Shown here: positions 1-64,000 of the stretch, one piece after another | How positions within the stretch are numbered: the first letter of the stretch is position 1 | Layout: each line of letters starts with the position of its first letter | Assembly: GCF_019670105.1 (NCBI RefSeq) | Contig: NZ_AP023032.1 | Span: 342,501 to 406,500 of the forward strand | Direction of reading: 5' to 3' | DNA: 64,000 bases | DNA from: Agarivorans albus | GTDB taxonomy: Bacteria; Pseudomonadota; Gammaproteobacteria; Enterobacterales; Celerinatantimonadaceae | Translations under genes and position numbers: made by a program | The notes under the pieces: generated by a model | Databases searched by the model: none | Told to the model about the DNA's origin: nothing | What the model saw: the letters and a program-made list of their open reading frames with translations, nothing else

Positions 1-574
1 TTAAGGTGGAGATCAGCTCAAAGTGTTCCGCGTCCTCATCTTTACTGGCAGGTAATGCTTGTAAGAATAAGCCGCTGGCATGGGGACGACCTTCAAACAT
101 GCCTGTGAATAACCATAGTTTGGTATTTAGTTGCTCAGATTGCTGGAAGTAGGCTTCGATGCTGGCAGCAACGCCTTGTGGATTGATCTCTACTATGCCT
201 TGGTAACGCTCGCCTTGAGTAGGCGTAATAGTTATGACTATGTGACCTTGACCCACCAGTTCAGCAAAGTCGATATTCGGATCGATAGCGCCTTCGTAGC
301 GCGCAATGCCGCGCATCTGTTGTTGGTCGGTACCACTTACCGCCACCACACTTAGTGGGCCATTACCTTGCAGCTGCACAGTAATGTCGCCTTCAAACTT
401 TAAGGTTGCAGTAAGCAAACAGGTTGCTGCTAGCATTTCGCCCAGCAAGGTTTGTACAGGCGCAGGGTAATTTTGTTGATCGATGATCTCTTGGTAGCTT
501 TGCTGCAATTGCACCAACTCGCCCCGTAGATTGTAATCTTCGAATAAGTAACGATTTAGAATGTCTTGCTTCAT
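1..574 (-). CDS. hslO: Hsp33 redox-regulated chaperonin (partial, C-terminus off window)
   Basis: The reverse strand reads from an ATG at 574 without a stop to base 1, giving the first 191 codons of a protein that begins MKQDILNRYLFEDYNLRGEL. This N-terminus and the following body (LLGEMLAATCLLTATLKFEGDITVQLQG split over the core) match the Hsp33 fold domain. Hsp33 is a cytosolic holdase switched on by oxidation of a C-terminal four-cysteine zinc centre; that part lies outside the window and cannot be checked. It follows hslR by 12 bp, so the two are probably co-transcribed. Confidence 0.93.
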   Translation of the reverse strand, partial: MKQDILNRYLFEDYNLRGELVQLQQSYQEIIDQQNYPAPVQTLLGEMLAATCLLTATLKFEGDITVQLQGNGPLSVVAVSGTDQQQMRGIARYEGAIDPNIDFAELVGQGHIVITITPTQGERYQGIVEINPQGVAASIEAYFQQSEQLNTKLWLFTGMFEGRPHASGLFLQALPASKDEDAEHFELISTL

Positions 575-586
575 GTTTAGGCCTGA

Positions 587-982
587 CTATTGTTGTTTAA
601 ACTGAATAATTTGCCGACGTTGCTTTTTATCGGGTCGACGTTCTGGGCTGGCGCTTTGTGCCATGAGCTTGCGTTGCATTGCGTATTGCTCGCGCTTTTT
701 AAGGCTTTGTTCTGTCTCTTGGTATAGTAGTTGTGCTTGAGGTGCAGGGCCTCGTTTATCACTTAGCTGCTGCACAACCACTTCTATTTGTTGTTGGCCT
801 TGCCACAAACTAATAGTAGCACCCACTTCTACATTTCTACTTGGCTTACAACGCTGCTGGTTATAGTGCACTTTACCGCCCATAACCATATCTCGAGCTA
901 AGCCGCGGGTTTTATAAAATCGTGCTGCCCACAACCACTTGTCTATGCGTGGTGCAGAGTTGTTAGAGTTTTGTGAATTCAT
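587..982 (-). CDS. hslR: Hsp15, ribosome-associated heat shock protein (S4 domain)
   Basis: This 131-residue basic protein starts with an S4 RNA-binding domain (about residues 11-75, with RIDKWLWAARFYKTRGLA) and ends in a Lys/Arg/Gln-rich tail. Hsp15 binds free 50S subunits carrying a stalled nascent chain and helps recycle them. Length and domain order are usual for the family. It lies directly upstream of hslO on the same strand, the arrangement found in E. coli and Vibrio. The gsp operon is transcribed divergently from the other side of its upstream region. Confidence 0.93.
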   Translation of the reverse strand: MNSQNSNNSAPRIDKWLWAARFYKTRGLARDMVMGGKVHYNQQRCKPSRNVEVGATISLWQGQQQIEVVVQQLSDKRGPAPQAQLLYQETEQSLKKREQYAMQRKLMAQSASPERRPDKKQRRQIIQFKQQ

Positions 983-1240
983 GCTAAGTCTTGGCTGGCT
1001 TATATATTATCTATTAAATTATATCAGTTTTATGCGTGCTAGCTATGGCCTGGATTAGTGCGTTATCCAGCAGAAAACTGATAAAAGTCCAATTAAATGC
1101 AAAATTTACACTTGCAGCTCTTGTTCTACGCCTAAGTCCCTTTAGAATGAAGAACCCTCTATATGAGGCGCTTTGCCATAGTTTTTTCATAAGGATGATC
1201 GAGAATCGGTTAACGATGACAGATGTATTATAACGAATAA
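983..1240. other. Divergent promoter region between hslR and gspC
   Basis: These 258 bases separate divergent hslR and gspC and are AT-rich. A short open frame at 1036-1233 has no ribosome binding site and reads like leader sequence. I see no palindromic operator or clear sigma-70 pair that I would defend. Promoters of both operons must lie here. Confidence 0.4.
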
Positions 1241-2128
1241 ATGGATATTAAATCTTTTTCTACTCAACTTGCTCGTTACGTTCCTTCGCAAAAGAGCAGC
1301 GTATTAATCACATTACTATTGATGTGTTTTGCCGCTTATCAGTTGGCGTCTATTACTTGGTTATTGGTGCCAACGCCTTCACAAGCTTTTCGCTGGGTTC
1401 CTCAGCAGGTGCAATCTAGTAATAAAGCGGCTCAAGTTGATTTATCTAGCCTTACCAAACTGCATTTGTTTGGTGAGTATCAAGCTAAAAAGGCTAAACC
1501 AGTTGTTCAAGCGCCTTCGTCAACTGATGCACCGAAAACCTCATTAAAGCTAACTCTGTCTGGTTTGGTAGCGAGTAGTGACCAAACGAAAGCATTGGCC
1601 ATTATCGAACACCGAGGCAAGCAACAAACATACGGTGTAGATGAATCGATTAATGGTACTCAAGCTGTCATAAAAGAGATTCAAACTGACCGGGTGATTT
1701 TATTACATCGCGGTGTTTACGAAAGCTTATTGCTAGACCCAGAAGACAAAAACTCACAGTCTCGGGCGAGTTCAAATACCGCTAAGCGCAATACCCAAGC
1801 GTCTAGTAATAGCCGTTCGGCGCAAGTCGACGTAAAAGAAGTATTAAAAGACCCTTCAAAGCTAACCGATTACATTCGTATTTCGCCGGTTCGTAAAGAT
1901 GGAGCCTTAAGTGGTTATCGGATTAACCCCGGTAAAAACGCCGCCTTATTTAAACAAGTGGGCTTGAAAGCTAATGACTTAGCTGTAGCTCTTAATGGAT
2001 ATGACCTGCGTGACAACGCGCAAGCAATGCAAGTGATGCAAGAGATGGCAGAGCTAACGGATATTACAGTTACCGTTGAGCGCAATGGCCAGTTGCAGGA
2101 TGTGTTGTTCAGCCTGCCAGATGAATAG
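1241..2128 (+). CDS. gspC: Type II secretion system inner membrane protein GspC
   Basis: A 295-residue bitopic protein: short cytoplasmic start, one membrane segment at about residues 19-43, a periplasmic HR domain (about 65-170, TSLKLTLSGLVASSDQTKALAII) and a C-terminal PDZ-like domain (about 195-290) with the motif LFKQVGLKANDLAVALNGYD. GspC links the inner-membrane platform to the secretin GspD through the HR domain and helps select substrates. It is the first gene of the gspC-N operon. Its start has no strong Shine-Dalgarno sequence. A Ser/Asn/Arg-rich linker joins HR and PDZ. Confidence 0.95.
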   Translation: MDIKSFSTQLARYVPSQKSSVLITLLLMCFAAYQLASITWLLVPTPSQAFRWVPQQVQSSNKAAQVDLSSLTKLHLFGEYQAKKAKPVVQAPSSTDAPKTSLKLTLSGLVASSDQTKALAIIEHRGKQQTYGVDESINGTQAVIKEIQTDRVILLHRGVYESLLLDPEDKNSQSRASSNTAKRNTQASSNSRSAQVDVKEVLKDPSKLTDYIRISPVRKDGALSGYRINPGKNAALFKQVGLKANDLAVALNGYDLRDNAQAMQVMQEMAELTDITVTVERNGQLQDVLFSLPDE

Positions 2129-2147
2129 TACCGGAGATTTATTTAAC

Positions 2148-4256
2148 ATGAAGTTGCAAGCCTTACGCTTGGTTCGCCACAGCCTTGTTGGCCTAATTGG
2201 ATTAGGCCTTTGTGGAGTCGTGAGTGCCACCGAGTTTTCAGCCAATTTTAAAGGTGCTGACATTAGTGAGTTCATCACCACGGTTGGTCGTAATCTCAAT
2301 AAAACTATCATCGTAGACCCCGCAGTGCGCGGTAAAGTTAATGTGCGTAGTTACGATTTGCTTACCGAAGAGCAGTACTATCAGTTCTTCTTAAGTGTGT
2401 TAGATGTTTACGGCTTTGCGGTTATTGATATGCCAAACGGTGTAACCAAAGTGGTGCGCGCTAAAGATGCGAAAGCAGGAGCTATTCCGGTGGTGGACCG
2501 CGATGAGCAAGCCTTTGGCGATGAAATGGTTACCCGAGTGGTACCGGTGCTAAACGTATCGGTACGTGAACTAGCGCCTTTATTGCGTCAGCTAAATGAT
2601 AATGCCGGTGGCGGTAACGTAGTGCACTACGATCCATCAAACGTAATTATGCTTACTGGTCGCGCTGCAGTGGTGAATCGCTTGGTTGAAATTATCCGCC
2701 GAGTGGATAAAGCCGGGGACCAAGAGGTAGATATTATTCGCCTTAAATTTGCTTCAGCCGGAGAGTTGGTGCGAATTATTGAATCGCTTACCGCCAGTAC
2801 TGGTGGTAAAGGTGCGGCAGCCAGTTTGTTAATCCCTAAAGTGGTTGCCGATGAGCGTACCAATAGTATTGTGGTATCGGGTGAACCGAGCGCTCGAGCA
2901 CGAATTGTTCGCTTGGTGGCAAAACTTGATAGTGAGTTAGAAACCTACGGCAATACCCGCGTTTTCTACCTAAAGTATGCCAAAGCAGGTGACTTGGTTG
3001 ACGTGTTAAAAGGCGTAAGTGAAACGGTAGCGGCAGAGGCGGCTGGCGGCAGTAAAAAAAGTACAGCTAGCAACTCACGTGGTAATTTCTCAATTGAAGC
3101 CCACGAAGATACCAATACTTTGGTAATTACCGCTCAGCCAGACAATATGCGTACTCTTGAAGGCGTAATTAACCAACTGGATATTCGCCGGGCTCAAGTA
3201 AACGTAGAAGCGATTATTGTTGAAGTGGCCGAGGGTGATGGCATTAGCCTCGGCGTGCAGTGGGCCACTAAGGCCGGTGGTACCCAGTTTAACGATGCCG
3301 GTGTATCAATTAGTGAGATTGGTGCAGGTATCTACGATGCTCAACCCACCAAAGGTTCTACCGTATGTACCGGTGAAACCTGTACAGAAAACCCAGAAAC
3401 GCCCGGTGATATCTCTGGTTTAGCCAGCGCTTTGGCTAAGATTTCTGGTGCCGCTTTTGGTTTTTATGGTGCTGATTGGGGCGTGTTAGTTCAGGCTGCG
3501 GCCAATGACTCTCGCTCAAACTTATTAGCAACACCGTCTATCACCACTCTTGATAATAAAGAAGCCTTCTTTACCGTAGGTGAAGAAGTACCGGTACTAA
3601 CTGGCTCGGCATCGAGTAGCAGCAACGATAATCCATTTACGACGGTTGACCGTAAAGAAGTGGGTATCAAGCTAAAAGTAACACCACAAATTAACGAAGG
3701 TGATGCAGTTCAGCTAACCATCGAACAAGAAGTGTCTAAGGTACAAGGCCAAACTTCTGTGGACGTTGTATTTGCTAAGCGCCAATTGCAAACCACGGTG
3801 TTAGTAGACAGCGGCGACACTATTATTTTAGGCGGTTTGTTAGACGACCAAATTGAAGAAAGTGAATCTAAAGTACCGCTACTGGGCGACATTCCGGTAT
3901 TAGGGCATTTGTTCCGCTCGACCAATTCGAAGAAAGTTAAACGTAATTTGATGATTTTCATTCGTCCAACCATTATTCGTGACTCGGTAACCATGCAAAG
4001 CGTGAGCTCGCGTAAATACAGCCAAATCCGTGCTCAGCAATTGTTGCGTGAAGAGTTAGGCGTAGTGTTAATGCCTGATACTAAAGTACCAGTATTGCCA
4101 GAGTTCAACTCGGTAGACGATGTATCGCCTGAAGTTCAAGAGTACATCGACTACTTGAAAGAAAAGAATGAGCGCTTAAAGAAAGAAGAAGCTGAGAAAG
4201 CGGCAAAAGAAGCCGAAGCGGCAGCTGCCAATAAAGAGCAAGTGAGTGCCGAGTAA
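2148..4256 (+). CDS. gspD: Type II secretion system secretin GspD
   Basis: A 702-residue outer-membrane secretin that forms the exit pore for folded exoproteins. It has a signal peptide (about residues 1-26), N0 to N3 domains, a serine/glycine-rich N3 loop, and the secretin core (about 420-640) containing [14 protein letters not shown] and [14 protein letters not shown]. The tail is unusually charged and Ala/Glu/Lys-rich, probably helical. I chose the ATG at 2148 because CGGAG precedes it at a good distance and a signal peptide follows at once; an upstream in-frame ATG at 2076 lies inside gspC. No gspS-like pilotin gene is adjacent. Confidence 0.96.
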
Positions 4257-5794
4257 TGGACTTAGATGCTGAGCTAAACGTATTAGAAGATGAAAAGGCC
4301 TTAGTGTCTGATACCCCGCACATGGAAGGGGTAGAAGGTTGGCAGTTACCTTACATGTTTGCCAAAACTTACGGCGTAATGCTGGAGAAAAAGCAAGACG
4401 CTTGGCAGGTCTATCATAACTCTAAGGTGGAGTTAGAAGCCTTATTAGAAATTCGTCGAGTACTACAGCAAACATTCTCTTGCGAAGAGTTGTCTGATGA
4501 AGAGTTTGAACAGCGCCTTACCGAAGGTTATCAGCGAGATTCATCGCAAGCTCGTCAGTTAATGGAAGATATCGGTAACGATATGGACTTCTATACCTTG
4601 GCCGAAGAGCTTCCGGAAAACGAAGACTTATTAGAAACCGAAGACGATGCGCCAATCATTAAATTGATTAACGCCATGTTAGGTGAAGCAATTAAAGAAG
4701 GGGCCAGTGATATTCACATTGAAACCTTTGAAGCAGCCCTAGTGATTCGTTTTCGTATTGACGGCGTATTGCGTGAAATTTTACGCCCGCACCGCAAGCT
4801 TGCCGCTTTGTTAGTTTCACGTATTAAAGTAATGGCGCGTTTGGATATTGCTGAGAAGCGGGTACCGCAAGATGGTCGTATTTCCTTGCGTATTGCTGGC
4901 CGTGCTGTAGATGTGCGGGTTTCAACCATGCCATCAAGTCATGGCGAGCGGGTTGTACTGCGTTTATTAGATAAAAACAATTCTCGCTTGAAGCTTGAAA
5001 GCTTAGGTTTGGCAGAAAACTACCGCGAAGTGATTAGCGAACTGTTGAAAAAACCACACGGTATTATCTTAGTTACCGGACCGACTGGTTCGGGTAAAAG
5101 TACTACCTTGTATGCTGGCCTTAACGACATTAATACTAAAGATCGGAACATTCTCACTGTAGAAGATCCGGTGGAATTTAATATCGAAGGCATCGGCCAA
5201 ACCCAAGTTAATACCAAAGTAGATATGACCTTTGCGCGCGGTCTGCGTGCGATTCTTCGCCAAGACCCCGACGTAGTAATGATTGGTGAGATCCGTGACT
5301 TAGAAACCGCGCAAATTGCGGTACAAGCCAGTTTAACCGGTCACTTAGTATTATCTACTCTGCACACCAATACTGCGATTGGTTCGGTAACCCGTTTGCG
5401 CGATATGGGGGTTGAACCGTTTTTATTATCATCGAGTTTATTAGCGGTGTTAGCGCAGCGTTTAGTGCGTACTTTATGCCAAGATTGCTGCGAAGCTCAT
5501 CTAGTAAGTGAGCACGAACACCAGCTATTAGGCATTGCTAAAGATGCTACGGTGTATCGCCCTGTAGGCTGTGAAAGCTGTAACAATACTGGCTATCGTG
5601 GCCGAACCGGTATTCATGAGTTATTGCCGGTTACCGATGAAGTGCGCGATATGATCCATTCTGGTAGCAGCGAACAAGAAATTGAGAATGCAGTGCGCTC
5701 TAGTTGCCCAAGCATCCGACAAGATGGGGTAAATAAAGTGCTGAAGGGCATTACTAGCCTAGAAGAAGTATTGCGAGTAACCCGCGAAGGATAG
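4256..5794 (+). CDS. gspE: Type II secretion ATPase GspE
   Basis: This 512-residue cytoplasmic ATPase powers pseudopilus assembly. The N-terminal region (about 1-120) should bind GspL. The core has Walker [10 protein letters not shown] near residues 275-283, the Asp box and Walker B around [12 protein letters not shown], and the His box [14 protein letters not shown] tetracysteine zinc module (CQDC near 408, CESC near 438) is intact, as in Vibrio EpsE. The start overlaps the gspD stop by one base (TAATG), implying translational coupling. Confidence 0.97.
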
Positions 5795-5802
5795 TTAGTG
5801 TA

Positions 5803-7020
5803 ATGCCGGCATTTGAGTATCAAGCCTTTAATAAAAAGGGCAAAAAATCTAACGGAGTTCATGAAGCGGAATCGGCGCGTCAGGTTCGCGCTCATCTGCG
5901 TGAGCAAGGCTTAACGCCACTTAAAATTGAGCAAGTGGCGGAGCGTGCTCAAAAAGCCAGCGCTGGTTTTCGCTTGCGAAGCAAAGTTAGCACCTCAGAT
6001 TTAGCCCTATTAACTCGCCAGCTAGCAACCTTAGTTGCTGCAGCTATGCCCATTGAAGAGTCGCTTAAGGCGGTAGCTCAACAGTGTGATAAACCTAAAC
6101 TCAAAAGCATTATTCTTGGCGTGCGCTCCAAAGTTGTAGAAGGTTACAGCTTGGCCGATAGCATGGCCGAATTCCCCGACGTATTCGAAAAACTGTATTG
6201 CGCCATGGTGGCTGCAGGCGAAAAATCAGGCCACCTAGATAAAGTGCTTGATCGTTTAGCCGATTACACCGAGCAGCGCCAAGCGATGCGCATGAAAACC
6301 ATGCAAGCTTTAATCTACCCAGCAGTACTTACCTTTGTGTGTTTAGGTGTTATTGCAATTCTGTTGGTGTCGGTAGTGCCTAAGGTAGTGGCTCAGTTTG
6401 AACACATGGGGCAAGAGCTGCCTAATGCTACCAAGTTTTTGATTTATGTAAGTGAACTAGTGAGTGATTATGGCCTGTTCTTCTTAATTGGCGGCATGCT
6501 AGCGATGGTGGTTTGGCAGCGTTTATTGCAGAAAGACAGCATAAGAATGAAATGGCACCAGCGCATTTTAGGCATGCCAGTGGTTGGTAAAGTGAGCAAG
6601 GGGCTTAATACCGCGCGCTTTGCTAGAACCTTGAGTATTTTGAATGCCAGTGCCGTGCCTTTGTTAGAAGGTATGGGCATTGCCGGTGAAGTACTCACCA
6701 ATGATTACGCACGTGCCCAAGTATTGGATGCCGCCTCTAAAGTTCGCGAAGGCGGCAGTTTGCACTCTTCACTAGAGGCCACCAAATTGTTCCCACCGAT
6801 GATGCTACATATGATCGCCAGTGGTGAGCGTTCAGGAGAATTGGAAGGAATGTTAGAACGCGCGGCCGACAACCAAGACCGTCAGTTCGAAACGCAAGTG
6901 AACATAGCATTAGGGATATTCGAGCCTGCCTTGATCGTAACCATGGCGGGTATCGTGCTATTTATCGTAATGGCAATTCTATTGCCGATTTTGGAACTTA
7001 ATAACATGGTGGGGCTATAG
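5803..7020 (+). CDS. gspF: Type II secretion inner membrane platform protein GspF
   Basis: A 405-residue polytopic protein with two repeated GspF cytoplasmic domains (about residues 70-195 and 270-395) and three membrane segments near 168-195, 218-240 and 372-398. It is the central platform protein that couples GspE ATPase activity to pseudopilin extraction. The characteristic AAGEKSG and ASGERSGEL motifs open the two repeats. It begins eight bases after gspE in the same operon, and its length is typical. Confidence 0.96.
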   Translation: MPAFEYQAFNKKGKKSNGVHEAESARQVRAHLREQGLTPLKIEQVAERAQKASAGFRLRSKVSTSDLALLTRQLATLVAAAMPIEESLKAVAQQCDKPKLKSIILGVRSKVVEGYSLADSMAEFPDVFEKLYCAMVAAGEKSGHLDKVLDRLADYTEQRQAMRMKTMQALIYPAVLTFVCLGVIAILLVSVVPKVVAQFEHMGQELPNATKFLIYVSELVSDYGLFFLIGGMLAMVVWQRLLQKDSIRMKWHQRILGMPVVGKVSKGLNTARFARTLSILNASAVPLLEGMGIAGEVLTNDYARAQVLDAASKVREGGSLHSSLEATKLFPPMMLHMIASGERSGELEGMLERAADNQDRQFETQVNIALGIFEPALIVTMAGIVLFIVMAILLPILELNNMVGL

Positions 7021-7048
7021 CACCTACCGGTATTTCGGAGTAAGTAAC

Positions 7049-7489
7049 ATGCAAAAGTCGATGCACACTCAAGCAACTAGCCGAGGTTTTACCTTGCTAG
7101 AAGTGATGGTGGTGATTGTAATTCTAGGTATTTTGGCCGGTTTAGTTGTTCCTAACTTATTAGGTAACAAAGAAAAAGCCGATATTCAAAAGGCAAAAAC
7201 CGATATTATCGCTCTAGAAAATGCCTTGGACATGTACCGTTTGGATAACTCGCGTTACCCCACTACAGAGCAAGGTCTAGAAGCCTTGGTCACTAAACCA
7301 AGCTCTAGCCCAGAGCCACGTAACTACCCAGAAGATGGCTACTTACGTCGTCTACAAAAAGACCCATGGGGTAATGACTACATTCTAATTAGCCCAGGTG
7401 AAAAGGGCCGTATTGATATTTTCAGCGCCGGCTTAGACGGTGAAGAAGGTACCAATGACGATATTGGTAACTGGAACTTAGATCAGTAA
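7049..7489 (+). CDS. gspG: Major pseudopilin GspG
   Basis: A 146-residue prepilin-like protein forming the body of the pseudopilus. The class III leader ends at Gly13, followed by FTLLEV with the conserved Glu at position +5 and a hydrophobic helix. The C-terminal segment with GLDGEEGTNDDIGNW is the acidic calcium-binding loop of major pseudopilins. A prepilin peptidase (GspO/PilD) is needed for processing and is not encoded in the window. The start at 7049 is preceded by CGGAG. Confidence 0.97.
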   Translation: MQKSMHTQATSRGFTLLEVMVVIVILGILAGLVVPNLLGNKEKADIQKAKTDIIALENALDMYRLDNSRYPTTEQGLEALVTKPSSSPEPRNYPEDGYLRRLQKDPWGNDYILISPGEKGRIDIFSAGLDGEEGTNDDIGNWNLDQ

Positions 7490-7493
7490 ATTG

Positions 7494-8081
7494 ATGAGGT
7501 CTCGCTTAGCTCATCGCAATCGCCAGCAAGGTTTTACCTTGCTGGAGGTTATTTTGGTATTGCTATTAATGTCGATGGGTATCTATTCGGTTGTTATGTC
7601 AGTATCGGGTTCGAGCGAGCAAAAGATCGTTGAGCAGCAAGCCAAGCGTTTAGCTGCTCTTGTTCAATATGCCCAAGAGCAGGCGCTGCTTACTGGCTAT
7701 GATTATGGCGTTTACAGTGATGCCGAAAAGTACCAGTTTGTGCGGATGGAGAAACAGCGCTGGGTAAAACTTAATGACCGAATATTTAAAGAGAAAGTAT
7801 TTGAAGAACCGTATTTTCTAGAGTTAAGCCTAGAAAATGTGGAGCTCGAAGAACAAGGTTATGGCAGTGGTACCTTAGGTTTCGAAGGTGATGGTTTGTT
7901 TGAAAAAGACTTCATTACCGAGGAAGTTGAACAAACCATAGTACCGCAAGTATTGCTGCTAAGTAGTGGTGAAGTGACGCCCTTTAAACTGGTGTTTGCT
8001 TATGAAGATAGCCTTAATCGCTGGCAAGTGAGCAGTGATGATTTAGGTCAGCTCACCATCGCTCGAGATCAAGAGCAATGA
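7494..8081 (+). CDS. gspH: Minor pseudopilin GspH
   Basis: A 195-residue minor pseudopilin. The leader MRSRLAHRNRQQG is followed by FTLLEVILVLLLM, so cleavage after Gly13 and Glu+5 are conserved. The C-terminal part is a typical GspH beta-rich globular domain, inferred from size and position. The ATG at 7494 is preferred; a TTG at 7491 directly before it would add one residue. Only four bases separate it from gspG. GspH belongs to the tip complex of the pseudopilus. Confidence 0.93.
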   Translation: MRSRLAHRNRQQGFTLLEVILVLLLMSMGIYSVVMSVSGSSEQKIVEQQAKRLAALVQYAQEQALLTGYDYGVYSDAEKYQFVRMEKQRWVKLNDRIFKEKVFEEPYFLELSLENVELEEQGYGSGTLGFEGDGLFEKDFITEEVEQTIVPQVLLLSSGEVTPFKLVFAYEDSLNRWQVSSDDLGQLTIARDQEQ

Positions 8082-8440
8082 ACAAGCAACGGGGTATGAC
8101 CTTACTAGAAGTGATGGTGGCCTTAGCGGTGCTAGCCATAGCTGGTACGGCTGTTATGAAAAGTGCCTCAGAAAACTTGCGCAGTTTATCTTACATTCAA
8201 GATAAAACCTTTGCTCTATGGATTGCCGACAATCAAATGGCCGAGCTTAAGCTCAGTAAGACCTGGCCCGGCACGTCTAGTCGAAAAGGAACCACTAAAT
8301 TTGGCGATACTGATTGGCATTGGCGCTCTCAAGGGGTAGCCACTGGCGATCCTAATTTTGTGGCAGTGACTATTTCGGTTTATCGCAATGCCGAGGAAAA
8401 AGCTGCCTTGGCGGAAATAACCAGCTATGTGAGCCGTTGA
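8078..8440 (+). CDS. gspI: Minor pseudopilin GspI
   Basis: A 120-residue minor pseudopilin with a very short leader, cleaved after Gly6 before MTLLEVMVALAVLAIAG. Glu+5 is present. GspI is thought to start pseudopilus tip assembly with GspJ and GspK. Its ATG overlaps the gspH stop by four bases (ATGA). Length matches the family. Confidence 0.95.
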   Translation: MNKQRGMTLLEVMVALAVLAIAGTAVMKSASENLRSLSYIQDKTFALWIADNQMAELKLSKTWPGTSSRKGTTKFGDTDWHWRSQGVATGDPNFVAVTISVYRNAEEKAALAEITSYVSR

Positions 8441-9159
8441 TGAAGCAGCGCGGTTTTACCTTATTAGAAATGCTGGTGGCAATTGTTATTTTTGCTTTGC
8501 TTACTATGGCTGCTTACCAAGTTTTGCAAGGGGTTATGCGTAGCGATGAGATTTCGCAGCGCCATGGCGAAAGCCTACAAGCCTTGCAACGCGCAATGTT
8601 TTTTATGCAGCGCGATTTTACTCAGCTGGCACCGCGTTCGGTGAGGGATGAAACCGAAGAACAGCGCCCCTTAATCATAGCTGAGAAGTATTTGTTAGAA
8701 AGCGATGACATGGGCATAGAAATGCTAGTGTTAGGCTGGCGTAATCCGCAGTCGGTGATTCGTCGTTCGCAACTGCAACGCGTAGCTTATTTACTAAAAG
8801 ACGAAAAATTGATTAAACGCTTTTACAACCACCCAGATGCCGTTGTGGGTTACGAACCACGCGAGATGGTGTTGCTTAGCGATGTTGAAGAACTCAATTT
8901 CCGTTTTCATGGTTCCAGTGGTTGGAGCCAGCAAGTATCAGATAGCAACCAACTGCCGCGTGCGGTAGAAGTGACCTTGCGGCATAAAGATTATGGTGAA
9001 TTACGCAGGGTGTTTTTAAGCCCCGAAGGCAGCCGTGCGGCGGTTGCCAGCCAGGCCCAAGAAGACGCCAATCGTAACACCAACCAAGGTGGTAGTGATT
9101 CGGGCACCAACAATGGCAACAATAACTCTGGCAGCCAACCTGATCCGGACGGCTCATAA
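8440..9159 (+). CDS. gspJ: Minor pseudopilin GspJ with Asn/Gly/Ser-rich tail
   Basis: A 239-residue minor pseudopilin: cleavage after Gly5 followed by FTLLEMLVAIVIFALL, then a globular domain ending near residue 200. Beyond it is a low-complexity tail of about 30 residues rich in Asn, Gly, Ser and Asp. The tail is not a usual GspJ feature and is probably disordered. The ATG at 8440 overlaps the gspI stop by one base; a TTG three bases earlier is possible. It forms the tip complex with GspI and GspK. Confidence 0.94.
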   Translation: MKQRGFTLLEMLVAIVIFALLTMAAYQVLQGVMRSDEISQRHGESLQALQRAMFFMQRDFTQLAPRSVRDETEEQRPLIIAEKYLLESDDMGIEMLVLGWRNPQSVIRRSQLQRVAYLLKDEKLIKRFYNHPDAVVGYEPREMVLLSDVEELNFRFHGSSGWSQQVSDSNQLPRAVEVTLRHKDYGELRRVFLSPEGSRAAVASQAQEDANRNTNQGGSDSGTNNGNNNSGSQPDPDGS

Positions 9160-10148
9160 TGCAGAGTATTCATGCTTGCCCTCAGCGCCAACGTGGCGTA
9201 GCACTGCTTACCGTAATGCTAATTTTGGCGGTAATGGTTGTGGTGGCTGCACAGTTTAGTCAGCGCTTGCAACTCGATTTAGCTAGAGCGACTAACTTAC
9301 AGCATTCGCTGCGCTCAAACTGGATGCTATCAGGCGCCGAAGCTTTTGCCTTAAAGGTGATAAAGCAAGATTTAGAAGATGATGATCGGGTGCATCTTGG
9401 CCAGTATTGGGCCACCGAAGGAATGGTGTTCCCGGTTGAAGATTCGGTGATTAAAGGTCACATTGTTGATATGCAGGCCTGTTTTAATCTAAATGCTCTA
9501 GGGCAGCCGAATAAAACTGACGGGCAACCGCCTAAAGTGGCTGATCAGTTTATTGGCTTGTTGGTGGCGGTAGGTGTTGATGCCTATAGCGCAGAGCAAA
9601 TAACTGATGCAACTAGGGATTGGATTGACGCAGATACCATACCGTTGCCACAAGGTGCAGAAGACGGTGTATATGAAGGCTTAAATCCGTCTTATCTGCC
9701 AGCGAATATGCCGATGGTAGATAAAAGTGAGTTTAGAGCGGTTTATGGTGTTACTGCAGGAATATATCGCCGGGTTGCACCTTTTATCTGTGCGATACCT
9801 GAAACTGGGTTAGCGGTAAATGTGAATACTGTAGCTGCAGACCAGCCGCAACTTTTAGAAGCGCTATTTTATCCTGATCTGGATAACACCGGCGCACTGC
9901 AGGTCTTGAATGACCGTCCCGATGAGGGGTATCGTACCTTGGATGAGATGATGACTCATCCAGCGTTAGCGGGGATCCCGCTTACCCAGCCGGGTTTACA
10001 GCAAACATTGGCCTTGCAATCGAACTACTTTAAGGCGCAATTGTTAGTGGAAAATGAACAAGGACAAGCACAAATGACCAGTGTTATTCAGCGCAGTGGT
10101 ACTTCTGATCTTAAAGTGATTAGACGCTCTTACGGAGACCAACTGTGA
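9159..10148 (+). CDS. gspK: Minor pseudopilin GspK
   Basis: A 329-residue large minor pseudopilin capping the pseudopilus. The leader ends at Gly13, followed by VALLTVMLILAVMVVVA. The usual Glu+5 is replaced by Thr, which is normal for GspK because it sits at the tip. The large inserted alpha-domain (about 90-250) includes DWIDADTIPLPQGAED, the family's calcium-site region. The start overlaps the gspJ stop (TAATG). Confidence 0.96.
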   Translation: MQSIHACPQRQRGVALLTVMLILAVMVVVAAQFSQRLQLDLARATNLQHSLRSNWMLSGAEAFALKVIKQDLEDDDRVHLGQYWATEGMVFPVEDSVIKGHIVDMQACFNLNALGQPNKTDGQPPKVADQFIGLLVAVGVDAYSAEQITDATRDWIDADTIPLPQGAEDGVYEGLNPSYLPANMPMVDKSEFRAVYGVTAGIYRRVAPFICAIPETGLAVNVNTVAADQPQLLEALFYPDLDNTGALQVLNDRPDEGYRTLDEMMTHPALAGIPLTQPGLQQTLALQSNYFKAQLLVENEQGQAQMTSVIQRSGTSDLKVIRRSYGDQL

Positions 10149-11347
10149 ACGAACAACTCATCATTCGCCTGCCGAGCACCGGCAAAGAAGTCATTAACTG
10201 GATGGTTTGGTCCGACAGCGAGCAGGAGCTTATTGCTGCCGGTGAATTGGCCAGTAGCGCCGAGTTAGGTTTACTCCAGGAAAAGGCCGAACAGCGCCGA
10301 GTTATCGTATTAATTCCGGCCAGTGATATTAGCCAGCACCGCTTAGATTTACCTAAGTCGGCACAGCGCTCATGGCAGCAGGTTGCGCCTTTTATGCTCG
10401 AAGAGCAGTTGGCACAAGATCCCGACAGTCTACATATTTGCTTGCTCGAAAAAGGCAAAGATAGCATTGAGGTTGCCTGCGTAAGCCATCAGCAAATGGA
10501 AAGCTGGCTAGACATGCTTGAAACTGCTGGCATAGAAAGCCAAACCTGGTGTGTTGATGCTCTATGTTTACCTGAAGCCGAAGAAGGCCAAGCAACAGCC
10601 ATTCAGCTTAACCAACAATGGTTGTTGCGCTTCTTTGATGGCCGGGTAATGAGCATAGATGAAGCGTGGTTAGCCACTGCTTTCCCACTTATCGCAAAGC
10701 AGTATCCTGAACTAGTCATTCAGCATTACAGCCCGGCTGCTAAGCTCGAAAATGATACCGTTGAATGGCAGGCTCGAGCACCGGAACTGCCGATGAAGCT
10801 ATTAAGTGATGGTGCTAAAAAAGCCAAGCTTAATTTGTTACAAGGGCCGTATGCTGCGGCTAACCCTCTTGCTCAACTTTGGTTGCAATGGCGAAAAGTG
10901 GCGATTGCCGCCGGAGTGTGTTTTGTATTGGCCTTGGCTTATCAGCTTATTGATACCCACAAAACAGAACAACAAATAGCCAGTGTTGATGAAAACATTC
11001 GAACTGTTTACAAAAGAGTATTTCCTGAAGTTTCACGCGTTCGTGACAGCCGGATCCGTAGTGATTTTCGTAAAGCTCTTGCAGGCATTGGCGAGGCCCC
11101 TGAGCAAGACTTTTTGAAGATGATGATTCATCTGTCTACTGCTTTTGATAAAAACAAAGATCTGAATCCGATTAGCCTGCGCTATGACCACAAAAAGGGT
11201 GAAATACGCTTGCAGGCGCAAGCTAAAAACTTCCAAACCTTTGAGCAGTTTCGTCAGTCGGTTAAACCTTTTGAGAGTGAGCAAGGTACCTTGAGCAACA
11301 AAGCAGGTGCAGTGGTTGGCACTCTAGTCATAAGGAATGCGTCATGA
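10145..11347 (+). CDS. gspL: Type II secretion protein GspL
   Basis: A 400-residue bitopic protein. The cytoplasmic actin-like domain (about 1-235) recruits GspE, one membrane helix lies near 252-272 (VAIAAGVCFVLALAYQLI), and a ferredoxin-like periplasmic domain follows and should pair with GspM. It uses GTG as start codon and overlaps gspK by four bases (GTGA). Position between gspK and gspM is canonical. Confidence 0.94.
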   Translation: MNEQLIIRLPSTGKEVINWMVWSDSEQELIAAGELASSAELGLLQEKAEQRRVIVLIPASDISQHRLDLPKSAQRSWQQVAPFMLEEQLAQDPDSLHICLLEKGKDSIEVACVSHQQMESWLDMLETAGIESQTWCVDALCLPEAEEGQATAIQLNQQWLLRFFDGRVMSIDEAWLATAFPLIAKQYPELVIQHYSPAAKLENDTVEWQARAPELPMKLLSDGAKKAKLNLLQGPYAAANPLAQLWLQWRKVAIAAGVCFVLALAYQLIDTHKTEQQIASVDENIRTVYKRVFPEVSRVRDSRIRSDFRKALAGIGEAPEQDFLKMMIHLSTAFDKNKDLNPISLRYDHKKGEIRLQAQAKNFQTFEQFRQSVKPFESEQGTLSNKAGAVVGTLVIRNAS

Positions 11348-11814
11348 AGCAGTGGTGGCAAAGTTTAAATAAGCGTGAGCAAAACCTGGTTACGGCTGCC
11401 GCGGTATTAGTGGCAATAGCCGTTTTGTATTGGGGCATTTGGTCACCAATAGCCGATGCTAATGCTCAAGCTAAACAGCGCTTGGCTAGCCAGCAGCAAA
11501 CTTTAGAGTGGGCCCAGCAACAAGGCTCCGTGATTATTGCTAATGGGCGTCCTCAACAAACTAGCAGTGAAGTAAAAGTAAGCCAGGCCGTGAGTAGTTC
11601 GGCTCGCCAGCAGCGCATTACTATCAGCCGTATTCAACCTAAGGGTGATGAGGTAGAGGTGTGGATTGAAAGTGTGCCATTTAATCAGTTAATGACTTGG
11701 TTGAAAATGCTAAGCCAACGCTATGGCATTATTGTTGAAAACGTAGATTTAGATGAAGGTAAACAAGAAGGCATTGTTGGTGTTCGACGTTTACGTTTAG
11801 GAAAAGCTGAATGA
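11344..11814 (+). CDS. gspM: Type II secretion protein GspM
   Basis: A 156-residue bitopic inner-membrane protein: short cytoplasmic start (MKQWWQSLNKREQNLV), membrane helix about 17-36, Gln/Ala-rich coiled segment, and a small ferredoxin-like periplasmic domain. It stabilises GspL and GspE at the platform. It overlaps gspL by four bases (ATGA) and gspN by the same pattern downstream. Confidence 0.94.
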   Translation: MKQWWQSLNKREQNLVTAAAVLVAIAVLYWGIWSPIADANAQAKQRLASQQQTLEWAQQQGSVIIANGRPQQTSSEVKVSQAVSSSARQQRITISRIQPKGDEVEVWIESVPFNQLMTWLKMLSQRYGIIVENVDLDEGKQEGIVGVRRLRLGKAE

Positions 11815-12566
11815 AGAAGTACCTCGCTTTAGCGCTATTACTTATATTGGTGTATTTGGTTAGTTTGGTAGTTACCACGCCCCTGGCTGTGGTACTAAAT
11901 TATGCACCGTTACCAAAGGGCATTGCGCTTAATCATCCCAGCGGCAGCATATGGAATGGCAAGTTAATCAGTGTTGATACGCCAAACTTAAGCCTAAACC
12001 AAGTAAATTGGCAGTTGAAACCAAGCGCCTTATTGTTGGGGCGAATTGCTGCTGACGTGCAGCTTGGTACTGGCCAAGAGCTACATGGAGAAGGGCAAGT
12101 AGGTTTGAGCTTTTCCGGTTGGTATGCCAAAGATTGGCAATTAGAAGCCCCTGCCAGTTGGGTGGTTGAACAGGTGCCAATGCCGCTGCCCTTATCTATT
12201 GAAGGCGATATTCAATTAAACCTGGCCGAAGCCAGCCAAGGCAGCCCTTGGTGTGAGCAATTAGCCGGGCAACTTCTTTGGCTAGGGCCGCTAATTGGTA
12301 CCCCATTAGGCGAATTACGCTTAGATAACGCAAATGCAGAGCTAAGCTGTAATGAAGGGCAACCTACTATTCAGCTCAACCATAGCGACCCTCAGCTTGA
12401 GCTGGAATTGCTAGCCTCTGTTGGACAGCCTAATTGGTTGGCCGAAGGCAAAATAAAAGCGGGTGCTGAAATGCCCCAAACCATGAGTGGTAACCTTAAG
12501 TACATAGGTCGCCCAGACCCCCAAGGCTTTTATCGCTTTAAGCAACAAGGCCGCCTGCCTCGCTAA
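11811..12566 (+). CDS. gspN: Type II secretion protein GspN
   Basis: A 251-residue protein with one N-terminal membrane segment (about 5-25) and a periplasmic beta-rich domain. GspN is present in many but not all type II systems and its role is unsettled. It overlaps gspM by four bases and is the last gene of the operon: a strong hairpin with a T tract follows within 10 bases. No gspO, gspS or gspAB follows. Confidence 0.92.
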   Translation: MKKYLALALLLILVYLVSLVVTTPLAVVLNYAPLPKGIALNHPSGSIWNGKLISVDTPNLSLNQVNWQLKPSALLLGRIAADVQLGTGQELHGEGQVGLSFSGWYAKDWQLEAPASWVVEQVPMPLPLSIEGDIQLNLAEASQGSPWCEQLAGQLLWLGPLIGTPLGELRLDNANAELSCNEGQPTIQLNHSDPQLELELLASVGQPNWLAEGKIKAGAEMPQTMSGNLKYIGRPDPQGFYRFKQQGRLPR

Positions 12567-12570
12567 AGTA

Positions 12571-12598
12571 AAAGCTAGCTCTTAGAGCTAGCTTTTTT
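12571..12598 (+). terminator. Rho-independent terminator of the gsp operon
   Basis: Inverted arms AAAGCTAGCT and AGCTAGCTTT flank the loop CTTAG, with a run of six T just after. It sits five bases after the gspN stop and closes the twelve-gene operon. The arms could also terminate the convergent yrfG transcript. Confidence 0.85.
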
Positions 12599-12613
12599 GT
12601 TTGCTTAATCCTG

Positions 12614-13276
12614 CTAGCCTAATAGCTCTTTAGTAAAGTGATGGTAGTCATCAATAGACGGGAAGTGGGTAAATTCTTTACTGGCTTGTTTTGAGTCTGG
12701 ATTATTGATCCCCAACAGATATTTAATGCCAAATTTGTTGGCTTGATCGAGCACGGTCTCGTTGTCGTCAATAAACAAAGTTCGTTCTGGGTCAAAGGGG
12801 TGGTGCTCTATTAAAGCCTGCCAAAGCTTGGGATCTTCTTTGGGATAACCAAACTGGTGGGCACTAAACAATGTATCAAGGTATTGATCTAGGCCGGTTA
12901 CTTTAATTTTGGTTGTTAGCCCGTCGGGGTGACAGTTAGTTAGCAATACCCGTTTTTTCCCAGTTGTAGCTAGTGCTTCTAAAAAGGGTTTTACATCGTC
13001 TCGCCACTGAATCTTATGTTCAACTTCTGTTTTCAAGTTGCGAATATCAATATTGGTTTTATTGCTCCAATAATCGAAGCAATACCAATCCAGAGTGCCA
13101 GACACTGTTTCGTAGTCGGCGAACAAACGCTCGCGCGCCTCATCTAAACTCAGGTTATTTTGGTGGGCGAAGGAGATAGGCAGATAGTGCATCCAGAAGT
13201 AATTATCGTAATGCAGATCTAATAAAGTGCCATCCATATCTAATAAAACGGTATCGATTTTAGTCCAGTCAAACAT
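12614..13276 (-). CDS. yrfG: HAD-family GMP/IMP nucleotidase YrfG
   Basis: A 220-residue haloacid dehalogenase-like phosphatase. Motif I is LLDMDGTLLDL (nucleophile Asp13, acid/base Asp15), motif II is LLTNCH and motif IV is TLFIDDNETVLDQA. In E. coli YrfG dephosphorylates IMP and GMP. The gene order with hslR on one side and nudE on the other, here separated by the gsp operon, supports the assignment. It is convergent with gspN and divergent from nudE. Confidence 0.88.
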   Translation of the reverse strand: MFDWTKIDTVLLDMDGTLLDLHYDNYFWMHYLPISFAHQNNLSLDEARERLFADYETVSGTLDWYCFDYWSNKTNIDIRNLKTEVEHKIQWRDDVKPFLEALATTGKKRVLLTNCHPDGLTTKIKVTGLDQYLDTLFSAHQFGYPKEDPKLWQALIEHHPFDPERTLFIDDNETVLDQANKFGIKYLLGINNPDSKQASKEFTHFPSIDDYHHFTKELLG

Positions 13277-13351
13277 TCTTAGTCGCTAATCCTTGAGTGC
13301 TTCTAACAGCAATGTAACAATGACATTAAGTTAATGATAGCAGGAAGATAG

Positions 13352-13918
13352 ATGAGCAAGCATCATCCGCCTCGATTATTAGACAGCGCCATTGCTGCCG
13401 AAAGTCGTTTCTTCAAAATTGAAGAATTACACCTCGAGTTTAGCAACGGCGAACGACGGATTTATGAACGCTTAGTGGGATCAGGGCAGGGTGCGGTAAT
13501 GGTATTACCGATTACCGAACAAAATGAACTGCTGCTTATTAGTGAATATGCCGCCGGAACAGAGCGTTATGAACTAGGCTTTGTTAAAGGCTTGGTCGAT
13601 CGTGGTGAAGCTGCTATTGATGCCGCTAATCGTGAATTACAAGAAGAAGTGGGATTTAAAGCACAAGATTTGCAACTACTCACCGAGTTATCGGTAGCAC
13701 CGGGATATTTCTCTAGTCATATGTCGGTGTATGTAGCGCAGGGTTTGCAGCCCAGTGTGTTGGAAGGCGATGAGCCAGAACCCTTAGAAGTGATAAAGCT
13801 ACCACTTGATGAGATAGATAATTTGTACGCAAATCCGGCCTTTTCTGAAGCGCGTAGTGTTGCGTCATTGCTACTCCTTGAGAAATGGTTAAAGCAGAAC
13901 AAGGTGAGAAGTATATAG
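13352..13918 (+). CDS. nudE: ADP compounds hydrolase NudE (Nudix)
   Basis: A 188-residue Nudix hydrolase whose box runs from about residue 80 to 102 and fits GX5EX7REUXEEXGU, containing GEAAIDAANRELQEEVGF. NudE cleaves ADP-ribose, Ap3A and NADH-type dinucleotides, yielding AMP and a phosphorylated partner. It is followed after one base by cysQ, suggesting a bicistronic operon, and is divergent from yrfG. Confidence 0.92.
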   Translation: MSKHHPPRLLDSAIAAESRFFKIEELHLEFSNGERRIYERLVGSGQGAVMVLPITEQNELLLISEYAAGTERYELGFVKGLVDRGEAAIDAANRELQEEVGFKAQDLQLLTELSVAPGYFSSHMSVYVAQGLQPSVLEGDEPEPLEVIKLPLDEIDNLYANPAFSEARSVASLLLLEKWLKQNKVRSI

Positions 13919-13919
13919 G

Positions 13920-14735
13920 ATGATAGACCCTGCTAGTGTGTTGTCAGAGGTGATTGAAATTGCTCGTGGTGCTGGCGAAATTATTCGTAAAATCTATGAA
14001 GAAGGTGATTTTGTTAGCGAAGTAAAAGATGATGCTACGCCGGTAACCTCGGCGGATTATGCTGCGCATCATTACATTATGGACGCACTTAGCAAGCTTA
14101 CCCCAGAGATCCCGATTTTATCTGAAGAACAAGCCGATATTAGCTTAGCGGACAGAGAAGCTTGGCAATGTTATTGGTTAGTTGACCCGCTTGATGGTAC
14201 TCAAGAGTTTGTTTCTGGTAGTGGCGATTTTGCCACCGAGATTGCCTTAGTCCAAAATAACCAACCAGTGCTTGGCGTAGTGTACGGACCCATTGTGCAA
14301 ATCTTGTATGCTGCGGTAAAAGGCCACGGCGCCTTTAAAGAGCAAAACGGTACACGTACTTCAATAAAAAGTCGCCATTATCCCGATAAGCCGGAGCATA
14401 TTCGTGTAGCGACGAGCCGCGTTCAGCGTCCAGCTTTGCTGCAGGCAATATTAAACTGTAACTATCATTACAAGTTGTACCCACTAGGCAGTGCCAGTTT
14501 AAAAAGTTGCATGGTGGCAGAAGGTGCAGCGGATTGTTATATACGGGTAGGGCCAACCGGCGAGTGGGATACTGGTGCTCCGCAGGTTATTTTGCAAGAA
14601 GCAGGCGGTACCTTGTTAGATTTGCATCTACGCGAGCTAAGCTACAACCAAAGAGAATCTTTAGAAAACCCTAACTTTATCTCTTTGGGTGATCCACAAT
14701 TACCGTGGCGCGACATATTAAAAAATCCCAGTTAG
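13920..14735 (+). CDS. cysQ: 3'(2'),5'-bisphosphate nucleotidase CysQ
   Basis: A 271-residue inositol monophosphatase-superfamily enzyme that removes 3'-phosphate from PAP, the by-product of sulfate assimilation. The metal-binding signatures are LSEEQ near residue 67, DPLDGTQEF near 89-97 and EWDTGAPQVI near 218. All expected acidic residues are present. The ATG overlaps the ribosome-binding AGGA left by the nudE end, so the two are probably translated together. Confidence 0.93.
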   Translation: MIDPASVLSEVIEIARGAGEIIRKIYEEGDFVSEVKDDATPVTSADYAAHHYIMDALSKLTPEIPILSEEQADISLADREAWQCYWLVDPLDGTQEFVSGSGDFATEIALVQNNQPVLGVVYGPIVQILYAAVKGHGAFKEQNGTRTSIKSRHYPDKPEHIRVATSRVQRPALLQAILNCNYHYKLYPLGSASLKSCMVAEGAADCYIRVGPTGEWDTGAPQVILQEAGGTLLDLHLRELSYNQRESLENPNFISLGDPQLPWRDILKNPS

Positions 14736-14920
14736 TGGGCACAAAGCTAAACTAGCAAGCCTTGGCCGCTTTAAACTCGTTTAGCTAACAACTCGGACAC
14801 ATCTGGCTAATATTCGTTTTTACAATGGTTTAACCTCAAGGTAATAGCGGGTATAATTTTGCCAATAATGACAAGGATGCCTAATACTGCGGTCAGTAGG
14901 CACGATGAGGAGAGATAAGG

Positions 14921-15328
14921 GTGAAGCTTTTGAACTGGAAAACACTGGTACTATCTATTTGCTTAACAATTGTGCCGAATGCTTTTGCGGCTGATATGTC
15001 TGATGAGGCGATTGCCGAGCGTATTAAGCCAGTGGGTGAAGTTTATCTAGATGGCGAGTTAGAAGTTGCCAAAGCACCTGCTGCTTCAAGCGGTCCTCGT
15101 GCTGGCGACGCGGTTTATAATACTTTCTGTACTGCTTGTCACAGTACTGGCGCTGCGGGCGCACCGAAGAAAGGCGACAGCGCAGCTTGGGCACCACGTA
15201 TTGCCCAAGGTGATCAAACTATGTTCGACCATGCTTGGAAGGGCTTTAACGCAATGCCAGCAAAAGGTACTTGTGGCGACTGTAGTGAAGATGAAATTAA
15301 AGCGGCTATTGCTTACATGATTGAGTAA
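14921..15328 (+). CDS. Periplasmic cytochrome c5
   Basis: A 135-residue exported cytochrome c: signal peptide about 1-23 (cleavage at FA-AD), then a class I domain with one haem site CTACH near residues 70-74, distal ligand candidate Met in FNAMPAKG, and a second Cys pair CGDC typical of cytochrome c5. It probably carries electrons to a terminal oxidase. Translation seems to start at GTG 14921, preceded by GAGGAGAG; no ATG fits the signal peptide. Confidence 0.92.
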   Translation: MKLLNWKTLVLSICLTIVPNAFAADMSDEAIAERIKPVGEVYLDGELEVAKAPAASSGPRAGDAVYNTFCTACHSTGAAGAPKKGDSAAWAPRIAQGDQTMFDHAWKGFNAMPAKGTCGDCSEDEIKAAIAYMIE

Positions 15329-15344
15329 GCGAACGCTTAAATCA

Positions 15345-15374
15345 AAAAACACCACGCATTGCGTGGTGTTTTTG
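15345..15374 (+). terminator. Terminator after cytochrome c5
   Basis: The arms ACACCACGCA and TGCGTGGTGT are a near-perfect hairpin followed by TTTTT. A-rich sequence on the other side means it could also work for the convergent GTPase gene. Confidence 0.85.
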
Positions 15375-15406
15375 TTTGTACTGCAAAATGATAGCCGCTT
15401 AAGTGC

Positions 15407-16351
15407 TTAACTGTTTTTTCGGCGGCGTTGTCGCTTCTTAACTTTTTGTAACTCTTCCACCATCTTTTTACGCTCTTCTTTTTCTGCCACAATTTTAGCG
15501 GTTTCTACTTTCTCTACCGCAACCATTTCAGGCGTTTCTAGGGTGATACGACCAATGGTGGCATCGCGTAATTCATTAAGAATAATGGTGGCTGCTTTAA
15601 CATAATCAACCTGTCCGCCGCGCACTAAACAGCCTCGTTTACGACCAATCTCTTCCATCAATACAACTTCAGATTCTGGTAATTCTTCGAGTTTATAACG
15701 TGCCTTAAGCTGCTCTGGGTAGGCTTGTAACAAGTACTCACAGGCGAAGGCGGCAACATCATCGTATTCCATAGCGGTGTCTTTAACTGCACCGGTGGCT
15801 GCTAAGCGGTAACCGCTGGCTACGTTATCGAACTTTGGCCACAAAATACCCGGTGTATCCGAGAGGATAATATTGCCATCTAAGCGGATCCGCTGTTGCG
15901 CCTTAGTTACAGCTGGCTCGTTGCCGGTTTTGGCTATTTGGCGGCCGGCTAAGGCATTAATTAAGGTAGACTTACCAACGTTAGGAATACCACATATCAT
16001 GGTGTGAATAGGTTTATCTACGCCGCCTTTGTTAGGCAACATGCTTCGGCACAGCTTAAGTAAGTCTTGGGTTTGATTACCTTGAATGGTGCATAGAGGG
16101 ATCGCTTTTACACCTTGCTCTTGTTCAAAGTATTCTTGCCAAAGGGCAGTAGTTTTGGGGTCGGCTAAGTCGCTTTTATTCAGAACCTTTATACAAGGCT
16201 TGTCGCCACGCAGGCTAGCTACCATTGGGTTTTCGCTGCTGTAGGGAATACGCGCATCCAATACTTCGATGATTAAATCGATTTTAGGCATCACTTCTTT
16301 AATTTGTTTTTGGGCCTTGTGCATATGCCCTGGATACCATTGAATAGCCAT
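15407..16351 (-). CDS. ylqF: Ribosome biogenesis GTPase YlqF/RbgA-like
   Basis: A 314-residue circularly permuted GTPase. G4 (NKSD, about residue 59) precedes G1 (GIPNVGKST, about 125) and G3 (DTPG, about 170), the order of the YlqF/YawG family. Members help late assembly of the large ribosomal subunit. I start at 16351, giving the typical N-terminus MAIQWYPGHMHKAQKQI with GAGGTGGG upstream. The C-terminus is very Lys/Arg-rich. Confidence 0.9.
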   Translation of the reverse strand: MAIQWYPGHMHKAQKQIKEVMPKIDLIIEVLDARIPYSSENPMVASLRGDKPCIKVLNKSDLADPKTTALWQEYFEQEQGVKAIPLCTIQGNQTQDLLKLCRSMLPNKGGVDKPIHTMICGIPNVGKSTLINALAGRQIAKTGNEPAVTKAQQRIRLDGNIILSDTPGILWPKFDNVASGYRLAATGAVKDTAMEYDDVAAFACEYLLQAYPEQLKARYKLEELPESEVVLMEEIGRKRGCLVRGGQVDYVKAATIILNELRDATIGRITLETPEMVAVEKVETAKIVAEKEERKKMVEELQKVKKRQRRRKNS

Positions 16352-16586
16352 TTTATCCCACCTCAACTGCGTAATTGGCGCTCATTGTACTTGCTAAATT
16401 GTTAAAGTGTAGCGCTTTGTGATCGAACTATTAGTTCATATCGCTCTATTTAAGTACATTTATTAAGCAGATAGAAAAATCTTTCAGTATTCTTTGCAAC
16501 TAGCTGCTATGGTTTTAGCATCGATTAATTCAACTGCTGGTTTGTTATCGCTAGCAGTGTAAAAGGACAATCTTAGGGAAGAGATA

Positions 16587-17276
16587 ATGTCTAGCAGTGA
16601 ACTACCTAGTGATATTGATTTGGAACCTCAGCAGCCGGTGGAGCAGCACACATCTGCCAATCATCGTTCCGGCATCAGCTTACAAGCCCGCTATGAGCAT
16701 CATAAAGCTCGTCATAAGCATTATAAAAAAGGCTACAAACACCTTCGGCGCTATCGTTGGATTAGCCTTGGTTTAGGCATTGTGAGTTTTAGTGCGGTAT
16801 TCTCTTTGATGGCAGTGTTACCCACTTACAATGAAGTAAAAAATGATTATGACGATAGCTTGGCCGAGCTCAAAATCATTGAAGATCAAAACCGTCAGCT
16901 CAAGGAAGCCTTGTTGATAGAGCGCCGCAACAACTTTGATCTGAATAAAGAGAATCACCCAGAGCTACGAATTTTCGCCTTTAATACGCTAATCGCTACT
17001 GACCAAAGCAATATACGCTCAGCTTTTTTTGAAGCCTCTGACGATATGGGTAAAAAAGTGGCAATTAGTTATCAGTTATTGGCCGAAGGCCCCCTTGAGC
17101 AGGCTTTAGCACTAGTGCTTATTGATCAAACTGGTCAGCAAGTTTTCCAACATACTATTGATTTTGGGGAAGTGCCTCCGAAGCAAGGTGAGTCTTTAAC
17201 TGTGGAAAGCACTATCAATCTAGATAAAAATCTAGATGTTCGTTACTTTAGAATTGTTGAACTGACTGAAGAATAG
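16587..17276 (+). CDS. Unknown one-pass membrane protein with basic juxtamembrane segment
   Basis: I do not recognise this 229-residue protein. It has an acidic/polar start, a His/Lys/Arg-rich stretch (about 36-57), one membrane helix (about 57-79), a likely coiled-coil (about 84-120) and a C-terminal domain of about 110 residues that looks beta-rich. By the positive-inside rule the N-terminus is cytoplasmic and the C-domain periplasmic. The gene stands alone, between a divergent GTPase gene and an M14 peptidase, with its own terminator. Confidence 0.75.
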   Translation: MSSSELPSDIDLEPQQPVEQHTSANHRSGISLQARYEHHKARHKHYKKGYKHLRRYRWISLGLGIVSFSAVFSLMAVLPTYNEVKNDYDDSLAELKIIEDQNRQLKEALLIERRNNFDLNKENHPELRIFAFNTLIATDQSNIRSAFFEASDDMGKKVAISYQLLAEGPLEQALALVLIDQTGQQVFQHTIDFGEVPPKQGESLTVESTINLDKNLDVRYFRIVELTEE

Positions 17277-17300
17277 ACCATTAGCTGGCCGAGTTAATAA

Positions 17301-17324
17301 GAGGAGCTTAATGCTCCTTTTTTG
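17301..17324 (+). terminator. Terminator after the unknown membrane protein gene
   Basis: Arms AGGAGC and GCTCCT with a short loop are followed by a T6 run. It ends the transcript of the 16587-17276 gene about 25 bases after its stop. Confidence 0.8.
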
Positions 17325-17381
17325 TTGCCTATTAAGCGCTATACTGCCAGAAAATCGATTAACTTTGCTGTGAGGGCAAGT

Positions 17382-18506
17382 ATGTATATCAGCGATAAAT
17401 TTGATAGTGGCAATATTCGAGTTGTAGAACTCAATGATCCTCAAAATATTCAACTAGAGATAAAGCACGATAATCAATCGGAGTTTTTCCAATGGTTTCA
17501 CTTTCGTTTTGAAGGGCCGTTGGAGAAACAATATCGTTTTTCTCTGCTCAACGCGGGCCAATCTGCCTACGCTAAAGGCTGGCAAGGTTATCAAGTTGTC
17601 GCCTCTTACGACCGTGAAGAGTGGTTTAGAATTGATACCGACTTTGATGGCGAGCAATTACACTTCTCTTTGCTATTGGAGCAGCCTAGCGTTTATTTTG
17701 CCTACTTCGCGCCTTACAGTTATGAGCGCCATCAGGATTTACTGCATACCATGCAGCAGGATTATCGGGTAAACCTCACAACCTTAGGGCAAACCTTAGA
17801 TGGCCGAGATATGAGTTTGCTTAGTGTAGGCGATGCTGAGAACGCTAAACATAAAGTTTGGGTGATTGCCCGTCAGCACCCGGGTGAAACCATGGCCGAA
17901 TGGTTTGTTGAAGGCTTGTTAGGCAATTTGCTGGACCAAGACAATCCCCTAGCAATGAAGCTGTTAGAAGACACCGTGTTTTATGTGGTGCCTAATATGA
18001 ACCCCGATGGTTCGGTTCGTGGGAATTTAAGAACCAACGCTGTGGGGGCTAACCTAAACCGAGAATGGCAGAATCCTACTATGGAGCGCAGCCCCGAAGT
18101 GTTTCTAGTGAGAGAGAAAATGCTCGAGCTAGGTGGAGACTTGTTTTTAGATATTCATGGCGATGAAGATTTACCCTATAACTTTGTAGCGGGATGTGAA
18201 GGTATTCCTTCTTACAATGAGCGCCACAAACTGCTCGAAGACACCTTTAAAGAGGCGTTTATGGCAATATCTCCTGATTTTCAAGATACCCATGGTTATG
18301 CCAAAGACGAGCCTGGACAGGCTAACTTAACCATTGCGGCGGCATGGTTAGGCGAACAGTTTAAAACCCTGTCTTACACCATCGAAATGCCTTTTAAAGA
18401 CAATGCCGACATGCCCGACGAAGCCTTTGGCTGGTCGCCGGAGCGCGCAATGCAGCTAGGTTGCGATGTATTATTCCCAATAAAGCAAACCCTAGCCAAA
18501 CTTTAA
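17382..18506 (+). CDS. M14 family metallocarboxypeptidase (bacterial CCP-like)
   Basis: A 374-residue protein with an N-terminal beta domain (about 1-125) and an M14 zinc carboxypeptidase domain. The zinc ligands are H and E in RQHPGETMAEW (about 166/169) and the His of DIHGDEDLP (about 258); the catalytic Glu is in YTIEMPF (about 334). The layout matches cytosolic carboxypeptidase (AGBL/Nna1-type) relatives; substrate is unknown. No signal peptide is seen. The ATG at 17382 follows GAGGG; the open frame extends 60 bases upstream into the terminator, so an earlier start is unlikely. Confidence 0.85.
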   Translation: MYISDKFDSGNIRVVELNDPQNIQLEIKHDNQSEFFQWFHFRFEGPLEKQYRFSLLNAGQSAYAKGWQGYQVVASYDREEWFRIDTDFDGEQLHFSLLLEQPSVYFAYFAPYSYERHQDLLHTMQQDYRVNLTTLGQTLDGRDMSLLSVGDAENAKHKVWVIARQHPGETMAEWFVEGLLGNLLDQDNPLAMKLLEDTVFYVVPNMNPDGSVRGNLRTNAVGANLNREWQNPTMERSPEVFLVREKMLELGGDLFLDIHGDEDLPYNFVAGCEGIPSYNERHKLLEDTFKEAFMAISPDFQDTHGYAKDEPGQANLTIAAAWLGEQFKTLSYTIEMPFKDNADMPDEAFGWSPERAMQLGCDVLFPIKQTLAKL

Positions 18507-18817
18507 ATAGACTATGAGCACCTGGCTAGTAGCTGGGTGCTTGTCGGCTTTTTTTACACTGTTCACTTGCGATAAATCATCACGCCAATCATCTTTTCTC
18601 GGCTTTGTTCATTGATAGGCCATCAAATTGTGAGCAAGCTCACTATGCATCTATCTAATGTTTGTCAAATATCTATACAAATATAACTGTTTGATTTGTA
18701 AATAAATAATGACGTTGAATCTAACTTCATGAAAAGTATGCAGTTCCTTTCGTGGGAGCAATTTATGCATGCAAAGCTCTTGTAACAGAACATCTAACAA
18801 ACCGCATGGAGTGCTAA
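18507..18817. other. Intergenic region with terminator and upstream part of the PEP-CTERM-like gene
   Basis: These 311 bases hold a hairpin ending the M14 gene (18517-18555) and then AT-rich sequence up to the next start. A 61-codon reverse open frame at 18651-18836 has no supporting features. A purine-rich TGGAGTG lies just before the next ATG. Confidence 0.5.
18517..18555 (+). terminator. Probable terminator after the M14 peptidase gene
   Basis: GAGCACC pairs with GGGTGCTT around a loop, and a T7 run follows after a few bases. Moderate rather than ideal, because GTCGGC separates stem and T tract. Confidence 0.6.
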
Positions 18818-19585
18818 ATGAGAATAATAAAAGCAAGCATGGTTAGTATTGGCTTCGGTCTTTTGCTTTTAACGCAAACGGCTACAGCTACAGTGATGTA
18901 TGACCAAAATGTAACTAACGATGTGATATTTGGAAGTGGTAATGCTAACGGTGCTTTTACCGTTGATCGACAAAATGGCATCGAGTTGGGCTTAAGAGCA
19001 AAGCTACGTTTTGACGAGTTTAATAACCCGCAGAATATCTTTAATAGCAACGGTGATGGTACTTACCAATTCGACAACATTGCACCTCCTACAGGCTTTG
19101 GTTTTGCACCGGGTTCTCTGGCTACCGCCATTTGGAATTTTGAATGGTCGATAAACAGCAACTTTGATGGTAGCGGTGGGACCTTAGATAGCCTTTCATA
19201 TTTGTTAGAAATTGATTTTGACCCTAGCGCGGCCACTAACTTTATTGGTTTCGATCCGGTCAATGTATCGAACTCTGACAACGCTTTAGGCGATAACAGC
19301 ACTGGCAATGGTGGAGGTTTGGTAGACCCAACTAATTACGCTAGTTTGCTCAGTGTGTATAACTTGGCGCAAAACTCATGGAACATGGAGTTTGCCCCTA
19401 TCGATTTTGTTTCTACAGAAGTAGGTATATTTGATTTTGCATTAACCGCTTTTGGACCGCAGGATGAAGTGTTGGCACGTACCTCTATTCAGGTAATTAA
19501 TGCCACAGTTGCAGAGCCGCAAACCTTGCTTATTATGTTGTTGTCATTAGCGGGTTTAGCGTGGATTAGACGTAAAACAAGCTAG
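18818..19585 (+). CDS. Exported protein with PEP-CTERM-like sorting tail
   Basis: A 255-residue protein with a signal peptide (about 1-25) and a C-terminal module AEPQTLLIMLLSLAGLAWIR then RKTS: Glu-Pro, hydrophobic helix, basic end. This is the layout of PEP-CTERM signals recognised by exosortase, with the first Pro replaced by Ala. The body is Asn/Asp/Gly-rich and probably beta-sandwich; I recognise no enzyme motif. Function unknown; such proteins are often linked to extracellular matrix. Monocistronic with its own terminator. Confidence 0.8.
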   Translation: MRIIKASMVSIGFGLLLLTQTATATVMYDQNVTNDVIFGSGNANGAFTVDRQNGIELGLRAKLRFDEFNNPQNIFNSNGDGTYQFDNIAPPTGFGFAPGSLATAIWNFEWSINSNFDGSGGTLDSLSYLLEIDFDPSAATNFIGFDPVNVSNSDNALGDNSTGNGGGLVDPTNYASLLSVYNLAQNSWNMEFAPIDFVSTEVGIFDFALTAFGPQDEVLARTSIQVINATVAEPQTLLIMLLSLAGLAWIRRKTS

Positions 19586-19597
19586 TAAACATCAAAA

Positions 19598-19627
19598 TAA
19601 AAAGGAGCTCAATAGAGCTCCTTTTTA
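19598..19627 (+). terminator. Bidirectional terminator between the PEP-CTERM-like gene and gltS
   Basis: AAAAAGGAGCTC and GAGCTCCTTTTT form a symmetrical hairpin with an A run before and a T run after. It can end both convergent transcripts. Confidence 0.88.
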
Positions 19628-19647
19628 TTGCCTGTTTGGCTAATTTC

Positions 19648-20871
19648 TTAGCTAAGAAAGCTAATATAAGTTTGTAGCACTATCAGGTTCACAATGTCGA
19701 TGAAGAAGGCTCCAACAATGGGTACCACCATAAATGCTGGTGGTGAAGGGCCATTGCGAGACACTAGCGCACTCATATTCATCACCGCCGTGGGGGTAGC
19801 TCCTAAGCCAAAGCCACAATGCCCGCCAGCGATTACTGCAGAGTCATAACCTCCTCCCATAAAGCGGTAGCTAACATAGCTAGCAAACAGGGCGATCATA
19901 ATGGTTTGGCAGAGCAAGATAATGAGTAGTGGTAAGGCTAAATCAAAAATCTCCCAGAGTCTTAAGCTCATTAAAGCCATCGACAAAAACAGCGATAAAG
20001 AGAGTGTGCCAAGTAAGTCGACACATTCGTGGTTAATTTCATAGCGGCCACTAAACTCGCTGGCGTTGGCTATCAGTACCCCAAAAAACAAAGCGTATAC
20101 AAAATCAGGCATTTTCAGCCAAGAGAGGGCAAGTTCGGTTTCCAAACCTTTGGCTATCTTGGCCATTACCACGCAAACCAGTAACAAAAATAGCACTTCG
20201 ATCACTGATGTTGGGGTAACTAAATCTTCTTCTTTGCGGCTATAAGTGACTAAATCCGGGTGGGTTTTGTGGTGGCTTTTTCCCTTGGAGAAGGGTGACT
20301 CTAGGTTCTTTTTGTTAATTAGCCGTTGGCCAACAGGGCCACCGATAATTCCGCCCATCACTAATCCAAATGTGGCGGCGGCCATGGCAAACTCTAAGGT
20401 TTGAATATTGTATTCATCGGCAAAGATCTGGGACCAAGCTGCGCCTGTTCCGTGCCCGCCAGAGAGCGTAATGGAACCGGCGAACAAACCCATCATAGGC
20501 TCTAAACCAAGCAAAGTAGCTAGTACTACACCCAAGCCGTTTTGTAGCACGATATACAGTGAAGCAATAGCGAGGAAAACAAAGACTTTCCTGCCGCCTT
20601 TAATCAGTAATTTGTAGTTGGCAGCAAGGCCAATGGTTGCGAAGAACATTAGCATTAGGGTGTCTTGCAAGGGCAGCGCAAAACTAAGCTCAATACCGCG
20701 CATTTTAAGTACAGTTATTACAATGGCTATCACTAAACCGCCAACAATTGGCTCGGGAATGTTGTACTTTTTGAGGATGGCCACATAGTGGCAAATAATG
20801 CGCCCGATAAACAATACGGTAAGGGCCACAAGAAAAGATTCCAGTTCTCCAACTGAATAAACAGTGTCCAT
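19648..20871 (-). CDS. gltS: Sodium/glutamate symporter GltS
   Basis: A 407-residue polytopic inner-membrane protein with about ten hydrophobic segments in two repeats. Family signatures include the Gly-rich motifs around GSITLSGGHGTGAAW and GGHCGFGLGATPTAVMNM, the re-entrant loops of the ESS family. It takes up glutamate with Na+. The sequence ends close to the shared terminator and the gene is monocistronic. Confidence 0.93.
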   Translation of the reverse strand: MDTVYSVGELESFLVALTVLFIGRIICHYVAILKKYNIPEPIVGGLVIAIVITVLKMRGIELSFALPLQDTLMLMFFATIGLAANYKLLIKGGRKVFVFLAIASLYIVLQNGLGVVLATLLGLEPMMGLFAGSITLSGGHGTGAAWSQIFADEYNIQTLEFAMAAATFGLVMGGIIGGPVGQRLINKKNLESPFSKGKSHHKTHPDLVTYSRKEEDLVTPTSVIEVLFLLLVCVVMAKIAKGLETELALSWLKMPDFVYALFFGVLIANASEFSGRYEINHECVDLLGTLSLSLFLSMALMSLRLWEIFDLALPLLIILLCQTIMIALFASYVSYRFMGGGYDSAVIAGGHCGFGLGATPTAVMNMSALVSRNGPSPPAFMVVPIVGAFFIDIVNLIVLQTYISFLS

Positions 20872-21017
20872 ATATTCAAAGCCTTACAAAGAAATCGACC
20901 TATTTATTTAGTGTAGTTGGCGGTTTGCTATGTGTGAGGGTTTTATTGTTAACAATTGCTGAAGATTTAAGGTAAATCGGAAGGGTAAAGCGAGGGGGCA
21001 GAACAAATCAGCGGCAA

Positions 21018-21052
21018 AAATAAGGCTAAGCATTATTATGCTTAGCCTTTTA
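21018..21052 (-). terminator. Terminator of the glutathione reductase gene
   Basis: Read on the minus strand, AAGGCTAAGCATAA pairs with TTATGCTTAGCCTT and is followed by ATTTTT. It lies a few bases after the gorA stop. Confidence 0.82.
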
Positions 21053-21056
21053 TGTA

Positions 21057-22406
21057 CTAGCGAAGAGTTACAAACTCTTCTGCGCTAGTGGGGTGAATCG
21101 CGACACAAGCGTCAAAATCAGCCTTAGTTGCGCCCATTTTCATGGCTACACCAAAGCCTTGTAAGATCTCATCCATGCCTAAGCCAATGCCGTGAAGACC
21201 TACTACTTTTTGCTCTTCGCCAGCACAGATTAGTTTCATCTTGGTTACTTGGCGGTGTTGCGTAACGGCGGTGTACATGGCTCCAAAGCTAGAGTTATAC
21301 ACTTTTACGTTATCTTCACCGTATTGAGCAATAGCTTCTGGCTCGGTTAAACCGATGGTGCCAATGGCTGGGTGACTAAATACTACGGTAGGGATTAAGT
21401 CATAATCCATTTTCGCGTTAGTTTGGCCATTGAATAAACGCTCAGACAATAAGCGTCCAGCTTTTACTGCTACAGGAGTCAATTCAACTTTACCGATATT
21501 GTCACCTACGGCATAAACGCCAGCAACGTTGGTATTTGAGTACTCATCAACCTTAATGTAACCACGTTCATCGGTTTCAACACCAATGCCTTCTAGGTTA
21601 ATTTTGTCATTGGCGGGTTCACGGCCAATTGCCCAAATTACACTATCTACTTGCAAGCTATTACCATTTTCAAAGCTCACAACTAGGCTGTCATCAGCTT
21701 GTTTTTCAATAGCTTTTGGCGTGCTATTGGTATGTAATGTTGGCCCGTCTTCGGCCATTATCTCCACTAAGGTTTCGCTTAGCATAGGATCAAAGTTACG
21801 CAGCGGAGCATGCTTGCGAACGGCTAAATGCGTTTCGCTGCCTAGCGAGTGCAATACGCCAGCGAGCTCAACCGCAATATAACCAGCACCTAGCACCAAT
21901 ACTCGCTTGGGTTGCTCGGTAAGAGCAAAGAAACCGTCGGAATCAATGCCTAGCTCGGCGCCAGGAATATTAGGAATCGTCGGTCGGCCACCGGTAGCAA
22001 TAAGAATGTGTTTTGCGCGGATTTGTTCGCCGTTTACTTCAACAGTATTAGCGTCGACAAACTTGGCAAAGCCGTTGATAACGGTCACGCCATTATTGCC
22101 TAACACGCGGTCATAAGAGCCATGGATACGCTTAATGTAGGCTTCGCGGCTCGCCACTAGCGTAGACCAATCGAACTTATTTACCTGAACATCAAAGCCA
22201 TAGTCTGGAGCGTAGCGGTGAATGGCTTCTGCAACTTGAGCGCCGAACCACATGGCTTTTTTGGGTACACAACCCACATTTACACAGGTGCCGCCAACGT
22301 GGCGGGCTTCAACTAAGGCAACTTTTTGTCCATACATAGAGGCACGATTTGCCGAGGCGATACCGCCACTGCCTGCACCAATGCATAGGTAGTCGAATTC
22401 TCTCAT
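21057..22406 (-). CDS. gorA: Glutathione-disulfide reductase
   Basis: A 449-residue class I flavoprotein disulfide reductase. It has the FAD site GAGSGG (about 10-15), the redox-active CVNVGC (Cys41, Cys46), an NADPH-binding [11 protein letters not shown] (about 174-184) and the C-terminal active-site HPTSAEE of the partner subunit. It reduces GSSG with NADPH in the cytoplasm. CGGAG precedes the start. No OxyR-type site was recognised. Confidence 0.95.
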
Positions 22407-22467
22407 TAAGGTACTCCGAATAGGGGCCGAAAACTTGCAGCAGTATAGCCTGTACTAAAGACAGATG

Positions 22468-24471
22468 TTAATCAGCTTTTTGCGCTTGGTAAGGCAAGCG
22501 GATAGAAAAGTGCACCCCTTCATCAGGTTTGCTATCAAAAGCAATGTGCCCTTTAAGTAGCTGAACCACTAGGTTGTAGACAATGTGTGTGCCTAAACCA
22601 CTGCCGCCTTGGCCTCGTTTTGAGGTGACAAAGGGGTCAAAAATTCTCTGAGCAATGTTGCTATCTACGCCGCGTCCCGAGTCGCGATAGTCGATATGCA
22701 GTTGGTCGTCTTCTCGGTGAATGGAAATGTCGATACGTTTATCACCTTCCCAGCCTTCAAAGCCGTGTTTAACCGAGTTTAAAATCAAGTTGGAATAGAT
22801 TTGAGTAAAGCTCCCAGGGAAGCTGTAAAGCTCTAAGTCATCATCACAATCAACGACTATCTCACAGCCCGAACGTCTAATTTTGTGGCCTAAGGAAGTG
22901 ATTACTTGGTTAACATTCTCGTTAAGGTTAAAGGTGTAACAAGCCTCGGAGCTTTGGTCTACCGCTACTTGTTTGAAGCTGCTGATAAGGTCGGATGCAC
23001 GTCTTAAGTTGTTAAGCAGTAATTCGGTAGATTGGTTGAGGTTTTGAATCAATTCTTCCATAAACTTGCGGCTTAATTTTCCGCTCTCAATATTCTTCTC
23101 TAGCTGGTTACCTTGCTCTTGCAAGTAAGAGGCGGCTGTTACACTAATGCCAATTGGCGTATTAATCTCGTGGGCAACGCCGGCCACTAAGCCACCCAAC
23201 GATGCCATTTTTTCGGCTTCAACCAGAGATTGCTGAGCGTTTTTAAGCTTGTCGAAGGCGCTGGCTAATTGCAGGTTACTTTCTTCTAGTCGCTCGGTAC
23301 GAGATTGCACTTTTTGCTCAAGTTCATCGTTGAGCTCTTTAATCTCTTTCTCAACGCGTTTGAGAGGAGTTACATCGTAACCAAAGGCAATCATTCGTGA
23401 TACATGGTTGCCCTCGTAAAAAGGCACAAAGGTCCACAGTAGGGTGTATTGATTGTTGGCTTGATCCGTAAGAGTTAATTCTTGGTCTTGAATAACCCGC
23501 AACTGGCGCAAATCGGTTTCAATTTTTTCGCGCATATCATTATCAATAAATACGCTTAGCCAATTTTGCCCTTCTAATTCTTCTTGGTGGAATCCGGTGA
23601 GCATTACCCCTGCAGGGTTAGCGGTGAGCACATTAAGCTGATTATCAAGGGTGACAATAACCGCGTTACTCGCATTAATTACCGTTGCAGAGAAATCGCG
23701 CTCATGTGCCAGCTGTTCAGTAGCTTTGAGTTTTTGATCAAATTCATGGTCGATCTTTTGGGTCATTTGGTTAAGGGTATTAACCAGTTCTCCTAACTCA
23801 TCGTTACGCGTTTTATTGCCAGTATCAATTTTTAACGGTGCGCCTAAGTTATCTAGGTCAAGGTTGCGGGTGTACTCCACAATGGTATTTAGATGGCGCA
23901 CAATCACGTAATAAATGATGAACAAAATACCAATAGAAACCACTAAGGTTTTCACGGTTTGGCTGATTAAGATCAGCATGGCTTTTTGCCACAAGCGCTC
24001 ATAAACCTGCTCAAGTGAGGCTGCCACAAACAGTTTACCTACCATTTCACCTTGATAGATAAGTTCAAATTCTTGGGATAAGTCGTAACGGTCAGCAGAG
24101 CGGCCGCGCGCTAGCAAAGGTACCTCAGAAGATCCTAGGATTTCTTTTACCAACACATATTGCATATTGGGCAAATTCATAATGCCCTCAATTTGTACCT
24201 CAACTTGCTCTTCGTCTAAGTTCCATAAACTGGCGGCGATGGGTTGCAAAAAACTTACTTCAATTTGATCAATGCTTTCTTCGATAACTTGAACGTCTTG
24301 TTTGTAGTCGTAGCGAAGTTGGATAAGAGTGATGATAAGAGCAAGCAGGGTAGAGCAGATAAGGATGTAGGACAGCATCCGTAATGATAGGCTGTTAGTG
24401 CCTTTATTTAAGGCTAGTTTTTGCCACAGCCCTGAGTTTTCAACTCTTGGAGTATTGTTATTATTGTCCAT
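22468..24471 (-). CDS. Membrane sensor histidine kinase (HAMP-PAS-HK), orphan
   Basis: A 667-residue kinase: membrane helix about 32-52, periplasmic sensor of about 120 residues, second helix about 175-200, HAMP, PAS (about 265-375), coiled-coil, an H box GVAHEINTPIG with phospho-acceptor His near 433, and a HATPase domain with the N box NLILNSVKHG and the G boxes DSGRGVD and GSGLGTHIV. The HEINTP form marks a PAS-associated kinase subfamily. No response regulator gene is adjacent, so its partner and signal are unknown. Divergent from prlC. Confidence 0.9.
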   Translation of the reverse strand: MDNNNNTPRVENSGLWQKLALNKGTNSLSLRMLSYILICSTLLALIITLIQLRYDYKQDVQVIEESIDQIEVSFLQPIAASLWNLDEEQVEVQIEGIMNLPNMQYVLVKEILGSSEVPLLARGRSADRYDLSQEFELIYQGEMVGKLFVAASLEQVYERLWQKAMLILISQTVKTLVVSIGILFIIYYVIVRHLNTIVEYTRNLDLDNLGAPLKIDTGNKTRNDELGELVNTLNQMTQKIDHEFDQKLKATEQLAHERDFSATVINASNAVIVTLDNQLNVLTANPAGVMLTGFHQEELEGQNWLSVFIDNDMREKIETDLRQLRVIQDQELTLTDQANNQYTLLWTFVPFYEGNHVSRMIAFGYDVTPLKRVEKEIKELNDELEQKVQSRTERLEESNLQLASAFDKLKNAQQSLVEAEKMASLGGLVAGVAHEINTPIGISVTAASYLQEQGNQLEKNIESGKLSRKFMEELIQNLNQSTELLLNNLRRASDLISSFKQVAVDQSSEACYTFNLNENVNQVITSLGHKIRRSGCEIVVDCDDDLELYSFPGSFTQIYSNLILNSVKHGFEGWEGDKRIDISIHREDDQLHIDYRDSGRGVDSNIAQRIFDPFVTSKRGQGGSGLGTHIVYNLVVQLLKGHIAFDSKPDEGVHFSIRLPYQAQKAD

Positions 24472-24658
24472 TAATCGATGAGTCCTGTTGGTCTAGGTTA
24501 TTGATAAACCAAGAAACCAAAATAATCCCTAAGGAAATCATAGTCTAATTCAAAGCTATGTAAACTGTCCAAATCACTAAACGTGGGTTGATTTACAAAT
24601 TTTTAGCCCCAGATTAATCTATTCATAGCTAACATTTCTCAATCTTTAAGGATCCCCT

Positions 24659-26692
24659 ATGAGTAACCCTTTACTTGATTTACCTGGATTACCTCCGTTT
24701 AGCAAAATTAAACCTGAACATGTGCAGCCTGCAGTAGAGCAAGTGATTGAGGAATGCCGCACCACCATTGACGAGGTGCTTCAGCACGCTACGCCAACTT
24801 GGCAAAACTTTATCTTGCCCTTGGATGAAGTGAATGACCGTTTAAGCCGTTTGTGGTCACCAGTGAGCCACTGTAACTCGGTGGTAAATAGCCAAGAGTT
24901 GCGCGAAGCTTATGAAGCTTGTTTACCGCTATTGTCTGAATACAGCACCTTTGTTGGCCAACATAAAGGTTTGTATCAAGCCTACAAACAACTTGCCGAT
25001 AGCGATGCCTTTGCCAGTTATAATCTAGCCCAGCAAAAATCGATTAGTGACGCATTACGTGACTTTGAATTGTCGGGCATCGGTTTAGAAGCCGAGCAGC
25101 AAAGCCGTTATGGTGAGATTGTGAAGCGCTTGTCTGAGCTATCTTCGCAGTTTTCTAATAATGTATTGGATGCCACTTTAGCTTGGCAAAAACAGATTAC
25201 CGATGTAAATGACCTCGCCGGTCTGCCAGAGTCTGCTTTAGCTGCCGCTAAACAAGCCGCAGAAGCCAAAGAACTTGATGGCTACTTACTAACGTTGGAG
25301 TTTCCAAGTTACTTGCCGGTGATGACCTATGCCGACAAACGTGAGCTGCGTGAAGAAATGTACCGCGCTTTTAGCACCCGCGCCTCGGAGCAAGCAAGTA
25401 CCGATGAAAAGTTCGATAACACCGCGATTATTGACGAAGAGCTAGAGCTGCGTAGCGAGCTAGCAAAACTGCTGGGTTTTGATAGTTACGCCGATAAATC
25501 GTTAGCCACTAAAATGGCTGAGTCACCCTCTCAAGTATTGGGCTTTTTGAATGACCTTGCTGCACGCTCTAAGCCGCAAGCTGAGCGCGAATTAGCCGAG
25601 CTAGAAGCCTTTGCCAAAGAGCAGCATCAGGTATCTGACTTAGCGGCTTGGGATATGGCCTATTACTCTGAGAAACTAAAACAACATACTTACGCTATTT
25701 CTGATGAACAGTTACGCCCTTACTTCCCAGAAGACAAGGTACTTGGCGGTTTGTTCGAAGTGGTTAAACGCCTATTTAAGGTTGAGGTAAGCGAGAAGCA
25801 AAACGTAGATACCTGGCATTCTGACGTACGCTTTTTTGAAATTAGCGACCAAAGTGGAGAGTTGCGCGGCTCGTTTTATCTAGATTTGTATGCCCGCGAA
25901 CATAAACGTGGTGGCGCTTGGATGGATGGTTGTATTGACCGTCGTGTCGATGCCAAGGGTGAACTGATTAAACCTGTTGCTTACCTAACCTGTAACTTCA
26001 ATAAACCGGTAGGTGATAAACCAGCGCTATTCACTCATGATGAAGTGATTACCTTGTTCCATGAGTTTGGTCACGGTATTCACCACATGCTTACCAAAGT
26101 GGATGAAGCGGCGGTTTCTGGCATTAACGGGGTGGCCTGGGACGCTGTAGAGCTACCTAGCCAGTTTTTAGAAAACTGGTGTTGGCAAAGCGACGCACTG
26201 GCCTTTATTTCTGGTCACTACGAAACAGGTGAGCCGCTGCCACAAGCGCTACTAGATAAAATGCTAGCGGCTCGCAACTTTCAATCGGCGATGACTATGG
26301 TGCGCCAATTAGAGTTTTCGTTATTTGACTTCCGCTTACACCACGAGCCAGCCAATGGCCGTAGTGTATTAGATCTATTAAACGAAGTGCGTGCACAAGT
26401 ATCGGTAATTAAGCCACCTAGCTTTAACCGTTTTCAGAACAGCTTTAGCCATATTTTTGCTGGTGGCTACAGTGCAGGCTACTACAGCTACAAATGGGCT
26501 GAAGTATTGTCGGCAGATGCCTTCTCTAAATTTGAGGACGAGGGTATTTTCAACCCTGAAACTGGCTCGCATTTCTTGAGCAATATTCTTGAGAAAGGTG
26601 GCTCACAAGAACCTATGGAGCTGTTTAAAGCCTTTAGGGGGCGTGAGCCTAAAGTTGATGCTCTGTTGCGTCACTCTGGCATTGCTGCCTAA
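24659..26692 (+). CDS. prlC: Oligopeptidase A (M3 metallopeptidase)
   Basis: A 677-residue cytosolic zinc endopeptidase of the thimet oligopeptidase family. The zinc motif HEFGHGIHH lies near residues 467-475, with the third ligand Glu about 28 residues later (WDAVELPSQFLENW). It degrades short peptides, including cleaved signal peptides. AAGGA precedes the start and a strong hairpin follows the stop. Length matches E. coli PrlC. Confidence 0.95.
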   Translation: MSNPLLDLPGLPPFSKIKPEHVQPAVEQVIEECRTTIDEVLQHATPTWQNFILPLDEVNDRLSRLWSPVSHCNSVVNSQELREAYEACLPLLSEYSTFVGQHKGLYQAYKQLADSDAFASYNLAQQKSISDALRDFELSGIGLEAEQQSRYGEIVKRLSELSSQFSNNVLDATLAWQKQITDVNDLAGLPESALAAAKQAAEAKELDGYLLTLEFPSYLPVMTYADKRELREEMYRAFSTRASEQASTDEKFDNTAIIDEELELRSELAKLLGFDSYADKSLATKMAESPSQVLGFLNDLAARSKPQAERELAELEAFAKEQHQVSDLAAWDMAYYSEKLKQHTYAISDEQLRPYFPEDKVLGGLFEVVKRLFKVEVSEKQNVDTWHSDVRFFEISDQSGELRGSFYLDLYAREHKRGGAWMDGCIDRRVDAKGELIKPVAYLTCNFNKPVGDKPALFTHDEVITLFHEFGHGIHHMLTKVDEAAVSGINGVAWDAVELPSQFLENWCWQSDALAFISGHYETGEPLPQALLDKMLAARNFQSAMTMVRQLEFSLFDFRLHHEPANGRSVLDLLNEVRAQVSVIKPPSFNRFQNSFSHIFAGGYSAGYYSYKWAEVLSADAFSKFEDEGIFNPETGSHFLSNILEKGGSQEPMELFKAFRGREPKVDALLRHSGIAA

Positions 26693-26714
26693 TTTTGCGG
26701 GTAAAAGATCAATT

Positions 26715-26738
26715 AAAACGCGGCTAAAGCCGCGTTTT
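26715..26738 (+). terminator. Terminator after prlC
   Basis: AAAACGCGGC and GCCGCGTTTT form a ten-base-pair hairpin with a four-base loop, starting 22 bases after the prlC stop. Confidence 0.85.
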
Positions 26739-26825
26739 GTTTATGTAAACTTGGCCAAACTGTTAGCCACAATCGGTGGATGTTGAGTTAAGCTTGTTTA
26801 GGTTATTGAACAAAGAGATGGATTA

Positions 26826-27911
26826 ATGTTTGAAGAATTTGCCCAGTGGTTAGAGCAGGAGCAAGCTCAACTAGCCACGTCTAATTGGTTATTCGATGTA
26901 TTTGTCGTGTTAAGCATCACTCTGGTGGCCTTTTTGGTTTGGCGTATTTTAGCCTCACGCATGAGCCGCCTAACCGAGAAAACCAAAACCGTATGGGACG
27001 ACGCTATTTGGTTTTCACTTTGGAAACCGATTAACTGGATGATTGCGGTAGTGGGTTTGTCATTAGTGGCAGTTGCCTTTGCTAATGCCTTGGATTCAGA
27101 CTTTAAGCCTTACATTCCAATTATTCGCCAAGTGATGGTTGTGTTCATGTTTGCTTGGGCAGCCATGCGCTTTGTGCGCAGAGCCGAAGAGCAGCTGATA
27201 GTGGTGGGTAAAGATAAAACCACCGTGCAGGCTGTGGCTAAGTTATGCCGAGCTGCTGTAATCATTTTGTTTTTGTTGGCGGTGTTTCAAACTTTAGGCT
27301 TTAGTATTTCTGGCGTATTAGCTTTTGGCGGTATGGGCGGATTAATTGTTGGTATGGCCGCCAAAGACCTGTTGGCTAACTTTTTTGGTGCTCTGTTGGT
27401 CTACTTTGATAAACCTTTTAAAGTGGGTGATTGGATCCGCTCACCCGATCGCAGCATTGAAGGCACGGTTGAAAACATAGGCTGGCGAGTGACTAAAATT
27501 CGCACCTTCGACAAACGCCCTTTGTACGTGCCTAACTCTATTTTTTCTAGTATTGCCGTGGAAAACCCCAGTCGAATGAGTCATCGGCGAATCAAAGAAA
27601 CCATTGGTATTCGTTATGATGATGCAAGCAAGATGAGTAAGGTTGTGGCTGAAGTGGAGCAAATGCTACGTAATCACCCCGAGATAGATACCAGCCAAAC
27701 CTTGATGGTAAATTTTGATAGCTTTAATGCTTCGTCACTGGACTTCTTTATCTACACCTTTACTAAAACCACCAACTGGGTGAAATATCACGAAGTAAAG
27801 CAAGATGTGTTGAATAAGATCGTAGAGATTGTGGAAGCTAACGGTGCCGAGTTTGCCTTCCCTACTCGTACTCTTCATTTAAACCCTAGCCCAGCAGATA
27901 TAGAAGCTTAA
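26826..27911 (+). CDS. MscS-family mechanosensitive channel
   Basis: A 361-residue inner-membrane protein with about five hydrophobic segments, a pore helix GGMGGLIVGMAAKDLLANFFGA split by Gly/Ala packing positions, then the MscS beta domain starting DKPFKVGDWI and a C-terminal alpha/beta domain. It should open under membrane tension to release solutes in hypo-osmotic shock. Architecture resembles YnaI-like middle-sized members rather than small MscS. GAGATGG precedes the ATG. Confidence 0.88.
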   Translation: MFEEFAQWLEQEQAQLATSNWLFDVFVVLSITLVAFLVWRILASRMSRLTEKTKTVWDDAIWFSLWKPINWMIAVVGLSLVAVAFANALDSDFKPYIPIIRQVMVVFMFAWAAMRFVRRAEEQLIVVGKDKTTVQAVAKLCRAAVIILFLLAVFQTLGFSISGVLAFGGMGGLIVGMAAKDLLANFFGALLVYFDKPFKVGDWIRSPDRSIEGTVENIGWRVTKIRTFDKRPLYVPNSIFSSIAVENPSRMSHRRIKETIGIRYDDASKMSKVVAEVEQMLRNHPEIDTSQTLMVNFDSFNASSLDFFIYTFTKTTNWVKYHEVKQDVLNKIVEIVEANGAEFAFPTRTLHLNPSPADIEA

Positions 27912-28410
27912 TCAAAAGAGCAGAAACAGCAGCTGTGCTGTTTCTGCTAAACCTTATATTCGTCTATTAACCCCTGCATATTTATTCTTTGTTTAAGCGT
28001 AAAACCTCAAAAACTTACTGGTGATTTCAGCCTATTCTTATGGCTTTAGGCCAAATGGCTTTATTTTTATCCTGTAAAATTTAATTTAACCTTATCAAAA
28101 TTTAGTAATTCAGCAGAGCAGTAGCATATTTGAGATAAATAAGGTTTAAATTTTGGATTTAGATCTATTTGTAGCTTAAAAGTTTAGTTGTGCGAAATAT
28201 GTTGCTGTATGTGATCGGTGTATTGTTTTTAGTCTAGATAAATAAGTTGCTAAAACCCTATGTGATAGTGCCAGCTTCAGGAAGGCGACTTGTGAAACAC
28301 TGCAAACTTAGGGTAAAACAACAGCCAATGGGGTGAAATCTGCATTATGGTTTAATGCGGCACTTCTGCAAACACACTCAATATAACAAAAAGCTAACAT
28401 GGAGTTATCA
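27912..28410. other. Long AT-rich intergenic region upstream of livK
   Basis: About 500 bases without a gene. The first 40 hold a strong palindrome ending the MscS transcript. The rest is AT-rich and should contain the livK promoter. I see no riboswitch or sRNA that I can name. Confidence 0.45.
27919..27948 (+). terminator. Perfect hairpin after the MscS gene, probable terminator
   Basis: AGCAGAAACAGC pairs exactly with GCTGTTTCTGCT around AGCTGT. No T tract follows, so it may act as a processing or stabilising hairpin rather than an intrinsic terminator. Confidence 0.6.
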
Positions 28411-29529
28411 ATGACTAAATGGACAAAATCAGCTTCAGGGGTAGCGGTATCGCTAGCTCTATTTGGCGCTGCTACTTTTGCACAGGCAGCAGACACAATT
28501 AAAGTAGCAATTGCTGGCCCAGTAACTGGTCCGGTTGCGCAATACGGTGACATGCAATTTGCTGGTGGCGGTATTGCAGTAGAATTGCTTAACCAAGCTG
28601 GCGCATTATCTGGCAAGCAAATTGAAGCAGTAGTTTACGATGATGCTTGTGAGCCAAAGCAAGCCGTGGCCGTAGCCAACAAAATCATTAACGACGGCGT
28701 TAAATACGTAATTGGTCACCTTTGTTCAGGTGCGACTCAACCAGCGTCAGACGTATATGAAGATGAAGGTGTATTGATGATTACGCCTGCTTCAACTAAC
28801 CCAGACATCACTACCCGCGATTACCAACTTATTTTCCGCACCATTGGTCTAGACAGCGACCAAGGCCCAACTGCCGCACGTTATATTATCAATGCGGTTA
28901 AACCCGAGCGTGTAGCGGTAATTCACGATAAGCAACAATACGGTGAAGGTATTGCTACTTCTGTGAAAAATGAGCTAGAAGGCGCTGGCACTAAAGTAGT
29001 GGCTTTTGAAGGTGTAACAGCTGGTGATAAAGACTTCTCAGCACTAATTGCTAAGTTGAAGAAAGAGAACGTAGATTTTGTTTACTATGGTGGTTACCAC
29101 CCAGAGCTAGGTTTGATTCTTCGTCAATCTTCAGAAAAAGGCTTAAAAGCCACCTTTATGGGGCCGGAAGGTGTGGGTAACAAAGACATTTCTGCGATTG
29201 CTGGTGCAGCTTCAGAAGGTTTATTGGTTACGCTTCCTAAGAAATACGACCTAGATCCTGCCAACAAACCAGTGGTAGATGCTCTAGTTAAGAATGGCGA
29301 CGATCCTACTGGTCCATTCGTATGGACAGCCTTTGCTGCCATGCAAAGTATTGTTGCTGGCGTAAATGCTGCAGGTGATGATCCAGAAGCTGTAGCCGAA
29401 TTCCTACGTGGTAACACCGTTGAAACGGTTATGGGCCCACTTCAGTGGGATGCTAAAGGCGACCTTAAAGGCTTCGACTTTGGTGTATTCACTTGGCACG
29501 CTGACGGTTCTTCTTCAGCAGCTAAGTAA
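28411..29529 (+). CDS. livK: Branched-chain amino acid ABC transporter, periplasmic binding protein
   Basis: A 372-residue exported protein. The signal peptide (about 1-26, cleavage AQA-AD) precedes a type I periplasmic-binding fold ([20 protein letters not shown]) as in LivJ/LivK. It captures Leu, Ile or Val and delivers them to LivHM. GGAG seven bases before the ATG at 28411 favours that start over an ATG at 28399. It heads a livKHMGF locus and is separated from livH by a hairpin. Confidence 0.93.
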
Positions 29530-29541
29530 GCGCGTAATACC

Positions 29542-29582
29542 ACACCGGCTAACGATAAGTTAGTCGGTGTTTCTGTTTTTAA
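29542..29582 (+). terminator. Hairpin with T tract between livK and livH (attenuator-like)
   Basis: ACACCGGCTAAC pairs with GTTAGTCGGTGT, with TTTCTGTTTTT following. The hairpin should stop much of the livK transcript and so make more binding protein than membrane subunits. Confidence 0.7.
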
Positions 29583-29705
29583 GACACTAAATATACCAAA
29601 CAAGATAAGTCAGCTGGGTAACAAGGTTATCAGCGGTTTGGGCCGCAACACTGAATACACTTACTTGCCGGTATAGGTGGCGTTGGCCACTAGATTGGGG
29701 CAGTT

Positions 29706-30632
29706 ATGTCTGAGCAATTTTTTTATTTCTTTCAGCAGCTAGTTAATGGTTTAACCATTGGTAGCACCTACGCACTTATCGCCATTGGGTACACCATGGT
29801 GTACGGCATTATCGGCATGATTAACTTCGCTCATGGTGAAGTGTATATGATCGGTAGTTACGTCGCGTTTATCGTGTTAGCTGCATTGGCCTTAATGGGC
29901 CTAGACTCCTTACCTATTTTGTTATTTGGTGCGTTTGCAATAAGCATCATTATTACCAGCGCCTACGGCTGGACCATTGAAAAGATCGCCTATCGGCCGG
30001 TGCGCGGCGGTAATCGCCTAATTGCGCTCATTTCGGCCATTGGTATGTCGATCTTCTTGCAGAACTTGGTGCGACTGTCGCAGGGCAGCCGAGACATTGC
30101 CATGCCCAGTTTAATTACTGGTGGTTGGACATTTGGTCCAGAAGACGGCTTTAACCTAACTATTTCCTACATGCAGTTAGTTATTTTTGTAGTGACATTT
30201 GTCACCATGATTGCACTAACCACCTTTATTACTCACTCGCGCATGGGACGTGCCTGTCGCGCTTGTTCAGAAGACATCGGCATGGCCAACCTATTGGGTA
30301 TCGATACCAATAAAGTTATCTCTCTCACCTTTGTGATTGGTGCTGCATTAGCGGCAGTAGCGGGTGTGCTATTGGGTATTTATTACGGTGTAATTAATCC
30401 TTACATTGGCTTTATGGCAGGCTTAAAAGCCTTTACTGCAGCGGTATTGGGCGGTATTGGTTCTATTCCTGGGGCAGTGGTAGGTGGTTTGTTGTTAGGC
30501 ATTACCGAGGCAATTACCGCAGGTTACTTTAGTACTGAATACAAAGACGTAGTGTCGTTTGGTTTGTTGTGTTTTGTATTGTTATTTATGCCTACAGGTT
30601 TACTTGGTAAGCCGGAGGTTGAGAAAGTATGA
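29706..30632 (+). CDS. livH: Branched-chain amino acid ABC transporter permease LivH
   Basis: A 308-residue permease with about eight hydrophobic segments. Diagnostic motifs are [20 protein letters not shown] near the start and the EAA-like loop [16 protein letters not shown]. It pairs with LivM to form the inner-membrane channel. It overlaps livM by four bases. The 175-base gap from livK contains an attenuator-like hairpin. Confidence 0.95.
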
Positions 30633-31900
30633 GTAAGCTCAATCTCTCTGGTGCGTTAATTTCTACCATCACTTTTATGCTGTTGGCCGGCTGGCTATTG
30701 GGCATTCGTATGGAGCCAAGCAGCAGTGGCTTAAACTTGGCTTTGGCCGATGAAGGTCATCTAAAATGGTTATTCATTGGCATGGCGGCAGTATTTGTTA
30801 GCCAGTTACTTCATCCTCTTTTATTTAAGAAAAAAGTCGGAAAAGCCCCAAGCAAGGGCTTTAACTTTAAACTGCCTAGTCCGGAGCAAAACCCAAAGGC
30901 TTATCGCTTGCTGGTGTCTTTTGCCTTAGCTGGCGCAATTATTTGGCCCTTTATGGTAAGCCGTGGCTCGGTGGATTTGGCAACGCTCACGCTTATTTAC
31001 GTGATGCTAGGCTTGGGCCTTAATGTGGTGGTTGGTTTAGCCGGCTTGCTGGATTTAGGTTATGTAGGCTTTTATGCGGTAGGTGCATACACTTATGCGC
31101 TGCTAAGTGCCGACGGCTTTGGTTTTTGGGTTTGTTTGCCCATTGCTGGCGCTATGGCGGCCTTGTTTGGCTTTTTGTTGGGGTTCCCAGTATTGCGCCT
31201 ACGGGGTGATTACTTAGCTATTGTAACGCTAGGTTTTGGTGAAATTATTCGCCTATTGCTAAATAATTTAACTCACCTTACCGGTGGCCCAAACGGGATC
31301 AGTGGTATTCCTAAGCCTACCTTGTTTGGTTTGGAGTTTAACCGCCGGTTGAAAGGCGAGGGTTTTGATACCTTCCACAACTTTTTTGGTATTAGCTACA
31401 ACTCGCAATACAAAGTGATTTTCTTGTATTTAATGGCCTTGTTATTGGTGGTGCTAACGGTAATTGTGATTAACCGTTTATTAAGAATGCCAATTGGCCG
31501 TGCATGGGAAGCACTACGTGAGGACGAAATTGCCTGTCGCTCATTAGGTTTAAATCCTACTGTGGTTAAGTTGAGTGCCTTTACTATTGGTGCTGCCTTT
31601 GCCGGTTTTGCAGGTAGCTTTTTTGCTGCGCGTCAGGGCTTTATTAGCCCCGAATCTTTCACCTTTATTGAATCGGCAATTATTTTGGCGATTGTGGTAC
31701 TGGGCGGAATGGGCTCGCAAATTGGTGTTGTTTTGGCGGCAATTATTATGACGGTATTGCCAGAGATGGCGCGCGAATTTAATGAATATCGCATGTTGAT
31801 GTTTGGTTTGATGATGGTATTTATGATGGTTTGGCGACCACAGGGCTTATTGCCAATGTCTCGTCCTCATATTGAGTTAAAAGAGGAGGCCAAGGCATGA
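30629..31900 (+). CDS. livM: Branched-chain amino acid ABC transporter permease LivM
   Basis: A 423-residue permease, longer than LivH because of two extra N-terminal membrane segments and a linker (about 1-95), as in enteric LivM. The conserved [20 protein letters not shown] and the cytoplasmic loop [18 protein letters not shown] are present. ATGA overlaps on both sides show translational coupling with livH and livG. Confidence 0.95.
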
Positions 31901-32661
31901 GTGCTTTATTAGATGTAAATGGCCTTACCATGCGTTTTGGTGGCTTATTGGCGGTAAATAATGTTGCTCTTAAGCTAAACGAGAAAGAAGTGGTGTCGGT
32001 AATTGGCCCAAATGGGGCGGGTAAAACCACAGTATTTAACTGCTTAACTGGCTTTTATAAACCTACTGCCGGGCAAATTCTTTACCGTGGCGAAGCACTT
32101 CAAGGTTTAGCGGGTCATCAAATTGCTCGCAAAGGCGTTGTTCGTACTTTCCAACACGTTCGTTTGTTTAAAGATATGAGCGTGGTCGAGAACCTATTAG
32201 TGGCGCAGCACCGCCATTTAAATACCAACTTCTTAGCGGGTTTACTAAAAACGCCAAGTTTTAAAAAGAGTGAGGCAGATGCCTTAGCCTTTGCTGAATA
32301 TTGGCTTGATAAGGTTGATCTAAAAGAGTTTGCTAATCGCAAAGCCGGCAATTTGGCGTATGGTCAGCAGCGCCGCTTAGAGATTGCCCGTTGCATGGTA
32401 ACGCGTCCAGAAATTTTGATGCTCGATGAGCCTGCCGCTGGTTTAAACCCTAAGGAAACCGACGATCTAGATCGCTTGATTATGGACTTGCGTGACAATG
32501 AAAATGTATCGGTATTGCTGATTGAGCACGATATGAAGTTGGTGATGGGCATATCAGATCGTATTTATGTGGTTAACCAAGGCTGTCCTTTAGCCAACGG
32601 TACGCCAGAAGAAATTCGCAATAACCCCGAGGTGATTAAAGCCTACTTGGGCGAGTTTTAG
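31897..32661 (+). CDS. livG: Branched-chain amino acid ABC transporter ATPase LivG
   Basis: A 254-residue ABC ATPase with Walker [10 protein letters not shown] (about 38-46), a signature variant [13 protein letters not shown] and Walker [14 protein letters not shown]. The C-terminal extension with [19 protein letters not shown] is typical for LivG. It overlaps livM by four bases. It pairs with LivF. Confidence 0.95.
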
Positions 32662-32680
32662 GCTGAGGTAGAAAATAACA

Positions 32681-33382
32681 ATGTTAGAGTTAAAAAATGT
32701 TTCAACCCACTACGGCCCAATTCAAGCTCTGCACGATGTAAGTGTAAAAGTGAACCAAGGCGAGATTGTGAGTTTAATTGGTGCCAATGGTGCCGGTAAA
32801 ACCACTTTGCTAATGACTTTGTGTGGCGACCCGCGAGCCAGCAGTGGCCAAGTTTTGTTTGACGGTAAAGACATTACCAATAGTCAAACCCACGACATCA
32901 TGCGTGGCGACATTGCTGTGGTACCAGAGGGCCGCCGGATTTTCTCGCGTTTAACCGTTGAAGAAAACCTGCACATGGGCGCGTTTTTTGCGACTAAGCA
33001 AGAAACCGCCGAGCGCATTGAAGAGGTGTATAGCTTGTTCCCGCGTTTGTTAGAACGGGTGAGTCAGCGCGCGGGCACGATGTCTGGTGGTGAGCAACAA
33101 ATGTTAGCCATTGGCCGCGCGTTAATGAGCAACCCTCGTTTGCTGCTATTAGATGAGCCTTCGCTTGGTTTGGCGCCAATTATCATTCAGCAGATTTTTG
33201 ATATTGTGGAGCAGTTGCGCCAACGTGGAATGACGGTGTTTTTAGTAGAACAGAATGCTAACCAAGCGTTACGCTTAGCCGACCGTGGTTATGTACTGGA
33301 AAATGGCAGGATTGTTCTTGAAGACACTGGTGATAACTTGCTGGTGAACGAGGATGTGCGTAAAGCCTATCTTGGCGCCTAA
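32681..33382 (+). CDS. livF: Branched-chain amino acid ABC transporter ATPase LivF
   Basis: A 233-residue ABC ATPase: Walker A GANGAGKTT (about 34-42), signature MSGGEQQMLAIGRAL and Walker B LLLLDEPSLGLAP. It ends the liv operon and a terminator follows 20 bases later. The signature is canonical, unlike the variant in LivG, as is usual for this pair. Confidence 0.95.
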   Translation: MLELKNVSTHYGPIQALHDVSVKVNQGEIVSLIGANGAGKTTLLMTLCGDPRASSGQVLFDGKDITNSQTHDIMRGDIAVVPEGRRIFSRLTVEENLHMGAFFATKQETAERIEEVYSLFPRLLERVSQRAGTMSGGEQQMLAIGRALMSNPRLLLLDEPSLGLAPIIIQQIFDIVEQLRQRGMTVFLVEQNANQALRLADRGYVLENGRIVLEDTGDNLLVNEDVRKAYLGA

Positions 33383-33403
33383 ATCCTTATCCAGAACTAA
33401 TTT

Positions 33404-33428
33404 AAGCAAGCTTCGGCTTGCTTTTTTT
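33404..33428 (+). terminator. Terminator of the liv operon
   Basis: AAGCAAGC, loop TTCG and GCTTGCTT, followed by a T7 run. A UUCG tetraloop makes this a very stable intrinsic terminator. Confidence 0.9.
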
Positions 33429-33438
33429 ATGCTTACAG

Positions 33439-33706
33439 CTAGGGTCTGTTGATCTTTGCTGATGGATTTTGCAGCAATTTATTAGCCATTTAGGCAAGGC
33501 AGTGAGTGTGCAGTTAAGTGGTCTTAATAATCACTCGCTAACGCTGAATAAATGGCTAAGAAATGTTGCCTGAAGGGTTCGGATAAGCGAACTTTACTCT
33601 TTGTTAAGCACTTCTTGCTTAGCCCACTAGGCTTCTAAGTGCTCGCCGCGATTAAAGCCCGCTTATCTTGAACAAAATTTCAACACCAAAGATCAACAGA
33701 CCCTAG
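33439..33706. mobile_element. MITE-like element with perfect 20-bp terminal inverted repeats
   Basis: The two ends are exact inverted copies over 20 bases, starting CTAGGGTCTGTTGATC. CTAG at both ends may be a 4-bp target duplication, leaving TIRs beginning GGTCTGTT. The 268-bp element has no open frame of use. Inside are further inverted segments, such as TTAGCCATTTA near 33482 against AAATGGCTAAG near 33551. It should be a non-autonomous transposon moved in trans by a transposase not present here; CTAG duplication would suit an IS5-type enzyme, which is inference. A diverged relative lies at 35522-35675. Confidence 0.75.
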
Positions 33707-33787
33707 TAATCTCCTTATGGTTTGTGGCTTTTTCTTTGCCCTTAAACCAGTTAAAGTGAAACAAAAATTACAGCGGTGAAAAAGATG

Positions 33788-34114
33788 ATGGAACAGTTTG
33801 AACAAATTGATGTAAATGGCGCTCAGCAAAAGCTCGCTTCAGAAGGCGCGGTATTGCTAGATATGCGCGATCCGCAGTCTTTTTCTCAAGCTCATCCTGT
33901 TAATGCCTTTCATTTAAGTGATGGCAGCTTAAATCAGCTTATTTCGGAAACCGAGTTTGATACGCCACTTATCGTAATGTGTTACCACGGTATTTCTAGC
34001 CAAGGTGCTGCGCAGTATTTAATTCATCAAGGCTTTGAAGAAGTATATAGCCTGCAAGGTGGCTTTGAAGCTTGGCGCCAAGTTGCTCCTTTTGAATCAG
34101 GTGATGCTGAGTGA
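33788..34114 (+). CDS. glpE: Thiosulfate sulfurtransferase GlpE (single-domain rhodanese)
   Basis: A 108-residue rhodanese. With the ATG at 33788 the active-site Cys in [14 protein letters not shown] falls at residue 65, as in E. coli GlpE, which supports this start over ATG 33785 or GTG 33776. It transfers sulfane sulfur to cyanide or thioredoxin in the cytoplasm. It overlaps glpG by four bases and stands just after the MITE-like element. Confidence 0.9.
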
Positions 34115-34959
34115 AGCAATTAATCGTAATGGGTAACCCTCGGGTCGCCCAAGCTTTTGTCGATTATATGGCAGTGCTTAAAATTGAGTGCCAATTGGCA
34201 CCAGCTGATCAAGGTGTGGCGGTTTTCTTAATTGATGAGCAACATCTAGATAAAGCTGAATACGAGCTCAAGCAGTTTATTGAAAACCCTAACGATGAAA
34301 AATACCTAGCAGCTTCTTGGACTGTGGCCGATAGCCGTAAAGCTAAATTCTCTTATGGTGGAAAGGGGCTGGTTAAAAGTGCTTTTTTTGCGCATGCTGG
34401 CCCAGTTACTTTGGCGGTTTTGCTGATTTCCGCCGTGGTTTATTTGTTTATGAACATTGGTTTTGAGCGTTATTTGATGCTCAACCTTACCATTACGCCA
34501 CAGTTGAGTATGTTAGCCTCAGATCAGTTTTGGCGAGTGATAACACCTATCTTTCTGCACTTCTCGGTGATCCATATTGTCTTTAATGGTTTGTGGTGGT
34601 GGCAGTTGGGGGGCGAAATTGAACGCCAGCTAGGTAGCTCTAAATTGTTGCTGATTACCCTTGTGGCTGCGGTGATACCTAACGTGGCACAACTGCTGGC
34701 AACTGGCCCCTACTTTGGCGGTTTGTCGGGGGTAGTGTACGCCTTACTGGGATACTGTTGGTTTACCGGCTGGTTACGCCCGCAGGCTGGTTTGCAGCTT
34801 AGCCCGGCTATTGTTGGCTTTATGTTAGTCTGGCTGGTCATTGGTTTTATGGACGTGGTGGGACCTTCTACCGCTAACTTGGCCCACTTATTTGGTTTGT
34901 TTGTTGGCTGTGCTCAGGCGCTGTTAGATAAATTTTTCGACAAGCAGCAGCCCAATTAA
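34111..34959 (+). CDS. glpG: Rhomboid intramembrane serine protease GlpG
   Basis: A 282-residue protease: N-terminal cytoplasmic domain (about 1-90), then six membrane helices. The catalytic Ser is in [13 protein letters not shown] (about residue 206) and the His in NLAHLFGLF (about 256). The oxyanion-side [15 protein letters not shown] is also conserved. GTG start overlapping the glpE stop (GTGA). Confidence 0.94.
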
Positions 34960-34977
34960 CATCAGTTGTTAATAAGC

Positions 34978-35006
34978 AAAAAGCCCATCGACGATGGGCT
35001 TTTTGG
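34978..35006. terminator. Bidirectional terminator between glpG and the FliL-like gene
   Basis: AAAAAGCCCATCG pairs with CGATGGGCTTTTT with almost no loop, and A and T runs sit on both sides. It serves convergent glpG and the FliL-like gene. Confidence 0.85.
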
Positions 35007-35026
35007 GTTTAATCTATCAACGAGCT

Positions 35027-35428
35027 TTATTGGTATAAGTACTTAGTGAACAGCAATTTGCTCACTAGCTTTTTACCGGTTTCTTGTACTAATAAATCGT
35101 TAACCGCTTCTTGGCATAAAATGCGAATTTCTTCGCGGCCTTTTAAAGACTTAATGTCTTCTTCACGTTGATGACCCAGTATCTCGATAATTGCGTCGCG
35201 AATGAGTGGTGCGTGGTGCTCAATGCTGCTTAAAGCACTTTGGTTCTCGACCATTACTTCGGCAGTAATGCGCACGTAACCAAGCTTCTTGCCAGTGCTA
35301 ATGTAGTTAGTAATGATATCGGGTTCGAAGCCAAAATATGCATAACTAGAGTTTCCTGCTTCTTGGCTGTAGGCCAGCGAGGAGAAGAATAAGCTGCAAC
35401 ATAACAGCAAGCTGTGAACAAATTTCAT
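35027..35428 (-). CDS. FliL-like secreted/periplasmic protein
   Basis: A 133-residue protein with a signal peptide (about 1-22, AYS-QE) and a domain with YFGFEPDIITNYIS and RITAEVMVENQSALSSIEHHAPLIRDAIIEIL split over 60 residues. This matches the C-terminal FliL domain, but the usual cytoplasmic tail and transmembrane anchor are replaced by a cleavable signal. A FliL-like gene at this place between glpG and ubiC is familiar from Vibrio; its function is not established. The start 35428 gives the signal peptide; the longer open frame reaches into the MITE remnant and is unlikely. Confidence 0.78.
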   Translation of the reverse strand: MKFVHSLLLCCSLFFSSLAYSQEAGNSSYAYFGFEPDIITNYISTGKKLGYVRITAEVMVENQSALSSIEHHAPLIRDAIIEILGHQREEDIKSLKGREEIRILCQEAVNDLLVQETGKKLVSKLLFTKYLYQ

Positions 35429-35822
35429 GCGACGGTGTATTTCCTTGGTAGTCCTAGCTTTATTGTTTCTGTTAGCGGGCACTAGGTCAAGCTGGTGATG
35501 GAAAATAATACAAGACTTGTTAAGGGCTGTTGGCCTTTCGAGTTGATTTTGCGCCAATTTATGGCTTATTTATACAAGGTAGCGGCTCTAATGTTTACCT
35601 AGCCTGCACAGGCCTTGCCGCGCTTAAAGCGATTTTCTCTCGAACAAAATCTAACCGTGAAAGACAGAAACCCCAAGTAAAGCAGTTTGGTAACTTAGCT
35701 TAACCCCACAAATATTACTGATAAATGTAAGGCAAATCAGCGAAGCATTCGTACAAAGTAGAGTTTACTTTAAACCGCTGTTTACTGGATAATGCCAGTC
35801 TAATTCTTTGCAATGTGATCGC
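35429..35822. other. Gap between the FliL-like gene and ubiC with a MITE remnant
   Basis: These 394 bases contain the decayed MITE relative (35522-35675). Both flanking genes point away from the gap, so it must hold two divergent promoters. I see no other structure I can support. Confidence 0.5.
35522..35675. mobile_element. Decayed, shortened relative of the 33439-33706 MITE-like element
   Basis: The left 60 bases align with the intact element: GATTTTGCGCCAATTTATGG against GATTTTGCAGCAATTTATTA at the same distance from the end. The right end aligns as well: GCCGCGCTTAAAGC and CGAACAAAATCTAAC against GCCGCGATTAAAGC and TGAACAAAATTTCAAC. The outer ends AGGGCTGTTGGCCTTT and AAAGACAGAAACCCC are degenerate TIRs. 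The middle is about 110 bp shorter. Alignment was by eye. Confidence 0.6.
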
Positions 35823-36386
35823 GTGAAACCAAATCAACAGCAGCCTTGCGGGGCCGATGGTAAGTGGCAATTGCCACAACAAGTAAGCATGACAGCACTA
35901 CAGTTGCGTGACTGGCTAGAGTACCCAGGTTCGTTGACCGCGCGCTTACGCCAACATTGCCAGCAATTCTCTATTCAAGTGTTGTTTGAGGGTTACGCCG
36001 AGATAGCCAATCATGAGCTTAAGACCTTGGCCTGCGCAGGACCCTATTGGGTGCGTGAAGTACTGCTATGCTGTGATGGCGAGCCGTGGGTATTTGCGCG
36101 TAGCGTGATACCTAAAAGCTCCTTAGAAGGCGATGCCGCCGAGGTAAGCCGTCTCGCTAATAAACCACTAGGTGAGTTACTGTTTACTGATAAAGGCCAA
36201 CGACAAACTTTAGAGTTAGCTCAAATTGACCAAAGCTCGGCAATTTACCAGCATGTTAAAGATCCGCAGCCTTTGTGGGGGCGACGTTCACGTTTTTTAT
36301 TAGCCTCGGCACCATTGTTGGTTTCTGAGATTTTTTTGCCATCTTGTATTGCCTATCAAGGAGAAAGTGGTGTTGCAGCTAGCTAA
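35823..36386 (+). CDS. ubiC: Chorismate lyase UbiC
   Basis: A 187-residue enzyme splitting chorismate into 4-hydroxybenzoate and pyruvate, the first step of ubiquinone synthesis. The family pattern is visible in [31 protein letters not shown] and LWGRRSRF. I take GTG 35823 as start; a TTG at 35808 is the alternative and neither has a strong ribosome binding site. Its end overlaps the start of ubiA, which uses the product. Confidence 0.88.
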
Positions 36387-37248
36387 CGCAAAACCCTATT
36401 GGCAGTTAATGCGGGCGGACAAACCCATTGGCACTTTATTGTTGCTGTGGCCGGCTTTGTGGGCACTTTGGTTAGCCGCCGAAGGATTACCCGATTTTTC
36501 TATTTTGCTGGTGTTTGTATTAGGGGTGTTTTTTATGCGCTCGGCTGGCTGTGTGATCAATGATTTTGCCGATCGTAAAGTGGATGCTCATGTGAAACGC
36601 ACTGCTCAGCGTCCGTTGGCCACTGGAGTGGTCAGCGAGCGTGAAGCGCTCACCTTATTTTTTGGTTTGGTGGTGTTGTCGTTTCTGTTGGTACTAAGTC
36701 AAAACACCCTTACCATTTTGCTATCTTTTGCAGCCCTAGTATTGGCGGCAATTTATCCGTTTATGAAACGCTATACCCATTTACCGCAGTTGTTTCTTGG
36801 CTTGGCCTTTAGTTGGTGTATTCCCATGGCTTACGCGGCGCAAACCAACACTGTACCTGCCGAGGCGTGGTTGCTATTAGTGGCTAATGTGTGTTGGACA
36901 GTGGCCTACGATACTAAGTACGCAATGGTTGATCGTGATGACGACTTAAAAGTGGGTATTAAGTCTACCGCTATCTTATTTGGCCGTTTCGATAAACTCA
37001 TTGTGGCGCTGTTACAGGCTGCCAGTTTGTTGTGTTTGGCGCTTTTAGGTCATGTGAAGCAATTAGGTTTTATCTTTGATCTTGGTTTGCTCGCTGCAGC
37101 GGTATTGTTTGTCTATCAGCAAAAATTGATTAGGTATCGTGAGCGAGAAGCGTGTTTCCAAGCTTTTTTAAACAACAACTATGTAGGTTTGGCGGTGTTT
37201 ATAGGCATAGCCAGCCATTATGCATGGCTGGCTATTAGTGCGGCTTAA
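36370..37248 (+). CDS. ubiA: 4-hydroxybenzoate polyprenyltransferase UbiA
   Basis: A 292-residue membrane prenyltransferase with about eight helices and the two Asp-rich motifs NDFADRKVD (about 62) and [12 protein letters not shown] (about 180). It attaches the polyprenyl tail to 4-hydroxybenzoate. AAGGAG at 36358-36363 points to GTG 36370 as start (TTG 36373 possible), inside the end of ubiC. Its 3' end overlaps the convergent plsB by four bases. Confidence 0.93.
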
Positions 37249-39638
37249 GCTTCTAAATCTAACAATTCACTGATTGATTGGTACACCCCATCGGCCAGCA
37301 ATGGCGAGAGTTGCTTGAACAAACCCTCTGCCGATTGACTGTCACTTAAGCCTTGCTCGCGGATTAGTGAGAGCAAGTTGGTGGTAATGCGCTTGTCGTA
37401 ATATTCCGGCGCGTCGATATTGTGTAACTGCGCTAAACGTTGTGCGCCGGCCAATGCTTGCTGTTCTAACTCTGCACGCTCTAGGTGAGGGCGCTTGGCT
37501 AGCAATGCCGCAACAATGGCGTAGCGGTGCAAACTTTCTTGAGCCACTTGAGCTAGCAGCAACAAACGCCCACGACGTTGGCTGTCAATGTTAAAGCAAT
37601 CGCCTTGATCACTAATTAGTTTTAGTGCGGCAAATTCTTCTAAGTAGCGGTCAGCCAAGTTGCTCATGTCACTTACTTGATAACGCAGGAATAATTCACC
37701 TTTTAGCAAAGGATAAAGCTGCTCAAGTAAGGCGACTAATTGGCTACGGCACAGGCTGCGATGTTGCAATAACGCGGTGGCGATAAAGGCTGGAATAATT
37801 AGCAAATGGATAATGTTATTGCGATAGAAATTAAGCAGTACCTGCTGTTTTTCATCTAGAGCAATAATTTCGCCTAGGTAGTCGCTGCGAATTTCAAACT
37901 TGTCGAGGCTAATAGCCTGATCCAACAGTGTTTCTGCATCCACTTCCGGTAGCGTTACATGGTCACTATAAGGCACGTTTTCGATTAAAGATGTGTATAA
38001 ACTTATCTGCTTAACCAGTTGCTTGCGCGGCAGGGCTCGGTTCTCGGCGGCCAATAAAATAGTGGCGCTTAAACACAAACCATTTACCGCAGCGGCGCTG
38101 TTAATATTCACCATCAATTGATTGGAAATATCGTTAACCGCAGGTACCAACCAGTTGGGTTTTAAACCTTCTTCTGGATGTTCTCGCCACTCCGGTGCTA
38201 GTTTGTTTAAGCTTTGGTTTACATTAATCGGCTCGCCAAAGTTTACGTAGCCGTGGCCAAAGTTGCGCAATTTACGCAGCATCCCAAATAGTGAAAATAA
38301 CGACTCTTTATCTTTAGATTTGCCTTTTAACTCTTTGTAGTAAGTGCCTACTTCCATTACGTGTTCGTAACCAAAGTACACGGGAACAATGGTTACCGGG
38401 CGCTCTAAGCCTTTTAGCATGGCTTGCACGGTCATGGCTAACATGCCGGTTTTAGGTGGCAATAAACGTCCAGTGCGGCTGCGACCGCCCTCGGTAAAGT
38501 ATTCTACCGAGTAACCGCGGCTGAATAGCTGTCCTAAGTACTCTCTAAATACGGTGGAGTAGAGTTTGTTACCTTTGAAGCTGCGGCGAATAAAAAACGC
38601 GCCAGAGCGGCGAAAGAACGGACCGGCAGGCCAGAAGTTTAAGTTTACCCCCGCTGCAATGTGCGGCGGCACCATGCCTTGGTGGTATAAAACATAAGAC
38701 AGCAGTAGGTAGTCCATGTGGCTACGGTGACAAGGTGCGTAAACTATCTCATGGCCTTCTTGGGCCAGTTTACGCACTTTTTCTGCGTGGTTTACTTCAA
38801 TGCCGGAATAGATTTTGTTCCAAACCCAACTGAGTACCGCGTCGGCCATACGTAAGTTACGGTACGAGAAGTCGGCAGCAATTTCTTCTAAGTATTTTAA
38901 GGCGGCTTGGCGAGCAGCAGCCTTGTCGATGTTCTTGGCTTTTGCTTCTTCATTAATCGCTTCACGAATGGTTGCCGAAGCCAGTAGTTGCTCAAACATG
39001 TGGCGACGGTTAGGTAATTTAGGGCCGGTTGCGATCATTTGCATGCGGCTAAAGTGAATCCGAGCTACACGTGCCAGTTTGTGGCCAATACGTTTGTCGG
39101 AGCCTTGGCGTTGCGCCATGTCTTTAAGTGATACCGGTGGACTAAAACGGACTAAGTTTTCGCGGCCTTTAAAGATAACCTGCCAGGTTTTCTTTAACAC
39201 CCCTGCAGGGCGTTCTGGCTTGCCGCCCATTAAGTCGTCTACACTCTCGCGCCCCGGGTAACGGTCCCAAAACAATTTAACTGGCACTAACTGCGCGTTG
39301 TGGCTTTCGTCACTACGGTGAATGGCCAAGGCGGAGGTGAATTGCTCAATGGTTTGCTCTAGGGTTTCTCCATTGCCATCAACTAAAAAAGCTACCCGTT
39401 TATGCGCTTCGCCAGCAAACATTACCGGTTCAAAGGGATCGGGTAAGCCAAGTTCTTTACTGGCTAGCTGTAGAGTTAATACATCGGCCAATGAATGACT
39501 AGGGATCACATAAATAATCGGCTGAGTTAAATCTAAATTGAACTCAGCGATGGGATTGTCTGGGACAAATTTTCCGCGAGTAAAAAAGCCAATTATTGCT
39601 CGCAAAACGGCTAAAACTGGAGAGGGTAAATGTAACAT
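37245..39638 (-). CDS. plsB: Glycerol-3-phosphate 1-O-acyltransferase PlsB
   Basis: A 797-residue membrane-associated acyltransferase that makes lysophosphatidate, the first step of phospholipid synthesis. The HX4D motif is [16 protein letters not shown] near residues 302-307; downstream blocks include [23 protein letters not shown] and [11 protein letters not shown]. Length is usual. It is convergent with ubiA and divergent from the accessory block; in many relatives lexA lies on that side. Confidence 0.96.
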
Positions 39639-39882
39639 CTCAAGAGCTTATAGTGGTGAATTGATACAGGGCATAGGGTAGCAGACTTATCTAAATTTGG
39701 CTTTGATTTGATGCAATATCTTAAATAATTAAGAATCTGGATAAATAACTGAAATAAGGCTCAAGAGTTACTCTGGGTAGGTTATTCTTGCTGCAAAAAT
39801 TAGTTTATTCAGTTGTGGATGCTATTGTTAATAATATGTTACTCAAGGTTTTCATTAGGCTTACCACGCTAAGGAATATGTT

Positions 39883-40566
39883 ATGACTCTGCCCACAAAA
39901 AGCTCAGTATTCGCCTTATTGCTATTTGTTTCATCAATGGTACAGGCGGCCTTTATTACCACCAATGAAGCGGCAATGGATGAAATATATTCGCAAGCTA
40001 GCTTTGGCCAAAATATCATCGATATTCGTATTGGTACGGCCAGCGAGTTGGTGTTTCCTGAACTGCTTGATATAACCACTAGCGCAGAAGTCACCCAGCT
40101 ATTTAATCAGCACGTTGGCCCAGCCAATGTAGTTAACTTCTATTTCATCGACACGATTAGTGCCTGTGGTAGCTTTGTGCTTACGGGGATTGTTGGTTGT
40201 GGTGAGTACTTTGGTAACGATTTTGTGGTTGAGTCTTCCTATGCTGCAGGATCTTTTGGTGGAGAGCTATTAGCACACGAGCTCGGTCATAATTTAGGTT
40301 TGCCTCATATGAATGGTGCGTTTTTGATGAACCCATCTTTGAACAATCAAACCCTGATTACGCCTGATGAAGTCACGCGTATTTTTAACAGCCCCTTAGT
40401 GCAAGGCGATGAAGATTACTATTGGATAGACATTAATCCAGTGTTGATTGTGGCAGAAGCTACCAGAGTTAGTGAGCCGCTATCGGCAGGTTTGTTTGCC
40501 GGTATTCTGTTGATGCTAGCATGGAGAAATGCTGGCTTTAAAACAAACAAGGGTGTAACAGTTTAA
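39883..40566 (+). CDS. Exported metzincin-like zinc protease with PEP-CTERM-like tail
   Basis: A 227-residue protein: signal peptide about 1-22 (VQA-AF), zinc site HELGHNLGLPH (about 131-141, HEXXHXXGXXH) and a plausible Met-turn in FLMNPS ten residues on. The end, SEPLSAGLFAGILLMLAWR then basic residues, resembles a PEP-CTERM signal. A conserved-looking Cys pair lies at ISACGSF and IVGCGEY. This is a very small metzincin, probably anchored or sorted at the cell surface by exosortase. Substrate unknown. No propeptide or cysteine switch is obvious. Confidence 0.82.
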   Translation: MTLPTKSSVFALLLFVSSMVQAAFITTNEAAMDEIYSQASFGQNIIDIRIGTASELVFPELLDITTSAEVTQLFNQHVGPANVVNFYFIDTISACGSFVLTGIVGCGEYFGNDFVVESSYAAGSFGGELLAHELGHNLGLPHMNGAFLMNPSLNNQTLITPDEVTRIFNSPLVQGDEDYYWIDINPVLIVAEATRVSEPLSAGLFAGILLMLAWRNAGFKTNKGVTV

Positions 40567-40579
40567 CTGTTACACCCTT
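40549..40579. terminator. Bidirectional terminator overlapping the metalloprotease stop
   Basis: AAGGGTGTAACAG and CTGTTACACCCTT are perfect inverted arms around TTTAA. The hairpin contains the stop codon of the protease gene and lies just past the convergent dehydrogenase gene. Confidence 0.75.
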
Positions 40580-40596
40580 GTCATTAAGAGCTCGAG

Positions 40597-41475
40597 TTAC
40601 TTTTCTAGTTTAAGAAAGTAATCGAAAATCTCTGGTACATTGCCGTTGCCTAGGCCTGCATCTAGTGCAGCGGCTAAGTTAGCAGAAGAACCTTCAGCGA
40701 TTTTAGACTCAGTACCTAAGTCTTTAACCATTTCTAAGAAGTAGCCAAGGTCTTTGTTTGCGTTAGCAATAGAGAAACCTAAGTCACTAACACCATCCAC
40801 AGCGTAATTTTTACAAAACTGCATGAACGGTGAGTTAGAAGGGCCTGCTGACATAATGTCGAATAACTGTTGGCGGTTTACACCAGCGCGGTCGGCTACA
40901 GCAAATGCTTGCGACATAGCAACGACAGTAGTCATACCCATAAAGTTATTTACTAATTTAGTAGTGTGACCAGCGCCAAGAGCACCTAGGTGGAATACAT
41001 TTTCACCTTGCTCGTCTAATACCGGTTTAACTTTGTTAAAGGTATCGATATCGCCAGCTGCCATAATGTTTAGCAAACCATCTTTAGCGTGAGCAGGAGT
41101 ACGACCTAATGGTGCGTCAATCATGCCTGCGCCTTTAGCGGCTAGGTCTTCACCAATCTTACGGGTAGAGGCTGGGATAGAAGTACCAAAATCTACTAAT
41201 ACCGCGCCTTCTTTAATACCAGCTAAAATGCCGTCGTCAGCGTAGATAAGTTTTTCAACTACTGCAGAAGTGGTTAAACAAAGCATTACAATGTCACTAG
41301 CTGCTGCTAGTTCTTTTGCTGAGCTTGCTTCTTTAGCACCACGAGCAACACACGTTGCAACAGCCTCTTTATTTAAGTCCATTACATTTAGTTGGTAACC
41401 GCGCTTTTGCAGGTTTTCAACCATGTTGCCGCCCATAAGACCAAGGCCGATGAAACCGATGACAGGTTTTGTCAT
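40597..41475 (-). CDS. NAD(P)-dependent beta-hydroxyacid dehydrogenase (3-hydroxyisobutyrate dehydrogenase family)
   Basis: A 292-residue two-domain oxidoreductase. The Rossmann motif GFIGLGLMGGNM opens the protein, DAPLGRTPAHAKDG is the substrate-site loop, and GAGHTTKLVNN carries the catalytic Lys near 170. Members oxidise 3-hydroxyisobutyrate or reduce tartronate semialdehyde or succinic semialdehyde; the substrate cannot be chosen here because no pathway genes are adjacent. GGAG six bases before the ATG at 41475 sets the start. Confidence 0.88.
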   Translation of the reverse strand: MTKPVIGFIGLGLMGGNMVENLQKRGYQLNVMDLNKEAVATCVARGAKEASSAKELAAASDIVMLCLTTSAVVEKLIYADDGILAGIKEGAVLVDFGTSIPASTRKIGEDLAAKGAGMIDAPLGRTPAHAKDGLLNIMAAGDIDTFNKVKPVLDEQGENVFHLGALGAGHTTKLVNNFMGMTTVVAMSQAFAVADRAGVNRQQLFDIMSAGPSNSPFMQFCKNYAVDGVSDLGFSIANANKDLGYFLEMVKDLGTESKIAEGSSANLAAALDAGLGNGNVPEIFDYFLKLEK

Positions 41476-42068
41476 TTTCAACTCCAGTAAATCATATTGT
41501 ATTATTAATAGGGGCTAAGCATATACCTCAGTCACTTTTTAAGCAATTGGCCAGCGGCTTTTATTTATCTTAAAGTACGAATTATTTGATTTTGATCGTA
41601 CAAAAGCCGTCCTTTATTGCCCTCTAAGCAGAAATTCCATAAAGCCAACAAACCTTAATTTTCCGCTTTTAGTACTTAGTTCGCTTTTTATTACAAGCGC
41701 TTTGGTGCCGACCTAGCGACTAGAATGCGAGGGTTGGAACCGTCAAGGTTGATTCTTCATTTTTGTGCCTCAGCCATGAGCTCAAGCTTGGTTTATGACG
41801 TTGAGGCAATGATGAAGGGCCTATACCACATTGCGATGATTGCGGTTAAAAAGTCAGATACTCCAGAACATTTAGGGGCGATTAACGAAGGAGGACACTT
41901 GTTCCTAGCGATAATCATAACAATCAAGACATTGTTATTTACGTAGTACACCGTGCCGGGAATTAAGCTTGTGTTATTCAACCAAGAACTGATTTTTGGT
42001 TGAATACCTTTGGTTTATTAAGTGTGCATTGTTGCTAATGCGCTAATCTCCTAAGACTCTGCTCTGCC
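41476..42068. other. 593-bp intergenic region, no supported gene
   Basis: Two overlapping short frames at 41725-41946 (plus) and 41793-41981 (minus) lack ribosome binding sites and familiar motifs. The plus frame, ending in a hydrophobic run, could be debris of a lost gene, but I cannot identify it. The promoter of the dehydrogenase gene lies at the left end. Confidence 0.4.
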
Positions 42069-42551
42069 TTACTCTAAGGGGATGGAGTAGCTGTTCTTTA
42101 TCTCTTTAACCGAGATATTGGAGTGCAAGGCACTTACACCGTTTACTCTTCGCAATTGGCTGATGCGTTCGTAATATTCATCTAAGTCTTTGGCAATTAC
42201 TTGCACCATGTAATCAGCCCCACCTGCGATGCAATGGCACAGTGGGATCCACTCGGTGGCTGATACAAATTCTTCGAAGTTATCGGTGTTTTCAACATCA
42301 TGACTACCTAGTGAAACTAAGGTAAAGCCTACCATGCTAAAGCCCAGTTTTTTGCGATTAAGCACTGCGGTGTATTCACTGATGTAATTGGCTTCTTCGA
42401 GTCTTTTCCAGCGCCGCCAACAAGGTGTTTCACTTAAGTTAACCTTTTCAGACAGCTTACTATTGCTAATGCGACCTTCACGTTGAATATGCTTCAGGAT
42501 CGCAATATCGGTATCATCAAGTATTTCTTGGGTGTTTTCTTGTCTTCTCAT
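42069..42551 (-). CDS. Lrp/AsnC-family transcriptional regulator
   Basis: A 160-residue regulator with an N-terminal winged helix-turn-helix (about 13-62, ISNSKLSEKVNLSETPCWRR) and a RAM effector domain (about 80-155). It is divergent from a LysE/RhtB-family exporter gene across 138 bases, the usual arrangement for a local amino-acid-responsive regulator of its neighbour. That target is inference from position. The gap contains ATTTTAAAATAT, a possible part of an Lrp-type site. Confidence 0.88.
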   Translation of the reverse strand: MRRQENTQEILDDTDIAILKHIQREGRISNSKLSEKVNLSETPCWRRWKRLEEANYISEYTAVLNRKKLGFSMVGFTLVSLGSHDVENTDNFEEFVSATEWIPLCHCIAGGADYMVQVIAKDLDEYYERISQLRRVNGVSALHSNISVKEIKNSYSIPLE

Positions 42552-42689
42552 ATTTAATTTTAAAATATTCTGCCTTTAATAGAGTGTATTTTAACGCATA
42601 AAGCAAAATTCTTCCTGCATAAGCAAATAAACTATTCATCTCGCTATTAAAACTATGCTGAATATCGAATTTGTGTGGAGTGGATGTTT

Positions 42690-43292
42690 ATGAGTGTTCA
42701 AATTGCAGTCGCTTTTTTGTTGTTTGCTACATCCATGTCTATTACACCTGGAGCTGGTAATTTAGCTTTATTGGGCATATCCAATCGCTTTGGCTTTGCT
42801 GCAGCTTTGCCATTTATTGCAGGCACCTCATTCGGAGTGCTGATTGTATTTGCGGGCACCAGTGCAGGGCTAATTAGCTTACTTACCGCCAATCCTGAGT
42901 TATATAGCGCTCTCAAATACTTGGGAGCAGCTTACTTATTGTATATTGCTTGGGGCATCAGCCAGCATAGTGTGGCCGAGCAAGATAGAGTAGAGCACTC
43001 AGCGGGGTTTGGGGCTGGTGCCCTAATTCAGGTGTTGAACCCAAAAGCTTGGATTGCTGCCATGACCGTCTTTTCGCAATTTACCGATGTGTCGGGAAAC
43101 TACCTATTGCAGGTGAGTGTTATCATCGTAGCTTTTTTAGTTGTCACAACTTTGTGTACCATGGTGTGGGCCTACTTTGGCGCGGCGCTAAAACGCTTAC
43201 TAAAATCCTCTTCGCAAATGCTGATTGTTAATCGCTGCTTAGGGCTTACTTTGGCGGCAACAGTGGTATTTATGTTGAGCCAAGGTCATTAA
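42690..43292 (+). CDS. LysE/RhtB-family amino acid exporter
   Basis: A 200-residue inner-membrane protein with about six hydrophobic segments and the family motif SITPGAGNLALLGIS near the start, plus LIQVLNPKAWIAAM in the middle. Family members export amino acids or analogues. Start at ATG 42690 follows GGAG at nine bases; ATG 42684 is possible. It is probably controlled by the divergent Lrp-type gene. Substrate is unknown. Confidence 0.87.
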   Translation: MSVQIAVAFLLFATSMSITPGAGNLALLGISNRFGFAAALPFIAGTSFGVLIVFAGTSAGLISLLTANPELYSALKYLGAAYLLYIAWGISQHSVAEQDRVEHSAGFGAGALIQVLNPKAWIAAMTVFSQFTDVSGNYLLQVSVIIVAFLVVTTLCTMVWAYFGAALKRLLKSSSQMLIVNRCLGLTLAATVVFMLSQGH

Positions 43293-43319
43293 TTTAACAG
43301 GTTCTATTGCTTCGAGCGC

Positions 43320-44231
43320 TTAATGCTCAGCGTATTTCCAGTGGCTAATTGCTTGAATGTGTTCAGGATGAATACCACAGCAACCCCCTATGATGGTGGC
43401 TCCAAGCTGGTGCCACTGTTTTACAAACTCTAGGTACTCTTCAGCCGATACAGCATTAGTTTGATTTAATGAGTTATTGGCTTTATGACCCGCTTGAATG
43501 GGACCAAAGCTATTGGCATAAGCGCCTATTTCTAACTCTTTTCCGAACGCTTTACTTAGCGCCTTAGTCTGCTTTATTGCCTCGGCCATAACCTCAGGAA
43601 TAGAACAGTTAAATAGCATACCATCAGCGCCGGTATCGCAAACTTGTTTTACTGTGTCAGCAAGTAACTCGCCAGACCTTAGGCTTGCCTGCTCATTGGG
43701 GACGTCTTGTAGGGTGAAAGAGTAGTACTTTTTCTTAGTGCTGTTTTTAAGTGCCTGTTGAATAGTACTAAACTCCTCAATGCTAGAAATTGTTTCGGCA
43801 ATCCACATATCTACATGGGGTTCTTGAGCTGCTACCAAAGTGTCGAGTATGCCCATTGCTTGCTTTGGTTCAAACAGATCGGGTCGATAACTGCCTAGTA
43901 CCGGTGGGATGGCCCCAGCAACCGTAATCGGGCGCTGGCTGTTGCTTATAGCACACTTTGCTACAGAGTTTGCGATCTTAGCCGCTAGTTGCGCAAGTAC
44001 TGCCCCTTGGCGTTCGAATAATTCCTGACCTAGATGAAAAGGCACACAAGCGTAGCTGTTTACAGTAATTATTTCGGCGCCCGCATCTATAAAGTTTTGA
44101 TGAGCTTGGCGTACTAAGGAAGGTGATTCGATCAGTGCTTGAGCACTCCATAAAGGTTGTGAAAAAGGCGCTCCCATTCTTTTAAGTTCTCGGCCCATTC
44201 CACCATCTAACACCGCTACATGTTTACTCAT
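43320..44231 (-). CDS. Homocysteine S-methyltransferase-family protein
   Basis: A 303-residue TIM-barrel protein with zinc-ligand cysteines in LFNCSIPE (about 205) and GGCCGIHP (about 287), and an N-terminal VLDGGMGREL. This is the pattern of homocysteine methyltransferases using S-methylmethionine (MmuM-like). No MmuP-type transporter is adjacent; the neighbouring LysE-type exporter could be related to methionine metabolism, but that is a guess. The start at 44231 fits the family N-terminus better than the longer frame. Confidence 0.85.
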   Translation of the reverse strand: MSKHVAVLDGGMGRELKRMGAPFSQPLWSAQALIESPSLVRQAHQNFIDAGAEIITVNSYACVPFHLGQELFERQGAVLAQLAAKIANSVAKCAISNSQRPITVAGAIPPVLGSYRPDLFEPKQAMGILDTLVAAQEPHVDMWIAETISSIEEFSTIQQALKNSTKKKYYSFTLQDVPNEQASLRSGELLADTVKQVCDTGADGMLFNCSIPEVMAEAIKQTKALSKAFGKELEIGAYANSFGPIQAGHKANNSLNQTNAVSAEEYLEFVKQWHQLGATIIGGCCGIHPEHIQAISHWKYAEH

Positions 44232-44846
44232 TACTTCTATACCACCAGTACGCATTACCCTAATTACCATAAATGAGTCTAATTCAGATAATGCAACTAA
44301 ATAATGAAAGTTTTTCATGTTGATGAAGCAGGCTTTACCTCTAAGATCTGTTCGATTAAAAGCTCCGAATTATAAGTCATCGTGCTTTAGTCTAAGCATC
44401 GCTTAAGGATAGAATCATTTAGAAAAATGAAGGCAGCCATTTCGTGGAATCTCTTGTAGCTTTCAATTTTAGCAAGCTTAGCGCGGCCGAGAATTCCGCT
44501 TAACAGTGAAATTACTTATAGTTTTGGTGTCAGAGATCGAACTTTTATCTATATTTTTCAATTTCTTATTTCTTATTTCTTATTTCTTATTGGTTTTTGG
44601 TTTAGGGTGAAAATAACAATTTTTGCTATGTTTGAGCGTCATGCTTTAGTGTCAAAAATCTCTTTTTTAAAACTCTTTCTAAGTCAGTTTGTCTAGGGGG
44701 ATTGCTCGCCAGTTAACCGCAACATTGCTTTTTTCTCTAAATATAGAGCCCAGCTCCATTCAATTCGTACACTGTTAATAAACGAAACGCATGCGAATGA
44801 ATGCTTAGCGATTCCAATTCGTTGGTTTCAACTTACAAAATAATTT
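44232..44846. other. 615-bp AT-rich intergenic region
   Basis: No gene is supported here. It holds a short tandem repeat at 44561-44588 and otherwise featureless AT-rich DNA. The base composition differs from the housekeeping parts of the window and is like the adjacent accessory sequence. Confidence 0.45.
44561..44588. repeat. Tandem repeat, four copies of ATTTCTT
   Basis: The seven-base unit ATTTCTT occurs four times without a mismatch. It lies in a non-coding stretch about 330 bases upstream of the homocysteine methyltransferase-family start. Such a run can vary in copy number by slippage. Confidence 0.9.
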
Positions 44847-45290
44847 TCAGTCCAATCGAGTAATAAAGGTTTGCTCGTCATCCACAAAAGCGACAAAGCC
44901 GCCGTGGTAGATAAACACCCGTCCGCGTCCTTCAACGAGGCAAGCAAGCTGTGGGTTTAAATCTTCTTCGTTATATTGGCTTTGAAAAGTGCCAGTATCG
45001 GTGATAATTCCGCTGAACGTAGGCAAGTATCCATGGGTACGCTTGGCTTGATCAATCAGGCTCAGCTCGCTGGCAGTAGAGAAGCATGAGGGGATCGCAC
45101 CCGCTTCTTCGATAAACAGTGTTTTCAGTTCTTCAAAAGCTGTAATCACCAGCCAGTCGATGCCGTTAACATGATGGATAAACATAGAGTTTCTCGGTAG
45201 TTCTGATGCTGTGATTTTATCACTATCAGGGGAAGAGCTTAGTAGAGATTTAGTTGCTAAAGGCGGTATCTCTGTAACATTTCCGGACAT
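44847..45290 (-). CDS. Unknown protein next to the cassette array
   Basis: I do not recognise this 147-residue protein. It has no signal peptide or membrane helix. The first 35 residues are low-complexity (Ser/Pro/Thr) and an internal Met at 36 may be the true start, leaving a compact 112-residue domain with HHVNGIDWLVITAFEELK and GRGRVFIYHGGFVAFVDDEQ. Alternating polar/hydrophobic residues suggest a mixed alpha/beta fold. It points away from the cassette array and has no attC site, so it is probably not a cassette. Confidence 0.55.
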   Translation of the reverse strand: MSGNVTEIPPLATKSLLSSSPDSDKITASELPRNSMFIHHVNGIDWLVITAFEELKTLFIEEAGAIPSCFSTASELSLIDQAKRTHGYLPTFSGIITDTGTFQSQYNEEDLNPQLACLVEGRGRVFIYHGGFVAFVDDEQTFITRLD

Positions 45291-45757
45291 TCACTAGGTC
45301 AACTTGAAACACGTTTTTGCCCCAAAGTTTGCTAGGTCTTCTTACGAACAACATCGGCACACACGTCTTTTACCATACCAAAACTAATGGTTTTACATCT
45401 CGACTTTTCTAGGTAACTAGAGAATTTGGTAGTAGCTTAGCCAAAAGGGTTTACGTTCTTTTTAATGTGATTTTATACAGTGTTATTTGGATTTTCAGTT
45501 TTTGCCCAATAAACTTGTTTGATCTTTGCGCGTCTTGCCTTGAGGTGGAAAAATTACAAGAGTAGTATCAATAACTTAGCTTAGTGTTGAAATAAATAAT
45601 AGGTTTATTAACTGTGCATGCGCATTTTGCCCAAAGGTGTATTGAGCCTTTTTCTTGTTTCTTCATTAAATTCAAAAGATTAAGTATGCGCGTTTTCACT
45701 GGTCTAATGAGGTAAACGCACATGCGCAATATACAAATGTTATAAGGCTAAAAGGTT
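45291..45757. other. AT-rich left flank of the cassette array
   Basis: No open frame of note and no integrase are present in these 467 bases. Three related motifs TTTTGCCCAA occur near 45316, 45500 and 45626. ATGCGC occurs three times near 45619, 45685 and 45722 just before the first cassette junction. The position is where an attI site would be expected, but the assignment is speculative. Confidence 0.4.
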
Positions 45758-46024
45758 ATGGTTAAATCATCTAAAGCAATTTTCTTAATTAGCACATTAA
45801 TCTCATTGTTAGTCTGTTCTGGTATTTTGTATATTACTTGGCAACACAACCCTCAATGCGAGTTTCATTGTAACAACCAAATAAATTGGTTAGCGTGGTT
45901 GCCTTACGGTTTGATTTCAGGTGCTTTAAGTTTTTTGTTAATTGTAGGCTTAGCTTTTGGCGCTAATACATTAATAAAAGCATTGGTTATAGCGCCATAT
46001 AACAAGGCAATTAAGCGGGACTAA
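45758..46024 (+). CDS. Cassette 1: small two-helix membrane protein, unknown
   Basis: An 88-residue protein with membrane helices at about 8-27 and 44-70 and two Cys in between (QCEFHC). The gene starts right after the first cassette junction, with AAAAGG before the ATG. Its last ten codons lie inside the attC site (R'' at 45997), a common feature of cassettes. I recognise no family; the protein is probably exposed at the inner membrane. The sequence is more AT-rich than the chromosomal genes. Confidence 0.72.
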   Translation: MVKSSKAIFLISTLISLLVCSGILYITWQHNPQCEFHCNNQINWLAWLPYGLISGALSFLLIVGLAFGANTLIKALVIAPYNKAIKRD

Positions 46025-46097
46025 AAACAGTTTGCTTAGTTTCGCTTCGCTTCACATTTTAGCAAACAATTTTTAGCCCCTTATTGGGGCGTTATAT
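45997..46097 (+). repeat. attC site 1
   Basis: R'' ATATAAC at the left, R' GTTATAT at the right. The inner arms GGGACTAAAAACAGTTTGCT and the complement of AGCAAACAATTTTTAGCCCC pair over nearly their whole length, as expected of a folded attC bottom strand. Confidence 0.88.
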
Positions 46098-46116
46098 GTA
46101 TATAGAGGAAGCAAAG

Positions 46117-46356
46117 ATGGATTTCCCTAGTAATGAAGATTGCTATGATGCAATGTACCAATTCGCTTCTTACTACATGGAAGGTGAAGTGAAAGAAAAG
46201 TGGTTGGATATAATTGTTGATGGCCTTAAAACTGGCAGAAGTGCGCCAGGGAAAGGATTTCTATACGATCTAGACAAAGCGATTAAAGTGTCTGGAAAAC
46301 CTAACATGCCAAAGCGTAAAGAGCTGTATCAGCTTATTTGTGAAGCATCAATTTAA
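46117..46356 (+). CDS. Cassette 2: small soluble protein, unknown
   Basis: A 79-residue protein without signal peptide or membrane segment, mostly helical by composition, starting MDFPSNEDCYDAMYQFASYY. GAGG eight bases upstream supports ATG 46117; an in-frame ATG at 46096 lies in the attC core. It ends just before the next attC. No family recognised. Small acidic helical proteins in cassettes can be antitoxins or phage-defence factors, but nothing here shows that. Confidence 0.7.
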   Translation: MDFPSNEDCYDAMYQFASYYMEGEVKEKWLDIIVDGLKTGRSAPGKGFLYDLDKAIKVSGKPNMPKRKELYQLICEASI

Positions 46357-46359
46357 TAC

Positions 46360-46494
46360 ACATAACAAACGCATCAAGTCACCGCTGAAAAGCGCGGTTG
46401 GGACATCAAAACTACCGGCGATTTAGTTTTGGTGCTTCGCAAATTTTAAACCAATCGCCGCTACGTTTTGCTGCCCCTTATGCGGGCGTTAGAG
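46360..46494 (+). repeat. attC site 2 (long form)
   Basis: R'' ACATAAC and R' GTTAGAG bound 135 bp, the longest attC in the array. Inner arms include GGCGATTTAGTTTTGG and CCAATCGCC. The extra length resembles the longer end of known attC sites. Confidence 0.83.
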
Positions 46495-46508
46495 TACAGG
46501 TAGGGAAA

Positions 46509-47006
46509 TTGCGTAATCGACGATTTTTCAACGTTAGTAAAGCTGAGAATGAAGCCTTAAGCGCACAGTTCTCAGCTGTGGTTTCTGAACTGGAAAGCCA
46601 TGAAGCAAGAGCCGTTTCCGTGTTTGACCATTGGCTCTCACAAAATGAAGCGCTGCGTGAATTGGACGATGTGCCTGGTTCTGTGCAGCAAGAAAGAGAT
46701 GCTCGTTTGCACCAATTTGCACTGGAGCTTACGGCTCAGTTCAATGGCTTCCTGGTGAAGTTCATCGGTCGCAATAAGCAACGCATCACTTTCAGAAAGT
46801 TCGCAAATGACCATGGGCGCGCTAAATCCGTGAAGCCCCTGTCTTACAGGTACGGAGACATGTGTCGTTTTATCGTGGTTCTGCCAGATCTTGATGCTGT
46901 TTATGTGGAAGGCAGCGACTTCACTCACCACATCTTTGGTCAGGAAAACAAATATCTGAATGCAGTTCAGCAAATCGCACAAAACACCGGGCTGCATGTA
47001 CTCTAA
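46509..47006 (+). CDS. Cassette 3: unknown soluble protein
   Basis: A 165-residue protein if translation begins at TTG 46509, just past the cassette junction and after AGGTAGGG. The open frame runs on upstream through the attC to 46398, which is not likely to be coding. It is predicted to be soluble and mixed charged, with a helical N-terminal half (ELESHEARAVSVFDHWLSQN) and a C-terminal half with VLPDLDAVYVEGSDFTHHIF. No family recognised. No signal peptide. Confidence 0.65.
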   Translation: MRNRRFFNVSKAENEALSAQFSAVVSELESHEARAVSVFDHWLSQNEALRELDDVPGSVQQERDARLHQFALELTAQFNGFLVKFIGRNKQRITFRKFANDHGRAKSVKPLSYRYGDMCRFIVVLPDLDAVYVEGSDFTHHIFGQENKYLNAVQQIAQNTGLHVL

Positions 47007-47105
47007 CAAGGCAAATCAGCAAGCACTCGTCGCTTCGCTCCTCGCGTGGACAAAGGCCACAACGCTGCGAGCCGCTGGCCTTTGCCCCTGTTTGCGGCGT
47101 TATGT
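47001..47105 (+). repeat. attC site 3
   Basis: R'' CTCTAAC, R' GTTATGT, 105 bp. Inner arms CAAAGGCCA and TGGCCTTTG are perfect. The stop codon of cassette 3 is the TAA of the R'' box. Confidence 0.87.
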
Positions 47106-47108
47106 GTA

Positions 47109-47546
47109 ATGGAAGCTTCGGTGTTAAATCATAATTCAAAGTTTCAAATAATTAACTTTATCGAACAACACAAATTAAATGGTGTTATGAATAACACTAA
47201 ATGGAATAAGCTGTTTCATGATCTTAATGAAGTCGATGAACTAATAAGTTTCAAAGTTACTTATATTGATGGTACTACTTGGCCAGAGCCAGAAGCCACT
47301 TTTCCATTTACGTCAGAGTTAGCTCAAATATGGGGTAACTTCTTGGCTCTAGAATTCATTGATATCAATGCCAAAATTAGTCACTCTAGAGGCGCTTTAC
47401 TAAACGATGAAGTAGTGGATCATATTGGTAAAATAATTCAAATATGCATTGATAACTCAGCTAAATTCTCGATAACAGAAGAAGGTGTTAGAATTTACGG
47501 GTATTTAAGACATAGCGACAGCGTCCAATTATACAATTACACATAA
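47109..47546 (+). CDS. Cassette 4: unknown soluble protein, possibly DUF6678-like
   Basis: A 145-residue protein starting ATG 47109, four bases after the R' box; an internal Met at residue 27 (MNNTKWNKLFHDL) may be the real start. The segment TKWNKLFHDLNEVDELISFK and the following YIDGTTWPEPE recall short DUF6678-type proteins, but I am not sure. No membrane segment. The stop codon lies in the R'' box of the next attC. Confidence 0.65.
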   Translation: MEASVLNHNSKFQIINFIEQHKLNGVMNNTKWNKLFHDLNEVDELISFKVTYIDGTTWPEPEATFPFTSELAQIWGNFLALEFIDINAKISHSRGALLNDEVVDHIGKIIQICIDNSAKFSITEEGVRIYGYLRHSDSVQLYNYT

Positions 47547-47643
47547 CAAGCAGTTAAAGGATTGGACGTCTAAAGTTTGGCTGACGTTCGTTCCTCACAA
47601 ATTATAGCCAAGCTTTAGCCGCCCCTTAACGTGGGCGTTATAA
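47541..47643 (+). repeat. attC site 4
   Basis: R'' ACATAAC, R' GTTATAA, 103 bp. Inner arms AAAGTTTGGCT and AGCCAAGCTTT pair with one mismatch. Confidence 0.87.
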
Positions 47644-47657
47644 GCCTAAAGGTACAT

Positions 47658-48128
47658 ATGAGTAATCTTCAGCATAAATGGATGTTCGGTGGGGCAATTC
47701 TGCTTGTTGCAATTTCAAGCCTTATGATGGCTACTGGCGTTATGAAACCTTGGAATCCAATACCAATTTATCAAGTAATTCTTGCTTGGATCGTTTCCTT
47801 TTTCTATTTGTTATTTATTCCAATAATTTACCTGATTGAATTTAAGCTAATCTCTCAAAGTAAGCACTTTCTTAAAATTGTAACGGGCTTAACATTTTTG
47901 CTTTCACTTCTAAGTATCAAATATTTTTGGGTCTCTTGGGAATACGGGTATAAATATCAAGGTGAGTTACACACTAAAATAGTAGCTATAGAAAATTTAG
48001 TTGGATTTTCTGGGGTATTAGGAATTTGCTTCTGGGCTATCAAAAAAGAGAGTCAAATCGCAGGATATGTCGCCAACTTATTATTTTTTTCTATATTAGC
48101 TTGGTGTGCATTTCCATATTTAGGCTAA
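47658..48128 (+). CDS. Cassette 5: polytopic membrane protein, unknown
   Basis: A 156-residue protein with four or five hydrophobic helices (about 13-32, 37-58, 70-88, 108-124 and 132-150). The start at 47658 is preceded by AAAGG. The profile is that of a small integral membrane protein of unknown role; no transporter or toxin motif is visible. AT-rich, as its neighbours. Confidence 0.72.
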   Translation: MSNLQHKWMFGGAILLVAISSLMMATGVMKPWNPIPIYQVILAWIVSFFYLLFIPIIYLIEFKLISQSKHFLKIVTGLTFLLSLLSIKYFWVSWEYGYKYQGELHTKIVAIENLVGFSGVLGICFWAIKKESQIAGYVANLLFFSILAWCAFPYLG

Positions 48129-48147
48129 ATGCCTTAGTGTAATCGGC

Positions 48148-48246
48148 TTATAACAAGTCGTTTAAAAGGACAAAAAACAGTTGGCTTTTGCTCCTTCGTC
48201 GCTTATTTTAGCCAACAACTTTTTGCCTCTTAACGAGGCGTTAGGT
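48148..48246 (+). repeat. attC site 5
   Basis: R'' TTATAAC, R' GTTAGGT, 99 bp. Inner arms AAAACAGTTGGCT and AGCCAACAACTTTT pair with one bulge. Confidence 0.87.
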
Positions 48247-48270
48247 ATTTATCAAGAAGGAGTCTAAATT

Positions 48271-48603
48271 TTGGTATCAGTTGTATTGTGGTTAATAGGA
48301 TTAATAGCAATTATATTTTATGGTGGAAAGAGGGTCTATGCTCTATACAAAGCAGAGAAGCCACCTAACGGAGAATTTCTTAAGCAAGGAACTATTCTAA
48401 TTTTTTACTCAACGTTAGTGGTAGGTGCGGCTCAATTTTTAAATGATGCTACAACTACTTATAATGTTAATACCCCTGAAGTTTCCCAGTTCTGGATACT
48501 TGTAGGGCTTTTTGCTTCTTACCTAAAGTATTTAGCTCCTTTTGTGTTTGCTGCAATAGGTGTAAATATGGTTTCTCATTCATTGGCAAATAAAAATACC
48601 TAA
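48271..48603 (+). CDS. Cassette 6: small membrane protein, unknown
   Basis: A 110-residue protein with three hydrophobic helices (about 2-20, 41-58, 75-98). AAGAAGGAG eight bases before TTG 48271 is a strong ribosome binding site, so TTG is the likely start codon. The last codons run into the R'' box of the next attC. No family recognised. Confidence 0.68.
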   Translation: MVSVVLWLIGLIAIIFYGGKRVYALYKAEKPPNGEFLKQGTILIFYSTLVVGAAQFLNDATTTYNVNTPEVSQFWILVGLFASYLKYLAPFVFAAIGVNMVSHSLANKNT

Positions 48604-48700
48604 CAAGGCCATTAAGAGCGGACCCGCAACAGCTTGCTCGGTTCCGCTTCGCTTCACATTTTAGCAAGCTATTACTTGTCTGCTTATGGCGGCGTTAAGT
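48598..48700 (+). repeat. attC site 6
   Basis: R'' ACCTAAC, R' GTTAAGT, 103 bp. Inner arms CAGCTTGCT and AGCAAGCT. Its loop shares CGCTTCGCTTCACATTTTAG with attC site 1, so the two are recent relatives. Confidence 0.87.
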
Positions 48701-49002
48701 GCAAAGCCCCAAAGTCTCAAAAAACGTAGAGCTTGGGTAAATAAATTGCAGTATGTATCCATTCGCAAAATGGGCGGGTGCTTCAACAGGTTCGGTGTTC
48801 ATACAGCCTGCTAAAGCGAGATGGTGGTGCCCAGGCATAGCCAATCGCATTCCAAAGGTTGGGTAGTTAGATCCTCCACAATTCGTCGTTGTAGGTTGGC
48901 TCAATCTATCAAATACGTGCGGTATTTGTAGTGCTTTCAAATAGTAGGTTTTACCTGCATACTGCGGTCAAAAGGGCAGTTTTTTGTTCAATGGTATTGT
49001 CC
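48694..49002. other. Cassette 7: no convincing plus-strand gene; antisense frame
   Basis: The cassette body is about 310 bp. On the plus strand the only start-bearing frame is 37 codons (48753-48866). On the minus strand a frame of 81 codons (48695-48940) fills most of the unit. From its internal Met30 it reads MRLAMPGHHHLALAGCMNTE, which looks superficially like a short lipoprotein signal with LAGC. Neither frame has a good ribosome binding site. It may be a reversed gene, a promoter or RNA cassette, or decayed. Confidence 0.4.
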
Positions 49003-49131
49003 ACTTAACAAAGCCATCTTGCATCGCCCGCAAGCGGGCTGGACAAATTTTCCGTGGTTCGTTTTGTGCTTTTCGCTTACGCTGGCACAAATCAAACCAC
49101 TCCAAATTTGCCGCAAATGGCGGCGTTATGT
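49003..49131 (+). repeat. attC site 7
   Basis: R'' ACTTAAC, R' GTTATGT, 129 bp. The arms GGTTCGTTTTGTGC and GCACAAATCAAACC enclose a short loop. Longer than most others here. Confidence 0.82.
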
Positions 49132-49156
49132 GTATAAGTACAGGAGTTATATCAAA

Positions 49157-49339
49157 GTGAATGACGCAAATATCGAAATGGTCTTGGCTTCAATTATTAA
49201 TAAATCTAAAAAAATAGAATACAACGATAATAATGGTGAAATATATATTCACTTGAATAACTTGGCAGTGGGGCAACGTGACTGCATCGTGACACTAGGT
49301 CAATTAAAAACGAGTATCGAATTATCATTAAAAAATTAG
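49157..49339 (+). CDS. Cassette 8: small unknown protein
   Basis: A 60-residue soluble protein from GTG 49157, with AGGAG ten bases before it. Composition is Asn/Ile/Lys-rich, and it reads NDANIEMVLASIINKSKKIE near the start, with an amphipathic helix then short strands. No family recognised. An upstream ATG in the R' box is out of frame, which supports the GTG. Confidence 0.55.
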   Translation: MNDANIEMVLASIINKSKKIEYNDNNGEIYIHLNNLAVGQRDCIVTLGQLKTSIELSLKN

Positions 49340-49356
49340 ATTTGTTTGCCAAACAC

Positions 49357-49456
49357 ACATAACAAACAAATCAACGAATGGACTTAAAAAGCTTGGCTCA
49401 GCTCGTGGCTCGCTTTAATAGCCAAACTTTTTAAGCCCGTTATTTGGGCGTTATGA
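49357..49456 (+). repeat. attC site 8
   Basis: R'' ACATAAC, R' GTTATGA, 100 bp. Arms CTTAAAAAGCTTGGCT and AGCCAAACTTTTTAAG pair well. Confidence 0.87.
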
Positions 49457-50110
49457 ATCAGGTGGAAATGGATAAAGTAATTGTTTCAATTTATCTTTGG
49501 ATAAAGAGGTACACGCATCCACTCAGGGTTTTGGGAGGCGTGTTTTTTGGTTTCGCATTATTAGCTGGGGTATTTTTGGATTGCGGGTAAAGAGATTGAG
49601 CCAGTAGCGTTCCTACTTGGTCTTTTATCATCGCTATTCCTCGCTAGTCCTTCGGTTGCTCAATACTTTGTACCAGACAGAAAAGCTGTACGTGACATGA
49701 CTTTTGAAGAGGTACTTGATTTTATAACTACAACAGATGCGAAAGTTGACTGGAAAGGAATATCTACGGATTGGTCAAGTGAATATTTCCTAACTGAAGA
49801 CCCACGCCTTAGGTTTAGAATGAACTATCTCGAAGATGGTTTACAAAATAGCAATTTTGTTGAGCCTTGGGCGAATTGTCATGCAGATACTAAAGCTCGA
49901 GGTTATTGGTGTGATTTGTATTATGACGGCTCTTTTATCGATAGGTTGATCTTAGTCGCTGTTGATGGTGGTCGTTCCTTACTTCCAGCTCCTGAAGCTG
50001 GAACACTTGAAGTTCTAAAATACAATTATTGTGTTGCTGAAATACACGATACATTGAACACTCTGACAAAGTACATGAAACGTTCAAAGCTAGCTGTACG
50101 AGATTCATAA
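49453..50110 (+). pseudogene. Cassette 9: frameshifted two-helix membrane protein gene
   Basis: From ATG 49453 the frame reads through one hydrophobic helix (VLGGVFFGFALLAG) and stops at 49588-49590. The next frame has no stop from 49565 on and continues VAFLLGLLSSLFLASPSVAQ as a second helix, then a 140-residue soluble domain to 50110. Dropping one T from the T5 run at 49573-49577 joins them into about 218 residues. The downstream part alone could start at ATG 49697 (137 residues). This is a natural mutation, a sequencing error or programmed slippage; the first is most likely. No family recognised. Confidence 0.7.
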
Positions 50111-50140
50111 CAAGGCGTTAACACCAACTGTTCCATACTT
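50105..50140 (+). repeat. attC site 9, truncated
   Basis: R'' TCATAAC is followed by AAGGCGTTAACACCAACTG, the left half of an attC, but no right arm or GTTRRRY partner at a fitting distance follows. It marks the right end of the array and is probably not recombinable. The right limit is approximate. Confidence 0.6.
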
Positions 50141-50361
50141 TCGCTAATCCGAAACACCATTGAATAAGTCATCACCCAAACACGCTTTTGTCCAAAAGTG
50201 AGTTAGACTCTTTGTATCCTTCTTTTACCCTAACTTCTATCTATTTGTGAAGTACGTCCCTAAATATGGGGTGTAGTTTTAAAGTAGCGAAAAGAATTCC
50301 AAAGAAACTGAAACCTACAATAAGTCACTGATTTAGATAAATCCTTGCTTCATTGCTCATG
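50141..50361. other. Gap between the array end and the lexA promoter
   Basis: AT-rich DNA without a gene. It contains one copy, near 50184, of the TTTTGYCCAAA motif also seen on the left flank of the array. The lexA promoter lies at the right end. Confidence 0.4.
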
Positions 50362-50397
50362 CTGTATATACTAACAGTGTGCTGTATAAACTTACAG
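50362..50397 (+). promoter_or_regulatory. Twin LexA (SOS) boxes upstream of lexA
   Basis: CTGTATATACTAACAG at 50362-50377 and CTGTATAAACTTACAG at 50382-50397 both fit CTGT-N8-ACAG exactly. They are 20 bases apart centre to centre, so two repressor dimers can bind neighbouring turns. The second ends eight bases before the ATG, giving lexA autorepression. Confidence 0.95.
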
Positions 50398-50404
50398 GTA
50401 GACT

Positions 50405-51052
50405 ATGAAGCCCTTAACACCCCGTCAAACAGAAGTATTTGAATTAATTCGTCGTCATATTTCCGAAACGGGTATGCCGCCAACCCGTGCAGAGATCGCT
50501 AAAGAATTAGGCTTTCGTTCCGCTAATGCGGCAGAAGAGCACCTAAGAGCACTTGCTAAGAAAGGGGCTATTGAGATGATCCCTGGTGCTTCGCGTGGTA
50601 TTCGCATTAGTGAAGAGTATTTGCCAGCCAGCGCTAATGAGCCAGTAGCCGAAGACTTAGAACCCGGTTTACCTTTAATTGGCCAAGTGGCTGCCGGCGA
50701 GCCTATTTTGGCGCAGGAGCATGTAGAATCGCACTATGCGGTAGATGCTAACTTGTTTAATCCTCATGCTGATTATTTACTGCGGGTGCAGGGAATGAGT
50801 ATGAAAGACATCGGCATTATGGATGGTGACTTGTTAGCAGTGCACAAAACCAATGATGTTCATAATGGACAAGTAGTGGTGGCACGTTTAGAAGACGATG
50901 TTACAGTTAAGCGTTTTGAGCGCGACGGTAAAATGGTTTACTTGCACCCAGAGAATGAAGAGCTCTCAACTATTGAAGTTGATTTAGAATATCAAAGCAT
51001 CGAAATCGAAGGCTTGGCGGTAGGTATTATTCGCACTGCCGATTGGATGTAA
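50405..51052 (+). CDS. lexA: SOS repressor LexA
   Basis: A 215-residue repressor: N-terminal winged helix-turn-helix (about 1-70), a linker, then the S24 autoprotease domain. Self-cleavage falls between Ala97 and Gly98 (VAAGEP); the catalytic dyad is Ser132 (GMSMKDIG) and Lys169 (VTVKRF). It is a little longer than E. coli LexA because of the linker. Twin SOS boxes precede it. In E. coli dinF follows directly; here cox genes come next and a DinF-like gene lies 8 kb on. Confidence 0.97.
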
Positions 51053-51082
51053 GCCCTATATAGCAATAAGTTCCGCCCTTTT

Positions 51083-51113
51083 TAAGCCCAAATCAGCCCG
51101 ATTTGGGCTTTTG
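51083..51113 (+). terminator. Terminator after lexA
   Basis: AAGCCCAAATC pairs with GATTTGGGCTT around AGCCC, and TTGT follows. It separates lexA from the cox operon. Confidence 0.8.
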
Positions 51114-51319
51114 TCGTTAGCATCACATCTTTTGTGTTTATCCATAAAAATCTCAACAATATATTTACATTTCTTTAACTTAGGGGTTAATTTATAAGCA
51201 GTAGCTTGTATTTAGCTGTTGCTGTCTACTACTTTTGGGGTGGGGGATTTCCCTTTTTCTGCAGCTACTTTCCTAGTTTGGAGAGTTGTTGTCGTTGGCT
51301 ACTAGCAAAGGAGAGCGCT

Positions 51320-52450
51320 GTGGGCCGATGGATTCAGCTAATAATGCTGACATTCTTTTCGTCGCAAGTATTTGCGCAAGAAATGTCATTCAACTTACGT
51401 CCGGGTGTTACCGCCATTAGTGAGCAGGTTTATGGCCTGCACATGACAATTTTTTATATTTGTTGTGCTATTGGGGTGCTGGTGTTTGGCGCCATGTTCT
51501 GGGCTATTTTTCATCATCGCAAATCTAAAGGGGCCAAGCCGGCTCAATTTCATGAAAGTACCAAAGTAGAAATTATTTGGACCATCGTTCCTTTCATTAT
51601 ATTGATAGGGATGGCGATTCCTGCCACTAAAACCCTGCTGGCCATGGAAGATCCTTCCGATGCCGATATCACGATTCAAGTAACAGGTTCCCAGTGGAAG
51701 TGGCATTACAAATACTTTGACCGTGAACTGGAATTCTACAGTGTGCTGGCATCTGATATGGATGAAGTTAACGGCAAGCTGGAAAAACGCAAAAACTACT
51801 TGCTTGAAGTAGACCGTCCGCTGGTATTGCCCATCGATAAAAAAGTACGCTTTTTGATGACTTCGGAAGATGTTATCCACTCCTGGTGGGTACCGGATTT
51901 TGCAGTTAAAAAAGACGCCAACCCAGGTTTTATTAATGAGGCTTGGACCATCATTGATAAACCCGGCATATACCGCGGCCAGTGTGCTGAGTTATGTGGT
52001 AAAGACCACGGCTTTATGCCGATTGTGGTTATCGCTAAAACGCAGGCCGATTATGATGTTTGGTTAGCCGAGGAAGAAGCCGCTTATCAAGCCAAGCAAG
52101 CTCAAGAGTTAGAGCTGGTTGCTATGACTATGGAGCAAGACGAACTGATGTCGCTGGGCAAAAAAGTCTACGACAAAAGCTGTGCGGCTTGCCATCAAGT
52201 TAACGGTGAAGGCTTACCAGGTGTGTTCCCTGGTTTGAAAGACAGTCCAATCGCTATTGGTGATGTGGGCAAACATATTGAAGTAGTTGTGAATGGTGTA
52301 CCGGGCACTGCGATGCAAGCCTTTGGTAAACAGCTAGGTTTAAAAGAGCTGGCTGCCGTAATTACTTACGAGCGTAACGCTTGGGGTAATGATACCGGTG
52401 ATTTAGTGCAGGCCAAGGATGTTGTGGCCGTGCAAAACGCAGCGCAGTAG
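51320..52450 (+). CDS. coxB: Cytochrome c oxidase subunit II with fused cytochrome c
   Basis: A 376-residue subunit: signal peptide, two membrane helices (about 40-65 and 80-102), CuA domain with [12 protein letters not shown] (Cys222, Cys226, His230, Met233), then a C-terminal class I cytochrome c with CAACH (288-292). The fusion is the caa3-type layout, so soluble cytochrome may donate directly. GTG 51320, six bases after GGAG, is the likely start; the frame is open 114 bases further upstream without support. Confidence 0.92.
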
Positions 52451-52461
52451 GGAGAGAGATA

Positions 52462-54054
52462 ATGAGCACGATTAGTGACGTTCATGCTGACCATGATGAG
52501 CACCATCACGGTGCCCCGCGCGGTTTAATGCGTTGGGTATTAACCACTAACCACAAAGACATTGGTTCAATGTATTTGTGGTTTAGTTTTGCCATGTTTA
52601 TTACCGGTGGCGCGATGGCGATGGTGATTCGCGCCGAGCTGTTCCAACCAGGTTTACAGTTAGTAGAACCTAACTTTTTCAATCAAATGACCACCATGCA
52701 CGGCTTAATCATGGTGTTTGGTGCAGTAATGCCGGCCTTTACCGGTTTGGCTAACTGGCTGATTCCGATGATGATTGGGGCGCCAGATATGGCCTTGCCA
52801 CGCATGAATAACTGGAGCTTTTGGATTTTACCTTTTGCTTTCACCATGCTGTTAGCCTCGTTGTTTATGGAAGGTGGTGGCCCTAACTTTGGTTGGACTT
52901 TCTACGCGCCGCTTTCTACTAACTACAGCCCAGACAGTACCGCTTTGTTTGTGTTCTCGGTGCATATTATGGGGATTAGTTCGATTATGGGGGCGATCAA
53001 TGTGATTGTTACCATTATGAACTTACGTGCACCCGGCATGACTTACATGAAGTTACCGCTGTTTGTATGGACTTGGTTTATCACTGCATTTTTGCTGATT
53101 GCTGTGATGCCGGTATTAGCGGGTGCAGTGACCATGGTGCTTACAGATAAGTATTTTGGTACGTCGTTTTTTGATGCTGCTGGTGGGGGAGACCCCGTAT
53201 TGTTCCAGCACATATTCTGGTTCTTTGGCCACCCTGAAGTTTACATTATGATTTTGCCGTCATTCGGCATTATCTCGGCGATTGTTCCAGCCTTCTCTCG
53301 TAAAAGGTTATTTGGTTATGCCTCGATGGTTTACGCCACTGCATCTATTGCTGGTTTAAGCTTCATTGTGTGGGCGCACCATATGTTTACTACTGGTATG
53401 CCGGTTGCGGCTGAGTTGTTCTTCATGTTTTGCACCATGCTGATCTCGGTGCCTACTGGGGTGAAGGTATTTAACTGGGTAGCCACCATGTGGCGCGGCT
53501 CAATGACCTTTGAAACGCCGATGTTATTCGCACTGGCCTTTATTGTGCTGTTCACCATTGGTGGTTTCTCGGGATTGATGTTGGCGATTACGCCGGTGGA
53601 TTTCCAATATCACGATACCTATTTTGTGGTGGCACACTTCCATTATGTACTAGTAACAGGCGCGGTATTCTCGATTATGGCCGCTGCTTATTATTGGCTA
53701 CCTAAGTGGACCGGTAATATGTACGACGAAGGCCTGGGCCGGCTACATTTCTGGTGTTCGCTTATCTCGGTAAATGTGTTGTTCTTCCCTATGCACTTCT
53801 TAGGCTTAGGTGGCATGCCACGGCGTATTCCTGACTATGCGCTGCAGTTTGCCGATGTTAACGCCATTGTGAGTATTGGTGGCTTTGCCTTTGGTTTGTC
53901 GCAATTCATCTTCTTGTACATGGTGATTAAGTGTATTCGAAGCGGTGAACCTGCGCCGGCTAAACCTTGGGAAGGCGCAGAGGGCTTAGAATGGGATGCA
54001 TTGCCATCGCCAGCGCCTTACCACAGTTTCTCTACACCGCCGGAGATTAAATAA
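52462..54054 (+). CDS. coxA: Cytochrome c oxidase subunit I
   Basis: A 530-residue subunit with twelve membrane helices carrying haem a, haem a3 and CuB. Conserved stretches include [18 protein letters not shown], the CuB ligand helix [17 protein letters not shown] (the His-Pro-Glu-Val-Tyr crosslink), the K-channel region and [17 protein letters not shown] with haem ligands. It catalyses reduction of O2 to water with proton pumping. GGAGAG precedes the ATG, 11 bases after coxB. Confidence 0.97.
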
Positions 54055-54055
54055 T

Positions 54056-54634
54056 ATGCTTGGCCATGGCCGTTTAGTCACAAAGCTGCTGCTTGTAGTA
54101 GTGGCTATGTTCGGCTTTGGTTACGCCTTAGTGCCGCTGTATGACGTATTTTGTCAGGTTACCGGCATTAACGGCAAAACAGCTACAGAAGCCAGTGAAA
54201 TAAGCCCTGTTACCGACCAACAGCGCACCGTAACCGTGGAGTTTATTAGCTATGTACCGCAAGGGCTTAATTGGAAGTTTGGCCCTAAGGTTAACCAAGT
54301 AAAAGTCCATCCAGGTGAGACACTACAGGTTGATTTTAGTGCTAGTAACCTTACTCCCAAACGTGGCACGGTGCAGGCGGTTCCTTCGGTTAGCCCTGGT
54401 TTGGCGGCCAATCATCTAAAAAAAGTCAGCTGTTTTTGTTTTGAGCAGCAAACCCTAGCTCCGGGTCAGCAACAAGACATGCCATTGTTTTTCTATGTAG
54501 ATCCTGAGTTACCTAAAGATATAAATACCTTAACTTTGGCTTACACCTTATTTGCCGTAGAGGGCGAGCCGATTGAATCTGAAACTGCACAAGTAAGTGC
54601 CGATGGAGAGGTGAGCAATGACGCAGCCTTATGA
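54056..54634 (+). CDS. ctaG: Cytochrome c oxidase assembly protein CtaG/Cox11
   Basis: A 192-residue membrane-anchored copper chaperone inserting CuB into subunit I. One helix near 9-30, then a periplasmic immunoglobulin-like domain with the copper motif VSCFCFEQQ (Cys126, Cys128). CGGAG precedes the ATG at 54056. Its end overlaps coxC by 17 bases. Confidence 0.94.
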   Translation: MLGHGRLVTKLLLVVVAMFGFGYALVPLYDVFCQVTGINGKTATEASEISPVTDQQRTVTVEFISYVPQGLNWKFGPKVNQVKVHPGETLQVDFSASNLTPKRGTVQAVPSVSPGLAANHLKKVSCFCFEQQTLAPGQQQDMPLFFYVDPELPKDINTLTLAYTLFAVEGEPIESETAQVSADGEVSNDAAL

Positions 54635-55493
54635 GAAGTATTACGTTCCTGCGCAAAGTATATGGCCAATTGTTGGCGCGGTGGGTTTATTCCTAATCGC
54701 CATGGGCGCTGGTTTTTCTGTTCAACAAATGGGCAGTGAACAAAGCTACGGCCTTTGGATATTGTCATGTGGCTTTGTGGTAATTGTTACCATGATGTTT
54801 GGTTGGTTTGGCAATGTTATCCAGGAGAGTATGGATGGCTTATATAGTGCCCAAATGGACCGCTCTTTTCGCCAAGGCATGAGTTGGTTCATTTTCTCTG
54901 AGGTAATGTTCTTTGGTGCATTTTTCGGAGCGTTATTCTACGCCAGAATGATTGCTGTGCCTTGGTTGGGGGGCGCAGGTAACAATGAAATGACTGGCGC
55001 GGTGTTATGGCCAGAATTTACTGCCATGTGGCCGCTAGTTGAAACGCCCGGCGGTACAACAACCCAAGCGATGGGCTGGTTTGGCTTGCCATTGTTGAAT
55101 ACCGTAATACTGGTGATTTCGTCAGTGACATTGCACTTTGCTCATGTGAGTTTAGAAAAAGATAAACGTGGGCCACTTAAAACGTGGTTAGCCATTACCT
55201 TGGTGCTAGGTTTTGCTTTCTTATTTTTCCAGATTGAAGAATACATTCATGCATATCAGGAATTAGGCTTGCGCCTTGATTCAGGTATTTATGGCAATAC
55301 CTTTTTCTTACTCACAGGTTTTCACGGCTTACACGTTACGTTAGGCGCCATTATGCTTACGGTGATGTTTTTGCGAGTACTAAAAGGCCACTTCTCCGGT
55401 AAGAGTCACTTTGCATTTATGGCATCGAGTTGGTATTGGCACTTTGTAGATGTGGTGTGGTTGTGTCTGTTTATTTTTGTCTATGTGCTTTAG
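54618..55493 (+). CDS. coxC: Cytochrome c oxidase subunit III
   Basis: A 291-residue subunit with seven membrane helices. The conserved LTGFHGLHVTLGAIMLTVMF and the EVMFFGAFFGALFYAR regions are present, and the end ASSWYWHFVDVVWLCLFIFVYVL (split by a Phe-Val pair) is the family signature. Starts inside the ctaG end, with GGAGAGG seven bases before the ATG, and overlaps a small opposite-strand gene by four bases. Confidence 0.96.
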   Translation: MTQPYEKYYVPAQSIWPIVGAVGLFLIAMGAGFSVQQMGSEQSYGLWILSCGFVVIVTMMFGWFGNVIQESMDGLYSAQMDRSFRQGMSWFIFSEVMFFGAFFGALFYARMIAVPWLGGAGNNEMTGAVLWPEFTAMWPLVETPGGTTTQAMGWFGLPLLNTVILVISSVTLHFAHVSLEKDKRGPLKTWLAITLVLGFAFLFFQIEEYIHAYQELGLRLDSGIYGNTFFLLTGFHGLHVTLGAIMLTVMFLRVLKGHFSGKSHFAFMASSWYWHFVDVVWLCLFIFVYVL

Positions 55494-55693
55494 TAAGGGC
55501 GTGGGTTGGGCTGAATGATGCCCAAGGCCATGGCGAGTAAAACCAATAGGATAACCAACACGCTAAAGATTAAGCGTTTACCTAAGTAATGGGTCATTGG
55601 TTTTTCTCCGCCCTTTAGCATTACCCGTAAAGCAAACAGCATGTTCACCACTACAAACAGGATTAACGCGGTAATTAGCAGTTTTATGACCAT
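55490..55693 (-). CDS. Small two-helix membrane protein, DUF2909-like
   Basis: A 67-residue protein with two membrane helices (about 3-25 and 40-62) and the loop RVMLKGGEKPMTHYLGKRL. This looks like the DUF2909 family, often found between coxC and SURF1 on the reverse strand; function is not established but a role in oxidase assembly is likely from position. Its first eight bases overlap the SURF1 start head-on. Confidence 0.82.
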   Translation of the reverse strand: MVIKLLITALILFVVVNMLFALRVMLKGGEKPMTHYLGKRLIFSVLVILLVLLAMALGIIQPNPRPY

Positions 55694-56414
55694 AACTAAG
55701 CTCTCTCAAAAGGCTGATAAAAAAACAGTTTCTTACCGCTTGATACTGTTTGTTGTGCTTATGGTTGCGCTGATAGGGCTAATGGTCAAGCTTTCCTTGT
55801 GGCAATGGCAACGCAGTGAACAAAAACAGCAGTTATTAGATCAATACCAGCAGCAATCACAGCTCGAAACCAGCTTAGAACAGGCCCTTGCTTCGGGTGT
55901 GCAGCCGTTTCAATTAGTTACGCTAAGTGACATTGCAAGTTCGGGTAAGTTTTTGTGGTTAGACAATAAAGTAAATGAAGGAGTAGTGGGGTACGACGCC
56001 TATACCTTAGCAGATACCCCTCAAGGCAATGTACTAGTGCGTCTTGCTTGGCAGCCCGCTGGAACAGATAGGCGTTTGCTACCAGAAGCCATAAGTGCTC
56101 AAGAGCTACCTTCGCGCTATCGATTAAGAGAAATAAGCTTGCCAGTGGTACTTAATCAGCAGCACTGGTTAGAAGAGTTTCCGCAGGGATTGCGGGTTCA
56201 GCAAATCAATATTGCGGCTTTGTCCGATTATTGGAATCTTGAATTATTGCCTTTTGTGCTAGATAGCCAACTTGAGCATAGTTCTGAACAGCTAGTGTCA
56301 ATATCGCCGCAAAAACACCAAGGTTATGCGCTGCAATGGTTGTTAATGGCCTTAGTTGCCGTTGGCTTAACCGTTTATTTTTGCGTGCAAAATAGAAACA
56401 AGGAAGGTTTATGA
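55686..56414 (+). CDS. SURF1-family oxidase assembly protein
   Basis: A 242-residue protein with N- and C-terminal membrane helices (about 17-36 and 217-236) and a periplasmic beta domain, the SURF1/Shy1 layout. It helps haem a insertion into subunit I. Motif KLSLWQWQRSEQKQQ follows the first helix, as in the family. The ATG at 55686 overlaps the divergent small gene by eight bases (ATGACCAT); no ribosome binding site is obvious, so a later TTG near 55740 is possible. Confidence 0.85.
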   Translation: MTITKLSQKADKKTVSYRLILFVVLMVALIGLMVKLSLWQWQRSEQKQQLLDQYQQQSQLETSLEQALASGVQPFQLVTLSDIASSGKFLWLDNKVNEGVVGYDAYTLADTPQGNVLVRLAWQPAGTDRRLLPEAISAQELPSRYRLREISLPVVLNQQHWLEEFPQGLRVQQINIAALSDYWNLELLPFVLDSQLEHSSEQLVSISPQKHQGYALQWLLMALVAVGLTVYFCVQNRNKEGL

Positions 56415-56914
56415 GAAGTCACCAAAAAACCATGTTGTTACTTGCTTCGGTATTTTTAGTGCCGCTTATTTTGGCTTGGGTGGTACTTAAAATGGGTTGG
56501 TATGAACCGGGCGCACTAAGTCATGGTGAATGGTTAGAGCCGCCAAGACAGCTGGAAAACTATCCCATAGGTAAGTGGTCGATTGCTCAGGTTATTGATG
56601 GCGACTGCTCGCAAGCTTGTTTGCAACAGCTTAGCAAACTCAATAATGCTTGGTTAGCTTTGGGCATCGCCAAACAGCAAACTCAAAAAGTTGCGCTTAT
56701 TTCCGGCGAACAGCTCAATCAAATAAACGATGGCCTTGAGCAAATGAGGTTGGGACAAGCTAATCAGCAACTGGCCGATTACGATCAACAGTGGTTAGTG
56801 ATAGACCCAACAGGTTGGGTGATAATGAGCTACCAACCAGCTCAAGGTGATGAGCAGATCAAAGGGCTAATCACCGATTTGAAGCGACTGATTAAAAATT
56901 CGCGGTTTCAATAG
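56411..56914 (+). CDS. Membrane-anchored thioredoxin-like protein, probable oxidase assembly factor
   Basis: A 167-residue protein: one N-terminal membrane helix (about 8-27) and a periplasmic domain with WSIAQVIDGDCSQAC (Cys66, Cys70), then a thioredoxin-like strand pair (WLVIDPTGWVIMSYQP). The CxxxC spacing is that of SCO-type copper chaperones rather than thioredoxins. A conserved His further on, needed for copper in SCO1, is not evident. It overlaps SURF1 by four bases, between known haem and copper assembly genes. Confidence 0.75.
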   Translation: MRSHQKTMLLLASVFLVPLILAWVVLKMGWYEPGALSHGEWLEPPRQLENYPIGKWSIAQVIDGDCSQACLQQLSKLNNAWLALGIAKQQTQKVALISGEQLNQINDGLEQMRLGQANQQLADYDQQWLVIDPTGWVIMSYQPAQGDEQIKGLITDLKRLIKNSRFQ

Positions 56915-56930
56915 AGTTTAAGGACAGCAT

Positions 56931-57947
56931 ATGCAAAAGGGATTAATTGCCGCTATTTTACTTGCCATTGTTGTCATTGGTTTAGGCGCGTTTACCCGCT
57001 TAACTGATGCCGGTTTAGGTTGCCCTGATTGGCCTGGCTGTTATGGGCAGTTAGTGGTTCCACAGAGTGAAGAGCATGTTCAACACGCGGCTAGTGCTTA
57101 TCCTGAGCGGCCGCTAGAAGCGCACAAAGCCTGGAATGAGATGATTCATCGCTACTTTGCTGGTGGCTTAGGTTTGCTAGTGGTGGGACTAGCTGCGTTG
57201 GCATTTTGGCAAAAGCAACACCGCTTTTGGGCGCTAGCCTCGGTGCTGCTTATTGGCTTTCAAGCCATATTAGGCATGCTCACGGTGACACTTGGTTTAA
57301 TGCCCATTGTGGTTATGGGCCACCTATTGGGTGGTTTTTCAATGCTGGCTTTATTGTTTACGTGGTTGATGATTGCAAAACGTCCTTTAGCTAAGCCCCA
57401 GCGAAGTGGCCGTTGGTTGTGGCTAGGTTTGTTGGTACTAGTTGTGCAAATAGCATTAGGTGGCTGGACATCGGCTAACTACTCGGCCATTTCTTGTCAG
57501 GGCTTGCCGCTTTGCCATGAAGAGTGGCTAAGCTCTTATAAGCTGGATGCATTTGATCCGCTGCCGCTTGCTACTGGCAATGATTACGAATTTGGTGTGC
57601 TTAGTCATGAACAGCGCAAAACCATTCATGTTACTCATCGTATTTGGGCAGGCGTAACAGCCATCTACTTGTTCATACTGGCGCTAAGTTACATTCAGCG
57701 ACGGCATAGTGATATGGAACGAGGGCGCGCCTCTAGGCTGATTTTTATATTGTTTACTCAAGTCGGTTTAGGCGTTGCCAATGTGCTTTGGCAAGTACCC
57801 TTGGCGATAGCTGTGGCACATAACTTAGTGGCTGCCATGCTGTTGTTAAGTCTAATAAGTTTAATCTTGGCTCACTATCAGGGTGCGGCCGTAGCAACAT
57901 TCGTTGAGCAAAAGGAGACGCATTATGGCGAAGTTGAACACGCTTAA
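56931..57947 (+). CDS. ctaA: Haem A synthase CtaA/Cox15
   Basis: A 338-residue inner-membrane protein with eight helices in two four-helix bundles. His residues for haem lie in EMIHRYFAG, VVMGHLLGG, HVTHRIWAG and AVAHNLVA. It oxidises the C8 methyl of haem O to a formyl group, giving haem A. The start GLGAFTRLTDAGLGCPDWPG is the family signature. The next gene overlaps its end by 23 bases. Confidence 0.95.
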   Translation: MQKGLIAAILLAIVVIGLGAFTRLTDAGLGCPDWPGCYGQLVVPQSEEHVQHAASAYPERPLEAHKAWNEMIHRYFAGGLGLLVVGLAALAFWQKQHRFWALASVLLIGFQAILGMLTVTLGLMPIVVMGHLLGGFSMLALLFTWLMIAKRPLAKPQRSGRWLWLGLLVLVVQIALGGWTSANYSAISCQGLPLCHEEWLSSYKLDAFDPLPLATGNDYEFGVLSHEQRKTIHVTHRIWAGVTAIYLFILALSYIQRRHSDMERGRASRLIFILFTQVGLGVANVLWQVPLAIAVAHNLVAAMLLLSLISLILAHYQGAAVATFVEQKETHYGEVEHA

Positions 57948-58839
57948 CCCGCCAAGTTCACTCAACAAAGGCATTAATTGGCGCGCCTTATACAAACTTA
58001 CTAAACCCAAAGTGGTAGCCCTTATTGTGCTCACTGCGGTGGTAGGAGCATGCTTGGCAACTTCTGGTTTGCCGCCTTGGCAAGCTCTGCTAGTAGGTAA
58101 CTTAGGCATAGGTTTAATGGCTGCGGGCGCTGCCGCCTTTAATCACTACATTGATAGCGAAGCAGATGCCGCAATGGCACGCACTCATAAACGCCCTTTG
58201 CCTACTGGTGCTATAGCCAATTGGCAGGCCTTGTTATGGGCCTCACTTTTATCGGTGGTGGGCTTTGCCATGTTGTATTGGTGGGTCAATCCACTGACTG
58301 CTTGGTTAACTGCAGCTAGCTTAGTGGGGTATGCGGTGATTTATACCCTTTGGCTTAAACGAGCTACGCCGCAAAACATTGTAATTGGCGGCTTGGCTGG
58401 CGCTATGCCCCCATTGTTGGGGTGGACGGCAGTAAACAACGCCATATCGGCTGAACCCTTATTGCTAGTTATGCTGATATTCACTTGGACCCCGCCACAC
58501 TTTTGGGCCTTGGCCATTGCTCGCCGTGAAGATTACGCCAAGGTTAATATTCCAATGCTGCCGGTTACCCACGGTGTTGGCTTTACCAAAAAGTTGATAG
58601 TTCTTTATTCTCTGCTGCTATTCGCTGTTGCTTGGCTACCCTTTCTAGTAGGTATGAGTGGGGTGCTTTATCTCGTATTAAGTTGTGCGCTTAACCTACG
58701 TTTTATGCACTTAGCTTGGAGACTGTATAAGGGGGATAACCAGCGTGACGCCATGCGCCTATTTGCCTTCTCGATAGTGTATTTGATGTTGTTGTTTGTT
58801 GCCTTGTTGGCAGACCATTGGTTGTTTGCTTTGCTATAA
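57925..58839 (+). CDS. cyoE: Protoheme IX farnesyltransferase CtaB/CyoE
   Basis: A 304-residue membrane prenyltransferase that makes haem O from protohaem. The Asp-rich motif is FNHYIDSEADAAMARTHKRP (about 72-92), followed by GAMPPLLGWTAV and TWTPPHFWALAI in later helices. AAAGGAG seven bases upstream of ATG 57925 sets the start, inside ctaA. It ends the oxidase cluster. Confidence 0.95.
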   Translation: MAKLNTLNPPSSLNKGINWRALYKLTKPKVVALIVLTAVVGACLATSGLPPWQALLVGNLGIGLMAAGAAAFNHYIDSEADAAMARTHKRPLPTGAIANWQALLWASLLSVVGFAMLYWWVNPLTAWLTAASLVGYAVIYTLWLKRATPQNIVIGGLAGAMPPLLGWTAVNNAISAEPLLLVMLIFTWTPPHFWALAIARREDYAKVNIPMLPVTHGVGFTKKLIVLYSLLLFAVAWLPFLVGMSGVLYLVLSCALNLRFMHLAWRLYKGDNQRDAMRLFAFSIVYLMLLFVALLADHWLFALL

Positions 58840-58866
58840 ACAGCCCCTAGCCTTTAAAGGCTTGCC

Positions 58867-58893
58867 GAGAGTGTAACTAACTCTTACACTCTC
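58867..58893. terminator. Hairpin after cyoE, possible terminator
   Basis: GAGAGTGTAA and TTACACTCTC are perfect arms around CTAACTC. No T tract follows, so termination here is uncertain. It lies between cyoE and the MATE gene. Confidence 0.5.
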
Positions 58894-58919
58894 GCTATCG
58901 CCTGCTTAGTTTCCCTTTC

Positions 58920-60257
58920 ATGTCTGTTTCGCGTTTTTCCGCCATTGCGGCCATTGCCGTGCCAATGATTTTATCTAATATCACTATTCCTTTATTAGGG
59001 CTGGTGGACACCGCTGTGATTGGCCATTTAGATCATGCTTATTATCTTGGCGGGGTTGCCTTAGGCTCAATGATGATTAGCCTGGTGTATTGGTTATGTG
59101 GTTTTTTGCGCATGTCGACCACAGGCTTAAGTGCGCAAGCTTTTGGTGCAAATGACCAGCTAGCGTTACAGCGAATAGGCTTTAACTCTGCCTGCATTGC
59201 TGTGCTTATTGGATTGGCCTTACTGCTACTTAGCCAACCAATATTGCAACTTGGTTTGGCTTTAGCCGGCGGTAGTGAGCAGGTTCAATTTTATGCGGCG
59301 CAGTATTTCTCTACCCGTATTTGGGGCGCACCAGCGGCACTGCTTAACTTAGTGCTGTTGGGGTGGTTATTGGGCATGCAGAACGCTCGAGCCCCCATGT
59401 TACTGCTGATTGTAGCCAATACCACTAACATTGCCTTGGATGTGCTGTTTGTGGTGGGACTAGATTGGAAAGTGCAGGGTGCTGCTTTAGCCAGTGTGAT
59501 TGCCGACTATTTTTCATTGGCAGTTGGCTTGGCGTTGTGCCGCCAGCAGTTTTTAACGCGATTTAATGCCTTACCGTCGTTAAAGGTTTGTTGGGCCGAT
59601 TTTAATCGCCAGCATTTGGCGGGATTATTCTCGCTAAACCGAGACATATTTTTGCGCTCACTTGCCTTGCAAGCTTGTTTTGCTTTCATCACTTTTCAAG
59701 GCTCGCGTTTGGGTGACCACATTGTTGCGGCCAACGCAGTATTACTTAACTTCTTGATGTTTGTTTCTTTTGCTTTAGATGGTTTAGCTTACGCCGTAGA
59801 AGCCTTAGCGGGTAAAGCCAAAGGCAAAAATGACCGCGCTTTGTTTGTGGTAACGATTAAACAGTGTTTGCAGTTAGCCTTAGTGGCGGGCATTGGCTTT
59901 AGTTTGGTTTTTGGAGTACTGGGTGAGCAACTGGTTGCGTTGCTTACCGATATACCTGAAATCCGCAGCACTGCGGCTAGCTACCTTAATTGGATGATTT
60001 TGCTGCCGTTAGTCTCGGTATGGTGCTTTATCTTAGATGGAGTTTTCATTGCTACTTCTGAGGGGCGCATTATGCGCAACTCGATGTTGTTGGCTAGTTT
60101 CGCCGGGTTCTTTCCGCTTTGGTGGTTTACTCAAAGTTGGGGGAACCACGCTCTATGGTTGGCGATGTGTGGTTTTATGGCGATTAGAGGAATGAGCTTG
60201 GGGTGGGTTTATTACCAGGCTCTAAAGAGCCAGCGCTGGTTTAAGCATGAGGCTTAA
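58920..60257 (+). CDS. MATE-family efflux transporter (DinF-like)
   Basis: A 445-residue polytopic protein with twelve helices in two repeats. The first helix region, PMILSNITIPLLGLVDTAVIGHL, is the MATE/DinF signature, and ALDGLAYAVEALAGKAKG in the second half fits the DinF subgroup. It should extrude organic cations or protect against oxidants using Na+ or H+. In E. coli dinF follows lexA in one SOS operon; here it lies 8 kb further and I see no SOS box upstream. Confidence 0.9.
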   Translation: MSVSRFSAIAAIAVPMILSNITIPLLGLVDTAVIGHLDHAYYLGGVALGSMMISLVYWLCGFLRMSTTGLSAQAFGANDQLALQRIGFNSACIAVLIGLALLLLSQPILQLGLALAGGSEQVQFYAAQYFSTRIWGAPAALLNLVLLGWLLGMQNARAPMLLLIVANTTNIALDVLFVVGLDWKVQGAALASVIADYFSLAVGLALCRQQFLTRFNALPSLKVCWADFNRQHLAGLFSLNRDIFLRSLALQACFAFITFQGSRLGDHIVAANAVLLNFLMFVSFALDGLAYAVEALAGKAKGKNDRALFVVTIKQCLQLALVAGIGFSLVFGVLGEQLVALLTDIPEIRSTAASYLNWMILLPLVSVWCFILDGVFIATSEGRIMRNSMLLASFAGFFPLWWFTQSWGNHALWLAMCGFMAIRGMSLGWVYYQALKSQRWFKHEA

Positions 60258-60693
60258 CTGAGCGAAGCATTTCGTTGGCTATTACCGCAACGCCATTGTA
60301 GCTGGTTTGAAAGGTATCGCTGACAATAAAACCATAATCTTGGTAGAGCGCTTTGGCAGGCCAATTGCTTTTGGCAACATATAAGCAGGTAGTGTCGTTG
60401 ATATTGTTTAATAGGTGCTCTAGCAGCTGTTTGCCAAACCCTTTACCTCGTGCGTCGGGGTGGACAAACAAAGCGCTTATCACCGAGCCTTGGTGCGCGC
60501 CATAAGCCACTACCTTATCGGTTTGATAGACAAAAATAGTTGATTGTTTAAGAGAGGCGAAACGTTGCTGATCTTGAGTTAATGGTAGAAGACTAAATGT
60601 ATTTTGCTCAAAGCGTAACTCGTCGAGTTTAGAAAGATTGTAAATGTTAATAATGGAGTTCAGATCGCTATGTTGGTAATCACGTATTTGCAC
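60241..60693 (-). CDS. GNAT-family N-acetyltransferase
   Basis: A 150-residue acetyltransferase. The acetyl-CoA motif A is LFVHPDARGKGFGKQLLEHL (about 71-90), with a later KALYQDYGFIV. Substrate is unknown. Its end overlaps the convergent MATE gene by 17 bases, and trmL lies 28 bases upstream on the same strand. Confidence 0.86.
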   Translation of the reverse strand: MQIRDYQHSDLNSIINIYNLSKLDELRFEQNTFSLLPLTQDQQRFASLKQSTIFVYQTDKVVAYGAHQGSVISALFVHPDARGKGFGKQLLEHLLNNINDTTCLYVAKSNWPAKALYQDYGFIVSDTFQTSYNGVAVIANEMLRSVKPHA

Positions 60694-60721
60694 GGCCTGA
60701 ACACCTTTAGTAGTAGCTTAG

Positions 60722-61186
60722 TTACACACCGTCTACATAACCTAGTTGACGCCAAGCTTCGTAAACAAATACCGATACTGCATTAGATAAGTTCATGCTG
60801 CGGCTATCGGCCAACATTGGAATGCGCAGCCTAAATTGACCATCTATCTCATTTAGCACTTCATCAGGTAGGCCGCGTGTTTCAGGGCCAAACATTAGAT
60901 AATCACCCGCTTCAAAAGCAAAGTCACTATGAAAACCGCTGCCTTTGGTGGTACAAGCAAGCAAGCGCTTAGGCTGCTCGCTGCTTAAGAAGGCTTGGTA
61001 GTCGGGGTGGCGTTTTACCTCGGCAAACTCGTGGTAGTCCAAGCCGGCACGTTTAACTTTTTTATCATCCCAGGCGAAACCTAAAGGCTCGATAAGATGT
61101 AAGTTACAACCGCTGTTCGCCGCTAAACGGATAATTGCGCCGGTGTTTTGCGGTATTTCTGGTTGATATAGCACAATGTTAATCAT
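60722..61186 (-). CDS. trmL: tRNA (cytidine/uridine-34 2'-O)-methyltransferase TrmL
   Basis: A 154-residue SPOUT methyltransferase. The knot motifs are [11 protein letters not shown] and [17 protein letters not shown], and the start [20 protein letters not shown] is the YibK/TrmL signature. It methylates the wobble ribose of tRNA-Leu isoacceptors. Length is typical. Confidence 0.95.
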
Positions 61187-61213
61187 GATTAATCCAAGTG
61201 GCTGCGAAAAGCG

Positions 61214-62548
61214 CTATTGTAGTGGCAAGCGTAGGCTAACTTCTAGCCCTTTACGCGAATGATTGCTGGCGCTAATGCTGCCGCCGTGTTGGCGAATCGC
61301 CGATTCGGCAATCGCCAAGCCTAAACCCACCCCGCCACTGTCACGGTCTCGTGCTTCACCGCTACGATAAAATGGTCGGAAAATGCTGTTTAATTCGTCA
61401 TCAGGAAGGCCTGGGCCGTCATCTCGCACAATCAAGGTGAGCAGGTTGTCTTGCACACTCGCGCTTAGTTTAACCTTACGGTCTGCGTATTTAAGAGCGT
61501 TGCGACAAACGTTCTCAAGTGCCGATGCGAGTAGCTCTGGGTAACAAATCACACTCAGTTGCTGCGGGTAGTTGGCACTAAACTGTTTGTTTAACTGTTC
61601 TGCTTCAAACTCACAATCGCTAACTAAGTCTTCAATGAGTTCCTGCAAGGTCATTTTTTGTTGTTTGGCGTTAACTTGCATGCGCGATAAAGATAGCAAG
61701 GCGTCAATCATTTCGGCTAGGCGTTGCGATTCTCGCTCTATTCGCTCCACTTCGGGAGTTACTTGCTGGCGCTTTTTATGTAGCGCGAGTGCCATGTTTA
61801 AGCGAGTAAGTGGCGAGCGCAGCTCGTGAGAAATATCACTAAGCAGGCGTTGTTGGTTGCTAATGGCTTGATTAAGGGTGTCTACCATTCTCTGCAAGCT
61901 ATCAGATAGTTGACCAATTTCATCACCACGATTGATCTCCGGTAATGGTGTATCTAGATATCCCAGTGACACCTTATTCGCGGCAGATTGCAGTTTTTTA
62001 AGTGGCCTTACGATGTGGCGAGTAAGTAAGAAACAAAGCGCTAAACTCAAACCTACGGCTACTAGCGACAAAAACCACGGCGATACACCAAAGTTACGGA
62101 TAGCGTGCAGCTGTTCTGGGTTACTTCGGCGCTCTACATAGAGTAGGTAACGCTGGTTATCGATGGTAAGCGCTTGCGGACCAATCAAAATATGCTTTTT
62201 ATCGAGCATGATTCGAGGGTCTTCAATATTGTCGTGGTTAACTAAAAAGCGTCTCATGCCCCGGCTGATGTTTTCACGGTTTACCACTTCGCCTTCGCTA
62301 TTAACGATAAAGGGCTTACCAAAACGTGATTTAAGGTGAGGCTCTAAACGCGGGCTTAACATGCGTTCAGGGTTACGCTCTATACGTAGGGCAAATTCAT
62401 GTAAGTTTTTTACCGCCCATTTAGGCGCTTTGAAGTTGTCTTCGCTAAGCATTCTGGACAGGTTAATCGACACAAAAGCCGTAACCAGCAAAATCATCCA
62501 AAATGAGATGAAGATTTTTACAAACAGATTGTTGATTAAGCGCTTCAT
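61214..62548 (-). CDS. cpxA: Envelope stress sensor kinase CpxA
   Basis: A 444-residue membrane kinase: helix about 8-30, periplasmic sensor, second helix about 160-180, HAMP (about 181-235), HisKA with LSDISHELRSPLTRL (His about 246) and HATPase with CRNALKYA, DDGPGLPDDEL and GLGLAI. Start 62548 (MKRLINNLF) is two bases after the cpxR stop. It phosphorylates CpxR when envelope proteins misfold. Confidence 0.93.
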   Translation of the reverse strand: MKRLINNLFVKIFISFWMILLVTAFVSINLSRMLSEDNFKAPKWAVKNLHEFALRIERNPERMLSPRLEPHLKSRFGKPFIVNSEGEVVNRENISRGMRRFLVNHDNIEDPRIMLDKKHILIGPQALTIDNQRYLLYVERRSNPEQLHAIRNFGVSPWFLSLVAVGLSLALCFLLTRHIVRPLKKLQSAANKVSLGYLDTPLPEINRGDEIGQLSDSLQRMVDTLNQAISNQQRLLSDISHELRSPLTRLNMALALHKKRQQVTPEVERIERESQRLAEMIDALLSLSRMQVNAKQQKMTLQELIEDLVSDCEFEAEQLNKQFSANYPQQLSVICYPELLASALENVCRNALKYADRKVKLSASVQDNLLTLIVRDDGPGLPDDELNSIFRPFYRSGEARDRDSGGVGLGLAIAESAIRQHGGSISASNHSRKGLEVSLRLPLQ

Positions 62549-62550
62549 TA

Positions 62551-63237
62551 TTACCACTCTAACCACATGTAACCTTTGCCTCTCACCGTTTTGATACGCG
62601 GCAGTTGGTCTTTGCGAGCAGGGATCTTTTTACGTAAATTACTAATGTGCATATCCAAGCTGCGATCAAACGCTTGTAGGCGTTTACCCAATACTTTTTG
62701 ATTCAGGCTATCTTTTTCTAATAGCTTGCCTGGCTGCTCCAGCAAGTGTTGTAGCAATAACAGCTCGGTACTGGTGAGCTCTAACTCTTGCTCATCACAG
62801 TGTACTTGCTGTTTAGCAACCGAGAGGGTCAGATCTTGGTGGCAAATAAGGTCTTGTTTAGGGTCGGCTGGCGGACTGTTTTGAGTGCGTCGTAAAATGG
62901 CTCTTATGCGCGCTAGCAATTCTCGCTCGCTGAAGGGCTTGGCTAAGTAGTCGTCGGCGCCTAACTCTAAACCCAGTACTCGGTCTATCTCATCACCTTT
63001 GGCAGTAAGCATTAATACCGGTTGTTGGTTGTCTTTACGTAATTCTTTTAATACTTCGAAGCCGTTTTTACCCGGCATCATTACATCGAGCAGAACTAAG
63101 TCGTAACGCTTTTCTGCTAGCTTGGCTAGGCCGCTCAAGCCGTCGTTGCATACCTCACAACTAAATCCCTCTAGTTCTAAGAGTTCGCCGAGTAACTCGG
63201 TCAGTTCTTTGTCGTCATCTATAAGTAGTAAATCCAC
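62551..63237 (-). CDS. cpxR: Response regulator CpxR
   Basis: A 228-residue OmpR-type regulator. Phospho-acceptor Asp51 lies in LVLLDVMMPGKNG and the acidic pair in LIDDDKE; the winged-helix domain (about 130-225) ends with KTVRGKGYMWLEW. It activates envelope protein-folding genes. A CpxR site stands in the divergent region with cpxP, so it probably autoactivates. Confidence 0.95.
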   Translation of the reverse strand: MDLLLIDDDKELTELLGELLELEGFSCEVCNDGLSGLAKLAEKRYDLVLLDVMMPGKNGFEVLKELRKDNQQPVLMLTAKGDEIDRVLGLELGADDYLAKPFSERELLARIRAILRRTQNSPPADPKQDLICHQDLTLSVAKQQVHCDEQELELTSTELLLLQHLLEQPGKLLEKDSLNQKVLGKRLQAFDRSLDMHISNLRKKIPARKDQLPRIKTVRGKGYMWLEW

Positions 63238-63313
63238 TGGGCGATTCTCTATTCAACATTAATAAGCAAATTGTACAAAACTCACAGCGCTTTGCCGTGC
63301 TTAATGTTCGCCT

Positions 63314-63328
63314 TTTACATAGCTTTAC
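63314..63328 (-). promoter_or_regulatory. CpxR box between cpxRA and cpxP
   Basis: On the minus strand the sequence is GTAAA-GCTAT-GTAAA, an exact match to GTAAA-N5-GTAAA. It lies 70 bases before the cpxP ATG and 77 bases before the cpxR ATG, fitting control of both. Confidence 0.85.
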
Positions 63329-63397
63329 ACTTTGCTGCGGTTAGTTTGCATTGGCTTTTGTAGACTACAAATGACCGAATAGACCCGAGGAAAGAAA

Positions 63398-63853
63398 ATG
63401 AAAAAGTTACTAGTTACTACCCTTGTTGGCGCACTTGTTGTTGCTCCTGTAGCCTTTGCTGCTAAATCTAATGGTGAAGGTAAGCAACGTGGCGGCCATC
63501 CAGCCATGAAGATGATGAAGCAGTTAGATTTAACTGATGAGCAAAAGGCCCAAGTAAAAGAGATTATGCAGCAGCATAAACCTCAAGCCAATGCGGAACA
63601 GCGTCAAGCGATGTATCAACAGCGTATGGAAATTATCACCGCAGCCAGTTTTGACGAAGGTGCCGCTCAAGCGTTTATTGATGTGCAGCAAGCTAATCAT
63701 CAAACTCGCATGATGAATATGCTGCAAGCTCAACAGGAAATTTATCAAGTATTAACCCCTGAGCAACAGCAGAAATACCAAGAGTTAAGTGCTAAAAAGA
63801 TGGAAAAACAGCAAAAGCGTATGCAGAAGGGCGATAAAAAAGCTCAACTTTAA
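63398..63853 (+). CDS. cpxP: CpxP/Spy-family periplasmic protein
   Basis: A 151-residue exported protein: signal peptide about 1-21 (AFA-AK), then a helical Spy/CpxP domain with two LTxxQ-type motifs (LTDEQKAQVKEIM near 45 and LTPEQQQKYQEL near 124). CpxP damps CpxA signalling and has weak chaperone activity. The Gln/Met/Lys-rich C-terminus is a little longer than usual. Divergent from cpxRA with a CpxR box between. Confidence 0.9.
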   Translation: MKKLLVTTLVGALVVAPVAFAAKSNGEGKQRGGHPAMKMMKQLDLTDEQKAQVKEIMQQHKPQANAEQRQAMYQQRMEIITAASFDEGAAQAFIDVQQANHQTRMMNMLQAQQEIYQVLTPEQQQKYQELSAKKMEKQQKRMQKGDKKAQL

Positions 63854-63871
63854 CATGCACTAAACGTTATA

Positions 63872-63902
63872 CTTTACAAAATCTTCCAAAGAATTTGTAA
63901 AG
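63872..63902. promoter_or_regulatory. Inverted repeat at the fieF start
   Basis: CTTTACAAA and TTTGTAAAG are perfect arms 13 bases apart; the last G is the first base of the fieF GTG. It could be an operator for a metal or stress regulator, or an RNA hairpin limiting translation. No T tract follows. Confidence 0.5.
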
Positions 63903-64000
63903 TGGATAAGCAACGTTATCAGCGCTTGGTCACCTTAGCTACATGGGTTGCAACTTGTGTAGCGGTGACCTTGCTTGTTATTAAAAGCGCCGCATTTTTA
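63902..64000 (+). CDS. fieF: Cation efflux transporter FieF (partial, runs off window)
   Basis: From GTG 63902 the frame is open to the last base and gives 33 residues, MDKQRYQRLVTLATW then VATCVAVTLLVIKSAAFL, the start and first helix of a CDF-type transporter. Position after cpxP matches fieF (yiiP) in enterics. FieF exports Zn2+ or Fe2+ with proton antiport. The metal sites lie outside the window. Confidence 0.7.
   Translation, partial: MDKQRYQRLVTLATWVATCVAVTLLVIKSAAFL

Follow-up and report, generated by a model that had tools for sequence, protein, structure and literature searches.

The cassette array and its contents

The window analyzed here is a 64,000-nucleotide stretch of the Agarivorans albus chromosome (NZ_AP023032.1, positions 342,501 to 406,500). 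It contains a cassette array that a first-pass annotation had placed between plsB and lexA. This placement is loose, as several open reading frames (ORFs) separate the gene read as plsB (37245-39638) from the array. The features of the locus, in window coordinates, are as follows.

45303..45493, +, left end (LE); 97.8 bits with model R2, which this copy helped to train; 76% over 178 bp to L070 by blastn; alignments
45307..45334, +, L-type core with a TTTTGCCCC centre; weight matrix, 30.8 bits, this copy being outside the training set
45494..45738, +, diverged region where siblings have intI-upstream DNA with a LexA box and attI (alignment)
45739..46090, +, cassette 1; ORF 45758-46024, 88 aa, hydrophobic by eye, sub-threshold Pfam matches only
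45994..46097, +, attC 1; R3, 104.2 bits, and non-window profile
46091..46487, +, cassette 2; ORF 46117-46356
46357..46494, +, attC 2; R3 and non-window profile
46488..47098, +, cassette 3; ORF 46509-47006
46998..47105, +, attC 3; R3 and non-window profile
47099..47636, +, cassette 4; ORF 47109-47546, DUF6678 (PF20383, E 2.4e-25)
47538..47643, +, attC 4; R3 and non-window profile
47637..48239, +, cassette 5; ORF 47658-48128, hydrophobic by eye
48145..48246, +, attC 5; R3 and non-window profile; 91% match to an intI2-array attC over 97 bp
48240..48693, +, cassette 6; ORF 48271-48603, hydrophobic by eye
48595..48700, +, attC 6; R3 and non-window profile
48694..49124, +, cassette 7; no contained ORF of at least 60 aa in cassette direction
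49000..49131, +, attC 7; R3 and non-window profile
49125..49449, +, cassette 8; ORF 49157-49339
49354..49456, +, attC 8; R3 and non-window profile
49450..50116, +, cassette 9; reading frame apparently split (49453-49590 and 49697-50110)
50106..50119, +, remnant of the last attC, with only its outer bases left, fused to RE (sequence; sibling attC matches abut RE)
50114..50208, +, right end (RE); 95.1 bits with model R1, which this copy helped to train
50178..50205, +, R-type core with a TTTTGTCCA centre; weight matrix, 41.5 bits, this copy being in the training set
50405..51052, +, lexA, beside the putative insertion hotspot; named by eye from sequence

Eight attC sites in one orientation delimit nine cassettes (45739-50116), as the first-pass annotation had proposed. 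A profile built from nine attC sites outside the window returned exactly these eight as its top matches in the 64 kb (E values of 5.9e-20 to 0.0017; next match, E 0.31), and all eight scored 42-104 bits with the attC model R3, which was partly trained on window sites. When a structure hand-placed after the known attC architecture was scored, the stem pairs of 17 sites covaried (score of 0.340; the mean after shuffling was 0.108, and slid partners did not exceed 0.093). In the eight window rows alone, 83.0% of cells were paired, versus 32-40% when slid. RNAalifold on the attC alignment returned a five-pair local stem only, and Rfam gave no match at the gathering threshold. Furthermore, cassette starts matched their own ends as the cassette rule demands (mean run of 6.1 versus 1.9 for non-own pairs), a match reached by 0 of 20,000 permutations. 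The units are also AT-rich, as annotated, with a GC content of 0.395 for the array versus 0.449 for the rest of the window. Hand-written attC finders were abandoned in favor of R3 and a hidden Markov model from non-window sites, as chance matches predominated, in part because an integrated attC takes its R'' and its R' from different cassettes.

The cassettes are mostly uncharacterized, in line with the initial description. Only one of the eight cassette ORFs or ORF pieces passed a Pfam cut-off (DUF6678), and one of the eight, the second frame part of cassette 9 (49697-50110), had a candidate-defence match in PADLOC (PDC-S50, E 1.7e-7). The interest of the array lies in its ends.

A search of the whole genome with TIGR02249 returned nine matches at an E value of ≤1, none of which falls in the window, and the reported lack of an IntI-type gene in the 64 kb was thus confirmed. 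Two matches exceeded the cut-off, at 3.344 and 3.898 Mb. Of the two outcomes that the annotation had allowed for intI, absence or a location elsewhere, the second was found, with two chromosomal intI genes outside the window. Clusters of attC sites lacking an integron integrase are termed CALINs and are usually read as decayed integrons. With eight attC sites, where at least two define the class, and no TIGR02249 match in the window, the array is a CALIN by definition, and it lacks the intI adjacent to attI and array that marks a complete integron and that its sibling at 3.895 Mb has. However, the original label of orphan array is too narrow, as this array, unlike a CALIN as such, sits between conserved ends common to a complete integron, in a genome with two intI genes. 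The left side had been described as holding only an unknown gene and metabolic genes. This did not stand, as LE (45303-45493) lies there and is conserved beside intI2 and other arrays. On the right, the sequence annotated as a half site is present (50106-50119) and represents the last attC, collapsed onto the conserved RE.

Conserved ends LE and RE

In genome coordinates, LE (387803-387920) and RE (392614-392708) lie on the same strand with the array between them. Both also bracket the second integron of the chromosome, which has the order LE-intI2-attI-cassettes-RE at 3.895-3.899 Mb, and 91 bp of the window RE match the 3' end of the intI2 array at 97% (mean identity in an alignment of 15 RE copies, 77%). 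The outer ~120 bp of LE is common to intI2 integrons and intI-less elements, while its inner part is common to intI-less elements. The same ends surround arrays in Agarivorans and Alginatibacterium, and on two Shewanella plasmids RE follows attC. Among 25 RE matches of at least 40 bits in the sampled loci, 13 had their start no more than 10 bp from where an attC match ended. No earlier report of these ends or core letters was found in the open-access PMC literature searched.

Strong LE matches (E ≤ 1e-9) had an RE no more than 20 kb downstream on the same strand in 10 of 13 cases, with 27 of the 28 RE entries at an E value of ≤1e-9 and the 28th (G005 C30, 3.7e-6) being one of the ten partners. 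RE was never found nearby on the opposite strand (0/13) and was upstream once (1/13), and a partner was missing in three cases, one of them at a contig end. These counts are to be read with the training of the models, as window copies formed part of the training sets of the RE, LE, and attC models, LE model A2 derives from copies beside REs or intI, and 8 of the 13 strong LE matches, which had been discovered near arrays, were in the LE training set; two of the other five were paired with RE. Strong LE matches occurred in only 4 of 13 genomes (G000, G002, G005, and G007) and strong RE matches in 8 of 13.

Five RE-ended arrays without intI, four of them with LE, still have ~270 bp of the DNA upstream of intI, with a LexA box and attI; an array with attI in G003 has RE and no LE match. 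The attI palindrome before the first cassette is clear in these five siblings and weak in the window, where CGCACATGCG...^GTTA at the end of 45494..45738 bears a weak resemblance to it and a LexA box (CTG-N10-CAG) was not found at 45420-45520. The window copy is more decayed than the five siblings, and its attI is not convincingly recognizable. An LE-RE element in Alginatibacterium contains a remnant of the IntI N-terminus. IntI relatives in other metagenome-assembled genomes (L154-L157) had neither an RE nor an LE match. As a conserved LE lies on its left and a conserved RE on its right, the array appears to be carried as cargo by an element with definite borders, and not to be a loose orphan. 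Likewise, since its two end sequences are those of a complete integron, it resembles a mobile unit from which the integrase has been lost.

Core sites, homology breaks, and candidate recombinases

LE and RE each carry a 28-bp near-palindromic core, and these are the only two cores of at least 12 bits in the 64 kb. Core centres are mostly constant (TGCCCC on the left, TGTCCA on the right), with outer ends AAC ... GTT. A one-mismatch pattern search for cores was dropped because its matches were mostly chance (70 versus 60 in the control), and a weight matrix was used instead. This gave 122 matches compared to 7 in shuffles over 756 kb, in loci that were partly chosen for weak LE/RE matches and overlap in some cases, so that places were counted more than once. 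The matrix derives from 15 cores of the same loci, with the window R-core included and the window L-core left out.

Homology between genomes breaks at cores; two loci show such breaks on either side, and lexA shows one on a single side. At the lexA locus, five species were compared (five of the seven same-genus genomes G000-G006, with a lexA flank reaching the core; G003 and G005 were excluded). Identity was 76-88% to the right of the core and 54-62% to the left (null mean, 0.58; maximum, 0.62). The homology of the window with four relatives starts inside the R-type core (50178..50205). The L-type core was present at lexA in only three of the five species, and in G003 the window segment 41600-50336 is absent. 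For the window unit itself, it is this right-border break that was seen, and the swaps and relocations come from other core-bounded units. The locus of the intI2 element in G000 is occupied in G004 by a unit with XRE- and Fic-like ORFs, whose LE and RE matches are weak (19.0 and 17.3 bits), and alternative occupancy of one locus was also found in G003 versus G004. G002 and G007, which belong to two genera, share a unit (95.2% over 1,564 bp) whose left border is a degenerate core and whose sampled flanks do not align. G003 and G006 likewise share a unit with flanks unalignable as sampled (83-85% over two stretches of 1,660 and 671 bp, the middle not aligning). No excision, circle, or empty site was observed.

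The foremost alternative is that the array is an ordinary CALIN, either left over from an integron in decay or deposited as cassettes by IntI at secondary sites, with unrelated dispersed repeats as flanks. Among the 32 attC matches in the genome (150 of 1,304 candidates scored), 16 lie outside the window array and both integrons, and LE/RE matches are nearly confined to the two elements, with three weak RE matches besides (23.4, 20.6, and 18.7 bits); CALIN-like groups without such ends therefore also exist. RE, moreover, starts at a G^TT usable by an integrase. However, LE and RE together bracket both this array and the intI2 integron, and cores mark the locus breakpoints and the unit boundaries, even where the cargo is not an integron, which makes this reading unlikely.

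The best candidate for the mover is a solitary tyrosine recombinase of ~200 aa, usually encoded beside a core. A core of at least 12 bits lay within 300 bp of it at 10 of 14 loci, two of these cores scoring 12.1 and 12.8 bits; the same held for none of 46 control loci and none of 300 random placements. Relatives are present in 1,093 plasmid records, and of the five sampled from the 12 listed (H2, H3, H4, H5, and H11) one (L216) had no core within 300 bp. The recombinase was not found in viral contigs. The A. albus genome itself contains only a fragment (46 of 213 residues matched), so that the window copy would now be immobile there, if this recombinase is the mover.

Somewhat less probable still than an ordinary CALIN is movement of the units in trans at the cores by the recombinases of strand-biased circularizing integrative elements (SEs; IntA, Tfp, IntB, and Srap). 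Gene quartets that by eye have an SE-like size and order occur near cores in Alginatibacterium (L189 and L190) and on Shewanella plasmids (L217 and L219), and SEs as described in PMC10214605 and PMC9345347 share with the present units marine gammaproteobacterial hosts, tyrosine recombinases, and selected target sites. Yet a search within 1 kb of the border on the intA side gave no core of at least 8 bits in L189 or L190, and no intA-tfp-intB-srap set lies between LE and RE of the window unit, where the short ORFs include no recombinase according to Pfam. The attB sites of SE-6945 and SE-6283 are reported to have no inverted repeat and a variable 6-bp footprint (PMC9345347, PMC10214605), in contrast to the near-palindromic cores with their mostly constant TGCCCC and TGTCCA centres, and C/C' repeats with a varying 6-bp footprint were likewise not found here.

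That IntI itself recombines the cores is improbable, and slightly more so than SE-driven movement. The AAC at the core start and GTT at the core end resemble simple integron sites, and intI-bearing members exist, but homology breaks at the core centre and not at GTT, core-bounded units occur in G001 and G007, genomes without an intI match at an E value of ≤1e-60, and such units also enclose non-integron cargo. Finally, although the complete intI2 integron has LE and RE at its sides, it is very unlikely that they simply flanked a single ancestral integron of the chromosome that homologous recombination then duplicated or moved, as units occur at places with unalignable sampled flanks and similar cores surround unrelated cargo.

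A proposed mobile element carrying the array

Taken together, the array is probably the cargo of a site-specifically inserted element of ~4.9 kb, an integrase-less relative of the intI2 element, at a hotspot before lexA. This element (45303-50208) would run from the L-core and left end through a degraded integrase-promoter/attI region and the nine cassettes to the right end and R-core. Its cassettes may have been loaded by an integron integrase, either in cis before the loss of intI or later in trans. Whole elements would then move by recombination at the 28-bp cores, with a putative enzyme catalyzing excision and integration, and the site before lexA may be one hotspot among their targets.

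Mobile integrons, or integron mobilization units, are flanked by miniature inverted-repeat transposable elements (MITEs) and have ends that do not encode the mover. The present element similarly carries a cassette array between two defined ends that do not encode a mover, but these ends are near-palindromic cores in direct orientation, and by eye no insertion-sequence inverted repeats or target duplication was noticed at them. CIME- and IME-type integrative elements have attL- and attR-like flanks, often lack their own integrase, and can lie several in a row at one locus. The units described here share these features and differ in their small cargo (about 0.9-15 kb), which includes whole integrons, and in occupying several loci per genome. 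CIMEs and IMEs are named in PMC10214605.

More tentatively, and with somewhat less than even confidence, these units may constitute an undescribed class in marine Gammaproteobacteria, namely, small and mostly non-autonomous units with 28-bp L- and R-cores and subterminal motifs, served in trans by the ~200-aa recombinase and carrying integrons as cargo. If so, the class would give rise to complete mobile integrons as well as to mini-integrons without an integrase that retain attI and travel as units, and some of the CALINs in these bacteria would be mobile elements and not debris. Cassettes would thereby have a second route of movement, requiring neither an integrase in cis nor a classical transposon and connecting chromosomal arrays with plasmids. 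LE, RE, and the cores provide a sequence signature for finding such units in existing genomes and make the spread of cassette arrays without intI directly testable.

Array composition and shared ends

The first-pass annotation described an eight-attC, nine-cassette array lacking an integron integrase gene in the window (positions 342501-406500 of a 4.79-Mb single-contig genome), and this description was borne out. The eight sites are the top eight matches in the 64 kb for an attC HMM whose nine training sites all lie outside the window (next match, E 0.31). The sites share one orientation and delimit nine cassettes, their stem pairs covary, and cassette starts fit their own ends, with 0 of 20,000 permutations equaling the observed fit. 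No integron integrase was found within the window. The "half site" of the annotation is the last attC collapsed onto the right end. As a cassette array, the array itself is ordinary.

Window features
45303-45493: left end (LE)
49697-50107: portion of cassette 9 whose product resembles the PADLOC candidate-defence model PDC-S50 (E 1.7e-7); reading frame apparently split
50114-50208: right end (RE), after the last cassette

Two integrase genes above the family cut-off were detected in the host genome (3.344 and 3.898 Mb), each accompanied by an array; the latter, intI2, belongs to a complete integron. With 150 of 1,304 candidates scored, 16 of the 32 attC matches in this genome were further attC sites without intI, at which LE and RE model searches gave no LE or strong RE matches.

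Further attC groups without intI (attC matches)
G000 (host genome):3090387-3094484, 1124567-1126709, 2137706-2139052, 3556031-3557036, and single sites

The RE and the DNA beyond the final attC of the intI2 array share 97% identity across 91 bp. At E <= 0.01 the RE model matched 12 of the 13 genomes; 27 copies, spread over 8 of these genomes, reached E <= 1e-9. Among 25 RE matches of at least 40 bits in the fetched loci, 13 started at most 10 bp from the end of an attC match. Similar junctions occur on plasmids. Shewanella xiamenensis pXY8M34-1 carries an annotated integron integrase with its array, after which come an attC match (28.5 bits) and, directly abutting it, an RE match (32.0 bits), and in pSX1_LC6 of Shewanella sp. 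LC6 an attC match (24.2 bits) abuts a weak RE match (18.0 bits). The array stretches of these two plasmids contained no LE match.

The LE resembles DNA beside other arrays and just past the 3' end of intI2. At E <= 0.01 the LE model matched 8 of the 13 genomes, while the 13 strong matches (E <= 1e-9) were confined to four (the host, its congeners G002 and G005, and Alginatibacterium G007, of the same family). An RE lay within 20 kb downstream on the same strand for 10 of these 13 (upstream, 1; opposite strand, 0), although eight were training copies for the LE model, and two of the remaining five were paired with an RE.

Integrase-bearing and integrase-less elements

Two kinds of element have these ends in common, one ordered LE-intI-attI-cassettes-RE and the other without intI.

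LE-intI-attI-cassettes-RE elements (LE, RE, and intI matches)
Host genome: 3.895 Mb
Agarivorans G002: 1.675 and 3.943 Mb

About 270 bp of intI-upstream DNA, including a CTG-N10-CAG LexA box and an attI ending CCTACTTAGC^GTTA, persists in five arrays that lack intI: two in G007 and one in each of G002, G003, and G005. An LE match was present in four of the five; the G003 array has an RE and gave no LE match with the model in the fetched loci. In one Alginatibacterium element, intI is reduced to an N-terminal remnant. The window copy tracks the integrase-less kind to about position 45493, its attI region has diverged from that of its siblings, and no LexA box was found in its left region. It is therefore best read, from sequence comparison, as an integrase-less member of the LE/RE family that has decayed beyond its siblings.

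Cores and apparent exchanges at them

Each end contains a 28-bp near-palindrome, or core (consensus by eye: left, TAACNCGNTTTTGCCCCAAANNGNGTTA; right, TAACNCGNTTTTGTCCAAAANNGNGTTA). The only cores of at least 12 bits in the entire window are the two at the ends of the array. In 756 kb of fetched loci, which partly overlap and are enriched for such ends, 122 matches of at least 13 bits were found, compared with 7 in shuffled sequence.

Upstream of lexA, five Agarivorans species are 76 to 88% identical to the right of the core and at background identity to its left, with an L-type core in three of the five. At the intI2 locus, a G004 unit replaces the integron; its ORFs were recognized by eye as XRE-like and Fic-like, its LE and RE matches are weak, and the flanks are 90 to 95% identical up to the cores.

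Core-bounded unit at the intI2 locus
L143 13095-14857 (G004 C4): XRE-like and Fic-like ORFs

Elsewhere, a 3.2-kb unit in G003 corresponds to about 19 kb in G004, including both recombinase modules (see below) and several cores, between flanks 85 to 92% identical up to the cores. The G003 unit also occurs in G006 (83 to 85% over two stretches), and a 1,564-bp unit with a degenerate core as its left border is 95.2% identical between two genera (G002 and G007); neither pair has alignable flanks in the fetched sequence. Judged from the alignments, the patterns at lexA, at the intI2 locus, and between G003 and G004, G003 and G006, and G002 and G007 are apparent exchanges at cores.

Further occurrences were observed. 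Window positions 44401-44703, in the left flank, show 62% similarity to G001 DNA upstream of lexA, where the counterpart has a 16.6-bit core at its end. A small module bounded by two L-type cores (L124 3501-3790; G000:1800501-1800790) is 96% identical over 266 bp to G001 DNA upstream of lexA. R-type cores at L120 3940, L121 3896, and L122 3423 in the host genome, each in a 7-kb stretch that lacks an L-type core, are possible empty attachment sites.

A candidate recombinase and the known frame

Two modules in G004 each encode a short tyrosine recombinase (PF00589, E 5.9e-18 for 198 amino acids) in which HxxR, H, and Y are recognizable by eye. The module copies are near-identical: they align at 96% over 785 bp, a stretch that takes in the RE and runs from R-core center to L-core center. 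Relatives at E <= 1e-15 occurred in 7 of 60 genomes searched, several of them broken, and, among the matches listed, on plasmids of Vibrio, Shewanella, Pseudoalteromonas, and others. An integrase gene usually adjoins its own attachment site. A core of at least 12 bits lay within 300 bp of the recombinase at 10 of 14 loci (9 genomic and 5 plasmid); the 46 control loci and the 300 random placements gave no such case. The host genome carries the candidate only as a fragment, and it is therefore doubtful that the window unit is mobile there at present.

In Alginatibacterium and on Shewanella plasmids, recombinase quartets like those of strand-biased circularizing integrative elements (SEs), judged by size and order, were observed close to cores or to the short recombinase.

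SE-like quartets (size and order)
L189 1778-6887
L190 3913-9579
L217 8797-13789
L219 8096-13664

Integron-related arrays are reported to be numerous in Shewanella genomes (PMC9229058), and SEs carry four genes and leave a varying 6-bp footprint (PMC10214605, PMC9345347, PMC10782965), with a nonpalindromic attB in the two SEs studied (PMC10214605, PMC9345347). On those accounts, SEs differ from window-type units in all three respects. Among the open-access papers that text searches listed, including by core letters, no report of these LE, RE, or core ends was found. The LE/RE integron elements belong to a broader collection of core-bounded units, and we infer both their movement and the enzyme behind it. 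What makes the window array distinctive is that it belongs, with good sequence support, to a family of integron elements that have defined ends and appear to be mobile.
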